A stretch of DNA of 64,000 bases, from contig NZ_MUHF01000007.1 in NCBI RefSeq assembly GCF_002217435.1, forward strand, positions 32,950 to 96,949, in the 5' to 3' direction. A model generated the notes under the pieces. That model was not told the DNA's origin and did not search any database. It worked only from the letters and a program-made list of their open reading frames with translations. The position numbers were made by a program, and so were the translations under genes. Positions 1 to 64,000 of the stretch are shown here, piece after piece. This stretch comes from Flavobacterium reichenbachii (GTDB lineage Bacteria; Bacteroidota; Bacteroidia; Flavobacteriales; Flavobacteriaceae). Every line of letters starts with the position of its first letter. Position 1 is the stretch's first letter.

Positions 1-24
1 CTTCGCGTCTTTGCGAGATTAAAC
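1..24. repeat. Fragment of a dispersed TCTTTGCGAGATT-type intergenic repeat
   Basis: The left edge carries the words GCGTCTTTGCGAGATT, which resemble repeats rich in TTTGCG/CGCAAAG at 22477-22587 and 35616-35761. Only the end of the element lies in the window. Confidence 0.35.
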
Positions 25-59
25 TTGACCTAAAAAATACTTAATTTATTTAGCTATGC

Positions 60-1118
60 TTAGTAGCGATAAACAAAAGCATTAACATTCATTCCTGCTC
101 CAACTGAAGCAAAAATAACAACATCATCTTTGTTGATTTCGTGATTTTCAATTTTTCCCTGAATCAAAAGATCAAAAAGGGTAGGTACGGTTGCCACACT
201 GCTGTTTCCTAAATCATGAATGCTCATTGGCATAATATCTTTTGGTGCAGTTTTGTCATACAATTTGTAAAAACGTTCGATAATTGCTTCGTCCATTTTT
301 TCATTAGCTTGGTGAATCAGTATTTTTTTTACTTGGTCAATAGAAATACCGCTTTTATCTAAACAGCTTTTCATTGCTAACGGAACCTGACTCAATGCAA
401 ATTCGTAAATTTTACGGCCATACATTTTAATGTATTTAATGTCTGGATCTAAATCAGGATTATAAGATTTTCCGAAATATAAAAAGTTAGCTTCATCATT
501 TGCAAAAGTGGCACTTTCATAAGATAACAATCCCGATTCATCGCTGGAAAGTTCTAAAACAGAAGCTCCGGCACCATCAGAATAAATCATAGAATCGCGG
601 TCGTGATCATCAACAACTCTCGAAAGTGTTTCTGCTCCAATAACCAAAACTCTTTTTGCCATTCCCGATTTGATAAATGCATTAGCCTGCAAAACACCTT
701 CAATCCAGCCTGGACATCCAAAAAGAATATCGTAAGCAACGCATTTCGGATTTTTAATATCTAATTTGTTTTTAACACGTGTCGCCAGACTCGGCAAAAT
801 ATCAGTCTGATGAGTTCCCGATTTTACGTCCCCAAAATTATGCGCAAAAATTATATAGTCTAAAGATTCTTTATCCACATTAGCATTTTCTATTGCTTTT
901 TCGGCAGCAAAAAAAGCCAGATCAGATGCATTATATTGGTCTTCGGCGTAACGACGGTTTTCAATTCCTGTAATGCCTTTAAATTTTTTTATTACAACTT
1001 CATTCGGGTAAGCAAAAGGTGTTCCGTCTTCATTCAAAAAAACATGATCGCCAAAATCAGTATTGCTCACTTCCTTTTTAGGAATATAACTTCCTATGCC
1101 TATTATTTTAATTTTCAT
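60..1118 (-). CDS. 3-oxoacyl-ACP synthase III-like (FabH/KASIII family) enzyme
   Basis: A 352-residue thiolase-fold condensing enzyme. The triad expected of ketoacyl-ACP synthase III is visible: Cys135 in ILFGCPGWIEG, His269 in ILIHQANEKM and Asn305 in LGNSSVATVP. Length and motif order fit FabH-like enzymes that condense an acyl-CoA primer with malonyl-ACP or a related acyl group. It stands alone, next to no other fatty-acid genes. That fits one of the extra KASIII paralogs that flavobacteria keep for special lipids or polyketides as well as it fits the housekeeping enzyme, so no symbol is given. The start is the ATG at 1118, which gives the usual short N-terminus running into the IGIGSYIP strand. 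Family assignment is firm; substrate is unknown. Confidence 0.85.
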   Translation of the reverse strand: MKIKIIGIGSYIPKKEVSNTDFGDHVFLNEDGTPFAYPNEVVIKKFKGITGIENRRYAEDQYNASDLAFFAAEKAIENANVDKESLDYIIFAHNFGDVKSGTHQTDILPSLATRVKNKLDIKNPKCVAYDILFGCPGWIEGVLQANAFIKSGMAKRVLVIGAETLSRVVDDHDRDSMIYSDGAGASVLELSSDESGLLSYESATFANDEANFLYFGKSYNPDLDPDIKYIKMYGRKIYEFALSQVPLAMKSCLDKSGISIDQVKKILIHQANEKMDEAIIERFYKLYDKTAPKDIMPMSIHDLGNSSVATVPTLFDLLIQGKIENHEINKDDVVIFASVGAGMNVNAFVYRY

Positions 1119-1311
1119 TTTTCTTTCGATTATCCGATAAATTTATTGCTAAAGTATAAATAAAATCATGATAACTATCATAAAAAATACTATGCATGCA
1201 TATAATTGTGAAATAATAATTATTTGAAAGATATATTGTTTATTTTTTAATGATTTTTTAATTTTTCCGAGATTTCAAACGATTGAAATGAAAGTTATGA
1301 AAAGTTTTTTT

Positions 1312-1368
1312 GTTTCAAATTTCAGGTTTCAGGTTTTTGGAGGGACTTGAAACCTGAAACGTGAAATT
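1312..1368. repeat. Inverted repeat of the TTTCAGGTTTC family, copy 1
   Basis: Left arm GTTTCAGGTTT and right arm AAACCTGAAAC (1350-1360) are separated by a short loop. Closely similar elements lie at 1525-1577 and 39926-39976. Confidence 0.65.
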
Positions 1369-1377
1369 ACTTTATTC

Positions 1378-1492
1378 GCGTGAGGGATAGGAGCTAACTG
1401 CCGAAGCAGTGCGGATAGCCCGACAGCATCCCGATAAAAGGGCGAATAAGTGCAAAGTGAATTAGCCCTTTTATCGGGATGGTGGCACGCCC
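1378..1492 (-). repeat. REP-like dispersed element, copy 1
   Basis: On the minus strand it runs from GGGCGTG to CTATCCCTCACGC and contains GTCGGGCTAT. It carries an internal perfect 16-bp inverted repeat (ATCCCGATAAAAGGGC at 1428-1443 against 1465-1480). The same terminal words bound a second element at 5558-5645. Confidence 0.6.
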
Positions 1493-1524
1493 AGATTATT
1501 ATTATTATTATTACATGTTTTTTT

Positions 1525-1577
1525 TGTTTCAGGTTTCAGGTTTCACGTTATGCTGAACCTGAAACCTGAAACTTGAA
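1525..1577. repeat. Inverted repeat of the TTTCAGGTTTC family, copy 2
   Basis: TTTCAGGTTTCAGGTTTC on the left faces AACCTGAAACCTGAAAC on the right around a 6-base centre. It sits on the other side of the REP-like element from copy 1. Confidence 0.65.
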
Positions 1578-1585
1578 GCAAAAAT

Positions 1586-1617
1586 AAACCCGACAAGTTT
1601 AAAGACCTGTCGGGTTT
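1586..1617 (-). terminator. Intrinsic terminator of gcvP
   Basis: A perfect 10-bp stem (AAACCCGACA/TGTCGGGTTT) with a 12-base loop is followed on the minus strand by a T-rich tail. It lies 26 bp after the gcvP stop codon. Confidence 0.8.
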
Positions 1618-1642
1618 GGATATAATTTTAGAAAACTGATTT

Positions 1643-4492
1643 TTAGTTTTCCATGTAAGCTTCAATAGGAGCACAGCTGCAGATTAAGTTTCTGTCACCG
1701 TAAGCGTCATCTACACGACGAACTGATGGCCAGAATTTATTTTCTGCAATGTAGTCTAATGGGTAAGCGGCTTTTTCTCTAGTATAAGGGAAAACCCAGT
1801 TATCGGTAGTTAACATTGCCAATGTATGAGGTGCATTTTTTAATACATTGTTTTTATCATCGGCTGTTGCAACTTCAATTTCTTTTCTGATTGAAATAAG
1901 AGCATCGCAAAAACGATCTAATTCTGCTAAATCTTCAGATTCAGTTGGTTCGATCATTAAAGTTCCGGCTACCGGGAAAGAAACCGTAGGAGCGTGGAAA
2001 CCGTAATCCATCAAACGTTTTGCGATATCACCAACTTCGATTCCGTTTTCTTTGAATGAACGACAATCTAAAATCATTTCGTGAGCCGCTCTTCCGCATT
2101 CTCCAGTGTAAAGAATTGGATAGTGACCTTCGAAACGTGCTTTCATATAGTTAGCGTTCAAGATTGCGTGCTCTGTAGCACTTTTTAATCCTTCGGCACC
2201 CATCATGGTGATGTAACCATAAGAAATTAAACATACCAAAGCTGATCCGTAAGGTGCAGATGAAATAGCCGTAATTGCTTGTTCGCCGCCTACTTTTAAG
2301 ATTGGGTTTGTTGGTAAAAAGGGAACTAGTTTTTCGTTTACACAAATTGGTCCAACTCCAGGTCCACCGCCACCGTGAGGAATAGCGAATGTTTTGTGTA
2401 AGTTTAAGTGACAAACGTCAGCGCCAATTGTAGCAGGATTTGTTAATCCAACTTGCGCGTTCATGTTTGCACCGTCCATATATACTAATCCGCCATTATC
2501 GTGGATTAATTTTGTGATTTCAATAATTGAAGATTCAAAAACTCCGTGAGTCGAAGGATATGTTACCATTAAACAAGATAAATCATCTTTGTGCTCAATC
2601 GCTTTTTCTCTTAAATCTTCTACGTCAATATTTCCTTCTGGCGTCGTTTTAGTAACGATAATTTTCATTCCGGCCATCGCTGCAGAAGCAGGGTTTGTTC
2701 CGTGAGCAGATGATGGAATTAAACATACATTACGGTGACCTTCGTTTCTTGATAAATGGTAAGCACGGATCGCCATTAAACCTGCATATTCTCCCTGAGC
2801 TCCAGAGTTTGGCTGTAATGTTGTTCCAGCAAATCCAGTAATTACATTCAATTGCTGCTCAAGTTTTTTAAGCATTGTAATATAACCCTCAGCTTGCTCT
2901 ACTGGTGCAAACGGGTGAATGCTGTTCCAGTTTGGCATTGAAAGAGGCAACATTTCAGAAGCTGCGTTTAATTTCATCGTACAAGAACCTAAAGAAATCA
3001 TCGAATGATTCAATGATAAATCTTTACGCTCTAATTTTTTGATGTAACGCATGATCTGACTTTCTGAATGATGATTGTTGAATACATCATGCGTCAAGAA
3101 AGCAGAAGTTCTTTCTAATGAAGCCGGTAACTGACTTGCAGCAGTTAATTCAGAAACAGTAAAAGTTTCTTTTCCTAAAGCCTCAGCAAAAATGGCAATA
3201 ATTTGGTTGATGTCATTAATTGAAGTCGTTTCGTTTAATGAAATCGAAATCGTATCGGCATCAACATAAAAGAAGTTTACTTCGTTTTTCTCTGCTACAG
3301 CTTTTATTTTTTGTGCATCAGCTTTTACTAAAATAGTATCAAAGAAAGCTGTATTAGTTTGAAAAACGCCTAGTTTATTTAAAGCTTCAGCAGTAGTAAC
3401 CGCCGATGCGTGAACTTTGTTTGCAATATATTGTAATCCTTCTGGTCCGTGGTAAACCGCATACATTCCGGCCATAACCGCTAGTAAAACCTGAGCCGTA
3501 CAAATATTTGAAGTTGCTTTTTCACGTTTAATGTGCTGCTCACGAGTTCCTAAAGCCATACGTAAAGCGCGATTTCCATTTACATCAATCGAAACTCCGA
3601 TAATACGACCCGGCATAGAGCGTTTGTATTCGTCTTTAGTTGCAAAAAAAGCAGCGTGAGGACCACCATAACCCATTGGTACACCAAAACGTTGTGAAGT
3701 TCCAACAACCACTGCAGCTCCCATTTCTCCCGGAGAAGTTAAAGCAGCTAGTGATAAAATATCAGCAGCAAAGGCAACTTTAATTTCATTTTCTTTTGCT
3801 TTAGCAACAAAAGCACTGTAATCGTTTACCTGACCGTATTTTCCTGGGTATTGTAGAATCGCTCCGAAGAATTCATTTGAAAAATCAAAGTTTTCGTGGT
3901 TTCCAACAACTAATTCAATTCCGATTGGAGTTGAACGTGTTTGAAGTACAGATAAAGTTTGTGGTAAAATTTCTTCAGAAACGAAGAATTTGTTTGTATT
4001 GTTTTTCTTTTGATCGCGTGTACGAACGTCAAATAATAACGCCATAGCCTCGGCAGCAGCAGTTCCTTCGTCTAATAAAGAAGCGTTTGCAATTTCCATT
4101 CCTGATAACTCAATAACAGTAGTCTGGAAATTTAAAATGGCTTCAAGACGACCTTGAGCAATTTCGGCCTGATAAGGCGTATAAGCAGTATACCATCCTG
4201 GGTTTTCGAAAATATTTCTCTGAATTGGTGCAGGAACTATAGTTGGGTGATATCCCAAACCAATGTATGATTTGAATACTTTATTTTTCTTTCCTAATTC
4301 CTGAATGTGATTTGCAAATTCGTATTCTGTCATTGCAGGATCTAAATTCAAAGGTGCTTTTAAACGAATGTCGTCCGGAAGGGTTTCGTAAACAAGTTGT
4401 TCAATCGATTCAACTCCAATGGTTTGTAACATGTGTTGAAGATCTGTTTCTCTTGGGCCAATGTGTCTTAAAGCAAAAGCGTCTGTTTTCAT
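1643..4492 (-). CDS. gcvP: Glycine dehydrogenase (decarboxylating), P protein of the glycine cleavage system
   Basis: A 949-residue fused P protein, the normal length for single-chain GcvP. It decarboxylates glycine with pyridoxal phosphate and passes the aminomethyl group to the lipoyl arm of GcvH. Both halves are visible: the N-terminal half begins RHIGPRETDLQHML, and the C-terminal half contains the PLP lysine (Lys700) in LNLHKTFAIPHGGGGPG. The glycine-rich stretch after the lysine is diagnostic. The other gcv genes are not nearby, so it is a monocistronic unit ending in the terminator at 1586-1617. The start ATG at 4492 gives MKTDAFALRHIGPRE, typical of the family. No glycine riboswitch was recognised upstream. 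Confidence 0.97.
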   Translation of the reverse strand: MKTDAFALRHIGPRETDLQHMLQTIGVESIEQLVYETLPDDIRLKAPLNLDPAMTEYEFANHIQELGKKNKVFKSYIGLGYHPTIVPAPIQRNIFENPGWYTAYTPYQAEIAQGRLEAILNFQTTVIELSGMEIANASLLDEGTAAAEAMALLFDVRTRDQKKNNTNKFFVSEEILPQTLSVLQTRSTPIGIELVVGNHENFDFSNEFFGAILQYPGKYGQVNDYSAFVAKAKENEIKVAFAADILSLAALTSPGEMGAAVVVGTSQRFGVPMGYGGPHAAFFATKDEYKRSMPGRIIGVSIDVNGNRALRMALGTREQHIKREKATSNICTAQVLLAVMAGMYAVYHGPEGLQYIANKVHASAVTTAEALNKLGVFQTNTAFFDTILVKADAQKIKAVAEKNEVNFFYVDADTISISLNETTSINDINQIIAIFAEALGKETFTVSELTAASQLPASLERTSAFLTHDVFNNHHSESQIMRYIKKLERKDLSLNHSMISLGSCTMKLNAASEMLPLSMPNWNSIHPFAPVEQAEGYITMLKKLEQQLNVITGFAGTTLQPNSGAQGEYAGLMAIRAYHLSRNEGHRNVCLIPSSAHGTNPASAAMAGMKIIVTKTTPEGNIDVEDLREKAIEHKDDLSCLMVTYPSTHGVFESSIIEITKLIHDNGGLVYMDGANMNAQVGLTNPATIGADVCHLNLHKTFAIPHGGGGPGVGPICVNEKLVPFLPTNPILKVGGEQAITAISSAPYGSALVCLISYGYITMMGAEGLKSATEHAILNANYMKARFEGHYPILYTGECGRAAHEMILDCRSFKENGIEVGDIAKRLMDYGFHAPTVSFPVAGTLMIEPTESEDLAELDRFCDALISIRKEIEVATADDKNNVLKNAPHTLAMLTTDNWVFPYTREKAAYPLDYIAENKFWPSVRRVDDAYGDRNLICSCAPIEAYMEN

Positions 4493-4610
4493 TTGTAGCT
4501 ATCTATTTTTTTAGAAATCGATGTAATTTACAAAGTGTCGTTTTCGGCTTTACACGGGCGTACACAAGGTTTATTACATTTTATAGTAAATGTGTTGTTT
4601 TTTTGTGGCG

Positions 4611-4618
4611 CAAAATTA
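4611..4618 (-). promoter_or_regulatory. Candidate -7 box (TAATTTTG) of gcvP
   Basis: TAATTTTG on the minus strand matches the Bacteroidota -7 consensus TAnnTTTG. It would give a leader of about 115 nt before the gcvP ATG. No clear -33 TTG was seen at the usual distance. Confidence 0.45.
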
Positions 4619-4682
4619 AGTATTATTAATAATTTAATGGGTATTTTTAACTTCAATTTTTATCAAATTTATAACCAAAGAG

Positions 4683-4710
4683 TTGATTTGTTACCAATTG
4701 ATTAGATTTG
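4683..4710 (+). promoter_or_regulatory. Promoter of the UbiA-like gene, probably leaderless
   Basis: TTG at 4683-4685 and TAGATTTG at 4703-4710 are 17 bp apart. The -7 box ends only 4 bp before the ATG at 4715, so the transcript would start at or next to the start codon. Confidence 0.55.
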
Positions 4711-4714
4711 AACT

Positions 4715-5521
4715 ATGAAACTTCTCAAACAGCTATTAGATTTTTATTTAAACAGCAGTATCCACGTGGCTTTATCGTGTTATGCTTTAGTTCAGATTAC
4801 GTTTCATTTCTTTGACATTCAATATGATGAACCAATGGCATTGTTTGTTTTTTTTGGAACAATAGTAGGATATAATTTTGTAAAATATGATGCATTGGTT
4901 CGCGTCAACAAAAAACCGGTTGGAAGTCAGCTCAAAGTTATTGCAGTTTTAAGTTTCATTTCGATACTTTTAGTGGGATATTATTTTTTTCATTTAAAAA
5001 GAATTACCCAAATTGTTTCAGTTGGAATTTTTGCTGTAACGGCATTGTATACACTTCCTTTTTTTCCGAATCGTAAAAATGCGCGAAATTGGGCGGGCGT
5101 AAAAATTTATATTGTAGCGCTTTGCTGGGTCGGAGCAACTTTGGTCTTACCTTACATAAATGCTGAAATTCCGTTTACAGGTAATTTTTTTATAAAATGC
5201 ATTCAGCGGTTTGTTTTGGTTTTTGTACTGATTTTGGTTTTCGAGATTTTAGATTTAGCCAATGATGATCCGCATTTAAAAACGGTTCCGCAGACAATAG
5301 GCGTAAAGCGTACTAAGATTTTAGGATTTTCACTTCTGGTTCCTTTCTGGATTGTAGGTATAATAACATTCACACTTCATGACCTCATTATAAATCTTGT
5401 AATGGTAGTCATGCTCATGTTATTTATTTATTTTGCCAACACAAATCGTTCTAAATATTACACTTCTTTCTGGGTCGAAAGTGTTCCGATTTTTTGGTGG
5501 CTGATGATTGCTTTTCTTTAG
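4715..5521 (+). CDS. UbiA-superfamily-like polytopic membrane protein
   Basis: A 268-residue protein with about eight hydrophobic segments. Around residues 180-196, DLANDDPHLKTVPQTIG resembles the second Asp-rich motif of UbiA prenyltransferases (D..xD..K T.P..LG). The first motif is degenerate: GYNFVKYDALVR at about 51-62 keeps an N and a D with different spacing. UbiA enzymes transfer prenyl groups to aromatic or quinone precursors inside the membrane. Whether this one is catalytic is uncertain because the first metal-binding motif is weak. It is monocistronic and lies between gcvP, divergent from it, and a repeat-rich gap. The start is fixed by the adjacent promoter at 4683-4710. Confidence 0.6.
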   Translation: MKLLKQLLDFYLNSSIHVALSCYALVQITFHFFDIQYDEPMALFVFFGTIVGYNFVKYDALVRVNKKPVGSQLKVIAVLSFISILLVGYYFFHLKRITQIVSVGIFAVTALYTLPFFPNRKNARNWAGVKIYIVALCWVGATLVLPYINAEIPFTGNFFIKCIQRFVLVFVLILVFEILDLANDDPHLKTVPQTIGVKRTKILGFSLLVPFWIVGIITFTLHDLIINLVMVVMLMLFIYFANTNRSKYYTSFWVESVPIFWWLMIAFL

Positions 5522-5557
5522 ATTTCAATATCAAAATTTCTATATAAATAGTATTTT

Positions 5558-5645
5558 GGGCGTGTCCCTCCGGGTCGGGCTATTCTTTTCAAGTCCTCGC
5601 ACTTCCTTCGTCAGGCTGTGGGCTTTCCGATGCTATCCCTCACGC
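5558..5645 (+). repeat. REP-like dispersed element, copy 2
   Basis: It begins GGGCGTGTCCCTCCGGGTC, contains GTCGGGCTAT and ends GCTATCCCTCACGC. These are the same terminal and internal words as the element at 1378-1492, in the opposite orientation. The middle differs. Confidence 0.6.
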
Positions 5646-5752
5646 AAACCGTAAAACGATAAAATTCATTTTCAATTATATTGGGATAACATAATACATT
5701 ACGAAAATAGCCAATGGTTTCAACCATTGTGACGTTTTTTTTCACCTCGTTT

Positions 5753-5773
5753 CCCGCGGTTGAAACCGCGGGC
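5753..5773. repeat. CCGCGGTTgaAACCGCGG palindrome
   Basis: An 18-bp near-perfect palindrome (5755-5772) preceded by a related GGTTTCAACC word near 5712. This is the kind of palindromic intergenic repeat common in flavobacteria. Confidence 0.45.
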
Positions 5774-5822
5774 TATGTTAGAAATGCGGAGTTTGAAAAT
5801 AATTTTTTATCTAATTGTTTTT

Positions 5823-5854
5823 GAACAGCTTGCAGCTTTAGCTGCAAGCTGTTC
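5823..5854. repeat. Perfect 15-bp hairpin with 2-base loop
   Basis: GAACAGCTTGCAGCT and its exact reverse complement are separated by TT. There is no T tract on either side, so it is not an intrinsic terminator. Confidence 0.7.
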
Positions 5855-5920
5855 ACATTAATTTCTCAAATTCAGAATTCAAAAATCTGCGGAATCTGCA
5901 AAATCTGCGAGAGAAAAGAT

Positions 5921-6045
5921 TTATTTCGTTTTCTGCTCAGCCAAAGCTTTATTCAATTCAGCCTTAGCTTCATTTAGTTTTTTCTTTTCTTGTCAATTTT
6001 CTCTTTGCTTTCTTTGTCTTTAATAGCTTCGTTCAAATCGACTGT
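5921..6045 (-). pseudogene. Frameshifted remnant of a Lys/Glu-rich coiled-coil ORF
   Basis: On the minus strand one frame reads VDLNEAIKDKESKEKIDKK and then stops. A second frame, shifted by one base in the poly-Lys tract near 5985, continues as KKLNEAKAELNKALAEQKTK and stops at 5921. Joined, they give a continuous charged, coiled-coil-like C-terminus. The upstream end runs into the 3' end of the SRPBCC gene in a different frame. No parent family is recognised. Confidence 0.45.
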
Positions 6046-6488
6046 TCTGAAACTTCTTTCAAAACCTTATTTCTTTCCAAAAGAAAATTAGTTAAATGCT
6101 TTTCCAAAAATAAAATGTCAAAAAGTTCTCCGAAAATTCCAAACGGAGTTTCATATTGCAATGTATCTTTCATGGTTGTAATACCATTTTCTTCTTCAAA
6201 AAAATGTTCATGTCTGAAACTTTTGAATTTTCCTTCTTCCATTTCATCTACAAAATAATCGTAGAAATTCATTACAGGGATTCGGCTTTTGTGCGTGAGA
6301 TAAAAACCAAAATGTTTACCGCGCCAAGTTACCGTTTCATTTAAATTGATTAATCCAGATGTAACGCCCGCAATAGCTTTTTCATTTGTTTTACTTGCAG
6401 ATTGCATGTGAACACTTATATTTCTTGAAGCATCAAAAACGATTTGTTTTGATGCTTTTATTTTTGTTGTGAGGTTTATTGTTGTCAT
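6033..6488 (-). CDS. SRPBCC (START/Bet v1-like) family protein
   Basis: A 151-residue soluble protein. It shows the SRPBCC pattern: an opening strand INLTTKIKASKQIVFDA, a middle LNETVTWRGKHFGFYLTHKSRI, and a C-terminal TLQYETPFGIFGELFDILFL followed by the long closing helix. Such folds bind a hydrophobic ligand in a cavity; the ligand is unknown. It is the last gene of the minus-strand run under the GbsR-type regulator. Its ATG overlaps the stop of the upstream gene by 4 nt (ATGA at 6485-6488), so the two are translationally coupled. No signal peptide is present, so it should act in the cytoplasm. Confidence 0.75.
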   Translation of the reverse strand: MTTINLTTKIKASKQIVFDASRNISVHMQSASKTNEKAIAGVTSGLINLNETVTWRGKHFGFYLTHKSRIPVMNFYDYFVDEMEEGKFKSFRHEHFFEEENGITTMKDTLQYETPFGIFGELFDILFLEKHLTNFLLERNKVLKEVSEQSI

Positions 6489-7438
6489 ATTTCGTTTTCA
6501 CTTCTTTCTTTAATCACTTTTAAAATATTGTTCTGAATGTCTTTCATAATCCACTTCCCCCAAATTCCCGCGTATGAATTGAAAGTGGTTTTCATAGAAA
6601 AATTACTGTAAAGAATTAATTTGTACTGGTGATTATTTATTTTTTCTAATTCGTAGGTGCCATCCAGCATGTCAAAATATTCACCGCCAATCAAAATGTG
6701 TTCGTCTAACGTAGTCGAAGGAATTTCATAAGTATTTGCTTTTATTTTAAATCGCATTAACTTTAAATCTTTGTATTCTGTTACGGTTTCATTAAAAATA
6801 AGTCCTTTTTCAAAAATAGCTTTTCGGTAACCTCCAACTTCTTGTTTGTCCAATTCAGCTTTTATTGGTTTCGGAAAACCCAGCCATTTTGTTAAAGTAG
6901 AGGAATCTTCTTTGGCTTTTATTTCTTTAACAGAAGTTACATTATCCCATATTTTTTTGTCATTACTATTGATAATAATCGAGGTATAAGTTTCAAAAAC
7001 TTCTGGATTTAATGGTATACTGTTTTCAATTGGACCAATTATAAAAGGAAGTAAAACAAGTACAGAAAGATTAAGTCTTTCATTTTTTTGTGATTTTTTA
7101 AGTTTGAAATAACCGGCAATCAATCCTCCGATAGAACCAAAAATAATAAACAGAGGCAAAATCATGATCCAGCAAGCCCAGCCTTCTAAACCAATTAAAA
7201 TAGTCAAACCAATTACCAGAATTATAGGAACCCAAGGAGCAAATATTCTGTAAAGAACAGATTTAACTTTTTCTAAATTTGAAAAGTAAATTGTTAAAGC
7301 GCCTATCGCAACAGGAACCAGCAAGAAAAAAGTCCAGGTCATTACAGATAAAAAATTATCAAAAATAGAAGCACCAAATATAACTCGGAGCAGCAAGGCA
7401 AATAAAATTGGGATTATAATTATTTTTAAATATTTCAT
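6485..7438 (-). CDS. Membrane protein with C-terminal SRPBCC-like domain
   Basis: A 317-residue protein. The first ~150 residues hold four or five hydrophobic segments (about 4-22, 30-52, 66-90, 92-112, 124-140). The C-terminal half (about 150-317) is soluble and resembles a START/SRPBCC domain: KIWDNVTSVKEIKAKE, then ETVTEYKDLKLMRFKI, then a closing helix. It is probably a membrane-anchored ligand-binding protein, paired with the free SRPBCC protein that overlaps its stop codon. No enzymatic motif is seen. The family assignment of the C-terminal half is by eye only. Confidence 0.6.
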   Translation of the reverse strand: MKYLKIIIIPILFALLLRVIFGASIFDNFLSVMTWTFFLLVPVAIGALTIYFSNLEKVKSVLYRIFAPWVPIILVIGLTILIGLEGWACWIMILPLFIIFGSIGGLIAGYFKLKKSQKNERLNLSVLVLLPFIIGPIENSIPLNPEVFETYTSIIINSNDKKIWDNVTSVKEIKAKEDSSTLTKWLGFPKPIKAELDKQEVGGYRKAIFEKGLIFNETVTEYKDLKLMRFKIKANTYEIPSTTLDEHILIGGEYFDMLDGTYELEKINNHQYKLILYSNFSMKTTFNSYAGIWGKWIMKDIQNNILKVIKERSENEI

Positions 7439-7504
7439 TGGTTTAGTTTTGTTTAGTTAATTTTTTAAAAAATATTTAGTCGGTTTCTTCAGTATGAAAG
7501 GATA

Positions 7505-7897
7505 TTAAAGTTCTTCTTGACTTCTTCTATAATTAGACTTAAAAAATACTCCTGCGATGACCGCTCCAATTGAATAGGATACGGCAATATCAAACGAAAG
7601 ACCTCCACTAATGATAAAAGTTGTTGTCCAGATACCAATCAGAACAAAAAGAATAAAAAACATTTTTGCGTAAATAATATTTATGTTTTGGTCTTCTGTA
7701 AGAACAAAGATTAAGCAAATAAGCACGTAAGTAGGAATTGAAAACATAAGACCTAAAATTATCATAAGAGGATACCACTCTATAAATTCAAAAATATTAT
7801 GGTCACTAGAATCGTAAATAGTGCTTTTTATAATAAAAATTGCCGGTCCTGATAATAATGTTAAAATCCAATGGCCTAATATAAAATTCCATTTCAT
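7505..7897 (-). CDS. Small four-helix membrane protein, unknown
   Basis: A 130-residue, strongly hydrophobic protein with four predicted membrane spans (about 7-26, 41-66, 78-98, 102-122) and a charged tail. No family is recognised. It follows the epimerase gene after 2 bp, so it belongs to the same transcript as the rest of the GbsR-headed run. Confidence 0.6.
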   Translation of the reverse strand: MKWNFILGHWILTLLSGPAIFIIKSTIYDSSDHNIFEFIEWYPLMIILGLMFSIPTYVLICLIFVLTEDQNINIIYAKMFFILFVLIGIWTTTFIISGGLSFDIAVSYSIGAVIAGVFFKSNYRRSQEEL

Positions 7898-7899
7898 AA

Positions 7900-8805
7900 T
7901 TATAATAGATTTTTTAAGGCATCATCAATATTTCCAAACTTAAATTGAAAACCATTTTGCAAAAGCCTTTTCGGAATCACATTTCTGCTTTTCAAAACCA
8001 ATTCGGTTTCGGTTCTAATAACGAAAGAGCCAATTTCAAGAAAAAATTTGTTCAGCGGAATTCCGAAAGGGAAACCAACTGCTTTTCTAAGTTTTTGAGT
8101 AAAATCTGCATTTCGAATTGGCTTTGGAGAAACAATATTTATGATTCCAGAAATTTCTTTCTGAATAATAAAATCGATCGCATTGGCAAAATCTTCTTGG
8201 TGAATCCAGCTGATGAATTGATTTCCTTTTCCTTGTTTTCCTCCAAAACCAACTTTTGCCAAAGTTTTTAACGGAATAAAAGCACCGCCATTTTTTCCTA
8301 AAACAATAGAAGTTCGCAAAGCTGTTCTTAAAGTATTGGGAGTTTCGGTTTTAAAGAATGCTTTTTCCCAAGATAACGCGACATTTATAGAAAAATCATT
8401 TCCAATTTCGCCGTCAATTTCATCCATTTGTTTGTCTAAAGAAAAACGATAGATTGTTGAAGTCGAAGAATTCAGCCAGTGTTTCGGCGGATTTTGACAG
8501 TTTAAAACAGCTTTGTTTAAAATCTTCGTACTTTCAATTCGAGATAATAAGATTTCTTTTTTATTCTTTTCGGTATAACGGCAGTCCACAGATTTTCCTG
8601 CAAGGTTAATTAACACGGTCGCATTTTCTAATTCATTTTCCCAGCCGGAAAAAGTTCTGGCATTCCAGTTTACATATTTAATTCCGTCAGCAGTTTTTGA
8701 TGTTCCTCTGGTCAGAATTACAATTTCGTCAAATTTATTTTTGAAGTGATCGACTAAAACTTGTCCTAAAAAACCAGTTCCGGCTGCGATTATGAGTTTT
8801 TTCAT
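7900..8805 (-). CDS. TIGR01777-type NAD(P)-dependent epimerase/SDR protein
   Basis: A 301-residue atypical short-chain dehydrogenase. The nucleotide-binding loop is AAGTGFLGQ at residues 7-15. NLAGKSVDCRYTEKNK near 86-101 and a C-terminal DUF1731-like end (LKSRNVIPKRLLQNGF, about 271-286) are the marks of the TIGR01777/YfcH family. The substrate of these proteins is unknown. In several phyla they accompany DUF2071, DCC or SRPBCC genes, as here. The start ATG at 8805 places the Rossmann loop at the expected distance. Confidence 0.85.
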   Translation of the reverse strand: MKKLIIAAGTGFLGQVLVDHFKNKFDEIVILTRGTSKTADGIKYVNWNARTFSGWENELENATVLINLAGKSVDCRYTEKNKKEILLSRIESTKILNKAVLNCQNPPKHWLNSSTSTIYRFSLDKQMDEIDGEIGNDFSINVALSWEKAFFKTETPNTLRTALRTSIVLGKNGGAFIPLKTLAKVGFGGKQGKGNQFISWIHQEDFANAIDFIIQKEISGIINIVSPKPIRNADFTQKLRKAVGFPFGIPLNKFFLEIGSFVIRTETELVLKSRNVIPKRLLQNGFQFKFGNIDDALKNLL

Positions 8806-8902
8806 TGTGTATAGTTTTTTTTGCCAATAGTTGCACGAATTTCTACTATTTTTTTTAGAAATGCTTTTGCTGAATTTTAATTTATGAAATTCGCGGTAAA
8901 CT

Positions 8903-9721
8903 TTAATTTAAAATTAAAAGTAAAGCAAGAATTCGATAAAGAATCCAGGTGTAAGATAAGTAAAATGGAAGTTTCAGAATTTTAATTCTTCTAAAGTGCT
9001 CGGCGAACATAATGAAAACGGTACCTCCAAACCAGCCTAAAATCAATGTTTCAGGAATGTTTACAAATTGATTCAATATTAAAATCGGTAATAAAATCAA
9101 AGATCCCATCAAAGAAACCGTCATTAAATTTCCGGCGTAATTCACAATTGTTTTTTTGTCAAACTTCAAAAGAAATAAACTTTGAAAAACGATTTGTCCG
9201 AATGCTAAAACGGCTTCTCTCAAAATACTTGATTTTGGTAAATTCGGAATCAAATTAGAATATCCGAATAATACAAAAGTTGTAATCGTCAGTGCAAATC
9301 CAATAAAAAGAAATCTGTATTTGTAATTGAAATCTGGAATGCACTGAAGTTTATTTCCCTCTTTTGTATTTGCAGGAATGATCACTTTACGATTGTATGA
9401 AACAAAAGAATATAGTTTTTTCAAAATCAAATGAACGGGTTTAACCGCAGCAATTTTTTCAATCCATGGAAATGAAAATCCAATCACTTTAATTAAACTG
9501 TCAATTCCGTAAGTAACCGTTTTAGCGGCGGTATCAATTAGAGCAATTTCATTTGCAGCACGTTTTAGATCTACAAAATCTTCTTCTTCGGCAGATAATT
9601 GACAATATGATTTTCGTCCGTTTTCATCCAGCATACCGCTTTTTACAAAACCATTTGTATACAAACTGCAAAGCGGACAATCTTCATCATAAAGTAAGGT
9701 TTGGTTTGCGAGCGTTTTCAT
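8903..9721 (-). CDS. DCC-family (DUF393) thiol-disulfide protein fused to a membrane domain
   Basis: A 272-residue protein. The N-terminus carries the DCC signature YDEDCPLCSL with Cys15 and Cys18 spaced as CxxC after the Asp. The name DCC comes from this motif and implies thiol-disulfide exchange. From about residue 135 on there are four or five hydrophobic segments, so the redox domain is tethered to the inner membrane. It lies between the epimerase and two paralogous membrane proteins in the same direction, with 11 bp to the upstream gene. Partner and substrate are unknown. Confidence 0.8.
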   Translation of the reverse strand: MKTLANQTLLYDEDCPLCSLYTNGFVKSGMLDENGRKSYCQLSAEEEDFVDLKRAANEIALIDTAAKTVTYGIDSLIKVIGFSFPWIEKIAAVKPVHLILKKLYSFVSYNRKVIIPANTKEGNKLQCIPDFNYKYRFLFIGFALTITTFVLFGYSNLIPNLPKSSILREAVLAFGQIVFQSLFLLKFDKKTIVNYAGNLMTVSLMGSLILLPILILNQFVNIPETLILGWFGGTVFIMFAEHFRRIKILKLPFYLSYTWILYRILALLLILN

Positions 9722-9732
9722 GATTTTGAGTA

Positions 9733-10119
9733 TTAAGCTTTAAAAACCATTCGTTCTTCCTGCTGTGCTTCTTTTGCTTTTCTCTTTCCTCTAAAAAAGA
9801 AATACAAATTGAAGAATAACATCACTCCAAGATAAATAGAAAAACCTCCAATTTTATAACTTAGATTTTCTACTAATTCCTGATAACTGTCGCGGAACAA
9901 CTGCATTTCTAAGATCATAAGTGCAAATCCGATATTTAAAAGATAAAAACCAGTTTCAAAAAGTTTGTTGGTTGCCTGCGCAATATCTTCTCGACCTTTA
10001 AAAATGTCGAGCATAAATATTTTTCCGTTTTTAAAAAGGGTTTTAGAAACATAATAAGTCAGGAATAATGCAACTGGTAAATAAATACTGTAACCGATTA
10101 AGATTTTTGTAGTTTCCAT
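9733..10119 (-). CDS. Small membrane protein, paralog of its upstream neighbour
   Basis: A 128-residue protein with three membrane spans and a basic tail (RGKRKAKEAQQEE). It aligns along its length with the product of 10138-10491. Both start with IGYSIYL or VGYFIYL, share KNGKI/KNGNI near residue 30, then ATNKLFETGFYLLNIG or KTNQVLLMAYYLLNIG. The pair is a local gene duplication inside the GbsR-headed run. No function is recognised. Confidence 0.6.
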   Translation of the reverse strand: METTKILIGYSIYLPVALFLTYYVSKTLFKNGKIFMLDIFKGREDIAQATNKLFETGFYLLNIGFALMILEMQLFRDSYQELVENLSYKIGGFSIYLGVMLFFNLYFFFRGKRKAKEAQQEERMVFKA

Positions 10120-10137
10120 AATATTTAAATTTTGATG

Positions 10138-10491
10138 TTAATTGATTAGTTTTTGAATGTATTTGGTAAGTATAAAAATGTTTAGATAATGCAGTGCCGA
10201 AATAATAAAAATGATAACAGCACTTTTGATCCCGATAACTTCAATAAGCTGTGTTGACGATTGAATCTTTTGCCAGGAAATTATTGTCATGGCGCAATAA
10301 CCAATATTTAAAAGGTAATAAGCCATTAATAAAACCTGATTTGTTTTTTGGCAGATATCTTTATGATTCGGAATTAGTTCTGCGACATAAATATTACCGT
10401 TTTTGTAGCAGATTCTCCCAACTTTAACGATGATAAAAGTCGTAATAGCGAGGTAAATAAAATATCCAACAATGTTAAAGTTGATATTCAT
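10138..10491 (-). CDS. Small membrane protein, paralog of its downstream neighbour
   Basis: A 117-residue protein with three spans, homologous to the product of 9733-10119. Its 5' end overlaps the 3' end of the DUF2071 gene by 17 nt, which points to translational coupling. No domain is recognised; the conserved parts are the first span, the KNGNI turn and the YYLLNIGYCAM span. Confidence 0.6.
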   Translation of the reverse strand: MNINFNIVGYFIYLAITTFIIVKVGRICYKNGNIYVAELIPNHKDICQKTNQVLLMAYYLLNIGYCAMTIISWQKIQSSTQLIEVIGIKSAVIIFIISALHYLNIFILTKYIQKLIN

Positions 10492-11200
10492 GACGCAGCG
10501 TTTTTTTATTTTCTACTTTTATTTTAGATCCTTTGGCGAAGAGAACAGATACTGGTACTGCATTTTGCAAAACAGCAAAGTCATTTCCGTAATTTTGTCC
10601 AAAATCTACTTTAAGCATGAAGTCTTTTACTGCTGCTTGCTGCCATCTTGGATGTTTTACTTCATACTCAAAAGTGGTATTTTCATTATATTTTGTATAA
10701 CCAAAATAATGTTCTGTGATAAATTCGGCTTCAGAATCTATTTCTATTTCTTTGAATTCCTTTTGAGTTTCCAGTCTAATTGTATTCCATTTTCCGTTTA
10801 CCTTCCACTGATAATTAAAGATTTTAGTATTTTCAGTTTCAGTATTTGCATGACGCATTTTGCGAGTTTCATAATGTTCGTTGTACAAACTGTTTGCTAT
10901 AAAAGTGATGGCTTTTTTGGGTACAATTTCTTTGATAAAAACTACACCGCGTTTCCATTCGCCGTTTTCAAAACGTTTTACGTAAAATCTAAGATTGATC
11001 TCTTCAAAATCTACATGAAAAGGAATTTTAATTCCGAGAACTTTGGTTTCTTTAAATAGGAAACCAACTAAACTTACATAACATTTACCTTTCCAGATAT
11101 CCAGCTCTGTTCCCACAGGAAGATATTTTTCTAAAACCTGAGGATTAATCTCATAGTTTATTAATGCTAAGTTTTTCCATTGTGCGTTTAAGAAACTCAT
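10475..11200 (-). CDS. DUF2071 (YqjF-like) protein
   Basis: A 241-residue soluble protein matching DUF2071. Family marks are the opening W(K)NLALINYEINPQVLEKYLP, the GKCYVSLVGFLFKETKVLG strand, EEINLRFYVKRF and the GVVFIKEIVPKKAI segment. The biochemical role of the family is unknown. The start ATG overlaps the stop of the upstream gene (11197) by 4 nt. It is the only clearly soluble protein in the upstream half of this membrane-gene run. Confidence 0.8.
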   Translation of the reverse strand: MSFLNAQWKNLALINYEINPQVLEKYLPVGTELDIWKGKCYVSLVGFLFKETKVLGIKIPFHVDFEEINLRFYVKRFENGEWKRGVVFIKEIVPKKAITFIANSLYNEHYETRKMRHANTETENTKIFNYQWKVNGKWNTIRLETQKEFKEIEIDSEAEFITEHYFGYTKYNENTTFEYEVKHPRWQQAAVKDFMLKVDFGQNYGNDFAVLQNAVPVSVLFAKGSKIKVENKKTLRHEYQL

Positions 11201-11541
11201 TGTGTTTTTTCGTATTTAATTAATATTCTAAAGAAATAAACTGCAGTTAGATTCGGAATTATGGTTACAAAAAGAACTTGTAAAAAGTCATTCCACATGA
11301 TGAAACTAAAGAACCAAAACAAAATGATCATATTCGTAATCGTAATTAAACAATAGTTTTTCAGTTCTTTTTTAATTAGACTGTTTTTTGGTTTAGAAAA
11401 GATCGTTGTGCTTAATATTATTGCTGAAATTAACTGTGTGACTGTTAAAATTGCCTGCCCCGCAAATCTGAAATAACAAGTTAAATAGAGTAAAAAACAG
11501 ATTGTAAAAGCATAAATGTTAATTCGTTTTAGCGTTATCAT
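11197..11541 (-). CDS. Small membrane protein, diverged paralog of the next two upstream genes
   Basis: A 114-residue protein with four predicted spans. Pattern and length resemble the products of 11519-11881 and 11884-12222 (INIYAF opening, NDFLQVLFVTIIPN near the end against DFLTYILFPVP), but it is more diverged. Its start lies 23 nt inside the upstream gene in another frame, so expression is probably coupled. Function unknown. Confidence 0.55.
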   Translation of the reverse strand: MITLKRINIYAFTICFLLYLTCYFRFAGQAILTVTQLISAIILSTTIFSKPKNSLIKKELKNYCLITITNMIILFWFFSFIMWNDFLQVLFVTIIPNLTAVYFFRILIKYEKTQ

Positions 11542-11881
11542 ATTTTTCGGGTTGCTCTTTTTTGTAGATTATTAAAGAAAGATAAATAGCCAGTATTAAT
11601 GGGACTGGGAATAATATATAAGTTAAAAAGTCTTTGTAATCAATAAGATTATTAACATACCAAAGGCCAAAGAATATTACAACTCCTGACATATAGATTT
11701 GTAAATCCTTATTTTTCGGATTGTCTACGAGCATTTTAACTCCTAATGAAAATTGAATAAATCCAGTTGCCATAGTAGACAAAGCTGCAAATACTAAAGC
11801 GCCTTCAAAAATTGGATAAATTATAGCAATTGCAAATGGAAGGGCAATGGCAAATGTGTTGATGTTTTTTATAATTTTCAT
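11519..11881 (-). CDS. Small membrane protein, paralog of 11884-12222
   Basis: A 120-residue protein with four spans. It is clearly homologous to the upstream gene product: NTFAIALPFAIA against NTFAIAIPLIIA, TGFIQFSLGV against TGFIQLSLAV, and DFLTYILFPVPLIL against NFLTFTLVPAPFLL. Only 2 bp separate the two genes. It is part of the GbsR-headed run; no function is recognised. Confidence 0.6.
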   Translation of the reverse strand: MKIIKNINTFAIALPFAIAIIYPIFEGALVFAALSTMATGFIQFSLGVKMLVDNPKNKDLQIYMSGVVIFFGLWYVNNLIDYKDFLTYILFPVPLILAIYLSLIIYKKEQPEKYDNAKTN

Positions 11882-11883
11882 GA

Positions 11884-12222
11884 TTAGCGTTTTATATAAA
11901 TTAAAAAAGAAAGATAAAATGAAAGCAGAAAAGGAGCAGGGACTAATGTAAACGTTAAAAAATTATCATAACCGACAATGTGATTGCGTAACCAAAGGAT
12001 AAAGAATAAAGCAACACCTGCGAAGTAGAGATAAAGACTCATGTCCTGCGAATTATTTAAAATCATTATTACTGCTAAACTTAATTGAATAAACCCGGTA
12101 ACTGCAATTGACAAGAGAGCAGATAATAAAGCCGCTTCTTTAAAAAATGGATACGTCATGGCAATTATCAAAGGAATTGCGATGGCAAATGTGTTAATAT
12201 ATTTAAGATATTTGGTTTTCAT
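11884..12222 (-). CDS. Small membrane protein, first gene after the second GbsR-type operator
   Basis: A 112-residue, four-span membrane protein, paralogous to the two downstream genes. It starts 17 bp from an inverted repeat identical in arms and spacing to the one in front of the gbsR-type gene. It is therefore the most likely directly controlled target. It resembles no family I can name. Confidence 0.6.
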   Translation of the reverse strand: MKTKYLKYINTFAIAIPLIIAMTYPFFKEAALLSALLSIAVTGFIQLSLAVIMILNNSQDMSLYLYFAGVALFFILWLRNHIVGYDNFLTFTLVPAPFLLSFYLSFLIYIKR

Positions 12223-12239
12223 AGGTTATTGATTATTTT

Positions 12240-12265
12240 AAACTTTCAGAAAAAAATGAAAGTTT
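12240..12265 (-). promoter_or_regulatory. Operator candidate 2 of the GbsR/MarR-type regulator
   Basis: AAACTTTC-N10-GAAAGTTT, a perfect 8-bp inverted repeat, lies just upstream of the membrane-protein gene at 12222. The same arms with the same 10-bp spacer occur at 12821-12846, in the promoter of the regulator gene. Confidence 0.7.
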
Positions 12266-12291
12266 TTGTTAAATTTTTTTAGTTTTGGTGT

Positions 12292-12795
12292 TTATTTCAT
12301 GATTTTTAAAACCAGCTTTCCAAGCCAGTTCTCATTAAATTCTGTTATTTTGTCTAACATGTTATCAGCTTTCAAAACAAAATCATACAATTTAGAGGTC
12401 TGTTCAACAAAGTGTTTTTCTTCTGCTGAATCTTTAACCGCAATCGACGAGACTTCTTTTAAAATTTTGAGTGCAGGTTTGATTTCTCTTTTGCTTCTTT
12501 CTCTCGAAATTTTTACGGCCAGTTCGTCTAGATCTTTTTCGGCAGTAAAAAATTCTTTTCTTTCTCCTGCTTTATATTCTTTATAGACAATTCCCCAATC
12601 CATTAGAGCTCTTAAATTCATGCTTGCGTTTCCGCGAGAAATTTGCAGCTCATCCATAATATCTTCCATAGAAACTGCTTCGTTTGAGACCATCAATAAA
12701 GCATGGATTTGTGCCATTGTTTTATTAATTCCCCATTGAGATCCTAATGCTCCCCAGGTTTGTACGAACTTATTTTTTGCTTCTTTGAATTCCAT
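12292..12795 (-). CDS. GbsR/MarR-family transcriptional regulator
   Basis: A 167-residue winged-helix regulator. The family-typical opening FVQTWGALGSQWGINKTMAQIHALL is followed by the helix-turn-helix region SMEDIMDELQISRGNASMNLRAL (about 42-64) and a wing. The C-terminal helices likely dimerise. GbsR-type proteins usually repress neighbouring membrane or osmoprotectant genes. Here eleven same-strand genes follow, mostly membrane proteins. It appears autoregulated: the inverted repeat at 12821-12846 overlaps its -33 region, and a second copy precedes the next gene. The -7 box ends 4 bp before the ATG. Confidence 0.85.
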   Translation of the reverse strand: MEFKEAKNKFVQTWGALGSQWGINKTMAQIHALLMVSNEAVSMEDIMDELQISRGNASMNLRALMDWGIVYKEYKAGERKEFFTAEKDLDELAVKISRERSKREIKPALKILKEVSSIAVKDSAEEKHFVEQTSKLYDFVLKADNMLDKITEFNENWLGKLVLKIMK

Positions 12796-12799
12796 GTAG

Positions 12800-12807
12800 C
12801 AAATGTA
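12800..12807 (-). promoter_or_regulatory. -7 box (TACATTTG) of the GbsR-type gene
   Basis: TACATTTG on the minus strand fits TAnnTTTG. A TTG lies 20 bp upstream, inside the operator. The box ends 4 bp before the ATG, so the mRNA is probably leaderless. Confidence 0.6.
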
Positions 12808-12820
12808 TATAAAAGTTTTT

Positions 12821-12846
12821 AAACTTTCAAAAATAATTGAAAGTTT
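12821..12846 (-). promoter_or_regulatory. Operator candidate 1 of the GbsR/MarR-type regulator
   Basis: AAACTTTC-N10-GAAAGTTT overlaps the -33 element of the regulator's own promoter, so a bound dimer should block polymerase. It matches the inverted repeat at 12240-12265 in arms and spacing. Confidence 0.75.
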
Positions 12847-13007
12847 ATTTGAAAAGAATTCTTTTTGTGAGAAATTATTTAGTGTCTTGTTTTTCTTTTC
12901 TTATACCAATGAATCTTTGTTTTGTAACATTTAATTGTATGTGTTTGATTGACAGTTGTAATTTCGATGAAGAAAATTAAAAGAAGCCCCGCTGAATTTA
13001 CTTTTCA

Positions 13008-13021
13008 CAATTGTACAATTG
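13008..13021. repeat. Perfect 14-bp palindrome before the Stv-like gene
   Basis: CAATTGTACAATTG is its own reverse complement and lies 34 bp before the ATG at 13056. It may be a binding site; no second copy was noticed. Confidence 0.35.
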
Positions 13022-13055
13022 AAAAAAAATATTTAACAATTTAAAAAAATAAGTC

Positions 13056-13541
13056 ATGAGTGTAAAAGTTACAAACAAAGACATCGTTCTTCTTGGCCAC
13101 GGAAGCTATCCTGGCGGAGCGACAAATACAAAACTTCCTGATAATATTGATCTTTATCTTTTGCCACCGGTTGGATATTCCTTAACGACTGATGTGGCTG
13201 CAGCGTTGATTCATCAAGAGGAAATTAAAAACCTCGTACTGCATCATGATAAAAGTACTACTGGTAATATTGAACCTGCCGTGGCAGTATATAAAGGTGG
13301 TGAACTTGCTCCAAATTTTACATTATATAATTTGGATAGTCTTTCTGAATGGGGGAAAAAAACTATTGGAGATAAAAAAAATGTTGTCACTGTTGACAAT
13401 GATACTCTATTATCTGAATTAATTACATCTAATGCAAAAATCAAAGATGCTTTAAAAATCTTAGGACCTGGTGAAAAATTAAAATTATACTGGTCGGCAT
13501 GTGCTAATCAGGTAAGTGGATATTGGGCAAGTTTGACATAG
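13056..13541 (+). CDS. Stv-like putative adhesin domain protein
   Basis: A 161-residue protein without signal peptide or membrane span. It opens with IVLLGHGSYPGG and continues KLPDNIDLYLLPPVGYSL; near the C-terminus is LKLYWSACANQ. From memory this pattern (GHGS, then a proline-glycine strand, then a strand ending in A-C) fits the domain named putative adhesin Stv. No catalytic role is established for that family. An HG strand plus an AC strand is also how caspase-like (clan CD) folds look, which is worth testing. It is the first of four plus-strand genes of an accessory cassette, 323 bp before the next. Function here is unknown. Confidence 0.55.
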   Translation: MSVKVTNKDIVLLGHGSYPGGATNTKLPDNIDLYLLPPVGYSLTTDVAAALIHQEEIKNLVLHHDKSTTGNIEPAVAVYKGGELAPNFTLYNLDSLSEWGKKTIGDKKNVVTVDNDTLLSELITSNAKIKDALKILGPGEKLKLYWSACANQVSGYWASLT

Positions 13542-13864
13542 ATCAGTATGTCAACTTTCTAATATTATTATTTGTACAAATAGAACCAAAAATCATGAGC
13601 TGATACTGCAGATTTAGAACATGATAAAACCTAGAGCAGTTTAGAGTGTAATTCAAATCAACAATGTAGATGAGATCTTTATCTTAAACAAAAACCATAA
13701 ATACATTTTGATTGATTTTAGAATTTACAATAGACAAATCAAAGTAAAATAGAAATGCTTTTCATTTTTATTAAAATCAAAGAATGTTCGTGTTCATAAA
13801 ATAATGCGAGGTGTAACCTGAAAAACCTTACGAGTAAGGACAAACAAATCAAAAACATCAAATT
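13542..13864. other. Gene-free 323-bp interval inside the cassette
   Basis: No ORF with support. A short hairpin CCTTACGAGTAAGG lies at 13826-13839, just before the next gene. The interval probably holds a separate promoter for 13865-14623, but no clear TAnnTTTG box was found. Confidence 0.4.
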
Positions 13865-14623
13865 ATGTCTACTAAAACCTTAACACAAGAACTTGTAAGA
13901 ACTTCTTTAACTGATGCTTCTGCAACGATTTTTACTATGAATTTTGACTTTACTAGTGCAGGTCAAAAAGATATTTTAACCTATTTACAAAAAAACAATT
14001 ATCAATTATTTGGATATAAAGGAGCTTCCGGACCAAATCAAATTTCTTCGGGATTGCCTACTTGGTTTGCTGTACCCTATATAGAAATCTTTGGGAATAT
14101 GGAAATTGACTATGAGCCGCTTTATAAAGTATATGTGTTTAATAAAGCAGTAATTGGGGCTAATACTACTATTAAAATGGAAATTTTGTCTATAGAACTG
14201 CCTTTAGGATCTGCCGTTCAATTTAATCCAAATGGTACTTTTACTGTAATAGGAGATGCAAAGCCAGGAACAATTTCCATATTTAATAATCGTCCTGCAG
14301 GAACAACTAATGTAACTGTAGGTTTGGCCGCTAAAGTGTATGGATCTTATGCTCCATTCTGTGCATTTACCAGTACTCCACAAGGTACAGTAAGTATGGA
14401 GCCAAATGAAAAAGTTGTATTGTTTGCTGCTCAGACAAATCTTGTATCAGGATCTGTTGTAGGTAATGCTACTTCTCCTGGTTGTACATTTATGTTTAAT
14501 GCTTCAAGTATTGACTATGAATTAGAAATGATACCAAGTACGTATGGTATTACAAGTGCTCCTGGTGGTTTACCAGTAACACAAATTTCTTCTGGAGCTT
14601 CTTTAGCCCAATTATTAAACTAA
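13865..14623 (+). CDS. Unknown protein A of the Stv/tail-collar cassette
   Basis: A 252-residue protein without signal peptide or spans, rich in Thr, Ser, Asn and Val, as expected of an all-beta protein. No family is recognised. The second half (about 150-220) contains VTVGLAAKVYGSYAPFCAF, then STPQGTVSMEPNEKVVLFAA. The same order of elements recurs in the next gene product (SGIAQKINV, then GSVPQNQITYFD, then IRIFVAKG), so the two are paralogs. Two cysteines (about 168 and 207) could pair. A strong terminator follows immediately, so this gene is probably the most expressed of the set, as for a structural or secreted subunit. Confidence 0.6.
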   Translation: MSTKTLTQELVRTSLTDASATIFTMNFDFTSAGQKDILTYLQKNNYQLFGYKGASGPNQISSGLPTWFAVPYIEIFGNMEIDYEPLYKVYVFNKAVIGANTTIKMEILSIELPLGSAVQFNPNGTFTVIGDAKPGTISIFNNRPAGTTNVTVGLAAKVYGSYAPFCAFTSTPQGTVSMEPNEKVVLFAAQTNLVSGSVVGNATSPGCTFMFNASSIDYELEMIPSTYGITSAPGGLPVTQISSGASLAQLLN

Positions 14624-14630
14624 ACAATAA

Positions 14631-14666
14631 AAACCGCTTTGATAGATTAATATCAAAGCGGTTTTT
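14631..14666 (+). terminator. Strong intrinsic terminator between proteins A and B
   Basis: A perfect 14-bp stem (AAACCGCTTTGATA/TATCAAAGCGGTTT) with a 6-base loop and a run of T. It lies 8 bp after the stop of protein A and 14 bp before the start of protein B. Confidence 0.9.
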
Positions 14667-14679
14667 CTATAAACTAAAA

Positions 14680-15345
14680 ATGAGTATTAAATTAAATATT
14701 AAAATAGATACTAAAGGAAGACAGTTTCTTCAAGATAATGACGAGAATATTATTCTCGTTTTTCCATCTGATGAAGAATCTGAATTTTCGATTGTCTGCA
14801 TCTCTTTTTTTCCGTTTGGAGACTCTAATCAAGTTGAATTTTTTAATGACTATTATTTATATGGAACATCTCAGGATATTGTTTCTTTTGATATTATTAA
14901 ATTGAATGAACAAGCAGCAGTAAATTATGGGGATATTTATAGGTTCGATGGAGTAAGTTTTACGTATGGGAGTCAAGCATATTCTAATGATGTTTGCGGA
15001 ATTTCAAACAAATCTCCAAATAACCAGAATTTAACATCTGGTATAGCACAAAAAATAAATGTTGCGAACATTGAAGATCCTTCTCCAATTTTTATAGGAT
15101 CAGTTCCCCAAAATCAGATTACTTACTTTGATTCAACTAGTGTTATTCGGATTTTTGTTGCTAAAGGTATTTTTTCTAATATGATAATTCCAAACGATAT
15201 ACTAACTCCTGTTGTAATCGGAGGTATGAAAAAAATTAGTAAAAATACAAAGCCGCGCTTAACTGTAGGTGATTATTTAGAAATTGATTTGCAGGAAACA
15301 ACTACTGTAGTGTTTGATATTACAATTAATGCTTTTAGAAAATAA
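14680..15345 (+). CDS. Unknown protein B of the cassette, paralog of protein A
   Basis: A 221-residue protein with no signal peptide and no membrane span. YGDIYRFDGVSFTYG near residue 87 and a C-terminal VGDYLEIDLQETTTVVFDI suggest a beta-sandwich. It shares the order of strands with protein A but is shorter at the N-terminus. It starts 14 bp after the terminator of protein A, so its transcription depends on read-through or on a promoter hidden in the terminator region. It is followed after 21 bp by the tail-collar protein, so B and C are co-transcribed. No family recognised. Confidence 0.55.
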   Translation: MSIKLNIKIDTKGRQFLQDNDENIILVFPSDEESEFSIVCISFFPFGDSNQVEFFNDYYLYGTSQDIVSFDIIKLNEQAAVNYGDIYRFDGVSFTYGSQAYSNDVCGISNKSPNNQNLTSGIAQKINVANIEDPSPIFIGSVPQNQITYFDSTSVIRIFVAKGIFSNMIIPNDILTPVVIGGMKKISKNTKPRLTVGDYLEIDLQETTTVVFDITINAFRK

Positions 15346-15366
15346 TCTTTATTTAAAACTAAAAAA

Positions 15367-16395
15367 ATGGATTCAAAAAATAATAATGAGGATATTTTGT
15401 ATGCAATGCAGCAAAGAAATTTAGTGTATAATTATAATTTTCTAAATTACAGTAACCAAATTCCCGATGCTAATAATATTGACTACAAACATCCTGACGG
15501 CTGGGTTTATGAGGACATAGGAGTTAATGCTAAAATTGGTTTTGACCCACAATCAAATTCCTGCATGATTATAAAGAGTAACGGAAATGATGTAATGACT
15601 TTTAAGCAAAATATAAATGAATTTCCGAGATGGACAGATTTGATTTGTGGTAAAAAAGTTAGTGCCTGCGCTCTTATAGCAAATGTTGGAACTGTAGATT
15701 GTCAAATTATCTTCTCAATTTATGATGGAATGAATACAAGCAGTGATTCTGTTTTTTTTAAATCTAAAGAAGAAAAAGAAATAAATATATTTCTTGATGT
15801 TTCTCCTAATGCAAGTACATTAGTGATTAGCATTCAATCAAATTCAATTAATGCTGTATTATATATAAAAAAGGTATTTGCAAATTTAGGCAGCGTGGCT
15901 TTAGAAAACTTACCCTGTATAGTTGAAGGTAATATCGGAGAAAGAAAGCAATATATGTCTACGAATGTTCCACCAGCTACGGAGTTATCATTATGTGACG
16001 CCAGCGTAGAACTGTCCGTTTCTTATACTAGGTTAAACTCTTTTTTGAATGGTAAATTTGGTAAAGGAGCTAAAGGTTATTCATTACTTCCCGATATGAG
16101 AGGTTATTTTAGCCGTGCCTGGGATAATAAAGCAAATATAGACACAGATGCGAATAAAAGAACGGCTCTTGGGCAAGGTCAAATTTCTGGTGATAATGTT
16201 GGAACGGTAGAACTTGATCAATTTAAAGAACATGATCATGAACTGCAATTTGATCTTAGCGGGCAAATTCCGGCAGGCCCTTCGGCACCATTACTCAGTG
16301 TAAATAAAATGGTTACCTCTAATACTGTAAAAAATGGCGGAACTGAAACAAGAAGTAAAAATATTTCAGAATTATATACCATGAAATGGGCTTAA
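15367..16395 (+). CDS. Tail-fibre-like protein with C-terminal phage tail-collar domain
   Basis: A 342-residue protein. The N-terminal ~200 residues look like a carbohydrate-binding-type beta domain (NYNFLNYSNQIPDANN, DGWVYEDIG). The C-terminal part (about 205-342) has the marks of phage tail-collar/fibre tips: YSLLPDMRGYFSRAWDN, then VGTVELDQFKEHDHEL with the His-rich turn, then GGTETRSKNISELYTMKWA. In phages these tips bind the host surface. No other phage gene is nearby, so this is a domesticated fibre-like protein rather than a prophage piece. No signal peptide is seen, which leaves its route out of the cell open. Confidence 0.75.
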   Translation: MDSKNNNEDILYAMQQRNLVYNYNFLNYSNQIPDANNIDYKHPDGWVYEDIGVNAKIGFDPQSNSCMIIKSNGNDVMTFKQNINEFPRWTDLICGKKVSACALIANVGTVDCQIIFSIYDGMNTSSDSVFFKSKEEKEINIFLDVSPNASTLVISIQSNSINAVLYIKKVFANLGSVALENLPCIVEGNIGERKQYMSTNVPPATELSLCDASVELSVSYTRLNSFLNGKFGKGAKGYSLLPDMRGYFSRAWDNKANIDTDANKRTALGQGQISGDNVGTVELDQFKEHDHELQFDLSGQIPAGPSAPLLSVNKMVTSNTVKNGGTETRSKNISELYTMKWA

Positions 16396-16445
16396 AATTT
16401 AATAATAATCAATCGTTAAAAGCCTTACATAAAATAAAGAAACAG

Positions 16446-16475
16446 AAAATCCGAAGTAATAACTTCGGATTTTTT
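16446..16475 (+). terminator. Terminator closing the Stv/tail-collar cassette
   Basis: Stem AAAATCCGAAGT/ACTTCGGATTTT with a 4-base loop and a T run, about 50 bp after the tail-collar gene. Confidence 0.85.
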
Positions 16476-16542
16476 ATGTTTTTCAGAATTATAAAATTTT
16501 GTTAATTCAAGAGCTGAAATTTCATATTACGTAGTGGAAAGA

Positions 16543-16550
16543 TATTTTTG
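16543..16550 (+). promoter_or_regulatory. -7 box (TATTTTTG) of the antiporter gene
   Basis: TATTTTTG fits TAnnTTTG and ends 14 bp before the ATG at 16565. Confidence 0.45.
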
Positions 16551-16564
16551 TAAAAATCACATTT

Positions 16565-17827
16565 ATGGAATTATACTACACCTTTTCAATACTAATAGTA
16601 TTGGCATCTTTCTTCGCCTATTTAAATTTAAGATTTTTGAAACTTCCGGGAACTATCGGAATTATGATTATTGCCATGCTGGTTTCAGTAGGAATTCGGC
16701 TTTTAGGAGATTCTTATTTTCCAGCTACCACAAAACATTTTTTTGATTTGATCAAAGAATTTGATTTCAACGAAATCCTGATGGGAGCAATGTTGAATTT
16801 TCTTCTGTTTGCCGGCGCCCTGCACGTAAATATGTCGGATCTTAAAGAGCAGAAAGTTTCGATTATGATTTATTCTACAGTTAGTGTAGTATTATCAGCC
16901 TTAATTATTTCTGTTCTGCTTTTTTATATTGCACCCCTTTTCAGAATTAATATTCCGTATCTATTTTGCTTGGTTTTTGGAACCTTAATTTCTCCAACAG
17001 ATCCAATTGTAGTTTTGGGAGTTTTAAAACAAGCTAAAGTTCCGAAAAGAATAGAAACCAAAATTGTTGGCGAATCATTATTTAATGATGGAGTAGCGGT
17101 AGTAATGTTTGCCGTTGTTTTAAAAATGGCAACAGATCCAGCGTTTGATATGAGTTTTGGCTCGATTGCCTGGCTGTTTGCAAAAGAAGGAATTGGCGGA
17201 CTTTTGTTAGGAGCTGTTTTAGGGTTTTCAGCATCAAACGTTATGAAGAAAATTGACGATTACAAAGTTTCTGTTCTAATTACACTTTCTATTGTAATGG
17301 GAGGATTTTTGATTGCTCAAAGTTTACACGTTTCTAGTCCGCTCGCGATGGTTGTTGCCGGATTAATTATTGGGAATTATGGTAAAAAAGTAGCGATGAG
17401 CGAAATAACAAAAGATTATTTAGGGAAGTTTTGGGAACTAATAGACGAGATTCTAAATGCTGTCTTGTTCTTGTTTATTGGCTTCGAATTATTATTGCTT
17501 CCAGATTTGAACAAACAACTGTTTACAGGTTTTATAGCTATTTTTATAGTATTGTTTGCCAGAATTTTTTCAATAGTTTTACCGTGGAAATTCTTCGATA
17601 TCTTTAAGTTTTTTGGAATAAAATCTGCTTATAACAAAGGGTCTCTGATGGTTTTAGTTTGGGGCGGAATCCGAGGAGGAGTTTCTATTGCGCTGGTGCT
17701 TTCTATGCCTGAAGGAGAATATAAAAACCTGCTGCTTGAAGTTACTTATATTGTCGTTTTGTTTTCAATTGTAGTTCAGGGATTAACCGTTGGGAAATTG
17801 GCTAAAAGAGTTTTGGAGAAAGAGTAA
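16565..17827 (+). CDS. Cation:proton antiporter, CPA1/NhaP type
   Basis: A 420-residue inner-membrane protein with about twelve spans. The transport-site motifs are present: SPTDPIVVLG (Thr145-Asp146-Pro147) and GESLFNDGVAVV with Asn174-Asp175, the ND pair typical of electroneutral Na+(K+)/H+ exchangers of the CPA1 family. A late GGIRGGVSIALVLSMP motif is also typical. It lacks the long cytoplasmic regulatory tail seen in some relatives. It is monocistronic, with a promoter at 16543 and a terminator at 17891. Ion preference cannot be read from sequence. Confidence 0.92.
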   Translation: MELYYTFSILIVLASFFAYLNLRFLKLPGTIGIMIIAMLVSVGIRLLGDSYFPATTKHFFDLIKEFDFNEILMGAMLNFLLFAGALHVNMSDLKEQKVSIMIYSTVSVVLSALIISVLLFYIAPLFRINIPYLFCLVFGTLISPTDPIVVLGVLKQAKVPKRIETKIVGESLFNDGVAVVMFAVVLKMATDPAFDMSFGSIAWLFAKEGIGGLLLGAVLGFSASNVMKKIDDYKVSVLITLSIVMGGFLIAQSLHVSSPLAMVVAGLIIGNYGKKVAMSEITKDYLGKFWELIDEILNAVLFLFIGFELLLLPDLNKQLFTGFIAIFIVLFARIFSIVLPWKFFDIFKFFGIKSAYNKGSLMVLVWGGIRGGVSIALVLSMPEGEYKNLLLEVTYIVVLFSIVVQGLTVGKLAKRVLEKE

Positions 17828-17890
17828 AAGAGAATAGAGAATAGAATTAAGAAAAAAGAGTAAAGATTTTATTTTAAACTTTTTAATAAA

Positions 17891-17918
17891 AAACCTGCAA
17901 GATATTCTTGCAGGTTTT
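17891..17918 (+). terminator. Terminator of the antiporter gene
   Basis: A perfect 12-bp stem AAACCTGCAAGA/TCTTGCAGGTTT with a 3-base loop and TTTT. It abuts copy A of the 45-bp repeat. Confidence 0.85.
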
Positions 17919-17920
17919 CT

Positions 17921-17965
17921 TTATCGTTTATCTTCTTTAGAATAATTAGATTCTCCATTAATATT
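17921..17965. repeat. 45-bp direct repeat, copy A (remnant of the SanA-like gene 3' end)
   Basis: 43 of 45 positions equal those of 18681-18725, the last 15 codons of the SanA-like gene on the minus strand. Both differences are synonymous in that reading frame (GAT/GAC for Asp and AAT/AAC for Asn). The HicAB module lies between the two copies. Confidence 0.85.
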
Positions 17966-17999
17966 TTTTTTGAATGATTTTTCTTATATATACATTATA

Positions 18000-18036
18000 A
18001 TTCAATATGTAACTAAATTATAGTTACATATTGAAT
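18000..18036. promoter_or_regulatory. Operator of the hicAB module
   Basis: A perfect 16-bp inverted repeat ATTCAATATGTAACTA/TAGTTACATATTGAAT with a 5-base centre. It lies 10 bp before a TAAATTTG -7 box (18046-18053) and so covers the -33 region. HicB antitoxins with ribbon-helix-helix domains repress their own operons, and this is the natural binding site. Confidence 0.8.
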
Positions 18037-18045
18037 ATTTAATGA

Positions 18046-18053
18046 TAAATTTG
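18046..18053 (+). promoter_or_regulatory. Candidate -7 box of hicAB
   Basis: TAAATTTG matches TAnnTTTG but ends only 1 bp before the hicA ATG. Either the start is leaderless with unusually tight spacing or this is not the true box. Confidence 0.35.
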
Positions 18054-18054
18054 T

Positions 18055-18297
18055 ATGAGTAAGATTGATAAACTTATTGAAAAGCTAAAGTCAAAACCAA
18101 AAGATTTTTCTTGGGATGAAATGCTGAAAGTTTTAAACTACTTTGGCTATAAACAGATTTCACAAGGAAAGACAGGCGGTTCGAGAAGAAAATTTGTAAA
18201 TAAAAATAAAGAGATTATAAGTTTACACGAACCACATCCACAAAAAGTTTTGAAAGGATATCAGCTTGATATTATTATTGAACATTTGGAATTGTAA
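18055..18297 (+). CDS. hicA: HicA-type mRNA interferase toxin
   Basis: An 80-residue toxin of the type II HicAB system, which cleaves mRNA with a double-stranded-RNA-binding-like fold. The family pattern is visible: LNYFGYKQISQGKTGGSRRKF and then SLHEPHPQKVLKGYQ. The position often occupied by the catalytic His in GSH is Arg here (GSRRKF); the LHEPHP histidines are conserved, as in the larger YcfA/HicA subgroup. The gene order hicA then hicB, with 1 bp between them, is canonical. The module is flanked by a 45-bp direct repeat and has its own operator, so it is a recent insertion. Confidence 0.85.
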   Translation: MSKIDKLIEKLKSKPKDFSWDEMLKVLNYFGYKQISQGKTGGSRRKFVNKNKEIISLHEPHPQKVLKGYQLDIIIEHLEL

Positions 18298-18298
18298 G

Positions 18299-18649
18299 AT
18301 GAAAAACTATTTAGAATATAACGGATATATTGGTACATTGGAATTTTCTGCAGATGATAAAATATTCTTTGGAAAAATTCAAGGTATAAATGATTTAGTA
18401 ACCTTTGAAGGTTCTTCAGTTACAGAATTAGAAGAATCCTTTAAGGAAGCTGTTGATGATTATTTAGAGACATGCAAATTATTGAATAGAGTACCAGATA
18501 AAATTTATAAAGGATCTTTTAATGTGAGAGTGCCTCAGGATTTACATCAAAAAATAGCTCTTTTAGCCTCTAGGAAAGGATTAAACTTAAATGAAATTGT
18601 AAAGGAAGCGTTGTCTTATGTTGTCAAACATGAAGAAATTTTAAATTAA
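18299..18649 (+). CDS. hicB: HicB-type antitoxin
   Basis: 116 residues counted from the ATG one base after the hicA stop. An upstream in-frame start at 18266 would lie inside hicA and add a non-conserved tail. The N-terminal half (YNGYIGTLEFSADDKIFFGKI, then EESFKEAVDDYLETC) is the partly degraded RNase-H-like HicB fold that masks the toxin. The C-terminal FNVRVPQDLHQKIALLASRKGLNLNEIVKEAL is a ribbon-helix-helix DNA-binding domain, fitting autoregulation through the palindrome at 18000-18036. Confidence 0.88.
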   Translation: MKNYLEYNGYIGTLEFSADDKIFFGKIQGINDLVTFEGSSVTELEESFKEAVDDYLETCKLLNRVPDKIYKGSFNVRVPQDLHQKIALLASRKGLNLNEIVKEALSYVVKHEEILN

Positions 18650-18680
18650 AACCAGAAACAGCAATGTTTCTGGTTTTAAT
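18645..18680. terminator. Bidirectional terminator between hicB and the SanA-like gene
   Basis: A perfect 15-bp stem ATTAAAACCAGAAAC/GTTTCTGGTTTTAAT with a 6-base loop. It includes the hicB stop codon and ends exactly where the SanA-like gene's stop codon (18681) begins. Confidence 0.8.
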
Positions 18681-18725
18681 TTATCGTTTGTCTTCTTTAG
18701 AATAATTAGATTCTCCGTTAATATT
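18681..18725. repeat. 45-bp direct repeat, copy B (3' end of the SanA-like gene)
   Basis: Intact coding copy corresponding to the remnant at 17921-17965. Confidence 0.85.
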
Positions 18726-19340
18726 AATTTCTCCGCCTAAAAACTTAGGTTCACGATTTCTCAAAACGTCAAAAAAGGATTTGAAAATAGAACCATATTC
18801 TCTAAAACAAACATAATTATATCCCAGATATTCTCCTTTGTTTGCAGAAAACCCAACAGATTTTATACCCAATTTATTTCCAATATAAATGGCTCGGTTT
18901 AAATGATATTTTTGTGAAATTAAGGTCGCTCTCTTAATCTTAAAAATATGTTTTGCGCGATACATTGTAGAATAGGTATCAAATCCGGCGTAATCAATAA
19001 ATATTTTTGTGGTATCAACACCATGTTCATAACAGTAGTTTTTCATTACCGTCAATTCATCATATTCATCACGGCCGTTATCGCCCGAAAGTAAAATTTT
19101 ATTGATGCGCTTCATTTTATATAATAAAATCCCTGCATCCAATCTGTCTTTGAGATATTTGCTTGGTTGATTTCCGTTGATTCCCGCGCCAAAAATAATT
19201 CCCACATCATTCTTAGGAAATTTTTTAACCGAATAATAAATACGGGTCTTGGTTGAAGATTTTACATAATAATTTACAGATACAATGGCAATTAATCCAG
19301 TAATTGCAAGGTAAAGGAAGATTTTGAAATATTTTTTCAC
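18681..19340 (-). CDS. SanA/ElyC-like (DUF218, YdcF family) protein
   Basis: A 219-residue protein with one N-terminal membrane anchor (about 7-27) and an extracytoplasmic DUF218 domain. Family motifs are VGIIFGAGI at about 46-54, RLDAGILLYK, ILLSGDNGRDEYDE, GVDTTKIFIDYAGFDTY and a late TLISQKYHLNRAIYI. SanA-type proteins affect envelope barrier function, probably by a cell-wall or polysaccharide reaction that is not defined. Its 3' end is the site where the HicAB module inserted; the coding sequence remains complete. Confidence 0.85.
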   Translation of the reverse strand: MKKYFKIFLYLAITGLIAIVSVNYYVKSSTKTRIYYSVKKFPKNDVGIIFGAGINGNQPSKYLKDRLDAGILLYKMKRINKILLSGDNGRDEYDELTVMKNYCYEHGVDTTKIFIDYAGFDTYSTMYRAKHIFKIKRATLISQKYHLNRAIYIGNKLGIKSVGFSANKGEYLGYNYVCFREYGSIFKSFFDVLRNREPKFLGGEININGESNYSKEDKR

Positions 19341-19410
19341 TGTTTTATTTTGTAAGATTTAGATTTAAAAATGTGAAGATAAAGTAAAATTATAATTTGT
19401 CAAATAAATT

Positions 19411-19442
19411 AAAAAACCGAAGCGCAATACTTCGGTTTTTTT
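19411..19442 (-). terminator. Terminator downstream of the M3 peptidase gene
   Basis: AAAAAACCGAAG/CTTCGGTTTTTTT stem with a 7-base loop; T-rich on both strands, so possibly bidirectional. Confidence 0.8.
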
Positions 19443-19489
19443 GAGATCTTAAAATCTACGATCTAAGAAGTCTAATAATCTAAGAAAAT

Positions 19490-21517
19490 CTATAATAATC
19501 CTGCTCTCTTCAGCAAAGCTTCCGGTTTTGGTTCCTGACCTCTAAAACGTTTGTATAAAATCATCGGATGTTCTGTTCCTCCTTTTGAAAGTACATTATC
19601 TTTAAATTTTGTCGCTACTTCATGATTGAAAATCCCTTTTTCCTGAAAATATTCAAAAGCATCAGCGTCCAGAACCTCAGCCCATTTATAACTGTAATAT
19701 CCAGACGAATAACCGCCTTGAAAAATATGAGAAAAGGCCGTACTCATCGCGTTTTCTTTTACATCAGGATACAATTGCGTGTTGGCAAATTGTTCTGTTT
19801 CAAAAGCTTTTAAATCGGTAATACTTGTAGGATCTTGTCCGTGCCAAGCCATGTCTAATAATCCGAAACTCAATTGGCGTAATGTTGCTAAACCTTCTTG
19901 AAAGCTAGCACTTTCTTTAATTTTCTGCACATATTCGATCGGAATAATTTCTCCGGTTTCATAATGATTGGCGAACAAAGCCAAAGCTTCGGGCTCGTAA
20001 CACCAATTCTCCATAATCTGACTTGGTAATTCTACAAAATCCCAATAAACAGAAGTTCCGGATAAACTTGGATAAACCGTATCGGCCAGCATTCCGTGTA
20101 AACCGTGTCCAAATTCGTGAAATAAAGTGGTTACTTCATTAAAAGTCAATAAAGACGGTTTTGTTTCTGTTGGTTTTGTAAAATTACATACATTCGAAAC
20201 ATGTGGTCTTTCGTTTATGCCGTCTTTTACATATTGTGATTTAAAAGAAGTCATCCATGCGCCATTTCTTTTTCCTTTTCTTGGGAAGAAATCCGCATAG
20301 AAAATCGAAACTAAATTATTCTCAGAATCGGTTACTTCATACGTTGTAACTTCTTCGTGGTATTTATCAATGTCAAAAACTTCCGTAAAAGTTAATCCGT
20401 ATAATTTTTGGGCCACTGTAAACGCGCCGTCCAATACTTTTTCTAATTGAAAATAAGGTTTAAGTTTTTCATCATCTAAATTAAAAAGCTGTTTTTTTAA
20501 CTTTTCGGAATAATAAGCTCCGTCCCACTTTTCTAATTGTTCGATTCCGTCCAATTCTTTCGCGAAAGCGGATAATTCTGCAAATTCTTTTTGAGCAGCA
20601 GGTTTTGCTTTTGACAGTAAATCGTTCAGGAAAGAAAAAACTTTTTCGGGACTTTCAGACATTCTTTCTTCCAAAACAAAATGTGCGTGTGTTTTGTAGC
20701 CTAAAAGATTTGCTCTTTCAAAACGCAGTTTGGCAATTTTCAGCACATTTTCCTGATTGTCAAATTCGTTATTCTGAAATGATCTAGCTCCAAAAGCAAT
20801 CGCCATTTTTTTACGCAGTTCGCGATTATCCGCATAAGTCAAAAACGGAACATAACTTGGATGGTCTAAAGTAAAAATCCAGCCTTCTTTTTCTTGATTT
20901 TTTGCTAATAATCTGGCAGCTTCGATTGTTCCTTCTGGTAAACCGGCTAAATGGTTGTGATCAGTCAAATGCAATTCAAAAGCATTTGTTTCTGCCAAAA
21001 TATTCTCTTCAAATTGCAGCTTTAATTTAGATAATTCTTTGTCGATTTCACGCAGTTTATTCTTCTTTTCTTCTGGTAAATTGGCTCCGTTTCTAGAAAA
21101 GCTCTTATATTTTTTATCTAATAAAGTTGTTTGTTCCGGGTTGAGGTTCAGACTTTCTTTCTGATCGTAAACCGCTTTTACTTTTGCAAATAAAGCAGCG
21201 TTTAAAGTAATATCGTTTCCGAATTCTGAAAGTAAAGGAGAAACTTCCTGTGCAATTTTCTGCATTTCGTCATTGGTTTCTGCCGAATTCAAATTGAAGA
21301 AAACACTAGAAAGACGATCTAAAATATCGCCCGAAAAATCCATAGCAACAATTGTATTTTCAAAAGTGGGTGCCTCTGGATTGTTTACGATGGCATCAAT
21401 TTCGGCTCTGGCCAAAACAATTCCTTCCTGAAAAGCGGGAAAATAATCTTCGATTTTAATTTGAGAAAAAGGTGCTGTATTATGTTTGGTAGTAAATTTT
21501 GAAAGTAAAACACTCAT
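19490..21517 (-). CDS. M3-family metallopeptidase (oligopeptidase A / Dcp-like)
   Basis: 675 residues from the ATG at 21517 (MSVLLSKFTTKHNTAPFSQI). A longer in-frame reading to 21601 adds 28 residues of unlikely basic sequence. The zinc site is HEFGH at residues 467-471 in TLFHEFGHGLHG, with the third ligand Glu expected in the following helix. Architecture and length match oligopeptidase A/PrlC and dipeptidyl carboxypeptidases, cytoplasmic enzymes that degrade short peptides. No signal peptide with this start. It stands alone between two terminators. Confidence 0.93.
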   Translation of the reverse strand: MSVLLSKFTTKHNTAPFSQIKIEDYFPAFQEGIVLARAEIDAIVNNPEAPTFENTIVAMDFSGDILDRLSSVFFNLNSAETNDEMQKIAQEVSPLLSEFGNDITLNAALFAKVKAVYDQKESLNLNPEQTTLLDKKYKSFSRNGANLPEEKKNKLREIDKELSKLKLQFEENILAETNAFELHLTDHNHLAGLPEGTIEAARLLAKNQEKEGWIFTLDHPSYVPFLTYADNRELRKKMAIAFGARSFQNNEFDNQENVLKIAKLRFERANLLGYKTHAHFVLEERMSESPEKVFSFLNDLLSKAKPAAQKEFAELSAFAKELDGIEQLEKWDGAYYSEKLKKQLFNLDDEKLKPYFQLEKVLDGAFTVAQKLYGLTFTEVFDIDKYHEEVTTYEVTDSENNLVSIFYADFFPRKGKRNGAWMTSFKSQYVKDGINERPHVSNVCNFTKPTETKPSLLTFNEVTTLFHEFGHGLHGMLADTVYPSLSGTSVYWDFVELPSQIMENWCYEPEALALFANHYETGEIIPIEYVQKIKESASFQEGLATLRQLSFGLLDMAWHGQDPTSITDLKAFETEQFANTQLYPDVKENAMSTAFSHIFQGGYSSGYYSYKWAEVLDADAFEYFQEKGIFNHEVATKFKDNVLSKGGTEHPMILYKRFRGQEPKPEALLKRAGLL

Positions 21518-21737
21518 TATGATATAATATTTTTTATTAATTGAAGTAATTTTTCTGAAATCCAAAGATAGCAATTTATAAAAATCTAATCGTCTAAACA
21601 AAATCGATTATAGGCATAAAATCCTCTTAAATTGTGTTATAGATATGTTATTTATTCATGCGGGCAGTTTTAAAAGCGTAAATTGAAAAAATACGGTTAG
21701 AATTATAAAATCTAATCATAATTGTAAAAATAAAAAG

Positions 21738-22406
21738 ATGAATTATCAAGTTGTAATAAAGAATATCGATACGGTGAATGAGGTTGAAGGATATTGGTCT
21801 TATGAAGATTTTATTCAGTTACTGGGAAAATTTAATTATCCCGATGGTGCGACTGCAGAGAAAAGCAGTTTGCCAGAATTATTAGAAATGGCTATTTCAG
21901 ATTATGAACCCAATGAAGCCGCTCAGATTGTTTTAGAATATAAACTAAGAGATCATTTAAGCGACGGACAGATTGGACAGATATCGAATGATATGTTAAT
22001 TGACAAAGTTTGCGAGGAATATCCTGAAATACACCTGCAAGGTACTTTGTTTCATGTCAATCAATTGCTTTTTAAAGCTTACAATGGAAAATTTCCAAAT
22101 GCAAAAGCATCAATCGTCCATTTTTCATTGCAGCCAACCGAAGGTGAAGCACAAAAGTTAACAGCTGAAAATGTTTTGAAATTATTGAATAACGGATTGT
22201 CTGACAGAAATCTTATTAAAAGATTATTTGAAAATCAAATTTCTCAAAATATTCCCTTTCCAGAAGCAGAAGGTATTGTTTGGGAATTGACAACTGAGGA
22301 TAATGTTAATTACAATTTAGTTACGTCGGAGAATTGGATAAATAAAGAGGATATTACAGAATCTGAATTTGAATCTGTTTTGGAAGAAATTGAAGATGAG
22401 GTGTAA
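21738..22406 (+). CDS. Acidic soluble protein, unknown
   Basis: A 222-residue acidic protein with no signal peptide or span. It opens NYQVVIKNIDTVNEVEGYWSYEDFIQLL and ends in a very acidic tail (EFESVLEEIEDEV). I do not recognise a family. It is monocistronic, divergent from the M3 peptidase gene, and ends in a strong terminator. Codon use and composition match its surroundings. Confidence 0.7.
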   Translation: MNYQVVIKNIDTVNEVEGYWSYEDFIQLLGKFNYPDGATAEKSSLPELLEMAISDYEPNEAAQIVLEYKLRDHLSDGQIGQISNDMLIDKVCEEYPEIHLQGTLFHVNQLLFKAYNGKFPNAKASIVHFSLQPTEGEAQKLTAENVLKLLNNGLSDRNLIKRLFENQISQNIPFPEAEGIVWELTTEDNVNYNLVTSENWINKEDITESEFESVLEEIEDEV

Positions 22407-22428
22407 TTTCTAAACAGATAATATTCTA

Positions 22429-22475
22429 GACAACAAAGGCTTCGTGTAATGTGAAGCCTTTCTGTTGTATTTTTT
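22429..22475 (+). terminator. Terminator after the unknown acidic protein
   Basis: AAAGGCTTC/GAAGCCTTT stem (22435-22443 with 22453-22461), extended by ACAAC/GTTGT, then a T run. Confidence 0.8.
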
Positions 22476-22476
22476 G

Positions 22477-22587
22477 TTTCACAAAGACTCGCTAAGAAAG
22501 TCACAGAGATTTACAAAGTTTTTCTTCAATAATAAATTAAATATCTTAGTGAATCTCTGCAGATTTCTCTGTGTTCCTCTGTGAAAT
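22477..22587. repeat. Dispersed intergenic repeat with inverted ends
   Basis: TTTCACAAAGACTCGCTAAG at the left and CTCTGTGTTCCTCTGTGAAA at the right form imperfect inverted ends. The internal words CTTAGTGAATCTCTGC belong to the same CGCTAAG/CTTAGCG family as the element at 35616-35761. It ends 5 bp before purE. Confidence 0.5.
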
Positions 22588-22591
22588 AATA

Positions 22592-23077
22592 TTATTTATT
22601 TAAACCTTCAGCAGCTTTATTTACTGCAGCTTTTAATTCTTCTTTATAAGAGATAATAGTTTCAAGCACTTTTTTATCATGGCTTCCAATAATTTGTGCT
22701 GCCAAAATTCCAGCATTTTTTGCGCCATTTAGAGCAACCGTTGCAACAGGAACGCCGCCCGGCATTTGCAAAATCGATAAAACCGAATCCCAGCCATCAA
22801 TAGAATTGCTTGATTTTACCGGAACTCCAATTACAGGAAGCGGCGACATTGAAGCCACCATTCCAGGTAAATGTGCTGCACCGCCCGCTCCGGCGATAAT
22901 TACGGAGATACCGCGAGTATGTGCATTTTTACTAAAATCGAATAATTTTTCCGGCGTTCTGTGTGCCGAAACGATATCTACTTCAACTTCAATATTAAAT
23001 TGTTTTAATATGTCGATGGCATCCTGCATAACTGGCATGTCTGAGATGCTTCCCATTATAATCGCTACTTTGCTCAT
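22592..23077 (-). CDS. purE: 5-(carboxyamino)imidazole ribonucleotide mutase
   Basis: A 161-residue class I PurE, which moves the carboxyl group of N5-CAIR to give CAIR in purine synthesis. Diagnostic parts are the opening IMGSISDMPVMQDA, IVSAHRTPEKLFDF with the essential His, IIAGAGGAAHLPGMVAS and VIGVPVKSS. It pairs with purK 459 bp upstream on the same strand, separated by a small membrane-protein gene. Confidence 0.97.
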   Translation of the reverse strand: MSKVAIIMGSISDMPVMQDAIDILKQFNIEVEVDIVSAHRTPEKLFDFSKNAHTRGISVIIAGAGGAAHLPGMVASMSPLPVIGVPVKSSNSIDGWDSVLSILQMPGGVPVATVALNGAKNAGILAAQIIGSHDKKVLETIISYKEELKAAVNKAAEGLNK

Positions 23078-23094
23078 TAGTTTTTTTGTTTATT

Positions 23095-23514
23095 TTATTC
23101 AGGTTTGCAAACTGATGGTTTAATTTGTGTTTTTGTTTTTTGATATTCAAAAAAAGCTTTAAAGCTCTTTGATAATGTAAAATGATGAGTTGAAATTGTG
23201 TAAATAAAGATCATAACAATAATTGGAGTCTTATTTATTACAGGTGCTTCAATTGTAAATAAACTTATTAAGGCAATTATGTTAGCAATTGTAAATAGAA
23301 TAATTATTAATATTCTCGCCCAATTTTTACCAATGTAAATCAGATAAAGAAGACCTATCGTTAAAAAAAAACGGACGATTCCTGATATTAATTTTTTTAT
23401 TTCAATTTCTGGTTGAACAGACTGATAAATATATGTTGAATATAGTGAAATCATCAGTATACTCATAAATATAAATATTGTTTGCTTTTGTCCAATCCTC
23501 GCTAATACCGTCAT
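23095..23514 (-). CDS. Small membrane protein between purE and purK
   Basis: A 139-residue protein with four hydrophobic segments (about 11-28, 42-62, 66-88, 97-114). No family recognised with certainty. It lies between purK (21 bp upstream) and purE (17 bp downstream) on the same strand, so it should be co-transcribed with them. A link to purine synthesis is not implied by its sequence. Confidence 0.65.
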   Translation of the reverse strand: MTVLARIGQKQTIFIFMSILMISLYSTYIYQSVQPEIEIKKLISGIVRFFLTIGLLYLIYIGKNWARILIIILFTIANIIALISLFTIEAPVINKTPIIVMIFIYTISTHHFTLSKSFKAFFEYQKTKTQIKPSVCKPE

Positions 23515-23535
23515 AAATTTACTAGTTAGAAAATA

Positions 23536-24690
23536 TTACTGAGAAATCACCTTAATAGTATTCTTAACTTCCTCTGCAATTCGTCTTGCTTCTTGCATAT
23601 CTTCATTAACAATCGTAACGTGGCCCATTTTTCTAAAAGGACGTGTTTGCTTTTTACCATAAATATGAGGTGTTACACCATCCCAGCCTAAAATAGTTTC
23701 GATATTTTCATAAACTACATCTCCGGAATAACCTTCGGCGCCTACTAAATTGACCATAATTCCGGCAACTTTGCTGTCGGTATTTCCTAACGGAAGATCC
23801 AGAATCGCGCGTAAATGATTTTCGAATTGTGAAGTATAGCTTGCTTCAATAGAATAATGACCAGAATTGTGTGGACGCGGTGCAACTTCATTAACCAAAA
23901 TTTCATCCTCATTGGTTTGGAACATTTCAACGGCCAAAAGTCCTACGTGATTGAATTTCTCCGAAACATTCAAAGCAATGGCTCTGGCTTTTTCGGCTAC
24001 TTTTTCGTCAATTCTTGCTGGGCAGATTACATATTCCACCTGATTGGCTTCTGGATGGAATTCCATTTCAACAACCGGATATGTTTTTATTTCTCCTGAT
24101 GGATTTCTTACCACAATAACAGCTAATTCATTTTTGAATGGAACCATTGTTTCTGCAATACATTCCACATTTGGTAAATCATCTAAATCTGAAATCTGGC
24201 GAATTACTTTTACGCCATTTCCATCGTAGCCAAATTCTGTGCATTTCCAAACAAATGGAATGGTAATTTCATTATCTCCAACTGATTTTGACAAATGTTC
24301 GTGATTGTCAAATCTTAAGTAAGCAGCTGTCGGAATATTACTTTCGGTATAAAAAGCTTTTTGAACTCCTTTATTCTGAATTCCTTTTAAAGTTTTTGGA
24401 GATGGATATACTTTTACACCTTCGTTTTCTAATTGTGTCAAAGCTTCAAGATTAACCAGTTCGATTTCGAAAGTTAAAACGTCGACTTGTTTTCCGAAGT
24501 TGTACACCGTTTCATAATCCATTAAATCACCTTGGAAGAATTTATTGCAGGCAATTTTACTCGGTGCTTCGTCGCTTGGATCCAAAACGTAGGTTTGTAT
24601 GTCAAATTTTCTGGTGTCAGACAAAAGCATTTTGCCTAATTGTCCTCCGCCTAATATTCCTAATTTAAAATCAGAAGAAAAATAATTCAT
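23536..24690 (-). CDS. purK: 5-(carboxyamino)imidazole ribonucleotide synthase
   Basis: 384 residues from the ATG at 24690 (MNYFSSDFKLGILGGGQLGKML). The in-frame extension to 24759 lies over the promoter and is rejected. An ATP-grasp enzyme that carboxylates AIR with bicarbonate and ATP. Seen are the N-terminal ILGGGQLGKM, TFEIELVNLEALTQLE, PFVWKCTEFGYDGNGV, and ILVNEVAPRPHNSGHYSIEA near residues 265-284. It heads a purK - membrane gene - purE unit, with a good promoter at 24707-24736. Confidence 0.97.
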   Translation of the reverse strand: MNYFSSDFKLGILGGGQLGKMLLSDTRKFDIQTYVLDPSDEAPSKIACNKFFQGDLMDYETVYNFGKQVDVLTFEIELVNLEALTQLENEGVKVYPSPKTLKGIQNKGVQKAFYTESNIPTAAYLRFDNHEHLSKSVGDNEITIPFVWKCTEFGYDGNGVKVIRQISDLDDLPNVECIAETMVPFKNELAVIVVRNPSGEIKTYPVVEMEFHPEANQVEYVICPARIDEKVAEKARAIALNVSEKFNHVGLLAVEMFQTNEDEILVNEVAPRPHNSGHYSIEASYTSQFENHLRAILDLPLGNTDSKVAGIMVNLVGAEGYSGDVVYENIETILGWDGVTPHIYGKKQTRPFRKMGHVTIVNEDMQEARRIAEEVKNTIKVISQ

Positions 24691-24706
24691 TTGTGTTGTG
24701 TTTTTG

Positions 24707-24736
24707 CAAAGATACTTGATAAAATAGAATTGCCAA
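24707..24736 (-). promoter_or_regulatory. Promoter of the purK-purE unit
   Basis: TTG and TATCTTTG on the minus strand are spaced by 19 bp, the textbook Bacteroidota arrangement. The box ends 16 bp before the purK ATG. Confidence 0.7.
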
Positions 24737-24888
24737 TTTATTGCGTATAGAATTGTCAATTTTTGATATTCTAAAGCTAAAAAAAAAGATTTTTCATTTT
24801 TATAAATATTTTAAGTAATATTTTGTTTTCAATAGTCGAATTATTAGGTTTGTTCTCTTTTTTAACCGCCATATATTCAGTAAATTAC

Positions 24889-25941
24889 ATGACTACAAAT
24901 GATTGGGCCAAACATATTCAGAAATTTCTTTTCCTTTTGAAAGATGGTTTTTTTGAATTGCCGTATTTGTCTAATTCGCCACAAGTAATGCTTGACAGCC
25001 TTATAAAATTGCCTATCATAAATCATACAGCATCAACACAGCTGATTACTACAGATAATGCTTTTTGGAAAGGTAAAATGCGCTATCAAAAAATGGAGGA
25101 AGGCTTCTGGATTTTGGAAACCAATATTCAAATGAAAGAAAATATATTGGCAAAGGCGACTTATACTCAGGATCATCTAAAAGAATATTACATTTTATCT
25201 TTTTCTGTTTTCGAATATAAATTTCCTGTAAAGCAAGATCAGAATATTATTTTGTTGAGCACTTGCTGGACTTTTTATAAGCCCGATACTGAGATCGCAA
25301 CTTATTTTTATAAAGAAACAGAAGGCAAGTTTTTTAATATTGCTATGAATAAGGAATGGGTTCATAAGAATATAAAATCGGGTAAATTTTGCGATAAGGG
25401 AGTTCTGGAACGTTTTTTTAATAATCAGAAAGGATTTTATACCTGGCTGGATATTGCTCCAAATGCTCATAAACTATCAAAAAAAATATCAAAAATTTTA
25501 GAGCCTGAAAATAACAGCAGTGTCAATATCGAGGCATTACAAAAAAACTGCAGGAAGTTAATTACAGCATTTTTTAACAATGCATTTGAAGACAGTAGAA
25601 TTCCGGATAATATTTCGCTTAGTAATCTGGATTACTTTACTGTGGCTAAAGCAGAGAGGATAATTTTGCAGAATCTGCAGTCTAATTTTTTAGGGATTGA
25701 AAAAATTGCTTCTGAAGTCAATACTTCTCCAACCAAGCTAAAAGCTAATTTTAAAAGCGTATTCGGATTTTCGATGCTGCAATATCACAAAGAAAAAAAT
25801 ATACTTCTGGCAAAACAATTACTTGAAAAATCAGATTTTGAAATTCAAATAATTGCAGTAATAACAGGCTATGAAAGTGCGAGTAAATTTACTGCAGCTT
25901 TTAAGAAAAGATATGGAGAACTGCCTTCGGATTTTAGATAA
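24889..25941 (+). CDS. AraC-family transcriptional regulator, first of a tandem pair
   Basis: 350 residues from ATG 24889 (MTTNDWAKHIQKFLF). The open frame extends to a TTG at 24823, but this start aligns with that of the next paralog. The C-terminal ~100 residues are the double helix-turn-helix of AraC proteins: FLGIEKIASEVNTSPTKLKA, then FGFSMLQYHKEKNILLAKQL, then GYESASKFTAAFKKRYGELP. The N-terminal ~230 residues are an unnamed sensory domain sharing FFELPYLSNSP and MEEGFWIL with the neighbour. It lies 2.2 kb before the adhesin gene, whose promoter region holds AraC-like 21-bp direct repeats. Confidence 0.88.
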   Translation: MTTNDWAKHIQKFLFLLKDGFFELPYLSNSPQVMLDSLIKLPIINHTASTQLITTDNAFWKGKMRYQKMEEGFWILETNIQMKENILAKATYTQDHLKEYYILSFSVFEYKFPVKQDQNIILLSTCWTFYKPDTEIATYFYKETEGKFFNIAMNKEWVHKNIKSGKFCDKGVLERFFNNQKGFYTWLDIAPNAHKLSKKISKILEPENNSSVNIEALQKNCRKLITAFFNNAFEDSRIPDNISLSNLDYFTVAKAERIILQNLQSNFLGIEKIASEVNTSPTKLKANFKSVFGFSMLQYHKEKNILLAKQLLEKSDFEIQIIAVITGYESASKFTAAFKKRYGELPSDFR

Positions 25942-25962
25942 AATTAAAATTGGACTATAAAT

Positions 25963-27024
25963 ATGAATGTAGGAAAGTGGATTAAATTTATAAAAGAGAA
26001 TATTAATTTCTACAGGGATGGTTTTTTTGAACTGCCTTACTTGTCTAATTCCCCAGAAGTTATTGTAAAAAGTATTGTAAATTCTCCATCAGTAAAACAT
26101 GTTGTAGAAGAACAAGCCGTTTACAGAAATAATCCTTTTTCTAAAGGTGTTATGCGCTATCGGGAAATCGAAGAAGGCTTCTGGATTATTGCAACAAGCA
26201 TTACTTTCAAAAAAAATGTAATGCTCAAGGCTATCTACGATAATGATTTTCCGTGTGATTATTATACACTTACCTTTTCGGTTTTTGAGAGTGAAGTAAA
26301 ACTTCAAAATACATTTGCCGATAAAACTCCTTTTTCTAGTAAATATTGGGGGTTTAAAAGACCAGGAACAGAAGTTGGTGCTTATTTCTATAAAGGTTCT
26401 GTCTGCGAATTTTATTTGTACGCCTTTAGCAGGGAATGGGCAGAACACAATTTTTCTTTTGGAGCGCTGCCGGAAGACAATCAGATTAAAAAATTTCTAA
26501 ATTCTGATAAAGGTTTTATTACCTATCAGGATATTGTTCCGAGAGCTGCAGAATTGTCTAAAGAAATTTTGATTAATCTGGAAAAGAACAATCAGGATTT
26601 GTTTAGTAAAGCTATTTTAAAAACACAGACTTTTCAATTGGTAAGTACTTTTTTTAAAAATGCTTTTTTAGATCAGCGAATAGGAAATTTTAATCCGTTG
26701 GAAACTCTGGATTACAGGAAAATTGCAAAAGCAGAAAAATTGCTTTTAGACAACATTACTACTCCATTTTTGGGTGTAGAATATATTGCCGAAAAAGTAG
26801 GTCTTTCGCCAACAAAACTCAAATTGACATTTAAATCTGTTCATGGCGTTTCTATGGGACAATATCATAAAGAAAAGAAAATGCTGCTCGCCATGCAGAT
26901 GATTCAGAATACAGATTTACAGATCAAACATATTGCTTTAGCGACTGGTTATAAGAGTTCTAGCAAGTTTACAGTAAACTTTAAAAGCCGTTTTGGAAAA
27001 ATGCCTTCAGAAATCAGATTATAA
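25963..27024 (+). CDS. AraC-family transcriptional regulator, second of a tandem pair
   Basis: A 353-residue paralog of the upstream protein along its full length: GFFELPYLSNSPEV near the start, IEEGFWIIATSI in the middle, and the C-terminal FLGVEYIAEKVGLSPTKLKL plus GYKSSSKFTVNFKSRFGKMP. It follows after 21 bp, so both come from one transcript. Two related regulators could form heterodimers or divide the two target promoters at 27197 and 27782. The signal they sense is unknown. Confidence 0.88.
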   Translation: MNVGKWIKFIKENINFYRDGFFELPYLSNSPEVIVKSIVNSPSVKHVVEEQAVYRNNPFSKGVMRYREIEEGFWIIATSITFKKNVMLKAIYDNDFPCDYYTLTFSVFESEVKLQNTFADKTPFSSKYWGFKRPGTEVGAYFYKGSVCEFYLYAFSREWAEHNFSFGALPEDNQIKKFLNSDKGFITYQDIVPRAAELSKEILINLEKNNQDLFSKAILKTQTFQLVSTFFKNAFLDQRIGNFNPLETLDYRKIAKAEKLLLDNITTPFLGVEYIAEKVGLSPTKLKLTFKSVHGVSMGQYHKEKKMLLAMQMIQNTDLQIKHIALATGYKSSSKFTVNFKSRFGKMPSEIRL

Positions 27025-27065
27025 TCGCTGTAAAATTCTTCCTTTTTTGTAATTTATAATTTTTT

Positions 27066-27088
27066 CGCCACCATTCGGCGGTATTTTT
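27066..27088 (+). terminator. Weak terminator candidate after the AraC pair
   Basis: CGCC(accattc)GGCG followed by a T-rich stretch; the stem is only 4 bp. Confidence 0.3.
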
Positions 27089-27196
27089 GTTGTTAATTTG
27101 TTTTTATTTATTTAATGTTTAAGTGATTGATTGTTAGATTTTTATGTTTTAAAATATTGTCTTTTGATTTACTTTTTTTTGTAGAAAAAAATATTG

Positions 27197-27260
27197 GTCG
27201 TAACGGGCTATCGAAATGTCGTATTGGGCTAGTAACCAATTAGATTTCCGTATATTTTTG
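27197..27260 (+). promoter_or_regulatory. Promoter block P1 with AraC-type direct repeat
   Basis: Half-sites GTCGTAACGGGCTA (27197-27210) and GTCGTATTGGGCTA (27218-27231) repeat with a 21-bp period, as at classical AraC sites. After exactly 21 bp comes TATTTTTG (27253-27260), a good -7 box. The same layout recurs at 27782-27845. Confidence 0.75.
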
Positions 27261-27283
27261 TTTTTAACTCTAAATTAAAAAAC

Positions 27284-27403
27284 ATGACAAAAAATTACCT
27301 TAACCTGACGAATTCATTTCGTATTTTTCAAGAAATGCTTTATTTCATATTTTCCAAAAATGATTTAAAGCTGCGCCCTCTACCAATTACAAATAAATTT
27401 TAA
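27284..27403 (+). CDS. 39-residue leader ORF of block P1
   Basis: ATG 23 bp after the -7 box, 39 codons, stop at 27401. The peptide begins MTKNYLNLTNSFRIFQEML. Without gaps it matches the small ORF of block P2 at Met1, Leu6, Asn10, Arg13, Phe15, Gln16 and Leu19. Whether it is translated is unknown; it could be a regulatory peptide or just part of a structured leader. Confidence 0.4.
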   Translation: MTKNYLNLTNSFRIFQEMLYFIFSKNDLKLRPLPITNKF

Positions 27404-27549
27404 AAACGAACTAATTTTGGTTAAATTGAAATCACTCCGTTTAAGTCTGGAATCAAAACTAAATCATCTGGTTTTGATTTTAAGATTTTAAGTTATCGCA
27501 TTTAAAATTAAATTGTGATACTTTTTGCGATTAAGCAAGTTTTTAATTG

Positions 27550-27592
27550 AATTCCTAAAAGTTTTTTTGAAAAGCTTTTAGGAATTTGCTTT
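27550..27592 (+). terminator. Terminator ending the P1 transcript
   Basis: A perfect 12-bp stem AATTCCTAAAAG/CTTTTAGGAATT (27550-27561 with 27575-27586), then a T-rich tail. It would close a transcript of roughly 320 nt from P1. Confidence 0.65.
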
Positions 27593-27781
27593 TTAGCTGT
27601 GTAAAATTCTTTCTTTTTGATGAAATTTTCTAATTTTTCCAGCATACAATTGATTTTTTTTTAAGATTTAATTAACACCGTATTTATACCTGTTTTTATT
27701 TTTAATTTATTGTTTTTCAGGTTTTTAACATCCTTGTTTATAAAGTTTTGAACAGTCTGGCCTGTATGCCAAATCCTGCTG

Positions 27782-27845
27782 GTCGTTTCGGGCTATCGAT
27801 GTGTCCGAATGGGCTATTCCACAATATTATTTCAATATAATTTTG
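27782..27845 (+). promoter_or_regulatory. Promoter block P2 with AraC-type direct repeat (adhesin promoter)
   Basis: Half-sites GTCGTTTCGGGCTA (27782-27795) and GTCCGAATGGGCTA (27803-27816) have a 21-bp period. TAATTTTG follows after 21 bp at 27838-27845. Spacings equal those of P1. It lies about 265 bp before the adhesin ATG with no terminator between, so it should drive the adhesin gene. Confidence 0.75.
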
Positions 27846-27868
27846 TCGGATAAACTAACCGATCCAAT

Positions 27869-27949
27869 ATGATAATAAAACTACTCTTCACCGCGAATGA
27901 TATTCGCAATTTTCAAAAAACTCTTATCATTGATTTGTCTCACCAATAA
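27869..27949 (+). CDS. 26-residue leader ORF of block P2
   Basis: ATG 23 bp after the -7 box, the same distance as in P1. It encodes MIIKLLFTANDIRNFQKTL and a short tail, similar to the P1 peptide. It precedes the adhesin start by 160 bp in a long leader. Translation is unproven. Confidence 0.4.
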   Translation: MIIKLLFTANDIRNFQKTLIIDLSHQ

Positions 27950-28110
27950 GGCAACTTGTATTACAGCAGTTTTTTAAATTCCTTTTTATAAAATAAAAAT
28001 TTGTCTCAGGACAAGATAAAGTTCCATTGTAAGAAACAATTGGAACAGGAATTTTATTGCTTTTTGCAAAATGATAAACTAGAGATTCATAAAAACCAAA
28101 CTCAATAAAT

Positions 28111-31100
28111 ATGAAAAAAAACATTTTATTAATAATTATAATCAGCCTCATGCAAACCTTTACAGTGTTTGCACAAACGCAGGTATATGATATACTAAAT
28201 TGTGGTCCAAATGTAGCCACATGCGCAAGCCCTTATACAGTTAGATACGCTTATCCGAATAATAATTCTCTTCAATTACAATGGACATCAGTAGTCAATT
28301 TGATTCCAGCTAGTATTACTGTAGAGCTGAATTATGCAGTTAATTGTAATGGTGTAGGAAGTAATAATAAGGTAAAATTTAACGGTTCGCTGCAATCTGC
28401 TCAGTCAGTTCCGCCTGCAAATTTGTGTGATTGCAGTCCAATTAGTTCTGCACTTGCTACCTGGACTTTAAATCCGTCAAATTACACTCCCGGAGGAGTC
28501 AACATAATAGATATAGAAGCGATGTCAAGTTTTGAAGGTCTGGAGATTCTTCCAGGTCATCCCGGTGTCTATGCAAGAGTAACTGTAAATTATAGTCCAA
28601 TTCCTGAAATTAATATTAAAGGAGGCACAGTTTCTATTGCAAATGGTGATAGTACACCAACTGCTGGCGACCTTACTGATTATGGAGCAGTATCTCCAGG
28701 AACTCCATTAGATCATACTTTTACAATAGAGAATCTAGGAGGGAATTCTTTATCGTTAACAGGAACACCTATCGTAAGTATAAGTGGCAGTACTGCTTTT
28801 TCAGTACAAACACAGCCAGCTTCAAATACTATAGCGGGTTCAGGTTCAGAGACATTCGCGGTTCGTTTTAATCCTACTTGTACACAAACAGGTTTACAAA
28901 CTGCAGTGATTAGTATTGCAAATGATGATTCAGATGAAAACCCATATACTTTTACTGTACAGGGAACAGGAGTAGACAATGTAAAACCAACTGCAGCGGC
29001 AAAGAACATTACGGTTCAGTTAGGTTCAGCTGGAAATGTTATAGTAAATGCAAGTCAGCTAAATGATGGAAGTACCGATAATTGTGGAATTGCAAACTAT
29101 AAAGCAGCTGCAGGATTTACAGGAACTGCTTGTGGTATTGTTGGAGAAGGCAGTAATTTAAGCTTAAATGCTCCTGCGGGATCCGTTTTTAATAACATTC
29201 TATACGCTCGTTATGGTGTTACATATGGGACTTGCGGAAGTTTTATCCCAGGTTTTTGTAATTCTGGTAATAGTACGTTAGAAGTGACAAATGCTTTTAT
29301 TGGAAAAAATAGCGGCAGTATTGTTGCCGATAATACTACGTTTGGTGATCCTTGCGGCGGAACACCAAAAAATTTAGCGGTTCAGCTTAGTTATGGACCA
29401 GTTGTAGGATCAGAACAAACTTCAATAACTTATACTTGTGCAGATATTGGTATTCACAATGTAACATTATTTGTTACCGACAATAGTGGAAACGTTTCAA
29501 CAGCAGAAGCAACAATAACAGTTCAGGATATTATAATTCCTGTTATTACTGCTGACGGAGATAAAAATGTAAACGCTGACGCAGGTATTTGTGGCGCAAG
29601 TGTTTCGGTTTCTGCCTCTGCGACAGACAATTGTTCAGTTGGAACACCAACCGGAGTAAGAAGCGATGCGCAATTACTAACAGACGTTTACCCTTTAGGA
29701 ATAACAACCATTACCTGGAATGTAACTGACGCCAACGGAAATGCTGCGGCTGCTGTGACTCAAAAGGTAACGGTAACAGACAATCAGATTCCTGTTATTA
29801 CGGCAAATGGAGATAAAAATGTAAACGCTGACGCAGGTATTTGTGGCGCAAGTGTTTCAGTTTCTGCTTCTGCTGCAGATAATTGCTCAGTTGGAACACC
29901 AACCGGAGTAAGAAGCGATGCGCAATTACTTACAGACATTTACCCTGTAGGAACGACAACTATTACATGGAATGTAACTGACGCCAACGGAAATGCAGCA
30001 GCTGCTGTGACTCAAACAGTAACGGTAGCAGACAATCAGATTCCTGTTATTACGGCAAATGGAGATAAAAATGTAAACGCAGACGCAGGTACTTGTGGCG
30101 CAAGTGTTTCGGTTTCTGCTTCTGCTGCAGACAATTGCTCCGTTGGAACACCAACCGGAGTAAGAAGCGATGCACAATTACTTACAGACGTTTATCCTGT
30201 AGGAACGACAACTATTACCTGGAATGTAACTGATGCCAACGGAAATGTGGCTGCTGCTGTGACTCAAACAGTAACGGTAACAGACAATATTCTTCCAACA
30301 GTACTTACAAAAAATATTATAGTTCCGTTAGATGCGTTAGGAACTGTTTCAATATCAGCTTCGGATGTTGATGATAACTCATCTGATAATTGTGGTATTG
30401 CTACAAGAGAATTAGATGTAACATCGTTTACTTGTGCAAATCTTGGTGCAAACACAGTTACTCTTAAAATTACAGATATTCATAATAATGTTTCGACAAA
30501 AACTGCAACAGTAACTGTTGAAGATAAAATTGCACCAACTGTTGCTGCAAAAAATATAATAGTACAATTGGATGCTTCAGGAAATGCTTCAATTGCAGCT
30601 GCAGATGTTAATAATAATTCAACAGATATTTGCGGAACTCCAGCACTGTCTGTTTTCCCTAATACATTCACTTGTGCGAATGTTGGAATCAATACGGTTA
30701 CTTTAACAGCTACAGATGCTAGCGGGAACAGCTCATCTGCAACGGCAACAGTTACCATAGAGGATAAAACTGCTCCAATAGTACTTACAAAAAACATTAC
30801 AGTTCAATTAGATGCTTCAGGAAATGCTTCAATTACAGCGGCTGCAGTTAATAATGGATCAACAGATTCTTGTGGAACCCCATCTTTAACGGTTTCTCCA
30901 AATACATTTACTTGTGCTAATGTTGGAGCAAATACAGTTACATTGACTGCATCAGATGCAAATGGAAATACTTCTACTAAAACGGCAGTTGTAACTGTTG
31001 AAAGTAAAATTGCAGCAGTTGTTTTAACTAAGAATGTTACAGTACAATTGGATGCTTTAGGAAATGCTTCTATAACAGCAGGTCAAATTGATAACGGAAG

Positions 31101-31920
31101 TTCAAGCGCTTGTGGTATTGCTTCTATTACTGTAAATCCACAAACCTTTAGCTGTTCAAATGTTGGAGCTAATACGGTTAGACTTACAGTTGTTGACGTA
31201 AACGGAAACACCTCTTCTGCAACTGCAGTAGTAACAGTTCAGGATATTACTGCGCCAATTGTGATAACTAGAAATATTAGTGTAGAATTGGATGCGTCTG
31301 GAGATGCTTCTATAACTGCAGCTGAAATTAATAACGGAAGTACAGATACTTGCGGAATCACAGCATACACTTTAAGCAAATCTTCTTTTAATTGTACTAA
31401 TGCTGGTGTCAACACGGTTATTCTAACAGTTAGAGACAGAAATGGAAATATAGCAACAGGGACCGCAACAGTTACAGTTTTAAATTCATTTGAAGATAAT
31501 GATTCAGACGGAATTAAAGATAATTGTGACGATGACGATGATAACGATGGAGTTTCAGACCGATCAGATAATTGTCCTTTAGTATCTAATCCTTATCAGG
31601 AAGACAGAAATCATAACGGTCTTGGTGACGCATGTGATTCTGAACAAATGAATATCTCTCAAGCTTTTACTCCAAACGGGGACGGAATTAATGATACTTG
31701 GGTTATTTCTAATATAGAAAGACATCCAAATTCTGTAGTACGTGTTTTTAACCGTTGGGGAACACAAGTATTTATTGCTAAAAATTACCAAAACGATTGG
31801 GACGGACATTACAAAAACAATTCTCAATCACTGCCGGAATCAAGTTCATATTACTATCAAATCGATTTAGATGGAGATGGTACAACAGATAAAGAAGGCT
31901 GGATTTATATCACAAGGTAA
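28111..31920 (+). CDS. Large secreted adhesin with HYR and 80-residue repeats and T9SS type B sorting domain
   Basis: A 1269-residue protein. Signal peptide at 1-21 (ending VFAQ). Residues ~170-290 resemble a choice-of-anchor D/ASPM-SPD2-Hydin-like domain ([18 protein letters not shown]). Three nearly identical ~84-residue HYR-type repeats lie at ~476-726, then five 80-residue repeats at ~727-1126, each with Cys at positions 35 and 49. An Asp-rich, calcium-binding, thrombospondin-3-like stretch follows ([19 protein letters not shown], ~1130-1170). The C-terminal ~90 residues ([29 protein letters not shown]) are the gliding-associated/type B T9SS signal, so the protein is exported through T9SS and attached to the surface with help of the adjacent PorP/SprF protein. 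Confidence 0.9.
29536..30288 (+). repeat. Three tandem ~252-bp HYR repeats
   Basis: Units begin at 29536, 29788 and 30040, exactly 252 bp apart; the last is one codon shorter. They are nearly identical at DNA level, unlike the diverged repeats that follow, so the array is recent or kept uniform by recombination. Confidence 0.85.
30289..31488 (+). repeat. Five tandem 240-bp (80-residue) repeats
   Basis: Five units of exactly 80 residues with no indels, starting [40 protein letters not shown] and [10 protein letters not shown]. Cys occurs only at positions 35 and 49 of each unit. Confidence 0.85.
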
Positions 31921-31943
31921 TTGTAAAAAATAAAATTTTAAAA

Positions 31944-32831
31944 ATGAAAATAATTAAAAATATATTAGCAGGAGCGGTACTACTATTTAGCAGTGTTCTT
32001 TTTGCACAGCAAGAAAGTCTTTTTACGACTTACCGCTACAACATGAATCTTGTAAATCCAGCTTACGTAGGTGTAGATAGAGAAACAGTTATTTCAAGTA
32101 CATTTCGTAATCAATGGACAGGAATAAAAGATGCACCACAGACTCAGGCGATTTCGTTTGGTACGCCGATAGGCAAGAATCTGGGTATTGGTCTTTCTAT
32201 GGTTTACGATAAAACATTTATAGAAAAACAAACTTTAGTAGGATTAGACATTTCTTATAAAATTCAGGTAGGCGCCCTTACAGATCTTTATCTGGGTATA
32301 AAAGCCGGAGGAAACTCTTATAATGTAAATACTTCTGGTCTGGAAACTTATGTAAATCAATCGGATCCTGCTTTAAATTCTATAAGTGAATTTAATCCAA
32401 ACGTTGGAGTTGGTGCATTATTAAAAAATGATAAATTCTACGTTTCGCTTTCTGTTCCAAGGTTGTTAAATACGGAGAGAGCTAAAAATGAAAACGGTTA
32501 TGCTTCTGTTGCAACAGACAGACCACACATTTACCTGAGCGGTGGATACAATTTTGATTTTGAAACTTTGACGCCTTTAGTTTTAAAACCGTCATTTATG
32601 CTTCGTTATGTAAATGGTGCTCCTGTATCGTTAGATGTAAACGCAATGCTTGAAGTTGATGAGTTTATTGAAATTGGAGGAATGTACAGAATTAACAAAG
32701 CATACGGTGCAATTGCCGGCTTAACAATAAGTAAGCTTTTGACTGTAGGTTATGCTTATGAAATAAGCACAGAAACACAGCTTGCAAGTGCTAAAAATAC
32801 AAACGAATTTTTCCTTCGTTTTAAATTTTAA
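31944..32831 (+). CDS. PorP/SprF-family type IX secretion outer-membrane protein
   Basis: A 295-residue beta-barrel protein with a signal peptide (ending LFAQ). The PorP/SprF signature is clear: QQESLFTTYRYNMNLVNPAYVG, then TFRNQWTGIKDAPQTQAIS, then LGIGLSMVYDKT, and a barrel ending in FFLRFKF. Such proteins pair with one T9SS type B substrate, typically encoded next door, and help its secretion or attachment. Here the partner is the adhesin 23 bp upstream, so the two form one operon ended by the terminator at 32890. Confidence 0.92.
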   Translation: MKIIKNILAGAVLLFSSVLFAQQESLFTTYRYNMNLVNPAYVGVDRETVISSTFRNQWTGIKDAPQTQAISFGTPIGKNLGIGLSMVYDKTFIEKQTLVGLDISYKIQVGALTDLYLGIKAGGNSYNVNTSGLETYVNQSDPALNSISEFNPNVGVGALLKNDKFYVSLSVPRLLNTERAKNENGYASVATDRPHIYLSGGYNFDFETLTPLVLKPSFMLRYVNGAPVSLDVNAMLEVDEFIEIGGMYRINKAYGAIAGLTISKLLTVGYAYEISTETQLASAKNTNEFFLRFKF

Positions 32832-32889
32832 ATTTAATTTTTGAATTAGTAAAAAAAATTAAAACATAAGTTTGCCCCTTATTTTTTTA

Positions 32890-32926
32890 AAGAGGATGAT
32901 CTATTTTTTAGACATCCTCTTTTTTA
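32890..32926 (+). terminator. Terminator of the adhesin-porP unit
   Basis: AAGAGGATG/CATCCTCTT stem with a 14-base loop and a T run. Confidence 0.8.
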
Positions 32927-33475
32927 TTTTATTTTTTTCAGGACTTCTCGGGCTACGGCTTTATAAGCAGCAGAATGATCGGCGTAATCTTTATCTAAAA
33001 TAATTTTTAGTTCAGGATGAATCCAATCGTAGTAATTTCCTAAAACAAACAATGTTCTTATAGAATACGCTTTTGTAGCAACTTTACAGTCGTTTATCAG
33101 CCAGTCAAAACTAGATTCGATACAATACTGAAGATTATCTTCAGAAAGCACAATACTGTTTTCTCCTTTTTTATAATGCGATTTTACTAAAAGCTGTACC
33201 ACTTTTGCAATGGGCCTCAGCGAGCTTTCTTCTTTTAAATATTTAAGATTTTTGCAGAAAAAATCAAGATGAGGCTGGAGCCAGATAAGTTCTTCGTAAC
33301 ATACAAATTCCAAAATCCAGCAGGCTTTATGATTGTTTTTGTCTGAAGTTAAAAAACAAATAGAAACCAATTCCTCAAACAGACTTTTGTTTTCTAAAAT
33401 TTCCTGAGCAGTCTTAAGACGATTTTCTCGGTAAGCGTTAACATAATCTAATTTAGATTGAAGATCCGATGACAT
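32924..33475 (-). CDS. Helical-repeat (HEAT-like) protein, unknown
   Basis: A 183-residue all-helical soluble protein with no signal. The succession of helices (LFEELVSICFL, ACWILEFVCYEEL, LRPIAKVVQLLVKS, STKAYSIRTLFVLGN-like, AAYKAVAREVLKKIK) suggests a HEAT-type solenoid. Proteins of this kind in flavobacteria are sometimes labelled adenylosuccinate lyase in databases, but no lyase motif is present. Converges with the PorP/SprF gene and follows the TonB receptor gene in the opposite sense of distance, 24 bp from its 3' end; a shared transcript is not implied. Confidence 0.6.
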   Translation of the reverse strand: MSSDLQSKLDYVNAYRENRLKTAQEILENKSLFEELVSICFLTSDKNNHKACWILEFVCYEELIWLQPHLDFFCKNLKYLKEESSLRPIAKVVQLLVKSHYKKGENSIVLSEDNLQYCIESSFDWLINDCKVATKAYSIRTLFVLGNYYDWIHPELKIILDKDYADHSAAYKAVAREVLKKIK

Positions 33476-33498
33476 TTTGATTAAGTTTAAATACGATA

Positions 33499-35589
33499 CT
33501 AAAATAAGTAATTTAGCGTAAACGTTCCGTAAAAATTTGTAGGAAGACCGGGATAGTAATACCGAGGCAGTGCATTCCCGACACCAACAGCATTTGGCAG
33601 AATAAGTGAGGCATATTTTTCATCTGTCACATTGTTTACACCCGCAGCAATATTCGCAGAAAGATGCTGCAGTATTTGAAAACCGTAACCCGTTTTTAGA
33701 TTAATTATTTTGTAAGAATCAGTATAAGCCGAATTTGCATCATTCAAAGGCATTTTGTCAACATATTGAAAATCGCTGTTGAGGTAAATACCTAAAGTTG
33801 TAGTAATAGAGATTCCGGCATTCACTTTATTTGCAGGAACTCCTGTTAGTTTATTTCCCGAAAAATCATTTCCGTTATCTACAAAATCTTTAAATTTATA
33901 ATTGCCCAACGATCCCGAAACATAAGAATTGACAGTAAAAAATGAATTTACCGGCCAATTGTGATTTAAACTTATTTCTACACCTTCGTGAAAAGTTTTC
34001 CCTGCATTTATTCCTACGTATTGATCGTCTCCAACCCGTTTAGCGACTAATAAATCATTTATTTCCATGTGATAAATACTCAATTCGCTATAAAGTCTTT
34101 TATTGAAGAAATAGAATTTCCCGCCGATTTCAAAATTATAACCGTTCTCTGGTTTTATGTCTGTATTGATCGTTCCTGTGCTTGTTAATGTTTCTTCTGT
34201 TGCAGGTAATGAAAACCCGCGGCTTGCAGAAAAATAAATGGTTTGCTGTGCGTTAGGTTTGAATAAAAAGGAAAGCTGAGGTGAAAAAATTCCATCATAA
34301 CTATAATCCTGGGTCGAATTGAGATTGTAATTCTCCAACTCAAATTGTGTTTTGTTGTAATTTATTCCCGCCTGAATTTCAAATTTCTTAGAAAGTAAAG
34401 TTCTCATCTGAGCAAAAACATTATAAAAATGTCTTTTCTGACCAGTTTCGGTTATTTGGTTTCCCTGCAGACTTCCTTGTCCGTTATTTTGCAGATAAAG
34501 ATTCTCAAAAGTATTTCCTTTATAATAATCCGTAAAATATTCAATTCCAGTTATAAATTGATTTGCAGTTTCCCTGATCTTAAATTGCCCGGAAAACTGA
34601 GTTCGCACACCGCTTGCAAAAGTATATTGGCGCAATACATCAAAAGGTCTCGGCTCATTACTGTCTTTATAATTGAGGAAAACAGAAGTTGAATTACTCA
34701 GATTTTCATTCAGTTTAAAATCATAAGCCAATCCCGCCAATGTCGATTTATATTCCTTAAATCCTTTTGATGCCACCCAGGTTGGAGCACCAGACTTCGG
34801 GCTATTTTCAAACATTGTTTTGTTGATCGAGCTCGGAATAAAAGCTTTTAAATAAGTGTAATTTGTAAAATAAGTTAGTTTGCTGTTTTTCTTTTTAAAT
34901 AATTCTCCAGCCAGTGTAATGCCTTCACGATTGTAAGCGCTGTTTTCTCGCCAGCCGTCTGTTTCCAGTTTGTGATAACTCAAATTTAGGCTCGATTCCT
35001 TTTCGTTTAAACTATAATGCAGGCTGTTTTTTATTAAACCATATGAACCAATCACCGTACTGATTCCTGCAGTTTGTCCGCTTGTTTTTGAAAGTTGAGG
35101 TGAAATCAAAATTGCACCGCCCAATCCGGCTCCATAAACGCTCGAAAGAGGCCCTTTAATAATCTCAATCTGGCTGAGGTTTTCTAAATCAATATCGTCA
35201 ATAACGGTTTCGCTGTTTCCGGAAGTCAGGGGAATACTTCCATAAAAAGCCCGGATTTTATTTGTTCCGTAAGGAGTTCTCGCCCCAATACCACGAATAG
35301 AAATTCGGGTCGTAGTAATGTTGGCCGACTGCATAAAAACACCCGGTATTGTATTCATTACAGTGCTGATATCTGTCGTATTATTTTGAAGCAATTCTTT
35401 TTTGGATAAAAGACCAATCGAAGCCGGTGCATTTTGTAAACTGTCGTTAATATGAAAGGAGCTGATAACAACTTCTTCTAATTTTTCTGGTTTGACAGAA
35501 TCAATAGATTTGCCTTCTTTTTTTTGCGCAAAAATGTTCTGACAAGCAAAAAACACAAAAAGAAGAAAGCAGTATTTTTTAAAAATCAT
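33499..35589 (-). CDS. TonB-dependent receptor
   Basis: 696 residues from the ATG at 35589 (MIFKKYCFLLFVFFACQ), which gives a proper signal peptide ending IFAQ; an upstream in-frame start at 35625 is less likely. The TonB-box region EEVVISSF (about 39-46) is followed by the plug domain (NTIPGVFMQS, RISIRGIGARTPYG, IEIIKGPLSSVYGAGLGGAILI) and a ~530-residue barrel ending TFTLNYLF. No carboxypeptidase-regulatory domain, so it is of the siderophore/metal type rather than SusC. Substrate is not readable. It has no obvious substrate-specific partner; the downstream helical protein may be co-transcribed. Confidence 0.93.
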   Translation of the reverse strand: MIFKKYCFLLFVFFACQNIFAQKKEGKSIDSVKPEKLEEVVISSFHINDSLQNAPASIGLLSKKELLQNNTTDISTVMNTIPGVFMQSANITTTRISIRGIGARTPYGTNKIRAFYGSIPLTSGNSETVIDDIDLENLSQIEIIKGPLSSVYGAGLGGAILISPQLSKTSGQTAGISTVIGSYGLIKNSLHYSLNEKESSLNLSYHKLETDGWRENSAYNREGITLAGELFKKKNSKLTYFTNYTYLKAFIPSSINKTMFENSPKSGAPTWVASKGFKEYKSTLAGLAYDFKLNENLSNSTSVFLNYKDSNEPRPFDVLRQYTFASGVRTQFSGQFKIRETANQFITGIEYFTDYYKGNTFENLYLQNNGQGSLQGNQITETGQKRHFYNVFAQMRTLLSKKFEIQAGINYNKTQFELENYNLNSTQDYSYDGIFSPQLSFLFKPNAQQTIYFSASRGFSLPATEETLTSTGTINTDIKPENGYNFEIGGKFYFFNKRLYSELSIYHMEINDLLVAKRVGDDQYVGINAGKTFHEGVEISLNHNWPVNSFFTVNSYVSGSLGNYKFKDFVDNGNDFSGNKLTGVPANKVNAGISITTTLGIYLNSDFQYVDKMPLNDANSAYTDSYKIINLKTGYGFQILQHLSANIAAGVNNVTDEKYASLILPNAVGVGNALPRYYYPGLPTNFYGTFTLNYLF

Positions 35590-35615
35590 AAGAGAGTTTG
35601 TTAAACATGAAAAAA

Positions 35616-35761
35616 TTAACCGCAAAGAGCGCTAAGATTATATACTAGTTATTAAGCTTTAGAAATACAAAGTTCGCAAAGCTGTTTCGGCACAAAGCTT
35701 TGCTAACTTTGCCTTTGTATAAAAACAATAAAAAAACTCAGCGTTCTTTGCGGTAAAATTA
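35616..35761. repeat. Dispersed repeat with inverted CGCAAAG ends
   Basis: ATTAACCGCAAAGAGCGCTAAG at the left faces CTCAGCGTTCTTTGCGGTAA at the right. Inside, CAAAGTTCGCAAAGCT faces AGCTTTGCTAACTTTG. It fills the gap between the TonB receptor gene and the sugar-dehydrogenase gene. Confidence 0.6.
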
Positions 35762-35774
35762 ATTTGTTCAAATT

Positions 35775-37046
35775 TTATTTAGCCGTAACCTTCCAAATCG
35801 TATCACCGCTGTCATCGTTTACCAAAAGCGATCCGTCGTTCATAACCGTAACGGCTACCGGACGACCGTAAACTTCTGCTTTTTCTTCATCAGCAATAAA
35901 ACCAGTCAAAAAATCTTCGGGTTTTCCAGAAGGTTTTCCGTTTGCAAAAGGCACAAAAATAACTTTATAACCTGTAATTTTAGATCTGTTCCAAGAACCA
36001 TGCTGTCCCACAAAAATTCCGTTTTTGTATTTTTTAGGAAAAGCATTTTTATCATAAAAAGCCAATCCTAAAGATGCGGTATGAGGACCTACAGGAACAT
36101 CTGGCACAATAGCTTTTGCTGCCAAATCTTTACGTTCGCCTTTCATTCTGGGATCAAGGATATTTCCGTAATAGGAATAAGGCCATCCATAAAAGCCGTC
36201 TCTTTTTACACTCGTAACATAATCAGGAACCAGATCATCTCCTAGTTCGTCACGCTCGTTAACAGCAGTCCAAAGTTCGCCGTTAGCAGGATTCCAATCC
36301 ATTCCAACAGGGTTTCTAAGACCGGCTGCATAGATTTTTTCTCCTGTTCCATCAGGATTAATTTCCAGAATATCGGCACGACGTACTTCTTTGTCCATTC
36401 CGTTTTCGCCAACATTACTTCCAGACCCAACAGAAATATAAATTTTTGTACCGTCGGCATTTGCAATTATATTTCTGGTCCAGTGGTTGTTGTAACCGCC
36501 TGCAGGAAGTTCCAGAATTTTAGTGCCTTGAGTTTCTAATTTAAGAGGGTTATTTTTATACGGATAACGATAAAGTCCGTCTGTATTTGCGATATAAAAA
36601 AAGTCTTTTAAGACCAGCATTCCAAAAGGTTTGTTCAGGTTTGCAATAAATACGTTTCGGGTTTCAAATGTGCCGTCTTTATCTGCGTCGCGAAAAACTG
36701 TAATCTGATTTTTACTCGCTCTTGTACCGCTTTCAACAACAAAAATATCATTGTTGGGAGCAATATATGTCCAACGCGGATTTACTAGTCCGTCTGCAAA
36801 TTTAGAAACCGTAAATCCTTCAGGAGCTTTTGGCATTTTACCGTCGGACCATTTCAGTACTTTGCTGTTTTTTGTTTTAGATTCAGACGCGTAAGGCGGA
36901 GGAAGTTTTAAATCTCCAATAGCCGTTTTTACAATATTTCCGGGTTGTGCGGCAAGCGCTTCTTTTTCTTCTTTTTTTACCTGTCCGTTGCAGGAAGTCA
37001 TTAAAGCTAATAGTGCTGCGGTAAATAGCGGTATGATTGTCTTCAT
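35775..37046 (-). CDS. PQQ-dependent sugar (sorbosone-type) dehydrogenase lipoprotein
   Basis: 423 residues from ATG 37046. A lipoprotein signal with lipobox LMTSC puts the acylated Cys at residue 19; the longer frame to 37079 would bury it. The body is a beta-propeller of the glucose/sorbosone dehydrogenase family: GFTVSKFADGLVNPRWTYI, then FGMLVLKDFFYIAN, NHWTRNIIA, YAAGLRNPVGMDWNP, GELWTAVNERDELGDDLVPDY, then GPHTASLGLAFY. It probably oxidises an aldose with PQQ in the periplasm or at the outer membrane. The TonB receptor next to it is not clearly linked. Confidence 0.85.
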   Translation of the reverse strand: MKTIIPLFTAALLALMTSCNGQVKKEEKEALAAQPGNIVKTAIGDLKLPPPYASESKTKNSKVLKWSDGKMPKAPEGFTVSKFADGLVNPRWTYIAPNNDIFVVESGTRASKNQITVFRDADKDGTFETRNVFIANLNKPFGMLVLKDFFYIANTDGLYRYPYKNNPLKLETQGTKILELPAGGYNNHWTRNIIANADGTKIYISVGSGSNVGENGMDKEVRRADILEINPDGTGEKIYAAGLRNPVGMDWNPANGELWTAVNERDELGDDLVPDYVTSVKRDGFYGWPYSYYGNILDPRMKGERKDLAAKAIVPDVPVGPHTASLGLAFYDKNAFPKKYKNGIFVGQHGSWNRSKITGYKVIFVPFANGKPSGKPEDFLTGFIADEEKAEVYGRPVAVTVMNDGSLLVNDDSGDTIWKVTAK

Positions 37047-37197
37047 TTTAGTCTTCGTTAAATGTTTATACAACAACAATTTACTTATTTATAAAGTAAG
37101 CTTTGTTATAAAAATGTAATTATTAACTGATATTTAACATTCTTAAAAAAATGTTAGAGCACACTATTTTTGTTTAAGGTATTAAGTTGTAATTCTG

Positions 37198-37205
37198 TAT
37201 CTTTG
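37198..37205 (+). promoter_or_regulatory. -7 box (TATCTTTG) of hpt
   Basis: TATCTTTG fits TAnnTTTG; it ends 25 bp before the hpt ATG. Confidence 0.55.
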
Positions 37206-37230
37206 CGCATTATTTTAAACATAAAAAATA

Positions 37231-37761
37231 ATGATACAACTTCACGATAAACAATTTGTTCCGTTTATTTCTGCAAAAGAAATTGATTTTGCTTTAACGA
37301 AAATAGTTGCCCAAGTAGAAGATGATTTTGGAGATGATACACCAATTTTTATTGGAGTTTTAAACGGCGCCTTTATGGTGGTGTCCGATTTTCTAAAAAA
37401 ATATAAAAAACCCTGCGAAGTTTCATTTGTAAAAATGTCTTCTTACGAAGGAACAGAATCAACCAATTCGGTTAAAGAATTAATAGGGATTAATCAGGAT
37501 TTGTCTGGCAGAACTGTGATTATTATTGAAGATATTATCGACACAGGAAATACAATCGAAGAATTGAAACACATCTTTAAAGAACAAAATGTAAAGCATT
37601 TTAAAATTGCAACATTATTCTTTAAGCCGGAAGCTTACAAAAAAGATATCAAAATAGATTATGTTGGAATCAGAATTCCAAACAAATTTATTGTGGGTTA
37701 CGGTTTAGATTACGACGGTTTAGGCAGAAATCTGGATGAAATATACAAATTAGCAGAATAA
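37231..37761 (+). CDS. hpt: Hypoxanthine phosphoribosyltransferase
   Basis: A 176-residue purine-salvage enzyme that joins hypoxanthine or guanine to PRPP. The PRPP-binding loop VIIIEDIIDTGNT (about 93-105) and the loop VKMSSYEGTEST (about 68-79) are diagnostic. The terminal YGLDYDGLGRNLDEIY fits the family. adk follows 72 bp downstream on the same strand, giving a nucleotide-metabolism pair. Confidence 0.95.
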   Translation: MIQLHDKQFVPFISAKEIDFALTKIVAQVEDDFGDDTPIFIGVLNGAFMVVSDFLKKYKKPCEVSFVKMSSYEGTESTNSVKELIGINQDLSGRTVIIIEDIIDTGNTIEELKHIFKEQNVKHFKIATLFFKPEAYKKDIKIDYVGIRIPNKFIVGYGLDYDGLGRNLDEIYKLAE

Positions 37762-37833
37762 TTTTAAACAATACACAACTATATATTCATTTTAAACTTC
37801 TTATAAACAAGGAAGTAACAACACAAACATATT

Positions 37834-38406
37834 ATGATTAACATTGTTTTATTTGGAAAGCCGGGGGCAGGAAAAGGAACTCAGGCAGAATTTTTAAAAG
37901 AAAAATACAATTTAACACATCTTTCAACTGGAGATATTTTTCGTTTTAATTTAAAAAATGATACAGATTTAGGTAAAAAAGCAAGAGTTTTTATGGACAA
38001 TGGAGAATTGGTTCCTTGCGAAGTTACTACAGCAATGTTAATTGACGAAGTAAAAAAACATCCGGATACAGCAGGATTTTTATTTGACGGGTATCCAAGA
38101 ACTTTAGATCAGGCTGCGGCTTTAGATAAATTTTTACCAACAATTGATTCAAGCGTTACCGCTACAATTGCTTTAGAAGCAGATGATGAAATTCTTGTAG
38201 CTCGTTTATTAGAAAGAGGAAAAACAAGCGGAAGAGCTGATGATCAGGACGAAGAAAAAATTCGCGTAAGATATCAGGAATATAATGAGAAAACAGCGCC
38301 ATTAATTGGATATTATAAAGAACAAAATAAGTTTCATGCCGTAAACGGTATCGGAACCATCGAAGAAATTACAGAGCGATTGACGTCAGTTATAGATAAT
38401 TTGTAG
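37834..38406 (+). CDS. adk: Adenylate kinase
   Basis: 190 residues, the short type without a zinc-binding LID insertion. P-loop GKPGAGKGTQ at residues 8-17, NMP-binding region THLSTGDIFRFNL, FDGYPRTLDQA near 85-95, and a short LID LLERGKTSGRADD. It balances AMP, ADP and ATP in the cytoplasm. Confidence 0.97.
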   Translation: MINIVLFGKPGAGKGTQAEFLKEKYNLTHLSTGDIFRFNLKNDTDLGKKARVFMDNGELVPCEVTTAMLIDEVKKHPDTAGFLFDGYPRTLDQAAALDKFLPTIDSSVTATIALEADDEILVARLLERGKTSGRADDQDEEKIRVRYQEYNEKTAPLIGYYKEQNKFHAVNGIGTIEEITERLTSVIDNL

Positions 38407-38430
38407 AAACTTTTTCAAGCTGTCGTTTTA

Positions 38431-38448
38431 TCCCGAGAGCCATCGGGA
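38431..38448. repeat. TCCCGA-N6-TCGGGA hairpin
   Basis: A 6-bp stem in the gap after adk, followed by A rather than T, so a repeat rather than a plus-strand terminator. A degraded TCCCGAAACTTCGAGGA lies 50 bp further on. The word TATCCCGA also occurs in the REP-like element near 1430. Confidence 0.45.
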
Positions 38449-38625
38449 CAAAAAAAACTATTTTTCCATACCATAAAACAAGCTTATCCCGAAACTTCGA
38501 GGAAGACTGTTTTCTGGGAGGAAAAATTAGTTTTTTAAGATGCCGGCTTTTTTCTATACTATTATTTATAGCAAATTTGATTGCAATTATAATAAAGAAC
38601 CATTTCAATAACCAAAACCTACAAA

Positions 38626-39900
38626 TTGGAAATACTAATAATATTTTTTCTGATACTATTAAACGGAGTTTTCTCCATGTCTGAAATCGCATTGATTTCG
38701 GCAAGAAAAAACAGACTGGAGACAGCGGCTAAAAAAGGAAATAAAAGTGCCAAAATAGCACTTGATCTAGCCAATTCTCCAAACAAATTTTTATCGACTG
38801 TACAAATCGGAATTACCTTAATCGGAATTTTAACGGGTATCTATTCTGGTGATAAAATTACTATTGACGTAGAAACATTTGTCAGCGGTTTTGCAGTGCT
38901 AAAACCTTATGCCCACTCAGTTGCAGTTGGAATTGTTGTGGTGGTATTAACGTTTTTCTCTTTGGTTTTAGGAGAATTACTCCCAAAAAGAATTGGACTG
39001 AATTACCCGGAATCTATTGCCAAAATGGTAGCAATGCCAATGAAGATCGTGTCGATTATAACAGCCCCTTTTATCTGGCTTTTAACATCTTCGACAGACT
39101 TTTTATTGAATGTTTTGCAAATCAAACCAACTGCAGACGGAAAAGTTACTGAAGAAGAGATTAAAGCAATTATAAAAGAAGGAACAGAGGGCGGAGAAGT
39201 ACAGGAAATTGAGCAGGATATTGTGGAGCGTGTTTTTCATATTGGAGACAGAAAAGTAAGTTCTTTGATGACACACCGTAAATCTGTAGATATGCTGCCG
39301 CTAAATGCAGATAATGCCAGAATAAAAGAATTGGTTCTGCAGGATCTTCATACAGTTTATCCAGTTTACAGTGACAATTATGACGACATTGTGGGTATTG
39401 TAACCTTAAAAAATATTTTTGCCAATATAGAAAAGGATAATTTTGATCTGGCTTCTATAAAATCTGAAGCTCCTTATTTAATGGAGCAGACGACGGCTTA
39501 CAAGGCTTTGGAAAATTTCAAAAAAACCGGAGTTCATTATGCTTTAGTTTCAGATGAATATGGCGTTTTTCAGGGTATGATTACTTTGAATGATATTCTG
39601 GAAGCTTTAGTGGGTGATGCCTCTGATTTTTATAAAGATGAATTTCAGCTTGTCGAAAGAGAAGATGGTTCATGGCTGGTTGACGGACATTATTCACTGC
39701 ATGATTTCTTAACTTATTTTGAGTTAGACGAACTTACAAACGACTACGAAGTTAATACGGTAAGCGGAATGATTATGACCGAGCTTTCTCATATTCCAAA
39801 AGAAGGAGAAAAGTTAATATGGCAGAAATTTGTACTAGAAGTAGTCGATATGGACGGCGTTAAGATTGATAAAGTGCTGGTAAAAGCACTGAAAGAGTAA
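38626..39900 (+). CDS. CNNM/CorC-type (hemolysin family) membrane protein with CBS pair
   Basis: 424 residues with a TTG start at 38626. The next ATG at residue 18 would remove the first membrane helix, so TTG is preferred. An N-terminal DUF21 membrane domain with four spans (MEILIIFFLILLNGVFSMSEIAL at the start, then VVLTFFSLVLGELLPKRIGL near 106-125) is followed by two CBS domains (~200-335: VSSLMTHRKSVDMLP, then ALVSDEYGVFQGMITLNDIL). A C-terminal CorC_HlyC domain follows (SWLVDGHYSLHDF). The family transports or controls divalent cations, chiefly Mg2+. Confidence 0.9.
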   Translation: MEILIIFFLILLNGVFSMSEIALISARKNRLETAAKKGNKSAKIALDLANSPNKFLSTVQIGITLIGILTGIYSGDKITIDVETFVSGFAVLKPYAHSVAVGIVVVVLTFFSLVLGELLPKRIGLNYPESIAKMVAMPMKIVSIITAPFIWLLTSSTDFLLNVLQIKPTADGKVTEEEIKAIIKEGTEGGEVQEIEQDIVERVFHIGDRKVSSLMTHRKSVDMLPLNADNARIKELVLQDLHTVYPVYSDNYDDIVGIVTLKNIFANIEKDNFDLASIKSEAPYLMEQTTAYKALENFKKTGVHYALVSDEYGVFQGMITLNDILEALVGDASDFYKDEFQLVEREDGSWLVDGHYSLHDFLTYFELDELTNDYEVNTVSGMIMTELSHIPKEGEKLIWQKFVLEVVDMDGVKIDKVLVKALKE

Positions 39901-39925
39901 AGAGAATTTGTTTCGAGTTTTATTA

Positions 39926-39976
39926 TGTTTCAGGTTTCAAGTTACGTGTGCTGCACCAACTTGAAACCTGAAACTT
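39926..39976. repeat. Inverted repeat of the TTTCAGGTTTC family, copy 3
   Basis: TGTTTCAGGTTTCAAGTT faces AACTTGAAACCTGAAACTT around a 14-base centre. It lies 33 bp before the obg start codon and falls inside a spurious upstream extension of that frame. Confidence 0.65.
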
Positions 39977-40008
39977 TAAACTTTAAACTATACATAAACA
40001 AAAAGAAA

Positions 40009-41010
40009 ATGACAGAGGGAAATTTTGTAGATTATGTTAAGATATATGTTTCTTCCGGAAAAGGAGGAAAAGGATCTACACATTTACATAGAGAGAAATT
40101 TATAGAAAAAGGCGGCCCGGACGGTGGTGACGGAGGACGTGGAGGACACGTGTACTTAGTTGGAAACAAAGGTCTATGGACATTGTTTCATCTTAAATTT
40201 GCGCGACACGTAAAAGCTGGACATGGTGGAGATGGAGGAGGAGACCGAAGCACTGGTGCAGATGGAGACGATAAATTTATCGAAGTACCTTTGGGAACTG
40301 TAGTTAAAGATAAAGAAACAGGAGAAACTTTATTTGAAATTACAGAAGACGGAGAAAAAAGAATTCTGTGTAAAGGAGGAAAAGGAGGTTTAGGAAACTG
40401 GCATTTTAGAAGTTCTACCAACCAAACACCTCGTTATGCGCAGCCTGGTTTGTTGGGCGTAGAAATGGATGTAATTCTTGAACTTAAAGTTTTGGCAGAT
40501 GTTGGTTTAGTTGGATTTCCTAATGCAGGAAAATCGACTTTATTATCTGTTTTAACTTCAGCAAAACCAAAAATTGCCGATTATCCTTTTACAACATTAA
40601 AACCAAATTTAGGAATTGTAGCGTATAGAGATTTTCAATCTTTTGTAATTGCAGATATTCCGGGTATTATTGAAGGCGCAGCAGAAGGAAAAGGTTTAGG
40701 ACATTACTTCCTGAGACATATTGAGCGTAACTCAACTTTATTGTTTCTGGTTCCTGTTGATACACCGGATATTAAAGCAGAATATGATATTTTGGTAAAT
40801 GAATTGACAAAGTATAATCCTGAAATGCTCGATAAAGAGCGTCTTTTGGTTATTTCAAAATGCGATATGCTTGACGATGAACTAAAAGCAGAATTAAAAG
40901 TAGAATTGGATGTTGCCTTTAAGGATATTCCTTATATGTTTATATCGTCTGTTGCTCAGCAAGGTCTTACAGATCTTAAAGACAAACTTTGGAAAATGTT
41001 AAACGAGTAA
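40009..41010 (+). CDS. obg: Obg-family GTPase
   Basis: 333 residues from ATG 40009 ([14 protein letters not shown]). The frame is open to 39925 but that part is repeat DNA. The N-terminal Obg fold (~1-160) has its Gly-rich loops ([27 protein letters not shown]). The G domain follows: [12 protein letters not shown]-loop, [11 protein letters not shown] switch [10 protein letters not shown] switch II, and SKCD. Obg binds the 50S subunit and links ribosome assembly to stress signalling; it is essential in most bacteria. No C-terminal OCT domain, as usual here. Confidence 0.96.
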
Positions 41011-41031
41011 ATTTCGTGTAGACTATTATAA

Positions 41032-41066
41032 AAAAACCGGTAAACAAAAATTTACCGGTTTTTACT
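41032..41066 (+). terminator. Terminator of obg
   Basis: A perfect 13-bp stem AAAAACCGGTAAA/TTTACCGGTTTTT with a 6-base loop. Confidence 0.9.
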
Positions 41067-41132
41067 TTTTGTTATGTAGGATAACAAAAAGCGGTTTTAA
41101 TCATAATTATCTTTTATACAGTTGAATGGTTT

Positions 41133-41663
41133 TTATAATTCAAAGTTTTTAGAAATTCCAATGTTAAAGGTTTTTCCAAAATCAAAGCCCATACGTTCTT
41201 GGCGAGGATCATTTTTACCATCTAAATTGTCGTAATTAAGTCCTCCGATAGAAAAGTTTAAGCCAAATCCTCTTTTCATGTTTATAAATAATGCAGGAGT
41301 AAGTTTTGCATACATTCCTTTTGCATCATTTACAGAACTACTTTGATAACCAGCTCCTAAATCTGCATAGACAGAAAAAATCTCAGAAAGAGGCACTGCA
41401 TATCTTGTAAAAGCTCCAATTTTGTATTTTTCAGTTTTACCAAATCCAGCTGCATCTGCATTTGCAATTGAACCTTCAACACCAATAGTCCATCTTTCTG
41501 AAAATTGGTATCCGGCTTTTGGAGAAAATTCAAAATTATTTGATTTAGAATCACCAATTTTTTCAGACTGAAATCCGACATTCCCACCTAATAAAAACGA
41601 GCCTTTTTGTGCGTTTGTGATTGCAGCAACTAAAAGTGCAGCAACTAAAAGTAATTTTTTCAT
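41133..41663 (-). CDS. Small outer-membrane beta-barrel protein
   Basis: 176 residues with a signal peptide ending ITNAQ. The rest alternates strands typical of an eight-stranded barrel (FLLGGNVGFQS, FSPKAGYQFSERWTIGVEGSI, YKIGAFTRYAVPL, FSVYADLGAGYQ, FGLNFSIGGLNYD) and ends with an aromatic-rich strand. A member of the general porin/OmpW-like barrel group; specific function unknown. It is divergent from the S46 peptidase gene and has a candidate -7 box at 41688. Confidence 0.8.
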   Translation of the reverse strand: MKKLLLVAALLVAAITNAQKGSFLLGGNVGFQSEKIGDSKSNNFEFSPKAGYQFSERWTIGVEGSIANADAAGFGKTEKYKIGAFTRYAVPLSEIFSVYADLGAGYQSSSVNDAKGMYAKLTPALFINMKRGFGLNFSIGGLNYDNLDGKNDPRQERMGFDFGKTFNIGISKNFEL

Positions 41664-41974
41664 TTTAATGTTTGTTATTATTTTTCACAAACTTACAAAA
41701 ATCATATTTGTAAGAAATAAATTATAATATTTATTTATTCATGAAAGTTTATTTTTACATAAAATTCGATTTGTTAGCGTTTATAACTCTTTTATTGCAA
41801 CACTTTAATAAAATAGAAGGTATTTTGTTTTTTAAAACAGTCTTATTTCTACTTTAAAAAATTATGAATTTCGTAATTTATTACTCAAAAGACTTTCATA
41901 TATTTTGTTTTAATTTTCATTGAATGTTTTTTTTGCGAAAATGAGTTATATTCGCAGAACTTAAATAAAATAAC
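41664..41974. other. AT-rich divergent promoter region
   Basis: 311 bp between the barrel gene and the S46 peptidase gene with no ORF. A near-consensus box TATATTCG lies about 24 bp before the peptidase ATG. Confidence 0.4.
41688..41695 (-). promoter_or_regulatory. -7 box (TAAGTTTG) of the beta-barrel gene
   Basis: TAAGTTTG on the minus strand fits TAnnTTTG and lies 24 bp before the ATG. No good -33 element seen. Confidence 0.4.
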
Positions 41975-44119
41975 ATGAAAAAAATAATTTTATTCTTGAC
42001 CATGTGCTTAATGGCTTTTCCTGCAAGAGCAGATGAAGGTATGTGGTTCTTGATGTTTATCGAGAGATTGAACCATAGAGATATGGAAAAGATGGGACTG
42101 CAGTTAACAGCCGAAGAAATCTACAGTATTAACCACCACAGTTTAAAAGATGCAATTGTGCAGTTTAACGGAGGTTGTACGGCAGAAATCGTCTCTAAAA
42201 ACGGTTTGGTTTTAACCAATCACCATTGCGGTTACAATGCAATTGCAGAACTTTCTACTGCAGAACAAAATTATCTGAAAGATGGTTTTTGGGCAAAAGA
42301 GAAAAGTGCAGAGATGAAACCTAAATCTTTATATGTTCGTTTCTTTGTTCGTATGGACGATGTTTCTAAAAGAATCTTATCAAAGGTAAATGATACAATG
42401 ACCGAGACTGAAAGAAACAAAATCATTCAGCAGGAAATTAATCTGATCGAAAAAGAAAACAATGAAGGTGGGAAATATACAGTTTCTGTTCGTCCTTTCT
42501 TTCAAGGAAATGAATATTACTATTTTGTTTACCAAGATTATACAGACGTTCGTTTAGTTGGAACGCCGCCAGAAAGTGTTGGGAAATTTGGAGGAGATAC
42601 AGACAACTGGGAGTGGCCTCGCCAAACTGGAGATTTCTCTATGTTTAGAGTTTATGCTGATAAAGACGGAAATCCTGCTGCATATTCTAAAGACAATGTG
42701 CCTTTGCAGCCAAAACACTATCTTCCTGTAAGTATTAAAGGAGTAAAAGAGAATGATTTTGCCATGATTTTGGGTTATCCAGGAAGAACAAACCGCTGGA
42801 TGCCAGCCGGAGGAATTGAGCAAAATATTAAATTTGCTTATCCTGCTTGGGTTGAAGGTGCAAAGACCGGAATGGATCAAATGAAAAAGTATATGGATAA
42901 AGATGCTACCGTACGTTTGCAGTATGCTTCTAAATATGCTTCGACAGCAAATTACTGGAAAAACCGTCAGGGTATGATCGATGCTTTAACAAAAGCAGGA
43001 ACTGTTGATGCTAAAGCAGCGCAAGAAGATAAATTTTACGAATGGGCAAGTAAACCTGTAAACAAAGACAAGTACGAAAATGTAATTCCGACAATCAACG
43101 ATTATTACAGAGAAACAAACTTAAAAGCACGTCACGATAATTATCTAACACAGCTTTTACGTACTTCAAGCTACGCTACAGGACCAGCAAACTTAGGTAA
43201 TGCATTAATTGCTTATTATAAAGAGAACGATGCTAAGAAAGCAGAAATGCTTCCGAAGATCAATGCGATGGTTGAGAGTATTTATGGAGAATTTTATGCG
43301 CCATTAGAAAAAGATGTTTTAACAGCGCAATTAAACTTATATGCTGCTAAAGCTGCAGAATACGGACTTGCTCCTGAAGTTGCTAAAATGAAAACAGCTA
43401 ACAACGGAGATTTTACTGCTGATGTTACAAAAGCGACTGAGATCAGTTATTTTACAACTAAAGAAAAAATATTAGCATTTTTAGCTGATCCAAAACCATT
43501 GGCAATCGTACACGATCCTTTGTATATTATTTCTAATGATTTATTGACAAAATATCGTGCTAAAACGGATGATCAGGCAAAAGCCGATGATGGTTTTGCT
43601 ACTGCTTACCGCAAATTGGTTGAAGGTTTAAGAGAGTCAAAATTAAATGCCGTTAAATATCCTGATGCAAACTCAACGTTGAGATTGACTTACGGAAAAG
43701 TTCGCGCTTTACCTGCTGATCCTCGCAACGATGCTAAAATCAACAATTATACAACCATGGAAAGTATGGTAAAAAAGTATAAAGCCGGAGATCAGGAATT
43801 TGACCTGCCAGCAAGATTGTTAGAATTAAACAAAGCAAAAGATTACGGACAATATGCTGATAAAGCAGGTTATATGCCGATAAACTTCTTAACAGATAAT
43901 GATATTACAGGAGGAAATTCTGGTTCGCCTGTTCTTAACGGAAAAGGAGAATTAATCGGAATTGCCTTTGATGGAAACATCGAAGCTATGGCTGGAGATG
44001 TTATTTTTGATCCTAAATTACAAAGAACAATCAATGTAGATATTCGTTACGTACTTTGGATTATTGATAAATATGCCGGAGCAAAAAATATTATTGACGA
44101 ATTGACGATTGCTAAATAA
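41975..44119 (+). CDS. S46-family dipeptidyl-peptidase (DPP7-like)
   Basis: A 714-residue periplasmic serine exopeptidase with a signal peptide ending ARADEG. The catalytic His lies in LTNHHCGYNAI (about 83-84), the Asp in the DTDNWEWPRQTGDFS region (about 208-222), and Ser649 in TGGNSGSPVLNG. After the Ser, IGIAFDGN carries Gly where DPP11 enzymes have Arg, so specificity should be DPP7-like (hydrophobic residues) rather than for Asp/Glu. These enzymes release dipeptides from oligopeptides and are typical of asaccharolytic and protein-degrading Bacteroidota. It converges with the macroglobulin gene at a shared terminator. Confidence 0.92.
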   Translation: MKKIILFLTMCLMAFPARADEGMWFLMFIERLNHRDMEKMGLQLTAEEIYSINHHSLKDAIVQFNGGCTAEIVSKNGLVLTNHHCGYNAIAELSTAEQNYLKDGFWAKEKSAEMKPKSLYVRFFVRMDDVSKRILSKVNDTMTETERNKIIQQEINLIEKENNEGGKYTVSVRPFFQGNEYYYFVYQDYTDVRLVGTPPESVGKFGGDTDNWEWPRQTGDFSMFRVYADKDGNPAAYSKDNVPLQPKHYLPVSIKGVKENDFAMILGYPGRTNRWMPAGGIEQNIKFAYPAWVEGAKTGMDQMKKYMDKDATVRLQYASKYASTANYWKNRQGMIDALTKAGTVDAKAAQEDKFYEWASKPVNKDKYENVIPTINDYYRETNLKARHDNYLTQLLRTSSYATGPANLGNALIAYYKENDAKKAEMLPKINAMVESIYGEFYAPLEKDVLTAQLNLYAAKAAEYGLAPEVAKMKTANNGDFTADVTKATEISYFTTKEKILAFLADPKPLAIVHDPLYIISNDLLTKYRAKTDDQAKADDGFATAYRKLVEGLRESKLNAVKYPDANSTLRLTYGKVRALPADPRNDAKINNYTTMESMVKKYKAGDQEFDLPARLLELNKAKDYGQYADKAGYMPINFLTDNDITGGNSGSPVLNGKGELIGIAFDGNIEAMAGDVIFDPKLQRTINVDIRYVLWIIDKYAGAKNIIDELTIAK

Positions 44120-44140
44120 TCAATCTAATATTTAAAAAGC

Positions 44141-44177
44141 AAACCTAACAGGTTTTAAAACCTGTTAGGTTTTTTTA
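44141..44177. terminator. Bidirectional terminator between the S46 and macroglobulin genes
   Basis: A perfect 12-bp stem AAACCTAACAGG/CCTGTTAGGTTT with loop TTTTAAAA and T runs on both strands. Confidence 0.9.
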
Positions 44178-44187
44178 TGTTCAATAA

Positions 44188-47100
44188 TTACTGAACTTTT
44201 ACCCGAATTCCTTTTGTATGACTTGTAAATTCTGGTGCATACATGCTTTGGATTGTTGTAATTCCGTTTGAGAATTCACCACTGTTATTAACGCGGATGT
44301 CATATTCTAAAACATACGTTCCTTTATTGATGTAATCAAAGAATAAATGTGTTGCAGTATCTTTTGTACTCATGTAATATCCCAAACCATCTTTGTATTT
44401 ATATTCTGAAAGTACATTTACAGGCTCGAAACACGACGCACGCATGTCTTTTAGGTGAACATATTCGGTATCTTCTTTAGAAGTAATGATTAATCTTACG
44501 GTTACCAAATCTCCGATTTGTAATGAGTTTTTTGATGTTATTTTTTCTAATTGATCTCCCTTTAAAGTGCTTTTCTTAATATACAATTCTTTCGAAACAG
44601 ATAAAACCGCTCCAGAATTGTTTTTGATTTTGTCCAGATCTTCAAAGTACTGCCAATAAACACCTCCAAATCCCGGAACTTTAGATTTGTTTTCTATACT
44701 TATTACAGCCATTTCTTTTTTAACTTCATCGGCTTTCCAGTTTAGCTTGATGTAACCTGTTTCAGCTACTTTTTCATTTTCGGTTAATTTTTTGGTCATG
44801 ATTTTCTCATCTCCCAATTTAATAACAGTATTATCTTTTACAGAAAGCCAATCGGTTCCCTGCATTAACAACGCATAAATAGCTTCGGTAGTAGATTTGG
44901 TTGTCGGCCAGTTTTTGGTTTGTTTGTTTTTTAATAACCAGACCTTCATCGCATCTACAGATTTGGTGTCGTTGTTTACTTCGGCGAAAGCCTCAATCAA
45001 TAAAGCCTGAGTTTCTATAGGCGCTTCGTACCAATACCAGCCAGATTTATTTTCAATCCAGTACATTCCCCAATCTTCATTTGTAGAAGAAGTTTCTTTA
45101 AGACTTTCTATTATTTTTTTTGCAGTTTCTTTATCGCCATAACGACACAGCGTTAAAGCAGCAAGACCTTTTTCATACAGCGAATAAGACAGCCAGTGCT
45201 TTTTTGCCGATTCCAAATAAAGATTAGAAGCTTTTTTTAAGGTATCTGAAAGCGGATATTGATCTAAATAAAAACTTCTGGCATATAAAGAATGCAAATC
45301 AACATTTGGATGCAGCCAAATGAGTTTGTCTCCTTTTTTAAGATTTTTGGTTCTGATTTTATAGTATTCCAAAAACTTTTGATCTAAATACGGAATTCCA
45401 GTTTTGGCTATTTCATCCACTTTATTGGTATTGTCAGGTCTTCTGTCCAATTTAGATAAATGACCTAAACCTGCCAGAATATGTCTTGTAATGTATTCGC
45501 TTTCGTAACCGCCGTCAAACCACACAAATCCTCCAGATTCTTTTTGTTTTTGTTTTAATTTTTTGAATGCACTTTCCTGCGAAGTTTTCATTTTTTCTAA
45601 ATCGAATAGAAGTGATAAGTTTCTCTTCTGTTCCTCTTCGCTTTTCGCATCATTCAGCCATGGTGTTTCTGCAAGAATCAGTGACTTTAATTCTTCGTTT
45701 GTTTCCAATTTAGAATTCAGTTTTCCGTTCTTTCTCCAATTTTCAAAAACTGCTTCAATTTTCGGATTGTTCGAAATGACTACAGAAGCCAATGCATTAG
45801 CATAAAATCTCGCAAAAGTCTGTTCTGCACATTCATGTTCATATTCCATTAAATAAGGAAGAGACTGAATCGCGATCCAGGACGGATTTGAAGTATATTC
45901 AAATGTAAACTGATGATTTTTTAAAGTTGTTGAAGTGTTATTTTTAAGGTTTTCAAAAGTGTATTCTTTTTTAGAGTTTTCACGAACCCAAATCGGAATA
46001 CTTTCTGTAACCAGCATATTGTTGGTTAAAACCGGAATAATGTTTTCTTCTCCATCGGCAAAATTGCCTGCTTTTGCAGCAATTTTATATTGTACACCCT
46101 GCAGACCTTCGGGAATAGTAATTGTCCAGGATGCCGTAGTATTTCCGAAAGGATTAATAGTAAAATTTTTTGTGTTTTCTACATTCAGCATTGCAGCATC
46201 TACAGGTTTCATTGTCACAGCATCAAAAAATTGAAGCATCGCAATTCCTGTTTTAGCCTCATCGGTCATGTTTGAGATTTTGGCACTTATTACTATAGTA
46301 TCTTTTTCTCTAAAAAATCGTGGAAAATTAGGCAGTACCATAAGTTCTTTTTGAGTAACGACACCTTTTTCCAAATAACCTGAAACGGCATTTTTATTAT
46401 GTGCCAATAAGCGAAGTTTCCAAGCTGTTAAAGCTTCCGGAGAAGTAAAATTAAAGCTTAGATTTCCTCTCGAATCTGTTTTTAAGTCTGGAAAAAAGAA
46501 TGCAGTTTCAGATAAATTTTTTCTGGCTTTTACTTCTGTCAAAACTTCCATCGCTTTTTTGGTTGTAATGATAATTGCACCGTTTGCGCCTCTGTTTCCG
46601 TACAATGCGGTCGCTTTGTCTGTAGTTATAAAGTCTATATCAAGAAGTTCCTCTGGACTTATTTTATTAAAATTGCTTTCTGATGAAATTTCTCCATCAA
46701 TAATATATAAAGTCGTTTCATTTATAACCATTGATGTTAGGCCGCTTATGATTTTTTTGCCTGGAATAAATTTTACTTTACTAGTTTGAAAATAATATTC
46801 TGGATTGTTTTGGTCGCCAGCAATTACTTGAACTCCCCCGACTCTTCCAGCAAGCATACGTGCAGCACCAAAATATATGCTGTCATTTTCTTTGTTGGTA
46901 ATGTCTGCTGAAATTTTGAATTGTGAAGATGCCATGACTAAAGCCTTTTTTTTCTGGATGCCGTAAGCAGTGACTACAACTTCTTCTAACTGGCTTGAAT
47001 CTTCTTCAAAAATAATATTAAGGACTCTTGTCTCCGGCACTTTAAAAGATTGCGATTTAAAACCTATAAAAGAAAAGACAAGTACTTCGCCTTTTGCAGC

Positions 47101-50100
47101 TTCTATTTCATAGTAACCGTCAAAGTCACTAAATGCGGTTCTTTTTGTATCTTTTATAGAAATACTACAGCCCGGAATTGCTTGTCCATTTTCGTCTGTA
47201 ATTACTCCTGAAACCAGTTTTGCATCTGCAGGTTTTTTAATTTTTCTGTTGAGTTGTTTTATGTATTGGTTTTGCAGATAAACAGAATTTTGATTGTTAA
47301 AATCAAAACCAAACCACATTAGGCTTATAGCTTCATTGTTTAGTTTAATTCCTTTTATGTAAGAGTTTAAATTTTTAATTGTTGTATTGGTATTCTGGAA
47401 ACCTATTTTAGATTTTTCAATGCCGTAGTTGTAGACGTATTTGTCTATTTCTAAACCATTCCATCTTTGTGTCGCAAATTTATCCAAAGAGCTGTCGTAC
47501 ATAGAAGCCAAAACCTCGGCTTCTTTTTTAGCATTGCTGCTGATCAGCTGAAAAGACCATTTTTCGTCACTTCCGGGTTGTATTTTATTTCTAAAACTTT
47601 CTATTTTCCATTCTAGTTTTGGAGTGATGTTTTTTAGAATTACAGTCAGCTCTTGACGAAAAGGCTGATTTTCAAAAACACTTTCAAAACCTATTTTTAC
47701 TGATTTTTCAAATCCATTTTTCAAAGGAATTTTTACAATCGTTTCATGGTTCAGAAGGTGAGATGTTTCATCAAAGAATATATTATTTTCATAATGTCCC
47801 GAAGCCGCAATATAAAGTTCCGGAATTACAGAGGTTAGTTTTACCAGAACAAAGCCATCTTTTTTAGGATCCGGATTGATTTGTTCTGCGGTAAATAATT
47901 TGCCTGTATCAAACTTGTCTTTACTTTGTATAAGTTTAAAATTTTGTACTGTTTCAATCGGATTATTGAAACTGTCATTTGCGCTAAAAACAATTTTGTA
48001 AGCACCCGATTTGTAATCTGAGGCAAAATCGAGCGCAATTTTTTTATCTGTTTCTGTATTTACTTTTTTGGAGTAAACTAAAATCTCTTCGGGTTTGTTT
48101 AGAGGGTTGTAATTGTTTTCAAAAGGGAATAATTTCTCGAAATCAGTATCAGAAATGGTTTCAATTTCTGGTTTTGGCCAGACTCTGTTTTTAAATTTAT
48201 TAGAAAACGGCTGGACATAATACATTTTAACTTCGCCTTTAACGGCTAAAAATTCATCATTCAGGTTGGTGCTTGTCAGCGAGATTTCGTTTTTGTTCTT
48301 GGTTTGAATTTCATTCGGAATTCCAACGTCAAGTATCAAATCATGATGCCCTACTTTAATTTCGGTTTTGCTGGTGTGGGTTTCTCCATTAATATCAGTA
48401 ACCGAAACTTCAATTTCATACGTAAAAACAGGTGATTTTTGTTTAGAAATGGATTCTTCAGGTTCATCAATAAAATCAATTACAAATTTGCCCGACGCAT
48501 CTGTTTTGGTTTCGCCGTCTGCAATTTCTTCTTCATCTTCATTTCCAAAGTAATTTCTGGAATAACTTACAGAACGTGTTACGGTATAATTTACCTTAGC
48601 ATCAGAAATAGAACTTCCTGCAAAAGCTTTGGCTGTACCATTTACTTTTATAGGTTTATTGACTTGAAAACTTTCTTTTTTCGGGTCAAAAGTCACTTCA
48701 AATTTTGGGCGTTTGTATTCTTCGACTTTAAACTCTAATTCAGAATTTTCTAATTCTACAAAATCCCAAAACGGATGCTCCTCTTTTCTAGAATTATAAG
48801 AAGTATCCTGCTCATAAGAATAAGGTTCTTCTGCTTGAATTTTAAAAGTGCCTGTTAAACCATTTTTTGGCAGTATGAACTCGCCCCAAAAAGATCCAAA
48901 TTCATTTGTGATTACATTAAATTTCTTAATTTCAGAACCGCCGGCATCTTCAATGGTAATTTCAAAAGATGTTTTAGGAACTACGCTGGTTACGTTATTG
49001 GTTTTTTGAATGGCAATTCCCTTATAAAAAACCGTTTGTCCCGGACGATAAATCGCGCGGTCTAAGTAAAATTCTACCTTTCCTGAAAGATCTTCTTTTT
49101 TTTCTGTTTCATAATCTCTGCTGTACTGTACGAAGTTTTTAACGACGGAGAGCGTATCGTTTCCTAAAGTCAATTCGGTAATTTCATTATAGCTGTCCTT
49201 CTTTTTCTTGTGTGAAGCAATACCTTTTTTATCGGTTTTAATTTCAAAAGACTGCGACTTTATAGTCACATTTTCTAATGGTTTTCCTGTTTTTCGGTCC
49301 ACTACCTGAAAAGTTTCCTTTTCATTATTTTGCGCAGCCAGTATCGAAAAATTAGATGTTGTAACAGTTTCATAAGCAAATGCTTTTTTATCTGCAATGT
49401 CAGACTCACTTTCAAAATATACCAAATAAGTACCTGTCTGCAGGTTTGGCAAAACTACTTCTGTAGAATATTGTAGATAATCTTTTTTATCCTTTAAAGA
49501 GTAAGATGCAGAAGCTTCGGGCTTTTTGTTTCGAATAATTTTAGAAACGATGCTATCTCTCTCTGCATACAATAGGTTAAAATCGGTCAATTGTTTTTTA
49601 TTGATTTTATAGAAAGAAACAGTCAGCTTTTGTATGTTTTTGTACAGAATGTATGCTCTTGTATTTTGGTTATTATACGTATATTTTTCAAGTTGAATGT
49701 TCAGTGATTTCGAAAGAATATTCTGCTTTATAAGCAAACCTGATTTATAAGCATTTGAGCGATTTTTAACGGCCAAAATACTGTCTAAGACCGCAACAGC
49801 TTTTATGTTGTAATCCGGATGCAATCCCTTTGATGCTTGTTTTGATAGGAGAGAGGCTTTTTCTAATTGTATTTTCTGAATTACAATCTCCTCTTTTGTG
49901 CTTTTTTGAAGTTTGGACAAAGCATTTATATAATCTTCATCATATTCAAACAGATTGTTTTTGCAGAATTGTATGCGCATGAATTGATTTTCTGCAGAAG
50001 GGTTGTTTATTTCTTGTTTTTGATATAAAGAAAGAACTAATCGTAGATTTAAATTGGTTACAAAATCTAAGTTGAGCTTGATAAAGCCGGCAGAACCGCC

Positions 50101-50751
50101 ATACAAATCTTTTTTGTAAGGCTGAAAACTGCTTTTTTGAACTTCCCAATTGTTTATTTTGTAAGTATAAAATTCTATGTTTTCTTTTAAAAGGTATTCG
50201 TATAAATTTTGTGCTTGAAATTTTTCATCAGAAGAATAATCAAAAATAGATTCATATTTCGTCAGTGGTGTATTTTTTAATAAAGCTTCGTTTTCCAGCG
50301 TTGCTTTCATCGCTTTGTTGATTTCTTCAGTAAAGTTTTTTTCTGACCATGTCAAAAAATCACTGCTGACTGTGTCAATATTGGTACGCTGTTTTATTTT
50401 ATATTCATTGCGGGTATAACAACCGTTTAGAGATTCTGCATAAACCAAATTCAGAATAGCCTTAGACGGATTGGAAACTCGGGTGATTTCTTTTTTTAAG
50501 TTATTTATAATCTTAGTCTGTGCATTTTCTTCGAGAACCTGAATGTATTTCGATTGATAAAAAAAACATTTTATGATTTGTACATCATCATGGTCTGCGA
50601 TTGCACTTTTGTATATTTTAGCAACAATTTCAGAGGCAGATTTTGTTTTGCCATCCGCTTCCAAAGCAACAACTTCATCCCATTTTTTATCTGTTTTTTG
50701 CGCATAAAGTGCGGTAGAAAGCAATAAGAGTACAAATAGTATATTTTTCAT
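44188..50751 (-). CDS. Alpha-2-macroglobulin family protein with inserted carboxypeptidase-regulatory and TonB-plug segment
   Basis: 2187 residues from ATG 50751 (MKNILFVLLLLSTALYAQ, signal peptide). N-terminal helical region, then macroglobulin domains: the MG2-like YLDRAIYRPGQTVFYKG near 570-586 and YKRPKFEVTFDPKK near 685. At ~1178-1255 lies a CarboxypepD_reg-like domain (VSGVITDENGQAIPG, FSDFDGYYEIEA). It is followed by a SusC-type plug (LEEVVVTAYGIQKKKALV, ARMLAGRVGGVQVI, ATALYGNRGANGAIIITTKKA, to ~1400). The A2M core resumes at DSRGNLSFNFTSPEALTAWK. The thioester motif is CAEQ at Cys1641, followed by the alpha-helical thioester domain. Thioester macroglobulins trap proteases. No barrel follows the plug, so it is not a TonB transporter. 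Confidence 0.88.
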   Translation of the reverse strand: MKNILFVLLLLSTALYAQKTDKKWDEVVALEADGKTKSASEIVAKIYKSAIADHDDVQIIKCFFYQSKYIQVLEENAQTKIINNLKKEITRVSNPSKAILNLVYAESLNGCYTRNEYKIKQRTNIDTVSSDFLTWSEKNFTEEINKAMKATLENEALLKNTPLTKYESIFDYSSDEKFQAQNLYEYLLKENIEFYTYKINNWEVQKSSFQPYKKDLYGGSAGFIKLNLDFVTNLNLRLVLSLYQKQEINNPSAENQFMRIQFCKNNLFEYDEDYINALSKLQKSTKEEIVIQKIQLEKASLLSKQASKGLHPDYNIKAVAVLDSILAVKNRSNAYKSGLLIKQNILSKSLNIQLEKYTYNNQNTRAYILYKNIQKLTVSFYKINKKQLTDFNLLYAERDSIVSKIIRNKKPEASASYSLKDKKDYLQYSTEVVLPNLQTGTYLVYFESESDIADKKAFAYETVTTSNFSILAAQNNEKETFQVVDRKTGKPLENVTIKSQSFEIKTDKKGIASHKKKKDSYNEITELTLGNDTLSVVKNFVQYSRDYETEKKEDLSGKVEFYLDRAIYRPGQTVFYKGIAIQKTNNVTSVVPKTSFEITIEDAGGSEIKKFNVITNEFGSFWGEFILPKNGLTGTFKIQAEEPYSYEQDTSYNSRKEEHPFWDFVELENSELEFKVEEYKRPKFEVTFDPKKESFQVNKPIKVNGTAKAFAGSSISDAKVNYTVTRSVSYSRNYFGNEDEEEIADGETKTDASGKFVIDFIDEPEESISKQKSPVFTYEIEVSVTDINGETHTSKTEIKVGHHDLILDVGIPNEIQTKNKNEISLTSTNLNDEFLAVKGEVKMYYVQPFSNKFKNRVWPKPEIETISDTDFEKLFPFENNYNPLNKPEEILVYSKKVNTETDKKIALDFASDYKSGAYKIVFSANDSFNNPIETVQNFKLIQSKDKFDTGKLFTAEQINPDPKKDGFVLVKLTSVIPELYIAASGHYENNIFFDETSHLLNHETIVKIPLKNGFEKSVKIGFESVFENQPFRQELTVILKNITPKLEWKIESFRNKIQPGSDEKWSFQLISSNAKKEAEVLASMYDSSLDKFATQRWNGLEIDKYVYNYGIEKSKIGFQNTNTTIKNLNSYIKGIKLNNEAISLMWFGFDFNNQNSVYLQNQYIKQLNRKIKKPADAKLVSGVITDENGQAIPGCSISIKDTKRTAFSDFDGYYEIEAAKGEVLVFSFIGFKSQSFKVPETRVLNIIFEEDSSQLEEVVVTAYGIQKKKALVMASSQFKISADITNKENDSIYFGAARMLAGRVGGVQVIAGDQNNPEYYFQTSKVKFIPGKKIISGLTSMVINETTLYIIDGEISSESNFNKISPEELLDIDFITTDKATALYGNRGANGAIIITTKKAMEVLTEVKARKNLSETAFFFPDLKTDSRGNLSFNFTSPEALTAWKLRLLAHNKNAVSGYLEKGVVTQKELMVLPNFPRFFREKDTIVISAKISNMTDEAKTGIAMLQFFDAVTMKPVDAAMLNVENTKNFTINPFGNTTASWTITIPEGLQGVQYKIAAKAGNFADGEENIIPVLTNNMLVTESIPIWVRENSKKEYTFENLKNNTSTTLKNHQFTFEYTSNPSWIAIQSLPYLMEYEHECAEQTFARFYANALASVVISNNPKIEAVFENWRKNGKLNSKLETNEELKSLILAETPWLNDAKSEEEQKRNLSLLFDLEKMKTSQESAFKKLKQKQKESGGFVWFDGGYESEYITRHILAGLGHLSKLDRRPDNTNKVDEIAKTGIPYLDQKFLEYYKIRTKNLKKGDKLIWLHPNVDLHSLYARSFYLDQYPLSDTLKKASNLYLESAKKHWLSYSLYEKGLAALTLCRYGDKETAKKIIESLKETSSTNEDWGMYWIENKSGWYWYEAPIETQALLIEAFAEVNNDTKSVDAMKVWLLKNKQTKNWPTTKSTTEAIYALLMQGTDWLSVKDNTVIKLGDEKIMTKKLTENEKVAETGYIKLNWKADEVKKEMAVISIENKSKVPGFGGVYWQYFEDLDKIKNNSGAVLSVSKELYIKKSTLKGDQLEKITSKNSLQIGDLVTVRLIITSKEDTEYVHLKDMRASCFEPVNVLSEYKYKDGLGYYMSTKDTATHLFFDYINKGTYVLEYDIRVNNSGEFSNGITTIQSMYAPEFTSHTKGIRVKVQ

Positions 50752-50869
50752 AAGACAGTTTTTATACATAGAGTATAATTTTGAAAGAAAGGTTGGGAAC
50801 AGTTAAAAATATTTTTCGTACAAATTAGTAATTTATATCTAAAAGCAAATTATGCATTCTATATTTCCT

Positions 50870-50877
50870 TATTTTTG
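50870..50877 (+). promoter_or_regulatory. -7 box (TATTTTTG) of the TPR gene, probably leaderless
   Basis: TATTTTTG ends exactly 4 bp before the ATG at 50882. Confidence 0.5.
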
Positions 50878-50881
50878 AAAT

Positions 50882-51571
50882 ATGAAACAAATTATAATCT
50901 TCTTTTTGTTTGCGCCAATGCTGCTTTGGTCACAATCTAACTTTGAAAAAGGAGAGAAATTATTTCATTCAAAAAAATACGAAGAAGCTCAGATTATTTT
51001 TGAAGGAATTCTGAAAACCAAACCTTCCGATGTTAAAACACTCGAATATTTAGGCGATATTGCTTCCTATAATAAATTATGGGAAGAAGCTTTGAAATAT
51101 TATAAAAAGCTAAAAGAATTAAAACCAGCAGAAGCCAATTATTACTTTAAATACGGCGGTGCATTAGGGATGCGAGCCTCTGAGGTAAATAAATTTAAAG
51201 CTTTAGGAATGGCGGATGAAGTAAAAGCGTCATTTGAAAAAGCAATTGAACTCAACCCAAAACATGTCCCTGCACGCTGGGGATTAATTGAATATTACCT
51301 GCATCTTCCCGGAATTTTTGGAGGCAGTGAATCTAAAGCCATATCGTATTCGAATGAATTATTGAAGCTTTCTCCTGTTGATGGTTATTTATCTAAGGGA
51401 AAAATCGAAGAATATTTTAAGAGATACACAGAAGCCGAAAAATATTATATAAAAGCCCATGAAATTGGTAAATCAAAAACCACATTTCAAAAATTATATA
51501 ATTTATATTTGAACAAATTAAAAGACGCAAAAAAAGCGCGTGAATTAAAACAAAAATTTGAATCATCATAA
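50882..51571 (+). CDS. Secreted tetratricopeptide-repeat protein
   Basis: 229 residues with a signal peptide ending LLWSQ. At least three TPR units are visible: FEKGEKLFHSKKYEEAQIIF (about 20-39), VKTLEYLGDIASYNKLWEEA and VKASFEKAIELNPKHVPARW, with a fourth near KIEEYFKRYTEAEKYYIKA. A periplasmic protein-interaction scaffold; partner unknown. It is divergent from the macroglobulin gene; mpl follows 64 bp downstream. Confidence 0.85.
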   Translation: MKQIIIFFLFAPMLLWSQSNFEKGEKLFHSKKYEEAQIIFEGILKTKPSDVKTLEYLGDIASYNKLWEEALKYYKKLKELKPAEANYYFKYGGALGMRASEVNKFKALGMADEVKASFEKAIELNPKHVPARWGLIEYYLHLPGIFGGSESKAISYSNELLKLSPVDGYLSKGKIEEYFKRYTEAEKYYIKAHEIGKSKTTFQKLYNLYLNKLKDAKKARELKQKFESS

Positions 51572-51635
51572 CCAAATCTTAAATATTGCTGTTAGGTAAT
51601 TTTGGGATTTTGGATTTATAAAAATTGGAATTTAA

Positions 51636-52991
51636 ATGAAAACACATTTCATCGCCATTGGCGGAAGTGCTATGCATAATTTAGCATTGGCATTGCATAA
51701 TAAAGGATATCAGGTTACAGGAAGTGACGATGCAATCTTTGAACCATCAAAATCAAGATTAGAAAAAAAAGGAATTCTTCCTGCCGAAATGGGCTGGTTT
51801 CCAGAAAAAATCACCGCAGATCTTGATGCGATTATTTTAGGAATGCACGCAAAAGCTGATAATCCGGAATTGCTGAAAGCACAGGAATTGGGTTTGAAAA
51901 TATATTCGTATCCAGAATTTTTATACGAGCAGTCTAAAAACAAAACACGTGTCGTAATTGGAGGTTCGCACGGAAAAACAACCATAACTTCTATGATTTT
52001 GCACGTTATGCATTATCATAATATCGAAGTTGATTATATGGTAGGAGCACAGTTAGAAGGTTTTGATACTATGGTGCATCTTACTGAAGAAAATGATTTT
52101 GTGGTTCTGGAAGGTGACGAATATTTATCATCTCCAATAGACAGAAGACCTAAATTTCATTTGTACCAGCCAAATATTGCTTTAATATCCGGAATTGCCT
52201 GGGATCATATTAACGTGTTTCCAACGTATGAAAATTACGTAGAGCAGTTTGAAATTTTTATAGATAAAATTACAAATGGAGGTATTTTGGTTTATAACGA
52301 AAATGATCCTGAAGTAAAACGTGTTGCAGAAGCTGCAACAAATCCAATTCGTAAACTAGCGTACAATACTCCGGAATATACTGTGAGTGACGGTGTTACT
52401 TTGCTAAAAACTCCAGAAGGCGATATGCCGATAGAGGTTTTTGGTGCACATAATTTGAATAATCTTGCAGGTGCAAAATGGATCTGTCAGAACATGGGTG
52501 TTGATGAAGCTGATTTTTACGAAGCGATTGCAAGTTTTAAAGGAGCATCTAAACGTTTGGAAAAAATTGCAGAGGGAAAAGGAAAAGTTGCCTATAAAGA
52601 TTTTGCACATTCGCCAAGCAAAGTTGCAGCCACTACAAAAGCTGTAAAAGAGCAATATCCTAACAGAACATTAGTGGCTTGTTTAGAGCTTCATACATAC
52701 AGCAGTTTGAATGCAGAATTTCTAAAAGAGTATGAAGGTGCTCTTGAATATGCAGATGTGGCGGTAGTTTTTTATTCGCCTGACGCTGTTAAAATCAAAC
52801 AATTGGAAGAAGTTACGTATGAGCAGATTGCAAGTTCATTCAACCGCAAAGATTTAATAATTTATACCAATCCGACGGAGTTTAAAGAATATTTATTCAA
52901 TTTGAATCTTGAAAACTCAGCTTTATTATTAATGAGTTCAGGAAATTATGGAGGTTTGAATTTTGATGAAGTTAAAGGATTGATTAATTAG
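51636..52991 (+). CDS. mpl: UDP-N-acetylmuramate:L-alanyl-gamma-D-glutamyl-meso-diaminopimelate ligase
   Basis: A 451-residue Mur-ligase-type enzyme for recycling the murein tripeptide. It opens with HFIAIGGSAMHNLALALHNKGYQVTGSDD-type sequence as in Mpl/MurC. The ATP site is GGSHGKTTITSM near 109-120. VLEGDEYLSSPIDRRPKF near 165-182 fits Mpl, as does IALISGIAWDHINVFP. The short C-terminal domain with AHSPSKVAATTKAVKEQYP is normal. Mpl rather than MurC is favoured by GDEYLSSPIDRRPKF. Confidence 0.88.
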   Translation: MKTHFIAIGGSAMHNLALALHNKGYQVTGSDDAIFEPSKSRLEKKGILPAEMGWFPEKITADLDAIILGMHAKADNPELLKAQELGLKIYSYPEFLYEQSKNKTRVVIGGSHGKTTITSMILHVMHYHNIEVDYMVGAQLEGFDTMVHLTEENDFVVLEGDEYLSSPIDRRPKFHLYQPNIALISGIAWDHINVFPTYENYVEQFEIFIDKITNGGILVYNENDPEVKRVAEAATNPIRKLAYNTPEYTVSDGVTLLKTPEGDMPIEVFGAHNLNNLAGAKWICQNMGVDEADFYEAIASFKGASKRLEKIAEGKGKVAYKDFAHSPSKVAATTKAVKEQYPNRTLVACLELHTYSSLNAEFLKEYEGALEYADVAVVFYSPDAVKIKQLEEVTYEQIASSFNRKDLIIYTNPTEFKEYLFNLNLENSALLLMSSGNYGGLNFDEVKGLIN

Positions 52992-53019
52992 ATAATTGTC
53001 AATTCGAAAATCAGATAAT

Positions 53020-53054
53020 GTGTCAGTCGCTATTGGTGGCTGGCACTTTTTTTT
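53020..53054 (+). terminator. Terminator of mpl
   Basis: GTGTCAGTC...GTGGCTGGCAC forms an imperfect stem with a G-T pair, followed by eight T. Confidence 0.65.
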
Positions 53055-53203
53055 AAAAGGAATAAATTGATATTACTATTAACAGCAGAGAAATATATTT
53101 CATCTTTTTTCTTTAAATTTAAAACATATTTCTGAATAAGAATTAATTTTTTTTGAATGATTTTTCTTGTTTTTTATGTAGTTTAGCCAAATAGATATTT
53201 TTT

Positions 53204-53668
53204 ATGAATGCACAATTAGAGGTTGTAAAAACAACTAATAAAAATCCCGACTTTTTACTTTTAATAGAAACTTTTGATGCTTATTTATGGGATCGTTATC
53301 CGGAATTAAAAAATGAGTATTGGGGCAATAATATAATTGAGGTTTTTAATGATAATGTTATTCTTGTTTATTTGGATGGAAAAGCCGCAGCCTGCGGTTG
53401 TTTCAAAAAATATGATAAATGGACAGTGGAGCTAAAACGTATGTTTGTTTCTCCAGAAGCAAGAGGTTTTGGATTGGCGCAGTTAGTCATTAAAGAATTA
53501 GAAACAGAAGCCATAAAGCAAGGTTTTAAAACAATGGTTTTAGAGACTTTGTACAAACAGACAGAAGCGGTCAGTTTATATCAAAAAGTGGGCTTTACCA
53601 TCGTAGAAAATTATGGTCCGTATGTTGGTCAGACAAATAGTATCTGCATGAGTAAATCAATTCTTTAA
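53204..53668 (+). CDS. GNAT-family N-acetyltransferase
   Basis: 154 residues. Acetyl-CoA-binding motif A is KRMFVSPEARGFGLAQLVIKELE (about 84-106), with the R-G-x-G-x-A type loop in ARGFGLA. The C-terminal LETLYKQTEAVSLYQKVGF is the motif B region. Acceptor unknown. It starts a plus-strand run GNAT-radC-HAD-secreted protein with tight spacing (11, 3 and -1 bp). Confidence 0.85.
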   Translation: MNAQLEVVKTTNKNPDFLLLIETFDAYLWDRYPELKNEYWGNNIIEVFNDNVILVYLDGKAAACGCFKKYDKWTVELKRMFVSPEARGFGLAQLVIKELETEAIKQGFKTMVLETLYKQTEAVSLYQKVGFTIVENYGPYVGQTNSICMSKSIL

Positions 53669-53679
53669 ATTTTAGGTTT

Positions 53680-54369
53680 ATGGAAACAGTACATTTTCCT
53701 ATTAAAGACTGGTCAGAAGATGACAAGCCCCGCGAAAAATTAATGTCAAAAGGCAAAGATGTTTTAAGCGACGCCGAGCTGATTGCAATTTTGATAGGTT
53801 CAGGAAGCCGAAACGAATCTGCAGTAGATTTAAGCAAAAAAATTCTGGCCGGTGCTGATAATCTAAACGCGCTTGGTAAAATGTCTATTTCGCAATTAAT
53901 GAATTATAAAGGAATCGGAGAGGCCAAAGCAATAACCATTATTGCGGCTCTCGAGCTTGGACGCCGCAGAAGAGCAGAAGATGCGGTAGAATTGATTAAG
54001 ATTACTTCAAGCAAAAATGTTTTTGAAATAATGCAGCCTATTTTAGGCGAGCTTGCTCATGAAGAATTTTGGGTGCTTTTTCTTAATAATTCAAACAAAG
54101 TGATTTCTAAATCACAATTGAGTAAAGGAGGGATTTCGGGGACTATTGTAGATGTGCGTCTGGTTTTTAAAATCGCCTTAGAAACTGGAGCTACAGCCTT
54201 GATTTTGTGTCACAATCATCCTTCCGGCACTTTAGTGCCCAGCAGCGCAGATAAACAAATTACCAAAAAATTAAAATTAGCAGGAGAAAGCTTAGATGTT
54301 AAAGTTTTAGATCATTTGATTATTACTGAAACAAAATATTATAGTTTTGTAGATGAAGGAACATTTTAA
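53680..54369 (+). CDS. radC: RadC-family (JAMM/MPN+) protein
   Basis: 229 residues. An N-terminal helix-hairpin-helix-like part (LSDAELIAILIGSGS, MNYKGIGEAKAITIIAALELGRR) is followed by a JAMM metalloprotease-like domain with CHNHPSGTLVPSSAD near 178-192 (HxH...SxxD zinc motif). The upstream Glu lies in the GISGTIVDVR region. RadC is named for DNA repair, but its role is not settled. Confidence 0.93.
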   Translation: METVHFPIKDWSEDDKPREKLMSKGKDVLSDAELIAILIGSGSRNESAVDLSKKILAGADNLNALGKMSISQLMNYKGIGEAKAITIIAALELGRRRRAEDAVELIKITSSKNVFEIMQPILGELAHEEFWVLFLNNSNKVISKSQLSKGGISGTIVDVRLVFKIALETGATALILCHNHPSGTLVPSSADKQITKKLKLAGESLDVKVLDHLIITETKYYSFVDEGTF

Positions 54370-54372
54370 TCT

Positions 54373-55059
54373 ATGAATACCAATATTACCGATATTTTTT
54401 TCGATTTGGATCATACCCTTTGGGATTTTGATAAAAATTCTCAAATGGCTTTTGATCGTATTTTTACCTCCAGGTTTCCTGAAATTAAGACTATAGATTT
54501 TATCTCAAAATATGCTCCGATTAATCAGGAATGCTGGCGGCTGTATCAGTTTGATCAGATAACACATCAGGAACTTCGTTACAATAGACTCAAACTTTCT
54601 TTTGATGCTTTAAATTATGCTATGTCTGACGAGAATATCGATCAGATTGCAAATGACTATATAGATTTCCTTACAGATAATAATTATCTTTTTGATGGCG
54701 CTATAGAAGTTTTAGATTATCTAAAGTCAAAATACAGACTTCATATTATTACCAATGGATTTGCTCATGTTCAGGAAAAAAAAATAAACAATGCCTCTCT
54801 CGGCGGTTATTTTACTACTATAACAAATTCTGAACTCGCTGGTGTAAAAAAGCCAAATAGTATTATCTTTGATTATGCTCTAAATCTGGCCCAAACTTCT
54901 AGAGAAAATAGTATTATGATTGGGGACGATCTTGAAGCAGATGTTCATGGTGCTTTAAATGCAGGTTTAGATGCTATTTTTTTTAATGATAAAAAGATTG
55001 AAGCTCCAATAAATTTTAAACAAATTAACCATTTACTAGAACTTAAAAAATATTTATAA
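54373..55059 (+). CDS. YjjG-family HAD phosphatase (noncanonical pyrimidine nucleotidase)
   Basis: 228 residues. HAD motif I is IFFDLDHTLWDFDKNS with the nucleophile at about residue 11. Motif II is IITNGFAHVQ, the motif III lysine is in AGVKKPNSIIF, and motif IV is MIGDDLEADVHGALNAG. The TLWDFDKNS form is typical of YjjG-type pyrimidine 5'-nucleotidases, which clean up noncanonical nucleotides. Its stop overlaps the next gene's start by 1 bp. Confidence 0.88.
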   Translation: MNTNITDIFFDLDHTLWDFDKNSQMAFDRIFTSRFPEIKTIDFISKYAPINQECWRLYQFDQITHQELRYNRLKLSFDALNYAMSDENIDQIANDYIDFLTDNNYLFDGAIEVLDYLKSKYRLHIITNGFAHVQEKKINNASLGGYFTTITNSELAGVKKPNSIIFDYALNLAQTSRENSIMIGDDLEADVHGALNAGLDAIFFNDKKIEAPINFKQINHLLELKKYL

Positions 55060-55817
55060 TGATGAGAATTAAATTTTTGCTGGCTGCGCTTTTATGTTCA
55101 GTTATTGGATTTTCCCAGTCGATTAATGATTATAAGGCCGTTATAGTGCCTGTGAAGTATGATTTTATTAAAGTTGAAAATCAATATAGATTGGCAACAC
55201 TAACAAAGTCTAATTTGTTAAAAGCAGGCTTTAAAGCTTATTACGCTAACGAACAGCTTCCGCCTGAATTAATTGATCGATGTGAATTATTATACATTGA
55301 TGTAAAAAAAGACAATGGATTTTTAGTTACAAAACTTTTTGCAGAGTTTAAAGATTGTTTTGGTAAATTAATCTACACTTCTGAAATCGGAAAAAGTAAA
55401 GAGAAAGATTATGAAACCGCATACAGAGAAGCTTTAGAAGGAGCATTTAAATCTATTTATGATCTTCATTATGCTTACAGCGGAAAAGCTCCAGTAGGAG
55501 GAAGTAAAATTGCGATGACTACTGCGCCTTCTGCAACTCCGGCTGTTACAATGGCACCTGTTGCGGCAGTAAGTGCGCCAGCTGCAAATGTTAATGATCC
55601 TAATTTGTTGTACGCACAGCCTACAGAAAACGGATTTCAATTGATTGACAAAACGCCAAAAGTTATTATGAAGCTGTTAAAAACATCTCGTCCAGATTCA
55701 TTTATTGCAATCAAAGATGGAGTTCAGGGAACATTAAACGCAAAAGACAATCAATGGTTTTTTGAATATTATCAAAATGACAAATTAGTTTCTGAAAAAG
55801 TTTCAGTTAAATTCTAA
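55059..55817 (+). CDS. Secreted protein with Ala/Pro-rich linker, unknown
   Basis: 252 residues with a signal peptide (ending VIGFSQ). A second ATG at 55062 could also serve as start. The N-terminal domain (~20-150) is soluble and contains FLVTKLFAEFKDCFGKLIY and TAYREALEGAFKSIYDL. A low-complexity Ala/Pro/Val linker follows (~163-190), then a small C-terminal domain. No family recognised. It is co-transcribed with the HAD gene. Confidence 0.7.
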   Translation: MMRIKFLLAALLCSVIGFSQSINDYKAVIVPVKYDFIKVENQYRLATLTKSNLLKAGFKAYYANEQLPPELIDRCELLYIDVKKDNGFLVTKLFAEFKDCFGKLIYTSEIGKSKEKDYETAYREALEGAFKSIYDLHYAYSGKAPVGGSKIAMTTAPSATPAVTMAPVAAVSAPAANVNDPNLLYAQPTENGFQLIDKTPKVIMKLLKTSRPDSFIAIKDGVQGTLNAKDNQWFFEYYQNDKLVSEKVSVKF

Positions 55818-55832
55818 ATACTAAAATAAGGT

Positions 55833-57110
55833 TTAATAACCATATTTATCTTTCCAGCGGTTCTTTAAAAATTCGCGGTTGCTGTTCTCTCTAGAGTTGC
55901 TTCCCGGATTGTAAAGAACCGTTTCTTTTATAGCTTCGGGAAGAAATTCCTGTTCGGCAAAGTTATTAGCATAATCATGCGAATATTTATATTCGTCGCC
56001 ATAACCCAGCTCTTTCATAAGTTTGGTCGGAGCATTTCTTAAATGAATTGGAACGGGTAAATCTCCTGTTTGCTTTACCAATTGCTGTGCATTTCCAATA
56101 GCCATATACGAGGCATTGCTTTTTGGCGAGGTAGCCAGATAAATGGCGCATTGACTTAATATAATGCGACTTTCTGGATAGCCAATTGTGGTTACGGCCT
56201 GAAAAGTATTATTAGCCATAATAAAAGCCGTCGGGTTTGCATTTCCAATATCTTCACTAGACAAAATTAACATTCTGCGGGCAATAAATTTTACATCTTC
56301 ACCGCCTTCAATCATTCTGGCAAGCCAGTAAACTGCGCCATTTGGGTCGCTTCCTCTAATAGATTTTATAAAAGCCGAAACAATATCATAATGCTGTTCG
56401 CCGCTTTTGTCATACAAAACAGTATTTTGCTGTACTAGTTCAAAAACCCTATCGTTGGTTATAACAATTTCTTCTCCGGCAGAAGCATTTATTACAAGCT
56501 CAAAAATATTCAAAAGCTTTCTTCCATCACCACCGGACAGTCGCAATAAAGCTTCGGTTTCTTTTAGAGTAATTTTTTTTGATGCCAGTTCTGTGTCGGT
56601 TTTCATAGCACGATGCAGGAGAGCTTCTAAGTCTGACTTAGTAAAAGCATTTAAAATATAAACTTGACAACGTGACAGTAAAGCCGGAATAACTTCAAAA
56701 CTTGGATTTTCTGTTGTGGCACCAATAAGTGTAATCCAGCCTTTTTCTACAGCTGCGAGAAGTGAATCTTGCTGTGATTTGCTAAATCGATGAATCTCAT
56801 CTATAAATAATATCGGATTTCTAGCGGTAAATAAGCCACCGCTTTGTTTGGCTTTTTCAATTACATCACGAATATCTTTTACGCCAGAATTAATAGCGCT
56901 CAAGATGTAAAAAGGGCGTTTAGATTCTTGCGCAATAATTTGGGCCAAGGTTGTTTTTCCTGTTCCCGGTGGTCCCCAAAAAATTAAAGATGGAATAATT
57001 CCTTTCGAAATTTGTTGCGTCAATGAGCCATTTGGTCCAACCAAATGATTTTGACTAATGTAATCTTCTAATTTTTGCGGGCGAATTCGTTCGGCTAAAG
57101 GTGCATCCAT
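55833..57110 (-). CDS. rarA: Replication-associated recombination protein A (MgsA/RarA AAA+ ATPase)
   Basis: 425 residues. Walker A GPPGTGKT at 46-53, Walker [15 protein letters not shown] near 103-116, sensor region [21 protein letters not shown], and the C-terminal tetramerisation domain ([21 protein letters not shown]). Full length for the family. It acts at stalled replication forks. A near-consensus box TAAATTTA ends 4 bp before the ATG, as in several genes here. Confidence 0.95.
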
Positions 57111-57114
57111 TCTG

Positions 57115-57122
57115 TAAATTTA
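57115..57122 (-). promoter_or_regulatory. Possible -7 box (TAAATTTA) of rarA
   Basis: One mismatch to TAnnTTTG; the 4-bp distance to the ATG is the same as in four other genes of the window. Confidence 0.3.
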
Positions 57123-57182
57123 CTATTTTCAATTTTAATTTTATAGTTTTTGAGCGCTTTTACTTCGTCATTTAGCAATAGC

Positions 57183-57250
57183 TCGTGTCCTCCTGTCCAC
57201 TGTATCTGTTACTGGCTAAAAGAGCTGGAAAAAGGATGTCGCTTCTATCA
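57183..57250 (+). repeat. Degenerate REP-like element
   Basis: CTCGTGTCCTCCTGTCCACTG at the left and AAGGATGTCGCTTCTATC at the right recall the outer parts of the elements at 1378 and 5558, much eroded. No other feature is seen in this 245-bp gap. Confidence 0.35.
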
Positions 57251-57355
57251 GAGCAGAAAATCGTATCCAAGAAATTTTAAAGCTGCTGACAAATTATCAG
57301 TAATTTTATTTTGGATAGTTTTTTGATTGCTAGATATTAAACAGATTTTTATAAA

Positions 57356-58126
57356 ATGAACGACAATCACTTTAAATTTTCGACCGCAGTTATTGGACTT
57401 CCATTATTTTTTGTTCTTATTTTATGGATCGTATATTGGATACAAATTCGTTTTGATTTCGATTTTTATCAAAGCGGCATTTATCCTAGAGATTTTTCTG
57501 GCTTACAAGGAGTTTTATTCAGCCCTTTTATTCATGAAAATTTAAGTCATCTCTATAACAATTCAATTCCACTTTTGGTTTTATTAGCAGCATTGCAGTT
57601 TTTTTATCCTAAGCAAACTATTGGAGTTATAGGATATGGTATTTTATTTTCGGGTTTAATTACCTGGATTATTGGTCGTGAAAATTATCATATCGGCGCG
57701 AGTGGATTAATATATGTTGTGGTTAGTTTTATTTTTTTTAAAGGGATCCAAACCCGTTATTATCGTTTGGTAGCACTTTCTTTGTCGGTTATTTTGCTTT
57801 ACGGAGGGATGATTTGGTACGTTTTTCCAGACGTCGATCAATCTATTTCATGGGAAGGGCATTTGGCTGGTTTTATTACAGGTTTTGGTTTGACGTTGAT
57901 TTACAAAACGCCTGAATATACAAAGCCTATTTTTTACGAATGGCAAAAGCCTGATTTTGATCCCGAGACAGATCCTTTTATGAAACATTTTGATGAAAAT
58001 GGTAATTTTGTCAATACCGAAATCCCCGAAGAAGAAACTATTTCTGCTTATTTTGATTCGAATGTTTTGGTAAACTACACCATTCGGAAGAATAATGATC
58101 CGGAGGAAGATCTTAATGTAAATTGA
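57356..58126 (+). CDS. Rhomboid-family intramembrane serine protease
   Basis: 256 residues with six membrane spans and a soluble C-terminal tail (~190-256). The catalytic Ser116 is in HIGASGLIY and the catalytic His169 in WEGHLAGFITG, giving the Ser-His dyad. HENLSHLYNNS near 60-70 is the usual first-loop region. It cleaves membrane-protein substrates; targets unknown. It ends directly against the convergent DUF2490 gene with no space for a terminator. Confidence 0.9.
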   Translation: MNDNHFKFSTAVIGLPLFFVLILWIVYWIQIRFDFDFYQSGIYPRDFSGLQGVLFSPFIHENLSHLYNNSIPLLVLLAALQFFYPKQTIGVIGYGILFSGLITWIIGRENYHIGASGLIYVVVSFIFFKGIQTRYYRLVALSLSVILLYGGMIWYVFPDVDQSISWEGHLAGFITGFGLTLIYKTPEYTKPIFYEWQKPDFDPETDPFMKHFDENGNFVNTEIPEEETISAYFDSNVLVNYTIRKNNDPEEDLNVN

Positions 58127-58897
58127 TTAAAAACTTTTTCTTCTATTTTTGAATAAATCATTAAATGTTATTGTCATTGACGCTGCATTGATAGTTTGAT
58201 TTCCACTTTTTCGTGGGAGGTATTCATTTGCATAAGTAACTTCAAGCTGTATGTCGTCAGTAAATAAATATCCGCCTCCAATATTAAATCTGTTGCGGTC
58301 AAAAAAACTTTCTCCTGTTACTTTTGTTCCTGATTTAAAAAATATTTCATCGGAAGCTATTCCGTAAATAACGCCTTTATGAAGTGATTTATCGTTTAAA
58401 GGCTGTAAATATTTTATTTGCTGTCTGAATCTAAATACATTTTCATAATCGCGATCTTCATTTCTAATGTGTCTAAGTTCAAGTCTTGATCTTGTACTTA
58501 AGGTATATTCGTTTTTGTGAAAATAATAAATTCCCTGAAGAGCAAATCTCCATTCCGGTGATTTAAACTGCCCAATTTCAGGGACATCTTTGTTATCATA
58601 ATGAGCTATAAATGCAGAAGTTTTCCATTTTGCAGATAGATTATAATGTCCCCAAAACCTAAAAGATTTCTGGACATTATTTTTAAACATATGAGATGAT
58701 GATTCTGTACTGCTGTAGGAATTTGTTAAATCTAATTCTGCAGACCATTTTTTGTTTATCATCTTGGTAAACTGTACTTCGTTCCAGAATTGACTGTATG
58801 TACTATTTTGTCCATAACAGTAATTGGAGAATACTGTTATGGACAGAATTATGAAGAGTTTTTTTATTGAAAGGTCTACTATTGAATAAGGCTGCAT
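58127..58897 (-). CDS. DUF2490 outer-membrane protein
   Basis: 256 residues with a signal peptide (about 12-31, ending CYGQ). Predicted beta-barrel: FWNEVQFTKMINKKWSAELDL, WGHYNLSAKWKTSAFIAHYD, WRFALQGIYYF, YTLSTRSRLELRHI, FRFRQQIKYL, and IQLEVTYANEY near the C-terminus. The strands and the SRLELRHI motif match DUF2490. No transport partner nearby. Converges with the rhomboid gene. Confidence 0.82.
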   Translation of the reverse strand: MQPYSIVDLSIKKLFIILSITVFSNYCYGQNSTYSQFWNEVQFTKMINKKWSAELDLTNSYSSTESSSHMFKNNVQKSFRFWGHYNLSAKWKTSAFIAHYDNKDVPEIGQFKSPEWRFALQGIYYFHKNEYTLSTRSRLELRHIRNEDRDYENVFRFRQQIKYLQPLNDKSLHKGVIYGIASDEIFFKSGTKVTGESFFDRNRFNIGGGYLFTDDIQLEVTYANEYLPRKSGNQTINAASMTITFNDLFKNRRKSF

Positions 58898-58945
58898 TTG
58901 ATTTAAAATTACAATTATTCATACCAATCTAAAATCTATAATTTT

Positions 58946-59680
58946 TTAGCTTCTCTGACGAACGGCTTCATATAAAAAAGCGCCGCAGGCAACAGAAACA
59001 TTTAAAGAGCCAATTGTACCAAACATTGGAAGTTTTGCTTTTTCATCTACAATTTTAAGAACCGACGGATTAATTCCTCTGTCTTCAGATCCCATAATAA
59101 TGGCTAAAGGTTCATTTAGTTCTAAATCGTAAATGTTTTGTTCTGTTTTTTCTGTTGCAGCAATCGTTTTGATACCCGATCCCTGAAGATAAAATATTGC
59201 ATCTTTTATATGTTCAACTTTGCAAATAGGAACATTAAAAACTGCTCCGGCAGATGTTTTTACAGTGTCTCCGTTTACAGGAGCAGAACCTGCTTTCTGA
59301 ACGATAATTCCGTTTACACCTGTACATTCGGCAGTTCTAATAATAGCACCAAAATTTCTGGCGTCAGAAATTTGATCCAATATTAAAAATAATGGTTTAG
59401 ATCCGGATTCAATAGTCGATTCTACTAAATGTTCTAAGTCGATAAAACCAATTGGAGATATTGTTGCCACGGCTCCCTGATGATTATTAGGAGTTAGACG
59501 ATTAAGTTTTTCTACAGGAACGTAGGAGAAATTAATGTTAGCGCGTTTCATCACTTTCATTAAATCTTTCATTAATTCTCCAGAAATTTCTTTTTGGATG
59601 AATACTTTATCTACTTCTTTTCCTGCTTGAATTGCTTCTATAATGGCTCTAATTCCAAATATTTGATGTTCTTTTTCCAT
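58946..59680 (-). CDS. rlmB: 23S rRNA (guanosine-2'-O-)-methyltransferase RlmB-type
   Basis: 244 residues, a SpoU/TrmH-class knotted methyltransferase. The N-terminal substrate-binding domain begins IFGIRAIIEAIQAGKEVDKVF. The catalytic domain has motif 1 ISDARNFGAIIRTAEC, motif 2 AIIMGSEDRGI and motif 3 LPMFGTIGSLNVSVACGAF. It methylates G2251 of 23S rRNA in the P loop. The -7 box TATATTTG ends 4 bp before the ATG. Confidence 0.93.
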   Translation of the reverse strand: MEKEHQIFGIRAIIEAIQAGKEVDKVFIQKEISGELMKDLMKVMKRANINFSYVPVEKLNRLTPNNHQGAVATISPIGFIDLEHLVESTIESGSKPLFLILDQISDARNFGAIIRTAECTGVNGIIVQKAGSAPVNGDTVKTSAGAVFNVPICKVEHIKDAIFYLQGSGIKTIAATEKTEQNIYDLELNEPLAIIMGSEDRGINPSVLKIVDEKAKLPMFGTIGSLNVSVACGAFLYEAVRQRS

Positions 59681-59684
59681 ACTG

Positions 59685-59692
59685 CAAATATA
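59685..59692 (-). promoter_or_regulatory. -7 box (TATATTTG) of rlmB, probably leaderless
   Basis: Matches TAnnTTTG on the minus strand with 4 bp to the ATG. No clear -33 TTG at 17-21 bp. Confidence 0.5.
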
Positions 59693-59711
59693 GCTATTAT
59701 GTTTGCAAAAA

Positions 59712-59741
59712 AAAACCGCTCTGAATTAACAAAGCGGTTTT
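59712..59741 (-). terminator. Terminator of the susC-susD unit
   Basis: AAAACCGCT/AGCGGTTTT stem with a long T run on the minus strand, 26 bp after susD. Confidence 0.85.
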
Positions 59742-59766
59742 AATATGTTTTTAAATGTTTCAAGGA

Positions 59767-61215
59767 TTAATTATCCCACCACACTTTTGTAGTTAATGTT
59801 ACATAAGGAACCGGAATTCCAGGTCCAGCTGCTAAAGAAGCACCATTAACATTAATTTCTTTTTGCGGATAAGGCAATCTTCTAGGTGTAACTCCATTAG
59901 TACGGTTAGTTGCTGGTGAAGTTAAAACAGGGAATCCTGTTCTTCTCCAATCTACAAAAGATTCATATGATGCCTGGAACATTGTTATCCATTTTTGGTT
60001 CATGATTCTTTGTAATGTATTGTTATAAGTTACTAAAGGGTTAGCGATGTAAGTTGTTGCATCAGTAGCTCCAACTGCAGCAAAGTCATTTGTGATAGCT
60101 TTATCATAAGCTATTTTTGAATTTGCAAGATCACCAGCTCTAAAATAAACTTCAGCTTTAATAAATTCTACTTCTGAAGCACTGATCAAAGTAACAGCAG
60201 AGTTGATTGAAGCAAAGGCTGGACCTACACGAGAAAATAGATTTTCTCCTGAATCATCTAGATCCTGACCTGGAAGATTACCAAGATATTGACCTGCTAA
60301 ACCTGCACCGTTGTTTTTAACAGGCAAGAAGTATAGGCTAAGTCTAGGGTCATTTAGAGATTTCATGTTTTCAATAATTGTACTTGCAACAGCCTGATCT
60401 TTTCTGCCTGATAAAACATCAAATTGGTAGATTGGATTTGCATTAGTAGCAATGTTTCCAAAACTTACTTTTGCATTGTTAGCATTTGTACTAATAAGCA
60501 ATGGGTTAGTTTGTAAAAATGCTAATGCCTGTGTTGGGTTTCTTTTACTAAGGTGATTTAATAATCTTAGTTTTAAAGAGTTTCCAAAAGCTTCCCATTT
60601 AGCAATATCACCACTGTATAATAAGTCAGCTGTTCCTGGTTTAGCACCGGCATTGCTTTTTACGTTTACAATAGCTTGATCCAAAATTGTAAGGAATGAA
60701 GCATAAATCGCATCTTGCTTGTCATATGCAGGTGTAATGTTTGATGCTCCTTTTAAACTTTCGCTATAAGGAATGTCTCCAAAAAGATCTGTAGCTACAC
60801 TAAAAGTATAAACTTGAAGAATTTGAGAAGCACCAAGGTAAACATTGTCACCAGAAGTTCTAGTTTGATCTTCAATTGATCTTAGATCAATTAGGATATC
60901 ATAGATACTAGCCCATAAACCATCAGTATCTGCTGATGTAATGTTATATTGTCCATAATTTAAAGGTTGTCCTCTATGTCCAGAGTAATGCTGTACAATA
61001 CTTGCTGGCATTCTTGTTCCGTCTCCTCCAAAAGTATAAGCTAAATTAACTTCTGCGGCAGATAATAATGTCGCATAAGGAACTTCTGTTGGGTTATTTG
61101 GGTCATTGTTTATATCTAATTCATTATCACAAGATACAAATACCGCAGCCAATGTAATTAAGCCAATATGAAATATTCGCTTAAAATATTTGTTGTCAAT
61201 TTTTTTCATTTTCAT
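59767..61215 (-). CDS. SusD/RagB-like outer-membrane lipoprotein
   Basis: 482 residues with a lipoprotein signal; lipobox VFVSC, acylated Cys29 followed by DNE, a surface-export type sequence. The helical TPR-like body with WASIYDILIDLRSIEDQT, ILQVYTFSVATDLFGDIPYSE and SASEVEFIKAEVYFRAGD fits the SusD-like_2 branch. It captures nutrient at the cell surface and hands it to the SusC barrel encoded 11 bp upstream. A terminator follows at once, so no hydrolase is co-transcribed downstream. Confidence 0.92.
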   Translation of the reverse strand: MKMKKIDNKYFKRIFHIGLITLAAVFVSCDNELDINNDPNNPTEVPYATLLSAAEVNLAYTFGGDGTRMPASIVQHYSGHRGQPLNYGQYNITSADTDGLWASIYDILIDLRSIEDQTRTSGDNVYLGASQILQVYTFSVATDLFGDIPYSESLKGASNITPAYDKQDAIYASFLTILDQAIVNVKSNAGAKPGTADLLYSGDIAKWEAFGNSLKLRLLNHLSKRNPTQALAFLQTNPLLISTNANNAKVSFGNIATNANPIYQFDVLSGRKDQAVASTIIENMKSLNDPRLSLYFLPVKNNGAGLAGQYLGNLPGQDLDDSGENLFSRVGPAFASINSAVTLISASEVEFIKAEVYFRAGDLANSKIAYDKAITNDFAAVGATDATTYIANPLVTYNNTLQRIMNQKWITMFQASYESFVDWRRTGFPVLTSPATNRTNGVTPRRLPYPQKEINVNGASLAAGPGIPVPYVTLTTKVWWDN

Positions 61216-61226
61216 TAATTTTAGTA

Positions 61227-64000
61227 TTAGAATTGTGCTTTTAGATTGAAACCAAAAGATCTTGTAGTTGGGAATGCAAATCTAGAAACACCTTGAGCAT
61301 TACCAGTTCCAAAAGAACTAGATTCCGGGTCGATATGAGGAACGTCTGTCCAAATAAATAAATTACGACCGTATACTCCTATATCTAAAGAACGAATATA
61401 TTTGTCTTTTAATTTGAAAGTGTATCCAAGAGTAACTTCTCTTAGTTTAACCCAATTGTTTTCGTAAACATATTGTTCGTTAGGATAAGCACCTAATCCA
61501 TACCAATTTGCATCGCGTTTTACAACAACGTCGTTAGCAGCTCCTGTAGTGGCATTTACTCCAGGGAAGATATAATCATCATTACGGTTTAAAGTTTCTT
61601 TACTTACACCATAGAAGTCTAACAATTCTCCTGTTCCACTATATAAATAACCACCTTGTCTTATGTCAGCAAGTGCAGTGAAATAAATGTTTTTGTAGTT
61701 AATAGCGGTACTTAAACCACCAGTCCAGTCCGCTTCAGTATGACCAAGATTTACACCGTCTAATACAGAAGGAATTCCATCGTCGTCAACTAATACTTTT
61801 CCATTTGCATCTCTAGCGTAACCAGTTCCGATTATTGTTCCTAATCTTTCACCTTTTACAGCATAAATAGCTGGATTTCCGTCAAATCCACCAAGGTAAA
61901 TTTTGTCAACACCAGGATAAGTTTCGTCAACATGTGATCTAACTCTACTAAAGTTGAAAGACACATCCCATTTAAAGTTTTTAGTTTGAATAGGTGTTGT
62001 TCTTAACATAAGTTCAAAACCTTTCGAAGATGTTTGCCCACTGTTAATGATTGTTGCAGTTGCACCAGTTGCAGGAGAAATATCTAATGGAATAATACCG
62101 TCAGTATTTACGTTTCTGTAGTATGATGCATCTATACCAATTCTGTCTTTGAATAATTTTAACTCAACACCCACTTCATATTCTGTAGTGAACTCAGGAG
62201 TTAAATTAGCATTACTAATTGTGTTTTGGATTGTGTATCCTGCTAAGTTGTTAAAAGGAAACTCAACACCATCTGTAAATCCATCACCAAATATTGCTTT
62301 TCTGTAAGCAGGCTGAGTTAAGTATGGATCTGCATCTCTACCTGTTTTAGAAGCGCCTACACGTAATTTACCATAAGTAAGCGCGTCTGATTGTATTTTG
62401 AATGCGTCTGTGAAAATCAACGAAGCACTTACACCTGGATAGAAGAAACTTCTGTTGTCTTTTGGTAATGTTGAACTCCATTCGTTTCTTGCAACTACGT
62501 TTAAGAAAAGGTAGCTGTCATAACTAAGAGATAAATCTCCAAATACTCCAAACAATGTTCTTTTTGAGTTATAAAGGTAAGCAGGGCTAAAAGTTTTGAT
62601 ATTGTTCGTATTGATAATTCCAGGAAGAATCAATTCGGTTCCAATAGTTTGAGTTTGTTGGAAAGTTCTCTTATTATAATCTTGTCCAGCAGTCAAAGTT
62701 GCTTTGAATTTTTCAGTAATGTCTTTATTGAAAGTAGCAATTAAAGTAGATGTAGTTTCTTGACGCGTAATATTATCGTAAGTTAAGTTTCCTAACGGAT
62801 TACCCCCAGTGTAGATATCTTTGAAAAGAGTTCTTTCGTCAGATAAATGATCATTACCAAGACGGTAAGAAAGTTTAAAATCTTTAGCTACATCAAAAGC
62901 AAAGTTTAAGCCTGTAATATATCTTTGGCTATCTGTACGTGCAGAGTTTTTGTAAGCACTCCAATATGGGTTGTCAAAAGCTCCTCCGCGGAAGTTAATT
63001 TGAGTTCCGTTTGGTCTTTCGTATCCGTATCCTTTTAAATCCCAAGATACAGGAGTATGGAATAATGCGAAAAATGGATTCCCTCCGTCTTGTCCTGCAT
63101 ATGCAAGATCTCCTTCAGAAGCATTGTAGCTTAAGTTAACTCCAGCTGTAAACTTACTGCTGAATTTGTAGTTACTGTTAAAACGACCATTGAATTTTTG
63201 GTATCCTTGGTTAGGAACAATAGAAGTTTGTTTAGATTGTCCAACAGATACAAACATATCGTAAGCATCAGTAGAGTTTGAAAGAGAAACGTTATTATTA
63301 TATGTAGTCCCTGTTTGTAGAAATTGTTTTCTAGGGTCGTAAACTTTCAATTGAATTTGTTGTGGCCCTAACCCTTGAGCGGCTCCAGCAGCAGCACTAG
63401 TTACAGTTTGTCCTGTAATTCTAGGTCCGAAAGATCTAGAACCACCTTCTGCATAAGTTACACCATTAGATCCCTGAGCATATTCAGTTTGAAAATCAGG
63501 TAAAACCAAAGCGTCATCAACACCTACTGAACTATTGAATTCAATTACAGGTTTTCCTTCTTTTCCAGATCCGGTTTTTGTAGTGATTAAAACAACACCA
63601 TTAGATCCGCGATTTCCATATAATACAGCTCCGGCAGCACCTTTAAGTATTGTTACGCTTGCGATATCATTAGGGTTAATGTCGGAAGCTCTGTTAGGGC
63701 TATTAAATCCTATTACAGTATTGCCATTTCCATCATTCGCATTACTCATTGGAATTCCATCAATAACATAAAGTGGTTCGTTGGCTCCAGTCAAAGATTT
63801 GTTTCCTCCTCTAATTACTAATCTACTAGCTTGTCCTGGAGCACCTCCAGAAGCAGTTACTTGTAGGCCTGAAACTTTTCCACTAAGAGCACTTACAACG
63901 TTTTGGTTGTTTCCTTTAGTAATGTCATTTCCAGATAATTTTGTTGTAGCATAACCAACAGCTTTGTCAGATTTTTTAATCCCTAATGCTGTTACAACTA
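61227..64000 (-). CDS. SusC/RagA-type TonB-linked outer-membrane protein (5' end outside window)
   Basis: About 924 C-terminal residues are visible; the frame is open to the window edge, so the start is missing. The first visible part reads VVTALGIKKSDKAVGYATTK, then NVVSALSGKVSGLQVTASGG, LVIRGG, and LYVIDGIPMSN with ILKGAAGAVLYGNRGSNGVV. This is the SusC plug. A full ~750-residue barrel follows and ends FPTTRSFGFNLKAQF. With SusD it forms a TonB-driven importer of glycan or peptide; substrate unknown. Confidence 0.93.
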   Translation of the reverse strand, partial: VVTALGIKKSDKAVGYATTKLSGNDITKGNNQNVVSALSGKVSGLQVTASGGAPGQASRLVIRGGNKSLTGANEPLYVIDGIPMSNANDGNGNTVIGFNSPNRASDINPNDIASVTILKGAAGAVLYGNRGSNGVVLITTKTGSGKEGKPVIEFNSSVGVDDALVLPDFQTEYAQGSNGVTYAEGGSRSFGPRITGQTVTSAAAGAAQGLGPQQIQLKVYDPRKQFLQTGTTYNNNVSLSNSTDAYDMFVSVGQSKQTSIVPNQGYQKFNGRFNSNYKFSSKFTAGVNLSYNASEGDLAYAGQDGGNPFFALFHTPVSWDLKGYGYERPNGTQINFRGGAFDNPYWSAYKNSARTDSQRYITGLNFAFDVAKDFKLSYRLGNDHLSDERTLFKDIYTGGNPLGNLTYDNITRQETTSTLIATFNKDITEKFKATLTAGQDYNKRTFQQTQTIGTELILPGIINTNNIKTFSPAYLYNSKRTLFGVFGDLSLSYDSYLFLNVVARNEWSSTLPKDNRSFFYPGVSASLIFTDAFKIQSDALTYGKLRVGASKTGRDADPYLTQPAYRKAIFGDGFTDGVEFPFNNLAGYTIQNTISNANLTPEFTTEYEVGVELKLFKDRIGIDASYYRNVNTDGIIPLDISPATGATATIINSGQTSSKGFELMLRTTPIQTKNFKWDVSFNFSRVRSHVDETYPGVDKIYLGGFDGNPAIYAVKGERLGTIIGTGYARDANGKVLVDDDGIPSVLDGVNLGHTEADWTGGLSTAINYKNIYFTALADIRQGGYLYSGTGELLDFYGVSKETLNRNDDYIFPGVNATTGAANDVVVKRDANWYGLGAYPNEQYVYENNWVKLREVTLGYTFKLKDKYIRSLDIGVYGRNLFIWTDVPHIDPESSSFGTGNAQGVSRFAFPTTRSFGFNLKAQF

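Follow-up and report, generated by a model that had tools for sequence, protein, structure and literature searches.

A predicted AraC-type operator and its leader beside T9SS surface-protein genes in Flavobacterium reichenbachii and its relatives

The half-sites of AraC operators recur with a period of 21 bp. Among the AraC-family regulators of other phyla, Rns, ToxT and CsvR are linked to adhesins or surface structures. The locus we describe here shares with these three the regulator family and the link to the surface, and it differs from them in phylum and secretion route. The best comparison is E. coli AraC at the araBAD promoter PBAD, where, in the description given in PMC7408454, AraC is centred at -52.5 and acts both as activator and as repressor. 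What the two systems have in common is a regulator with two HTHs and two direct-repeat half-sites (I1 and I2 at PBAD) that lie beside the -35 region with their centre near -52 (PMC7408454). In a structure model, the likeness extends to the fold of the DNA-binding domain, and a weaker similarity of the N-terminal domain is suggestive. Unlike araBAD, our locus has another half-site sequence, a TAnnTTTG -7 box, a regulator beside surface-protein genes and two old tandem paralogues.

T9SS genes are described under other kinds of control. The SprB operon of F. psychrophilum resembles our locus in that it encodes a T9SS adhesin with an SprF partner; it is described under sigma-54 and SM5 promoters, that is, with alternative sigma-factor motifs, and the main text of that paper contains no word beginning with "arac" (PMC9723704). 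In Porphyromonas gingivalis, the T9SS is regulated by PorY-PorX-SigP, presented as a two-component system plus an ECF sigma factor that acts on the T9SS machine and not as a dedicated regulator of one substrate (PMC4800418). Judged by titles and the beginnings of abstracts, none of the papers listed in our searches, which cover few subscription journals, deals with AraC control of T9SS adhesins.

The window analyzed here is a stretch of 64,000 nucleotides from the 5.58-Mb genome of F. reichenbachii (G000). It carries, on the forward strand, the tandem genes for AraC1 (350 aa, 24889..25941) and AraC2 (353 aa, 25963..27024), which are 43% identical. Both proteins show the two-HTH C-terminal domain that marks the AraC/XylS family, with HTH_18 matches above the cut-off (8.8e-18 at residues 273-350 and 5.4e-19 at 275-352). 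The profile of the regulator family matches the DNA-binding domain of AraC, 2k9s, at E = 1.7e-15. In the structure model of AraC2 (pLDDT 88), the C-terminal domain superimposes on AraC/MarA DNA-binding domains at Z 12-14 (on that of AraC at Z 13.3, rmsd 1.8 A over 104 residues). The Foldseek list for this model is topped by Rns, ToxT and CsvR, mainly through the DNA-binding domain, with TM 0.25-0.38 over whole chains. The N-terminal 250 residues of both regulators have no match in Pfam. Residues 49-247 of the AraC2 model align with CuxR (Z 8.9, 3.5 A, 155 aligned residues), with BgaR (up to Z 8.5) and with AraC (Z 6.4-6.8), all near the level of common arrangements, and the resemblance of this part to the sensor domains of the three proteins is suggestive only. 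Membership in TIGR04094, the YSIRK-adjacent regulator, was considered and rejected: the two proteins score 42.1 and 38.2 bits where the cut-off is 200, and they match over the HTH part alone. A terminator-like hairpin followed by TATTTTTGTT lies after AraC2 on the same strand (27065..27081), a call made by pattern in a scan that finds three such elements in the region where 1.8 are expected.

Downstream of the regulators are two promoter blocks, P1 and P2, on the forward strand. In P1, a pattern scan finds a distal half-site (GTCGTAACGGGCTA, 27197..27210) and a proximal one (GTCGTATTGGGCTA, 27218..27231), each of 14 bp and starting 21 bp apart. Then, 21 bp after the half-sites, comes the -7 box (TATTTTTG, 27253..27260), and 23 bp after the box the ATG (27284) of a small ORF of 39 codons (27284..27403) that is probably non-coding. 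P2 repeats this arrangement with the same distances: a distal half-site (GTCGTTTCGGGCTA, 27782..27795), a proximal one (GTCCGAATGGGCTA, 27803..27816), a -7 box (TAATTTTG, 27838..27845) and, from the ATG at 27869, an ORF of 26 codons (27869..27949), which is not conserved as an ORF. Both boxes fit the TAnnTTTG -7 box of Bacteroidota sigma-A. The two 67-bp blocks are 75% identical and spaced 585 bp apart, and every element and spacing that the original prediction had listed for them is present where it was placed. The half-site consensus proposed there, GTCGTnnnGGGCTA, proved too narrow, as the proximal half-site of P2 reads GTCCGAATGGGCTA and the family consensus is roughly GTCnnAnnGGGCTA.

The gap-free alignment claimed for the first 19 codons of the two ORFs holds: 35 of 57 bases agree, above the maximum of 30 in 5000 shuffles (mean 17.0, sd 3.3). 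A covariance model of 11 leaders built without P1 also finds the P1 leader (E = 3e-5). Because of these two results, we regard P1 and P2 as a duplication. The two blocks are in register by descent, and their mutual agreement is therefore not independent evidence. The earlier argument that the shared spacings are very unlikely to be due to chance is sound in that the strict tandem pattern GTCGTnnnGGGCTA-N5-9-GTCnnAnnGGGCTA has two matches in the 5.58-Mb genome, P1 and P2, and none in the reversed control; the inherited register means that other loci are needed. The independent evidence, drawn from sequence comparison, is the equal spacing at diverged loci elsewhere. Single half-sites occur four times in the genome with no mismatch, three of them at the P1/P2 locus. 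With one mismatch there are 41 matches against 147 in the reversed control; for lack of enrichment, a genome-wide call of single half-sites is not feasible. Other scans gave little: a sigma-70 style promoter scan was uninformative (17 found, 16.5 expected), no tRNA was found, and Rfam 15 families had no match at gathering score in the window.

Across the genus, the strict tandem pattern occurs in 7 of 199 genomes, with eight matches and none in the controls. The same seven genomes are those whose best match to the N-terminal part of AraC2 has at least 87% identity, the next genome reaching at most 54%. Seven of the eight matches closely follow the AraC2 orthologue, and the eighth, in G175, has another location. 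In a draw of 395 genomes from the phylum, full-length AraC2 was matched at E <= 1e-30 in only seven, all of this genus. The AraC2 family is thus sparse outside the genus, although a collection of named species does include members elsewhere.

The collection of named species yields 59 loci with AraC2 relatives, at which we scored the 900 bp past the AraC stop codon with a threshold of at least 15 of 20 bases. A tandem site is present at 41 of them (39 at 16 or more), where shuffled maxima range from 7 to 15. The gap from these 41 sites to a TAnnTTTG box is 21 bp in 34 cases and 22 bp in three, and the box is absent in four. The 21-bp period and, mostly, the 21-bp gap are kept down to about 50% protein identity. 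In an alignment of 34 sites, the half-sites, the seven bases between them, the TTC right after the second one and the box are conserved, and other positions mostly carry little information. The loci include relatives from Wenyingzhuangia, Algibacter, Tamlana, Mesonia, Lutibacter and Halpernia; the site of Arcicella is weak (15/20), and that of Ferruginibacter is good (19) and lacks the box. Loci with a single AraC homologue have the tandem site too. The 59 loci are not independent of each other, as there are many close relatives among them (18 near-orthologues at 77-93%), and the named loci and the genome set partly overlap.

The remaining 18 of the 59 loci have no tandem site in the scanned 900 bp. 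For one (L116), the scan started from a 58-aa upstream fragment, and the intact AraC gene (G029, apparently the same genome) has a perfect site. The frame of another is broken or partial (L143), and a third stops at a contig edge (L120). Four loci carry a single perfect half-site (L124, L129, L132, L141), three the TTGACTA form (L133, L136, L137) and two one weaker half-site (L118, L138); six have nothing strong (L104, L126, L128, L139, L140, L142).

In a test of association on chosen genomes, 22 of 26 that have the regulator, and 0 of 26 that lack it, carry a tandem site with at most one mismatch. Twenty-one of the regulator genomes had been chosen by protein search (17 with the site) and five by similarity of the promoter DNA (all five with the site), and 11 regulator-bearing genomes with more distant homologues only were omitted. 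Two of the four misses have GGGATA sites (G003, G010) and the other two have one half-site (G056, G094). A DNA search with P2 and its leader hit 59 of 398 genomes at E <= 0.001, mostly with short, chance-like matches; only in six genomes does the match run from the site to query base 296 or beyond. A genome-wide spread of the motif without these regulators, which would have spoken against the original prediction, did not appear: the tandem motif has two matches in its own genome and none in the 26 regulator-free ones. That the repeats are the AraC-type operator of the adjoining regulators, as first proposed, agrees with the co-occurrence, with the kept period and gap and with a position like that at PBAD. 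By this comparison, the AraC link of the predicted operator is well supported.

A change in the half-site is accompanied by a change in the regulator. Ten paralogues, one of them on contig C30 of the F. reichenbachii genome, have a single site GTCCGAATTGACTA, in each case 21 bp before the box although the pattern allowed 19-23 bp. The paralogue on C30 (L046, G000:C30:1-10000) is the third AraC paralogue seen in this genome; its half-site GTCCGAATTGACTA lies near 4599 on the minus strand, with a 21-bp gap, and it precedes a 269-aa ORF and a long ORF that runs off the stretch. In recognition helix 2, the GGGCTA proteins (30/30) and the GGGATA proteins (3/3) have K, the TGACTA proteins (10/10) have R, and neighbouring residues differ too. 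Recognition helix 1 has the core (T or S)-K-L-K in both groups, which also share the A-box GTC; near this helix, columns 94, 97 and 99 differ between them. These patterns would fit a first HTH that reads the A-box and a second that reads the B-box, as described for MarA (PMC8279559). In the tree, AraC1 and AraC2 fall into two old clades, each of which includes proteins with GGGCTA operators. AraC1 is placed in the larger clade of TGACTA paralogues, yet it retains K, matching its locus. The change from K to R together with the B-box is a single event on one branch of this tree, a consistent case and no statistical proof. The third AraC paralogue of another genome (G184:C26:98872-99492) has an in-frame TGA.

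It is possible that AraC1 and AraC2 divide the labour between them. The idea that each takes one half-site finds no support, since single-AraC species also have two half-sites. By eye, P2 contains a TTCGG/CCGAA inverted pair made up by its two half-sites (27782-27816). In most species with an AraC pair, the distal half-site is GTCGTTTCGGGCTA, in which the central A is missing, and it forms this inverted pair with the proximal half-site. By eye, the pair is absent from single-AraC sites, and it may be a mark of labour division between the two regulators.

P2 precedes a gene for a T9SS type B surface protein of 1269 aa (28111..31920, forward strand; CHU_C 1.2e-26, TIGR04131 1.7e-17), which has HYR, SUEL-lectin and thrombospondin-type-3 matches and, through its type B sorting domain, qualifies as a T9SS substrate. 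The gene that follows encodes a PorP/SprF-family protein (31944..32831, forward strand; TIGR03519, 7.3e-69) and is probably co-transcribed with the adhesin. Within the adhesin gene, 29536-30288 holds three copies of a 252-bp unit with 92% matches, which leaves room for changes in repeat number.

Similar proteins stand behind the operator elsewhere. We tested ten complete downstream ORFs out of a list of 15 for domains, and nine of the ten carry a T9SS sorting domain of type A or B, one of the nine (L132) behind a single half-site; the tenth (L121) has a phage-collar-type domain. The linked ORFs of L119 and L130 have a T9SS sorting domain too. The other domains of the downstream proteins vary widely and include lectin, LRR, HYR and beta-propeller. 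In six AraC-pair loci that we viewed, a PorP-like gene is always present, five share the adhesin C-terminus (GWIYINR), and the N-terminal part of the adhesin is variable; the adhesin ORF of the sixth locus (L041) stops early. Together, L039-L044 and 28111-32831 of the window look as if adhesins had been swapped behind a fixed promoter.

Some tandem sites lie away from any regulator gene. The eighth genus match (G175 contig C5, L045 5058-8350) has no adjoining AraC gene and precedes a 1042-aa T9SS protein with a T9SS sorting domain, an SprB repeat and beta-propeller repeats, which is likely a target in trans. Tandem sites also precede a similar secreted protein (MRTKLLS...) at L171, L180 and L121, with a -7 region that departs from TAnnTTTG; at L171 and L180, the sites are unlinked to the regulator and the boxes do not fit TAnnTTTG.

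In F. johnsoniae, transcription is described as starting 4-5 nt after the -7 box (PMC6847099). If this applies here, +1 is expected at 27265-27266 for P1 and 27850-27851 for P2, as in the original prediction, and the distal half-site spans about -68 to -55 and the proximal one about -47 to -34, with the centre of the pair at about -51. The site thus shows two features of an AraC-type activator operator: direct-repeat half-sites about 21 bp apart, and a position that abuts the -35 region with the centre near -52. From this activator-like position of the predicted site, we infer activation. The missing -33 box is weak evidence for activator dependence, since F. johnsoniae promoters generally are described as having little -33 motif (PMC6847099).

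We propose that one AraC monomer would occupy each 14-bp half-site, with its first HTH on the A-box (GTC) and its second on the B-box (GGGCTA). Two such monomers, arranged head to tail with an offset of 21 bp, would cover about -68 to -34. The promoter would be of the type used by the main Flavobacterium sigma factor, in which the -7 box is strong here and a distinct -33 box is lacking. The N-terminal domain would sense a signal, upon which the regulators would recruit RNA polymerase. From P2 this would give a long transcript in which a structured leader is followed by the genes for the T9SS adhesin and the PorP-like protein. From P1, the duplicate, it would give a short RNA, paralogous to the leader, that ends at a terminator. 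Binding, activation, signal and transcript ends are inferred. As a whole, AraC-type activator-dependent promoters, with leader and adhesin mRNA from P2 and a short terminated RNA from P1, probably are the best explanation of the locus. It had been claimed before that the regulators activate the adhesin from P2 and a second transcript from P1. Of this claim, the AraC operator link stands, activation is argued from position, and the product of P1 is likely a non-coding RNA.

What P2 would transcribe before the adhesin is a leader (27846..28110, forward strand). Among 18 named near-orthologous loci, ten have this leader, and at the other eight the promoter runs straight into a signal-peptide ORF that starts with MK(L/I)KLL (five adhesins, of which L130 is the only one domain-tested, and three short secreted ORFs). 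We aligned 11 leaders, the ten plus P2. Hairpin H1 (GCGAATGATATTCGC, 27893..27907), whose outer G-C pair in P2 is A-U in P1, is kept as GCGAA..TTCGC in 11 of 11 bar one broken inner pair. Hairpins H2 and H3 vary more: H2 (TTGTCT..AGGCAA, 27935..27954) overlaps the ORF stop and has between zero and three of 11 sequences broken per pair, and H3 (GTTCCATTGT..ACAATTGGAAC, 28021..28046) is predicted in P2 alone, with similar strings in relatives by eye (all three on the forward strand). In folding, no shuffled sequence does as well as the P2 leader (z -3.27) or the predicted P1 transcript (z -4.34). RNAalifold finds 11 pairs in each alignment, of which 5 are compensatory in the 12-sequence alignment (term -0.08) and 2 in the 11-sequence one (term +0.32, which is unfavourable). 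A structured leader RNA is therefore likely, with modest covariation. A covariance model of the leader, with 150 candidates scored per genome in 16 genomes, found nothing off-locus at E < 0.1.

The inferred P1 transcript region (27261..27590, forward strand; fold computed over 27266-27600) has no conserved ORF and appears to be a non-coding paralogue of the P2 leader. At 27548..27588, on the same strand, lies a candidate intrinsic terminator with a stem of 19 pairs (3 G-C pairs) followed by CTTTTT, in the same pattern scan with three elements in the region against 1.8 expected. Because of this stem and its CTTTTT, we place the probable end of the P1 transcript near 27590-27600, upstream of P2, and P1 probably yields a terminated non-coding RNA and no mRNA. 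The P1 leader contains a 26-bp unit repeated 2.2 times (27312-27367), and none is reported in the P2 leader.

At three loci (L089, L091 from Flavobacterium sp. LC2016-13, and L092), the adhesin and PorP genes are gone, operator, box and leader are kept, and the next gene of at least 90 codons is convergent. The AraC genes there are, by their substitution rates, under purifying selection (dN/dS 0.04-0.10 against 0.04-0.08 in four adhesin-bearing pairs, with some dS saturated). In these three species, 23-27 of 30 columns are kept in the windows over operator and leader, 13-25 in windows before the site, 0-19 immediately past the leader and 18-24 closer to the next gene. The leader thus is conserved, but no better than the sequence upstream of it; what argues for a function is hence more that the regulators and the operator are intact. 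These species are close in the tree and may share one deletion. G201 and L091 agree in their site coordinates, and a search of the G201 genome with up to one mismatch finds no tandem site besides the one before the leader; further targets with single or weaker sites are possible.

Could the promoter alone matter? The leader would then be a neutral relic of an exchanged or deleted 5' end of the adhesin gene, and P1 a decaying duplicate. We consider this quite possible, if somewhat short of an even chance. The start of the leader resembles the signal-peptide codons of sister adhesins, the covariation is weak in both alignments, and in the three adhesin-less species the leader windows (23-25/30) are kept no better than two windows just before the site (24 and 25). 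P1, moreover, is found in its own genome only: no second tandem site was found within this locus in the other genomes searched (199 of the genus and the association set). However, the neighbouring genes of the adhesin-less species have diverged to dS 0.31-0.69 and conservation drops right after the leader, the same leader stands before adhesins with different N-termini, and both RNAs fold better than all their shuffles. If the leader does have a function, the AraC pair may drive a stand-alone non-coding RNA besides the adhesin. The leader would then act in its own right. In the three species that lack the adhesin, it would be the only local product in evidence, and in F. reichenbachii P1 would supply a second, terminated copy, which might act in trans to tune the adhesin mRNA or further surface genes. 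We offer this proposal tentatively and rate it as rather unlikely.

It is improbable that the small ORF in the leader encodes a functional leader peptide, as in an attenuator, or another short peptide. The ORF is intact, with 25-26 codons and similar peptides, in 7 of the 11 leaders, and pooled over these seven pN/pS is 0.55 in frame (pS 0.30, pN 0.16) against 0.94 and 0.76 in the other frames, which leaves room for a peptide in some species. In the other four leaders (L088, L089, L091, L092), however, it stops at codon 3 while H1 is retained, whereas an attenuator calls for a conserved translated short ORF. The three codon positions also vary about equally in the intact ORFs (11, 12 and 14 of 25), and the first codons look like the MK(L/I)KLL start of sister-species adhesins and may be a relic. 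On the small ORF the original prediction needs correcting, as the ORF is not conserved as such; what recurs is the hairpin-bearing leader.

Repression by the same regulators, which would bind the site and block RNA polymerase until a signal releases them, is compatible with the sequence. AraC itself is described as doing both (PMC7408454), and P1 and P2 could here be the two arms of a loop. However, the site ends at about -34, clear of the -7 box and the start, and two head-to-tail half-sites beside the -35 region are the geometry of AraC at PBAD. Nor is there a half-site of at least 9/10 within 350 bp upstream of the AraC genes at any of the 59 loci, which also speaks against autoregulation through the same site. 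We therefore think repression unlikely. That the motif is the site of another regulator, or that a mobile or structural repeat adjoins the AraC genes by chance, is very improbable: the inverted pair in P2 might suggest a hairpin element, but it is absent by eye from single-AraC sites, and the motif is rare genome-wide, co-occurs with the regulator and keeps its distance to the -7 box across diverged loci.

On this comparative evidence, the regulatory reading of the locus appears well supported. The proposed mechanism is an ordinary AraC-type promoter of a little-studied phylum, one that has a clear operator and would serve a dedicated T9SS target. An operator that can be read from sequence alone is now assigned to AraC regulators whose genes adjoin those of T9SS surface proteins, for the most part in Flavobacteriaceae. 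Our literature search showed no description of single T9SS substrates under local control there. The motif serves to find targets, including unlinked ones, and the paralogues offer a natural, testable change in predicted DNA specificity. The leader RNA is a more interesting point than the promoter mechanism. Should this RNA function by itself, it would represent a small RNA that is driven by AraC proteins and connected with surface adhesion.
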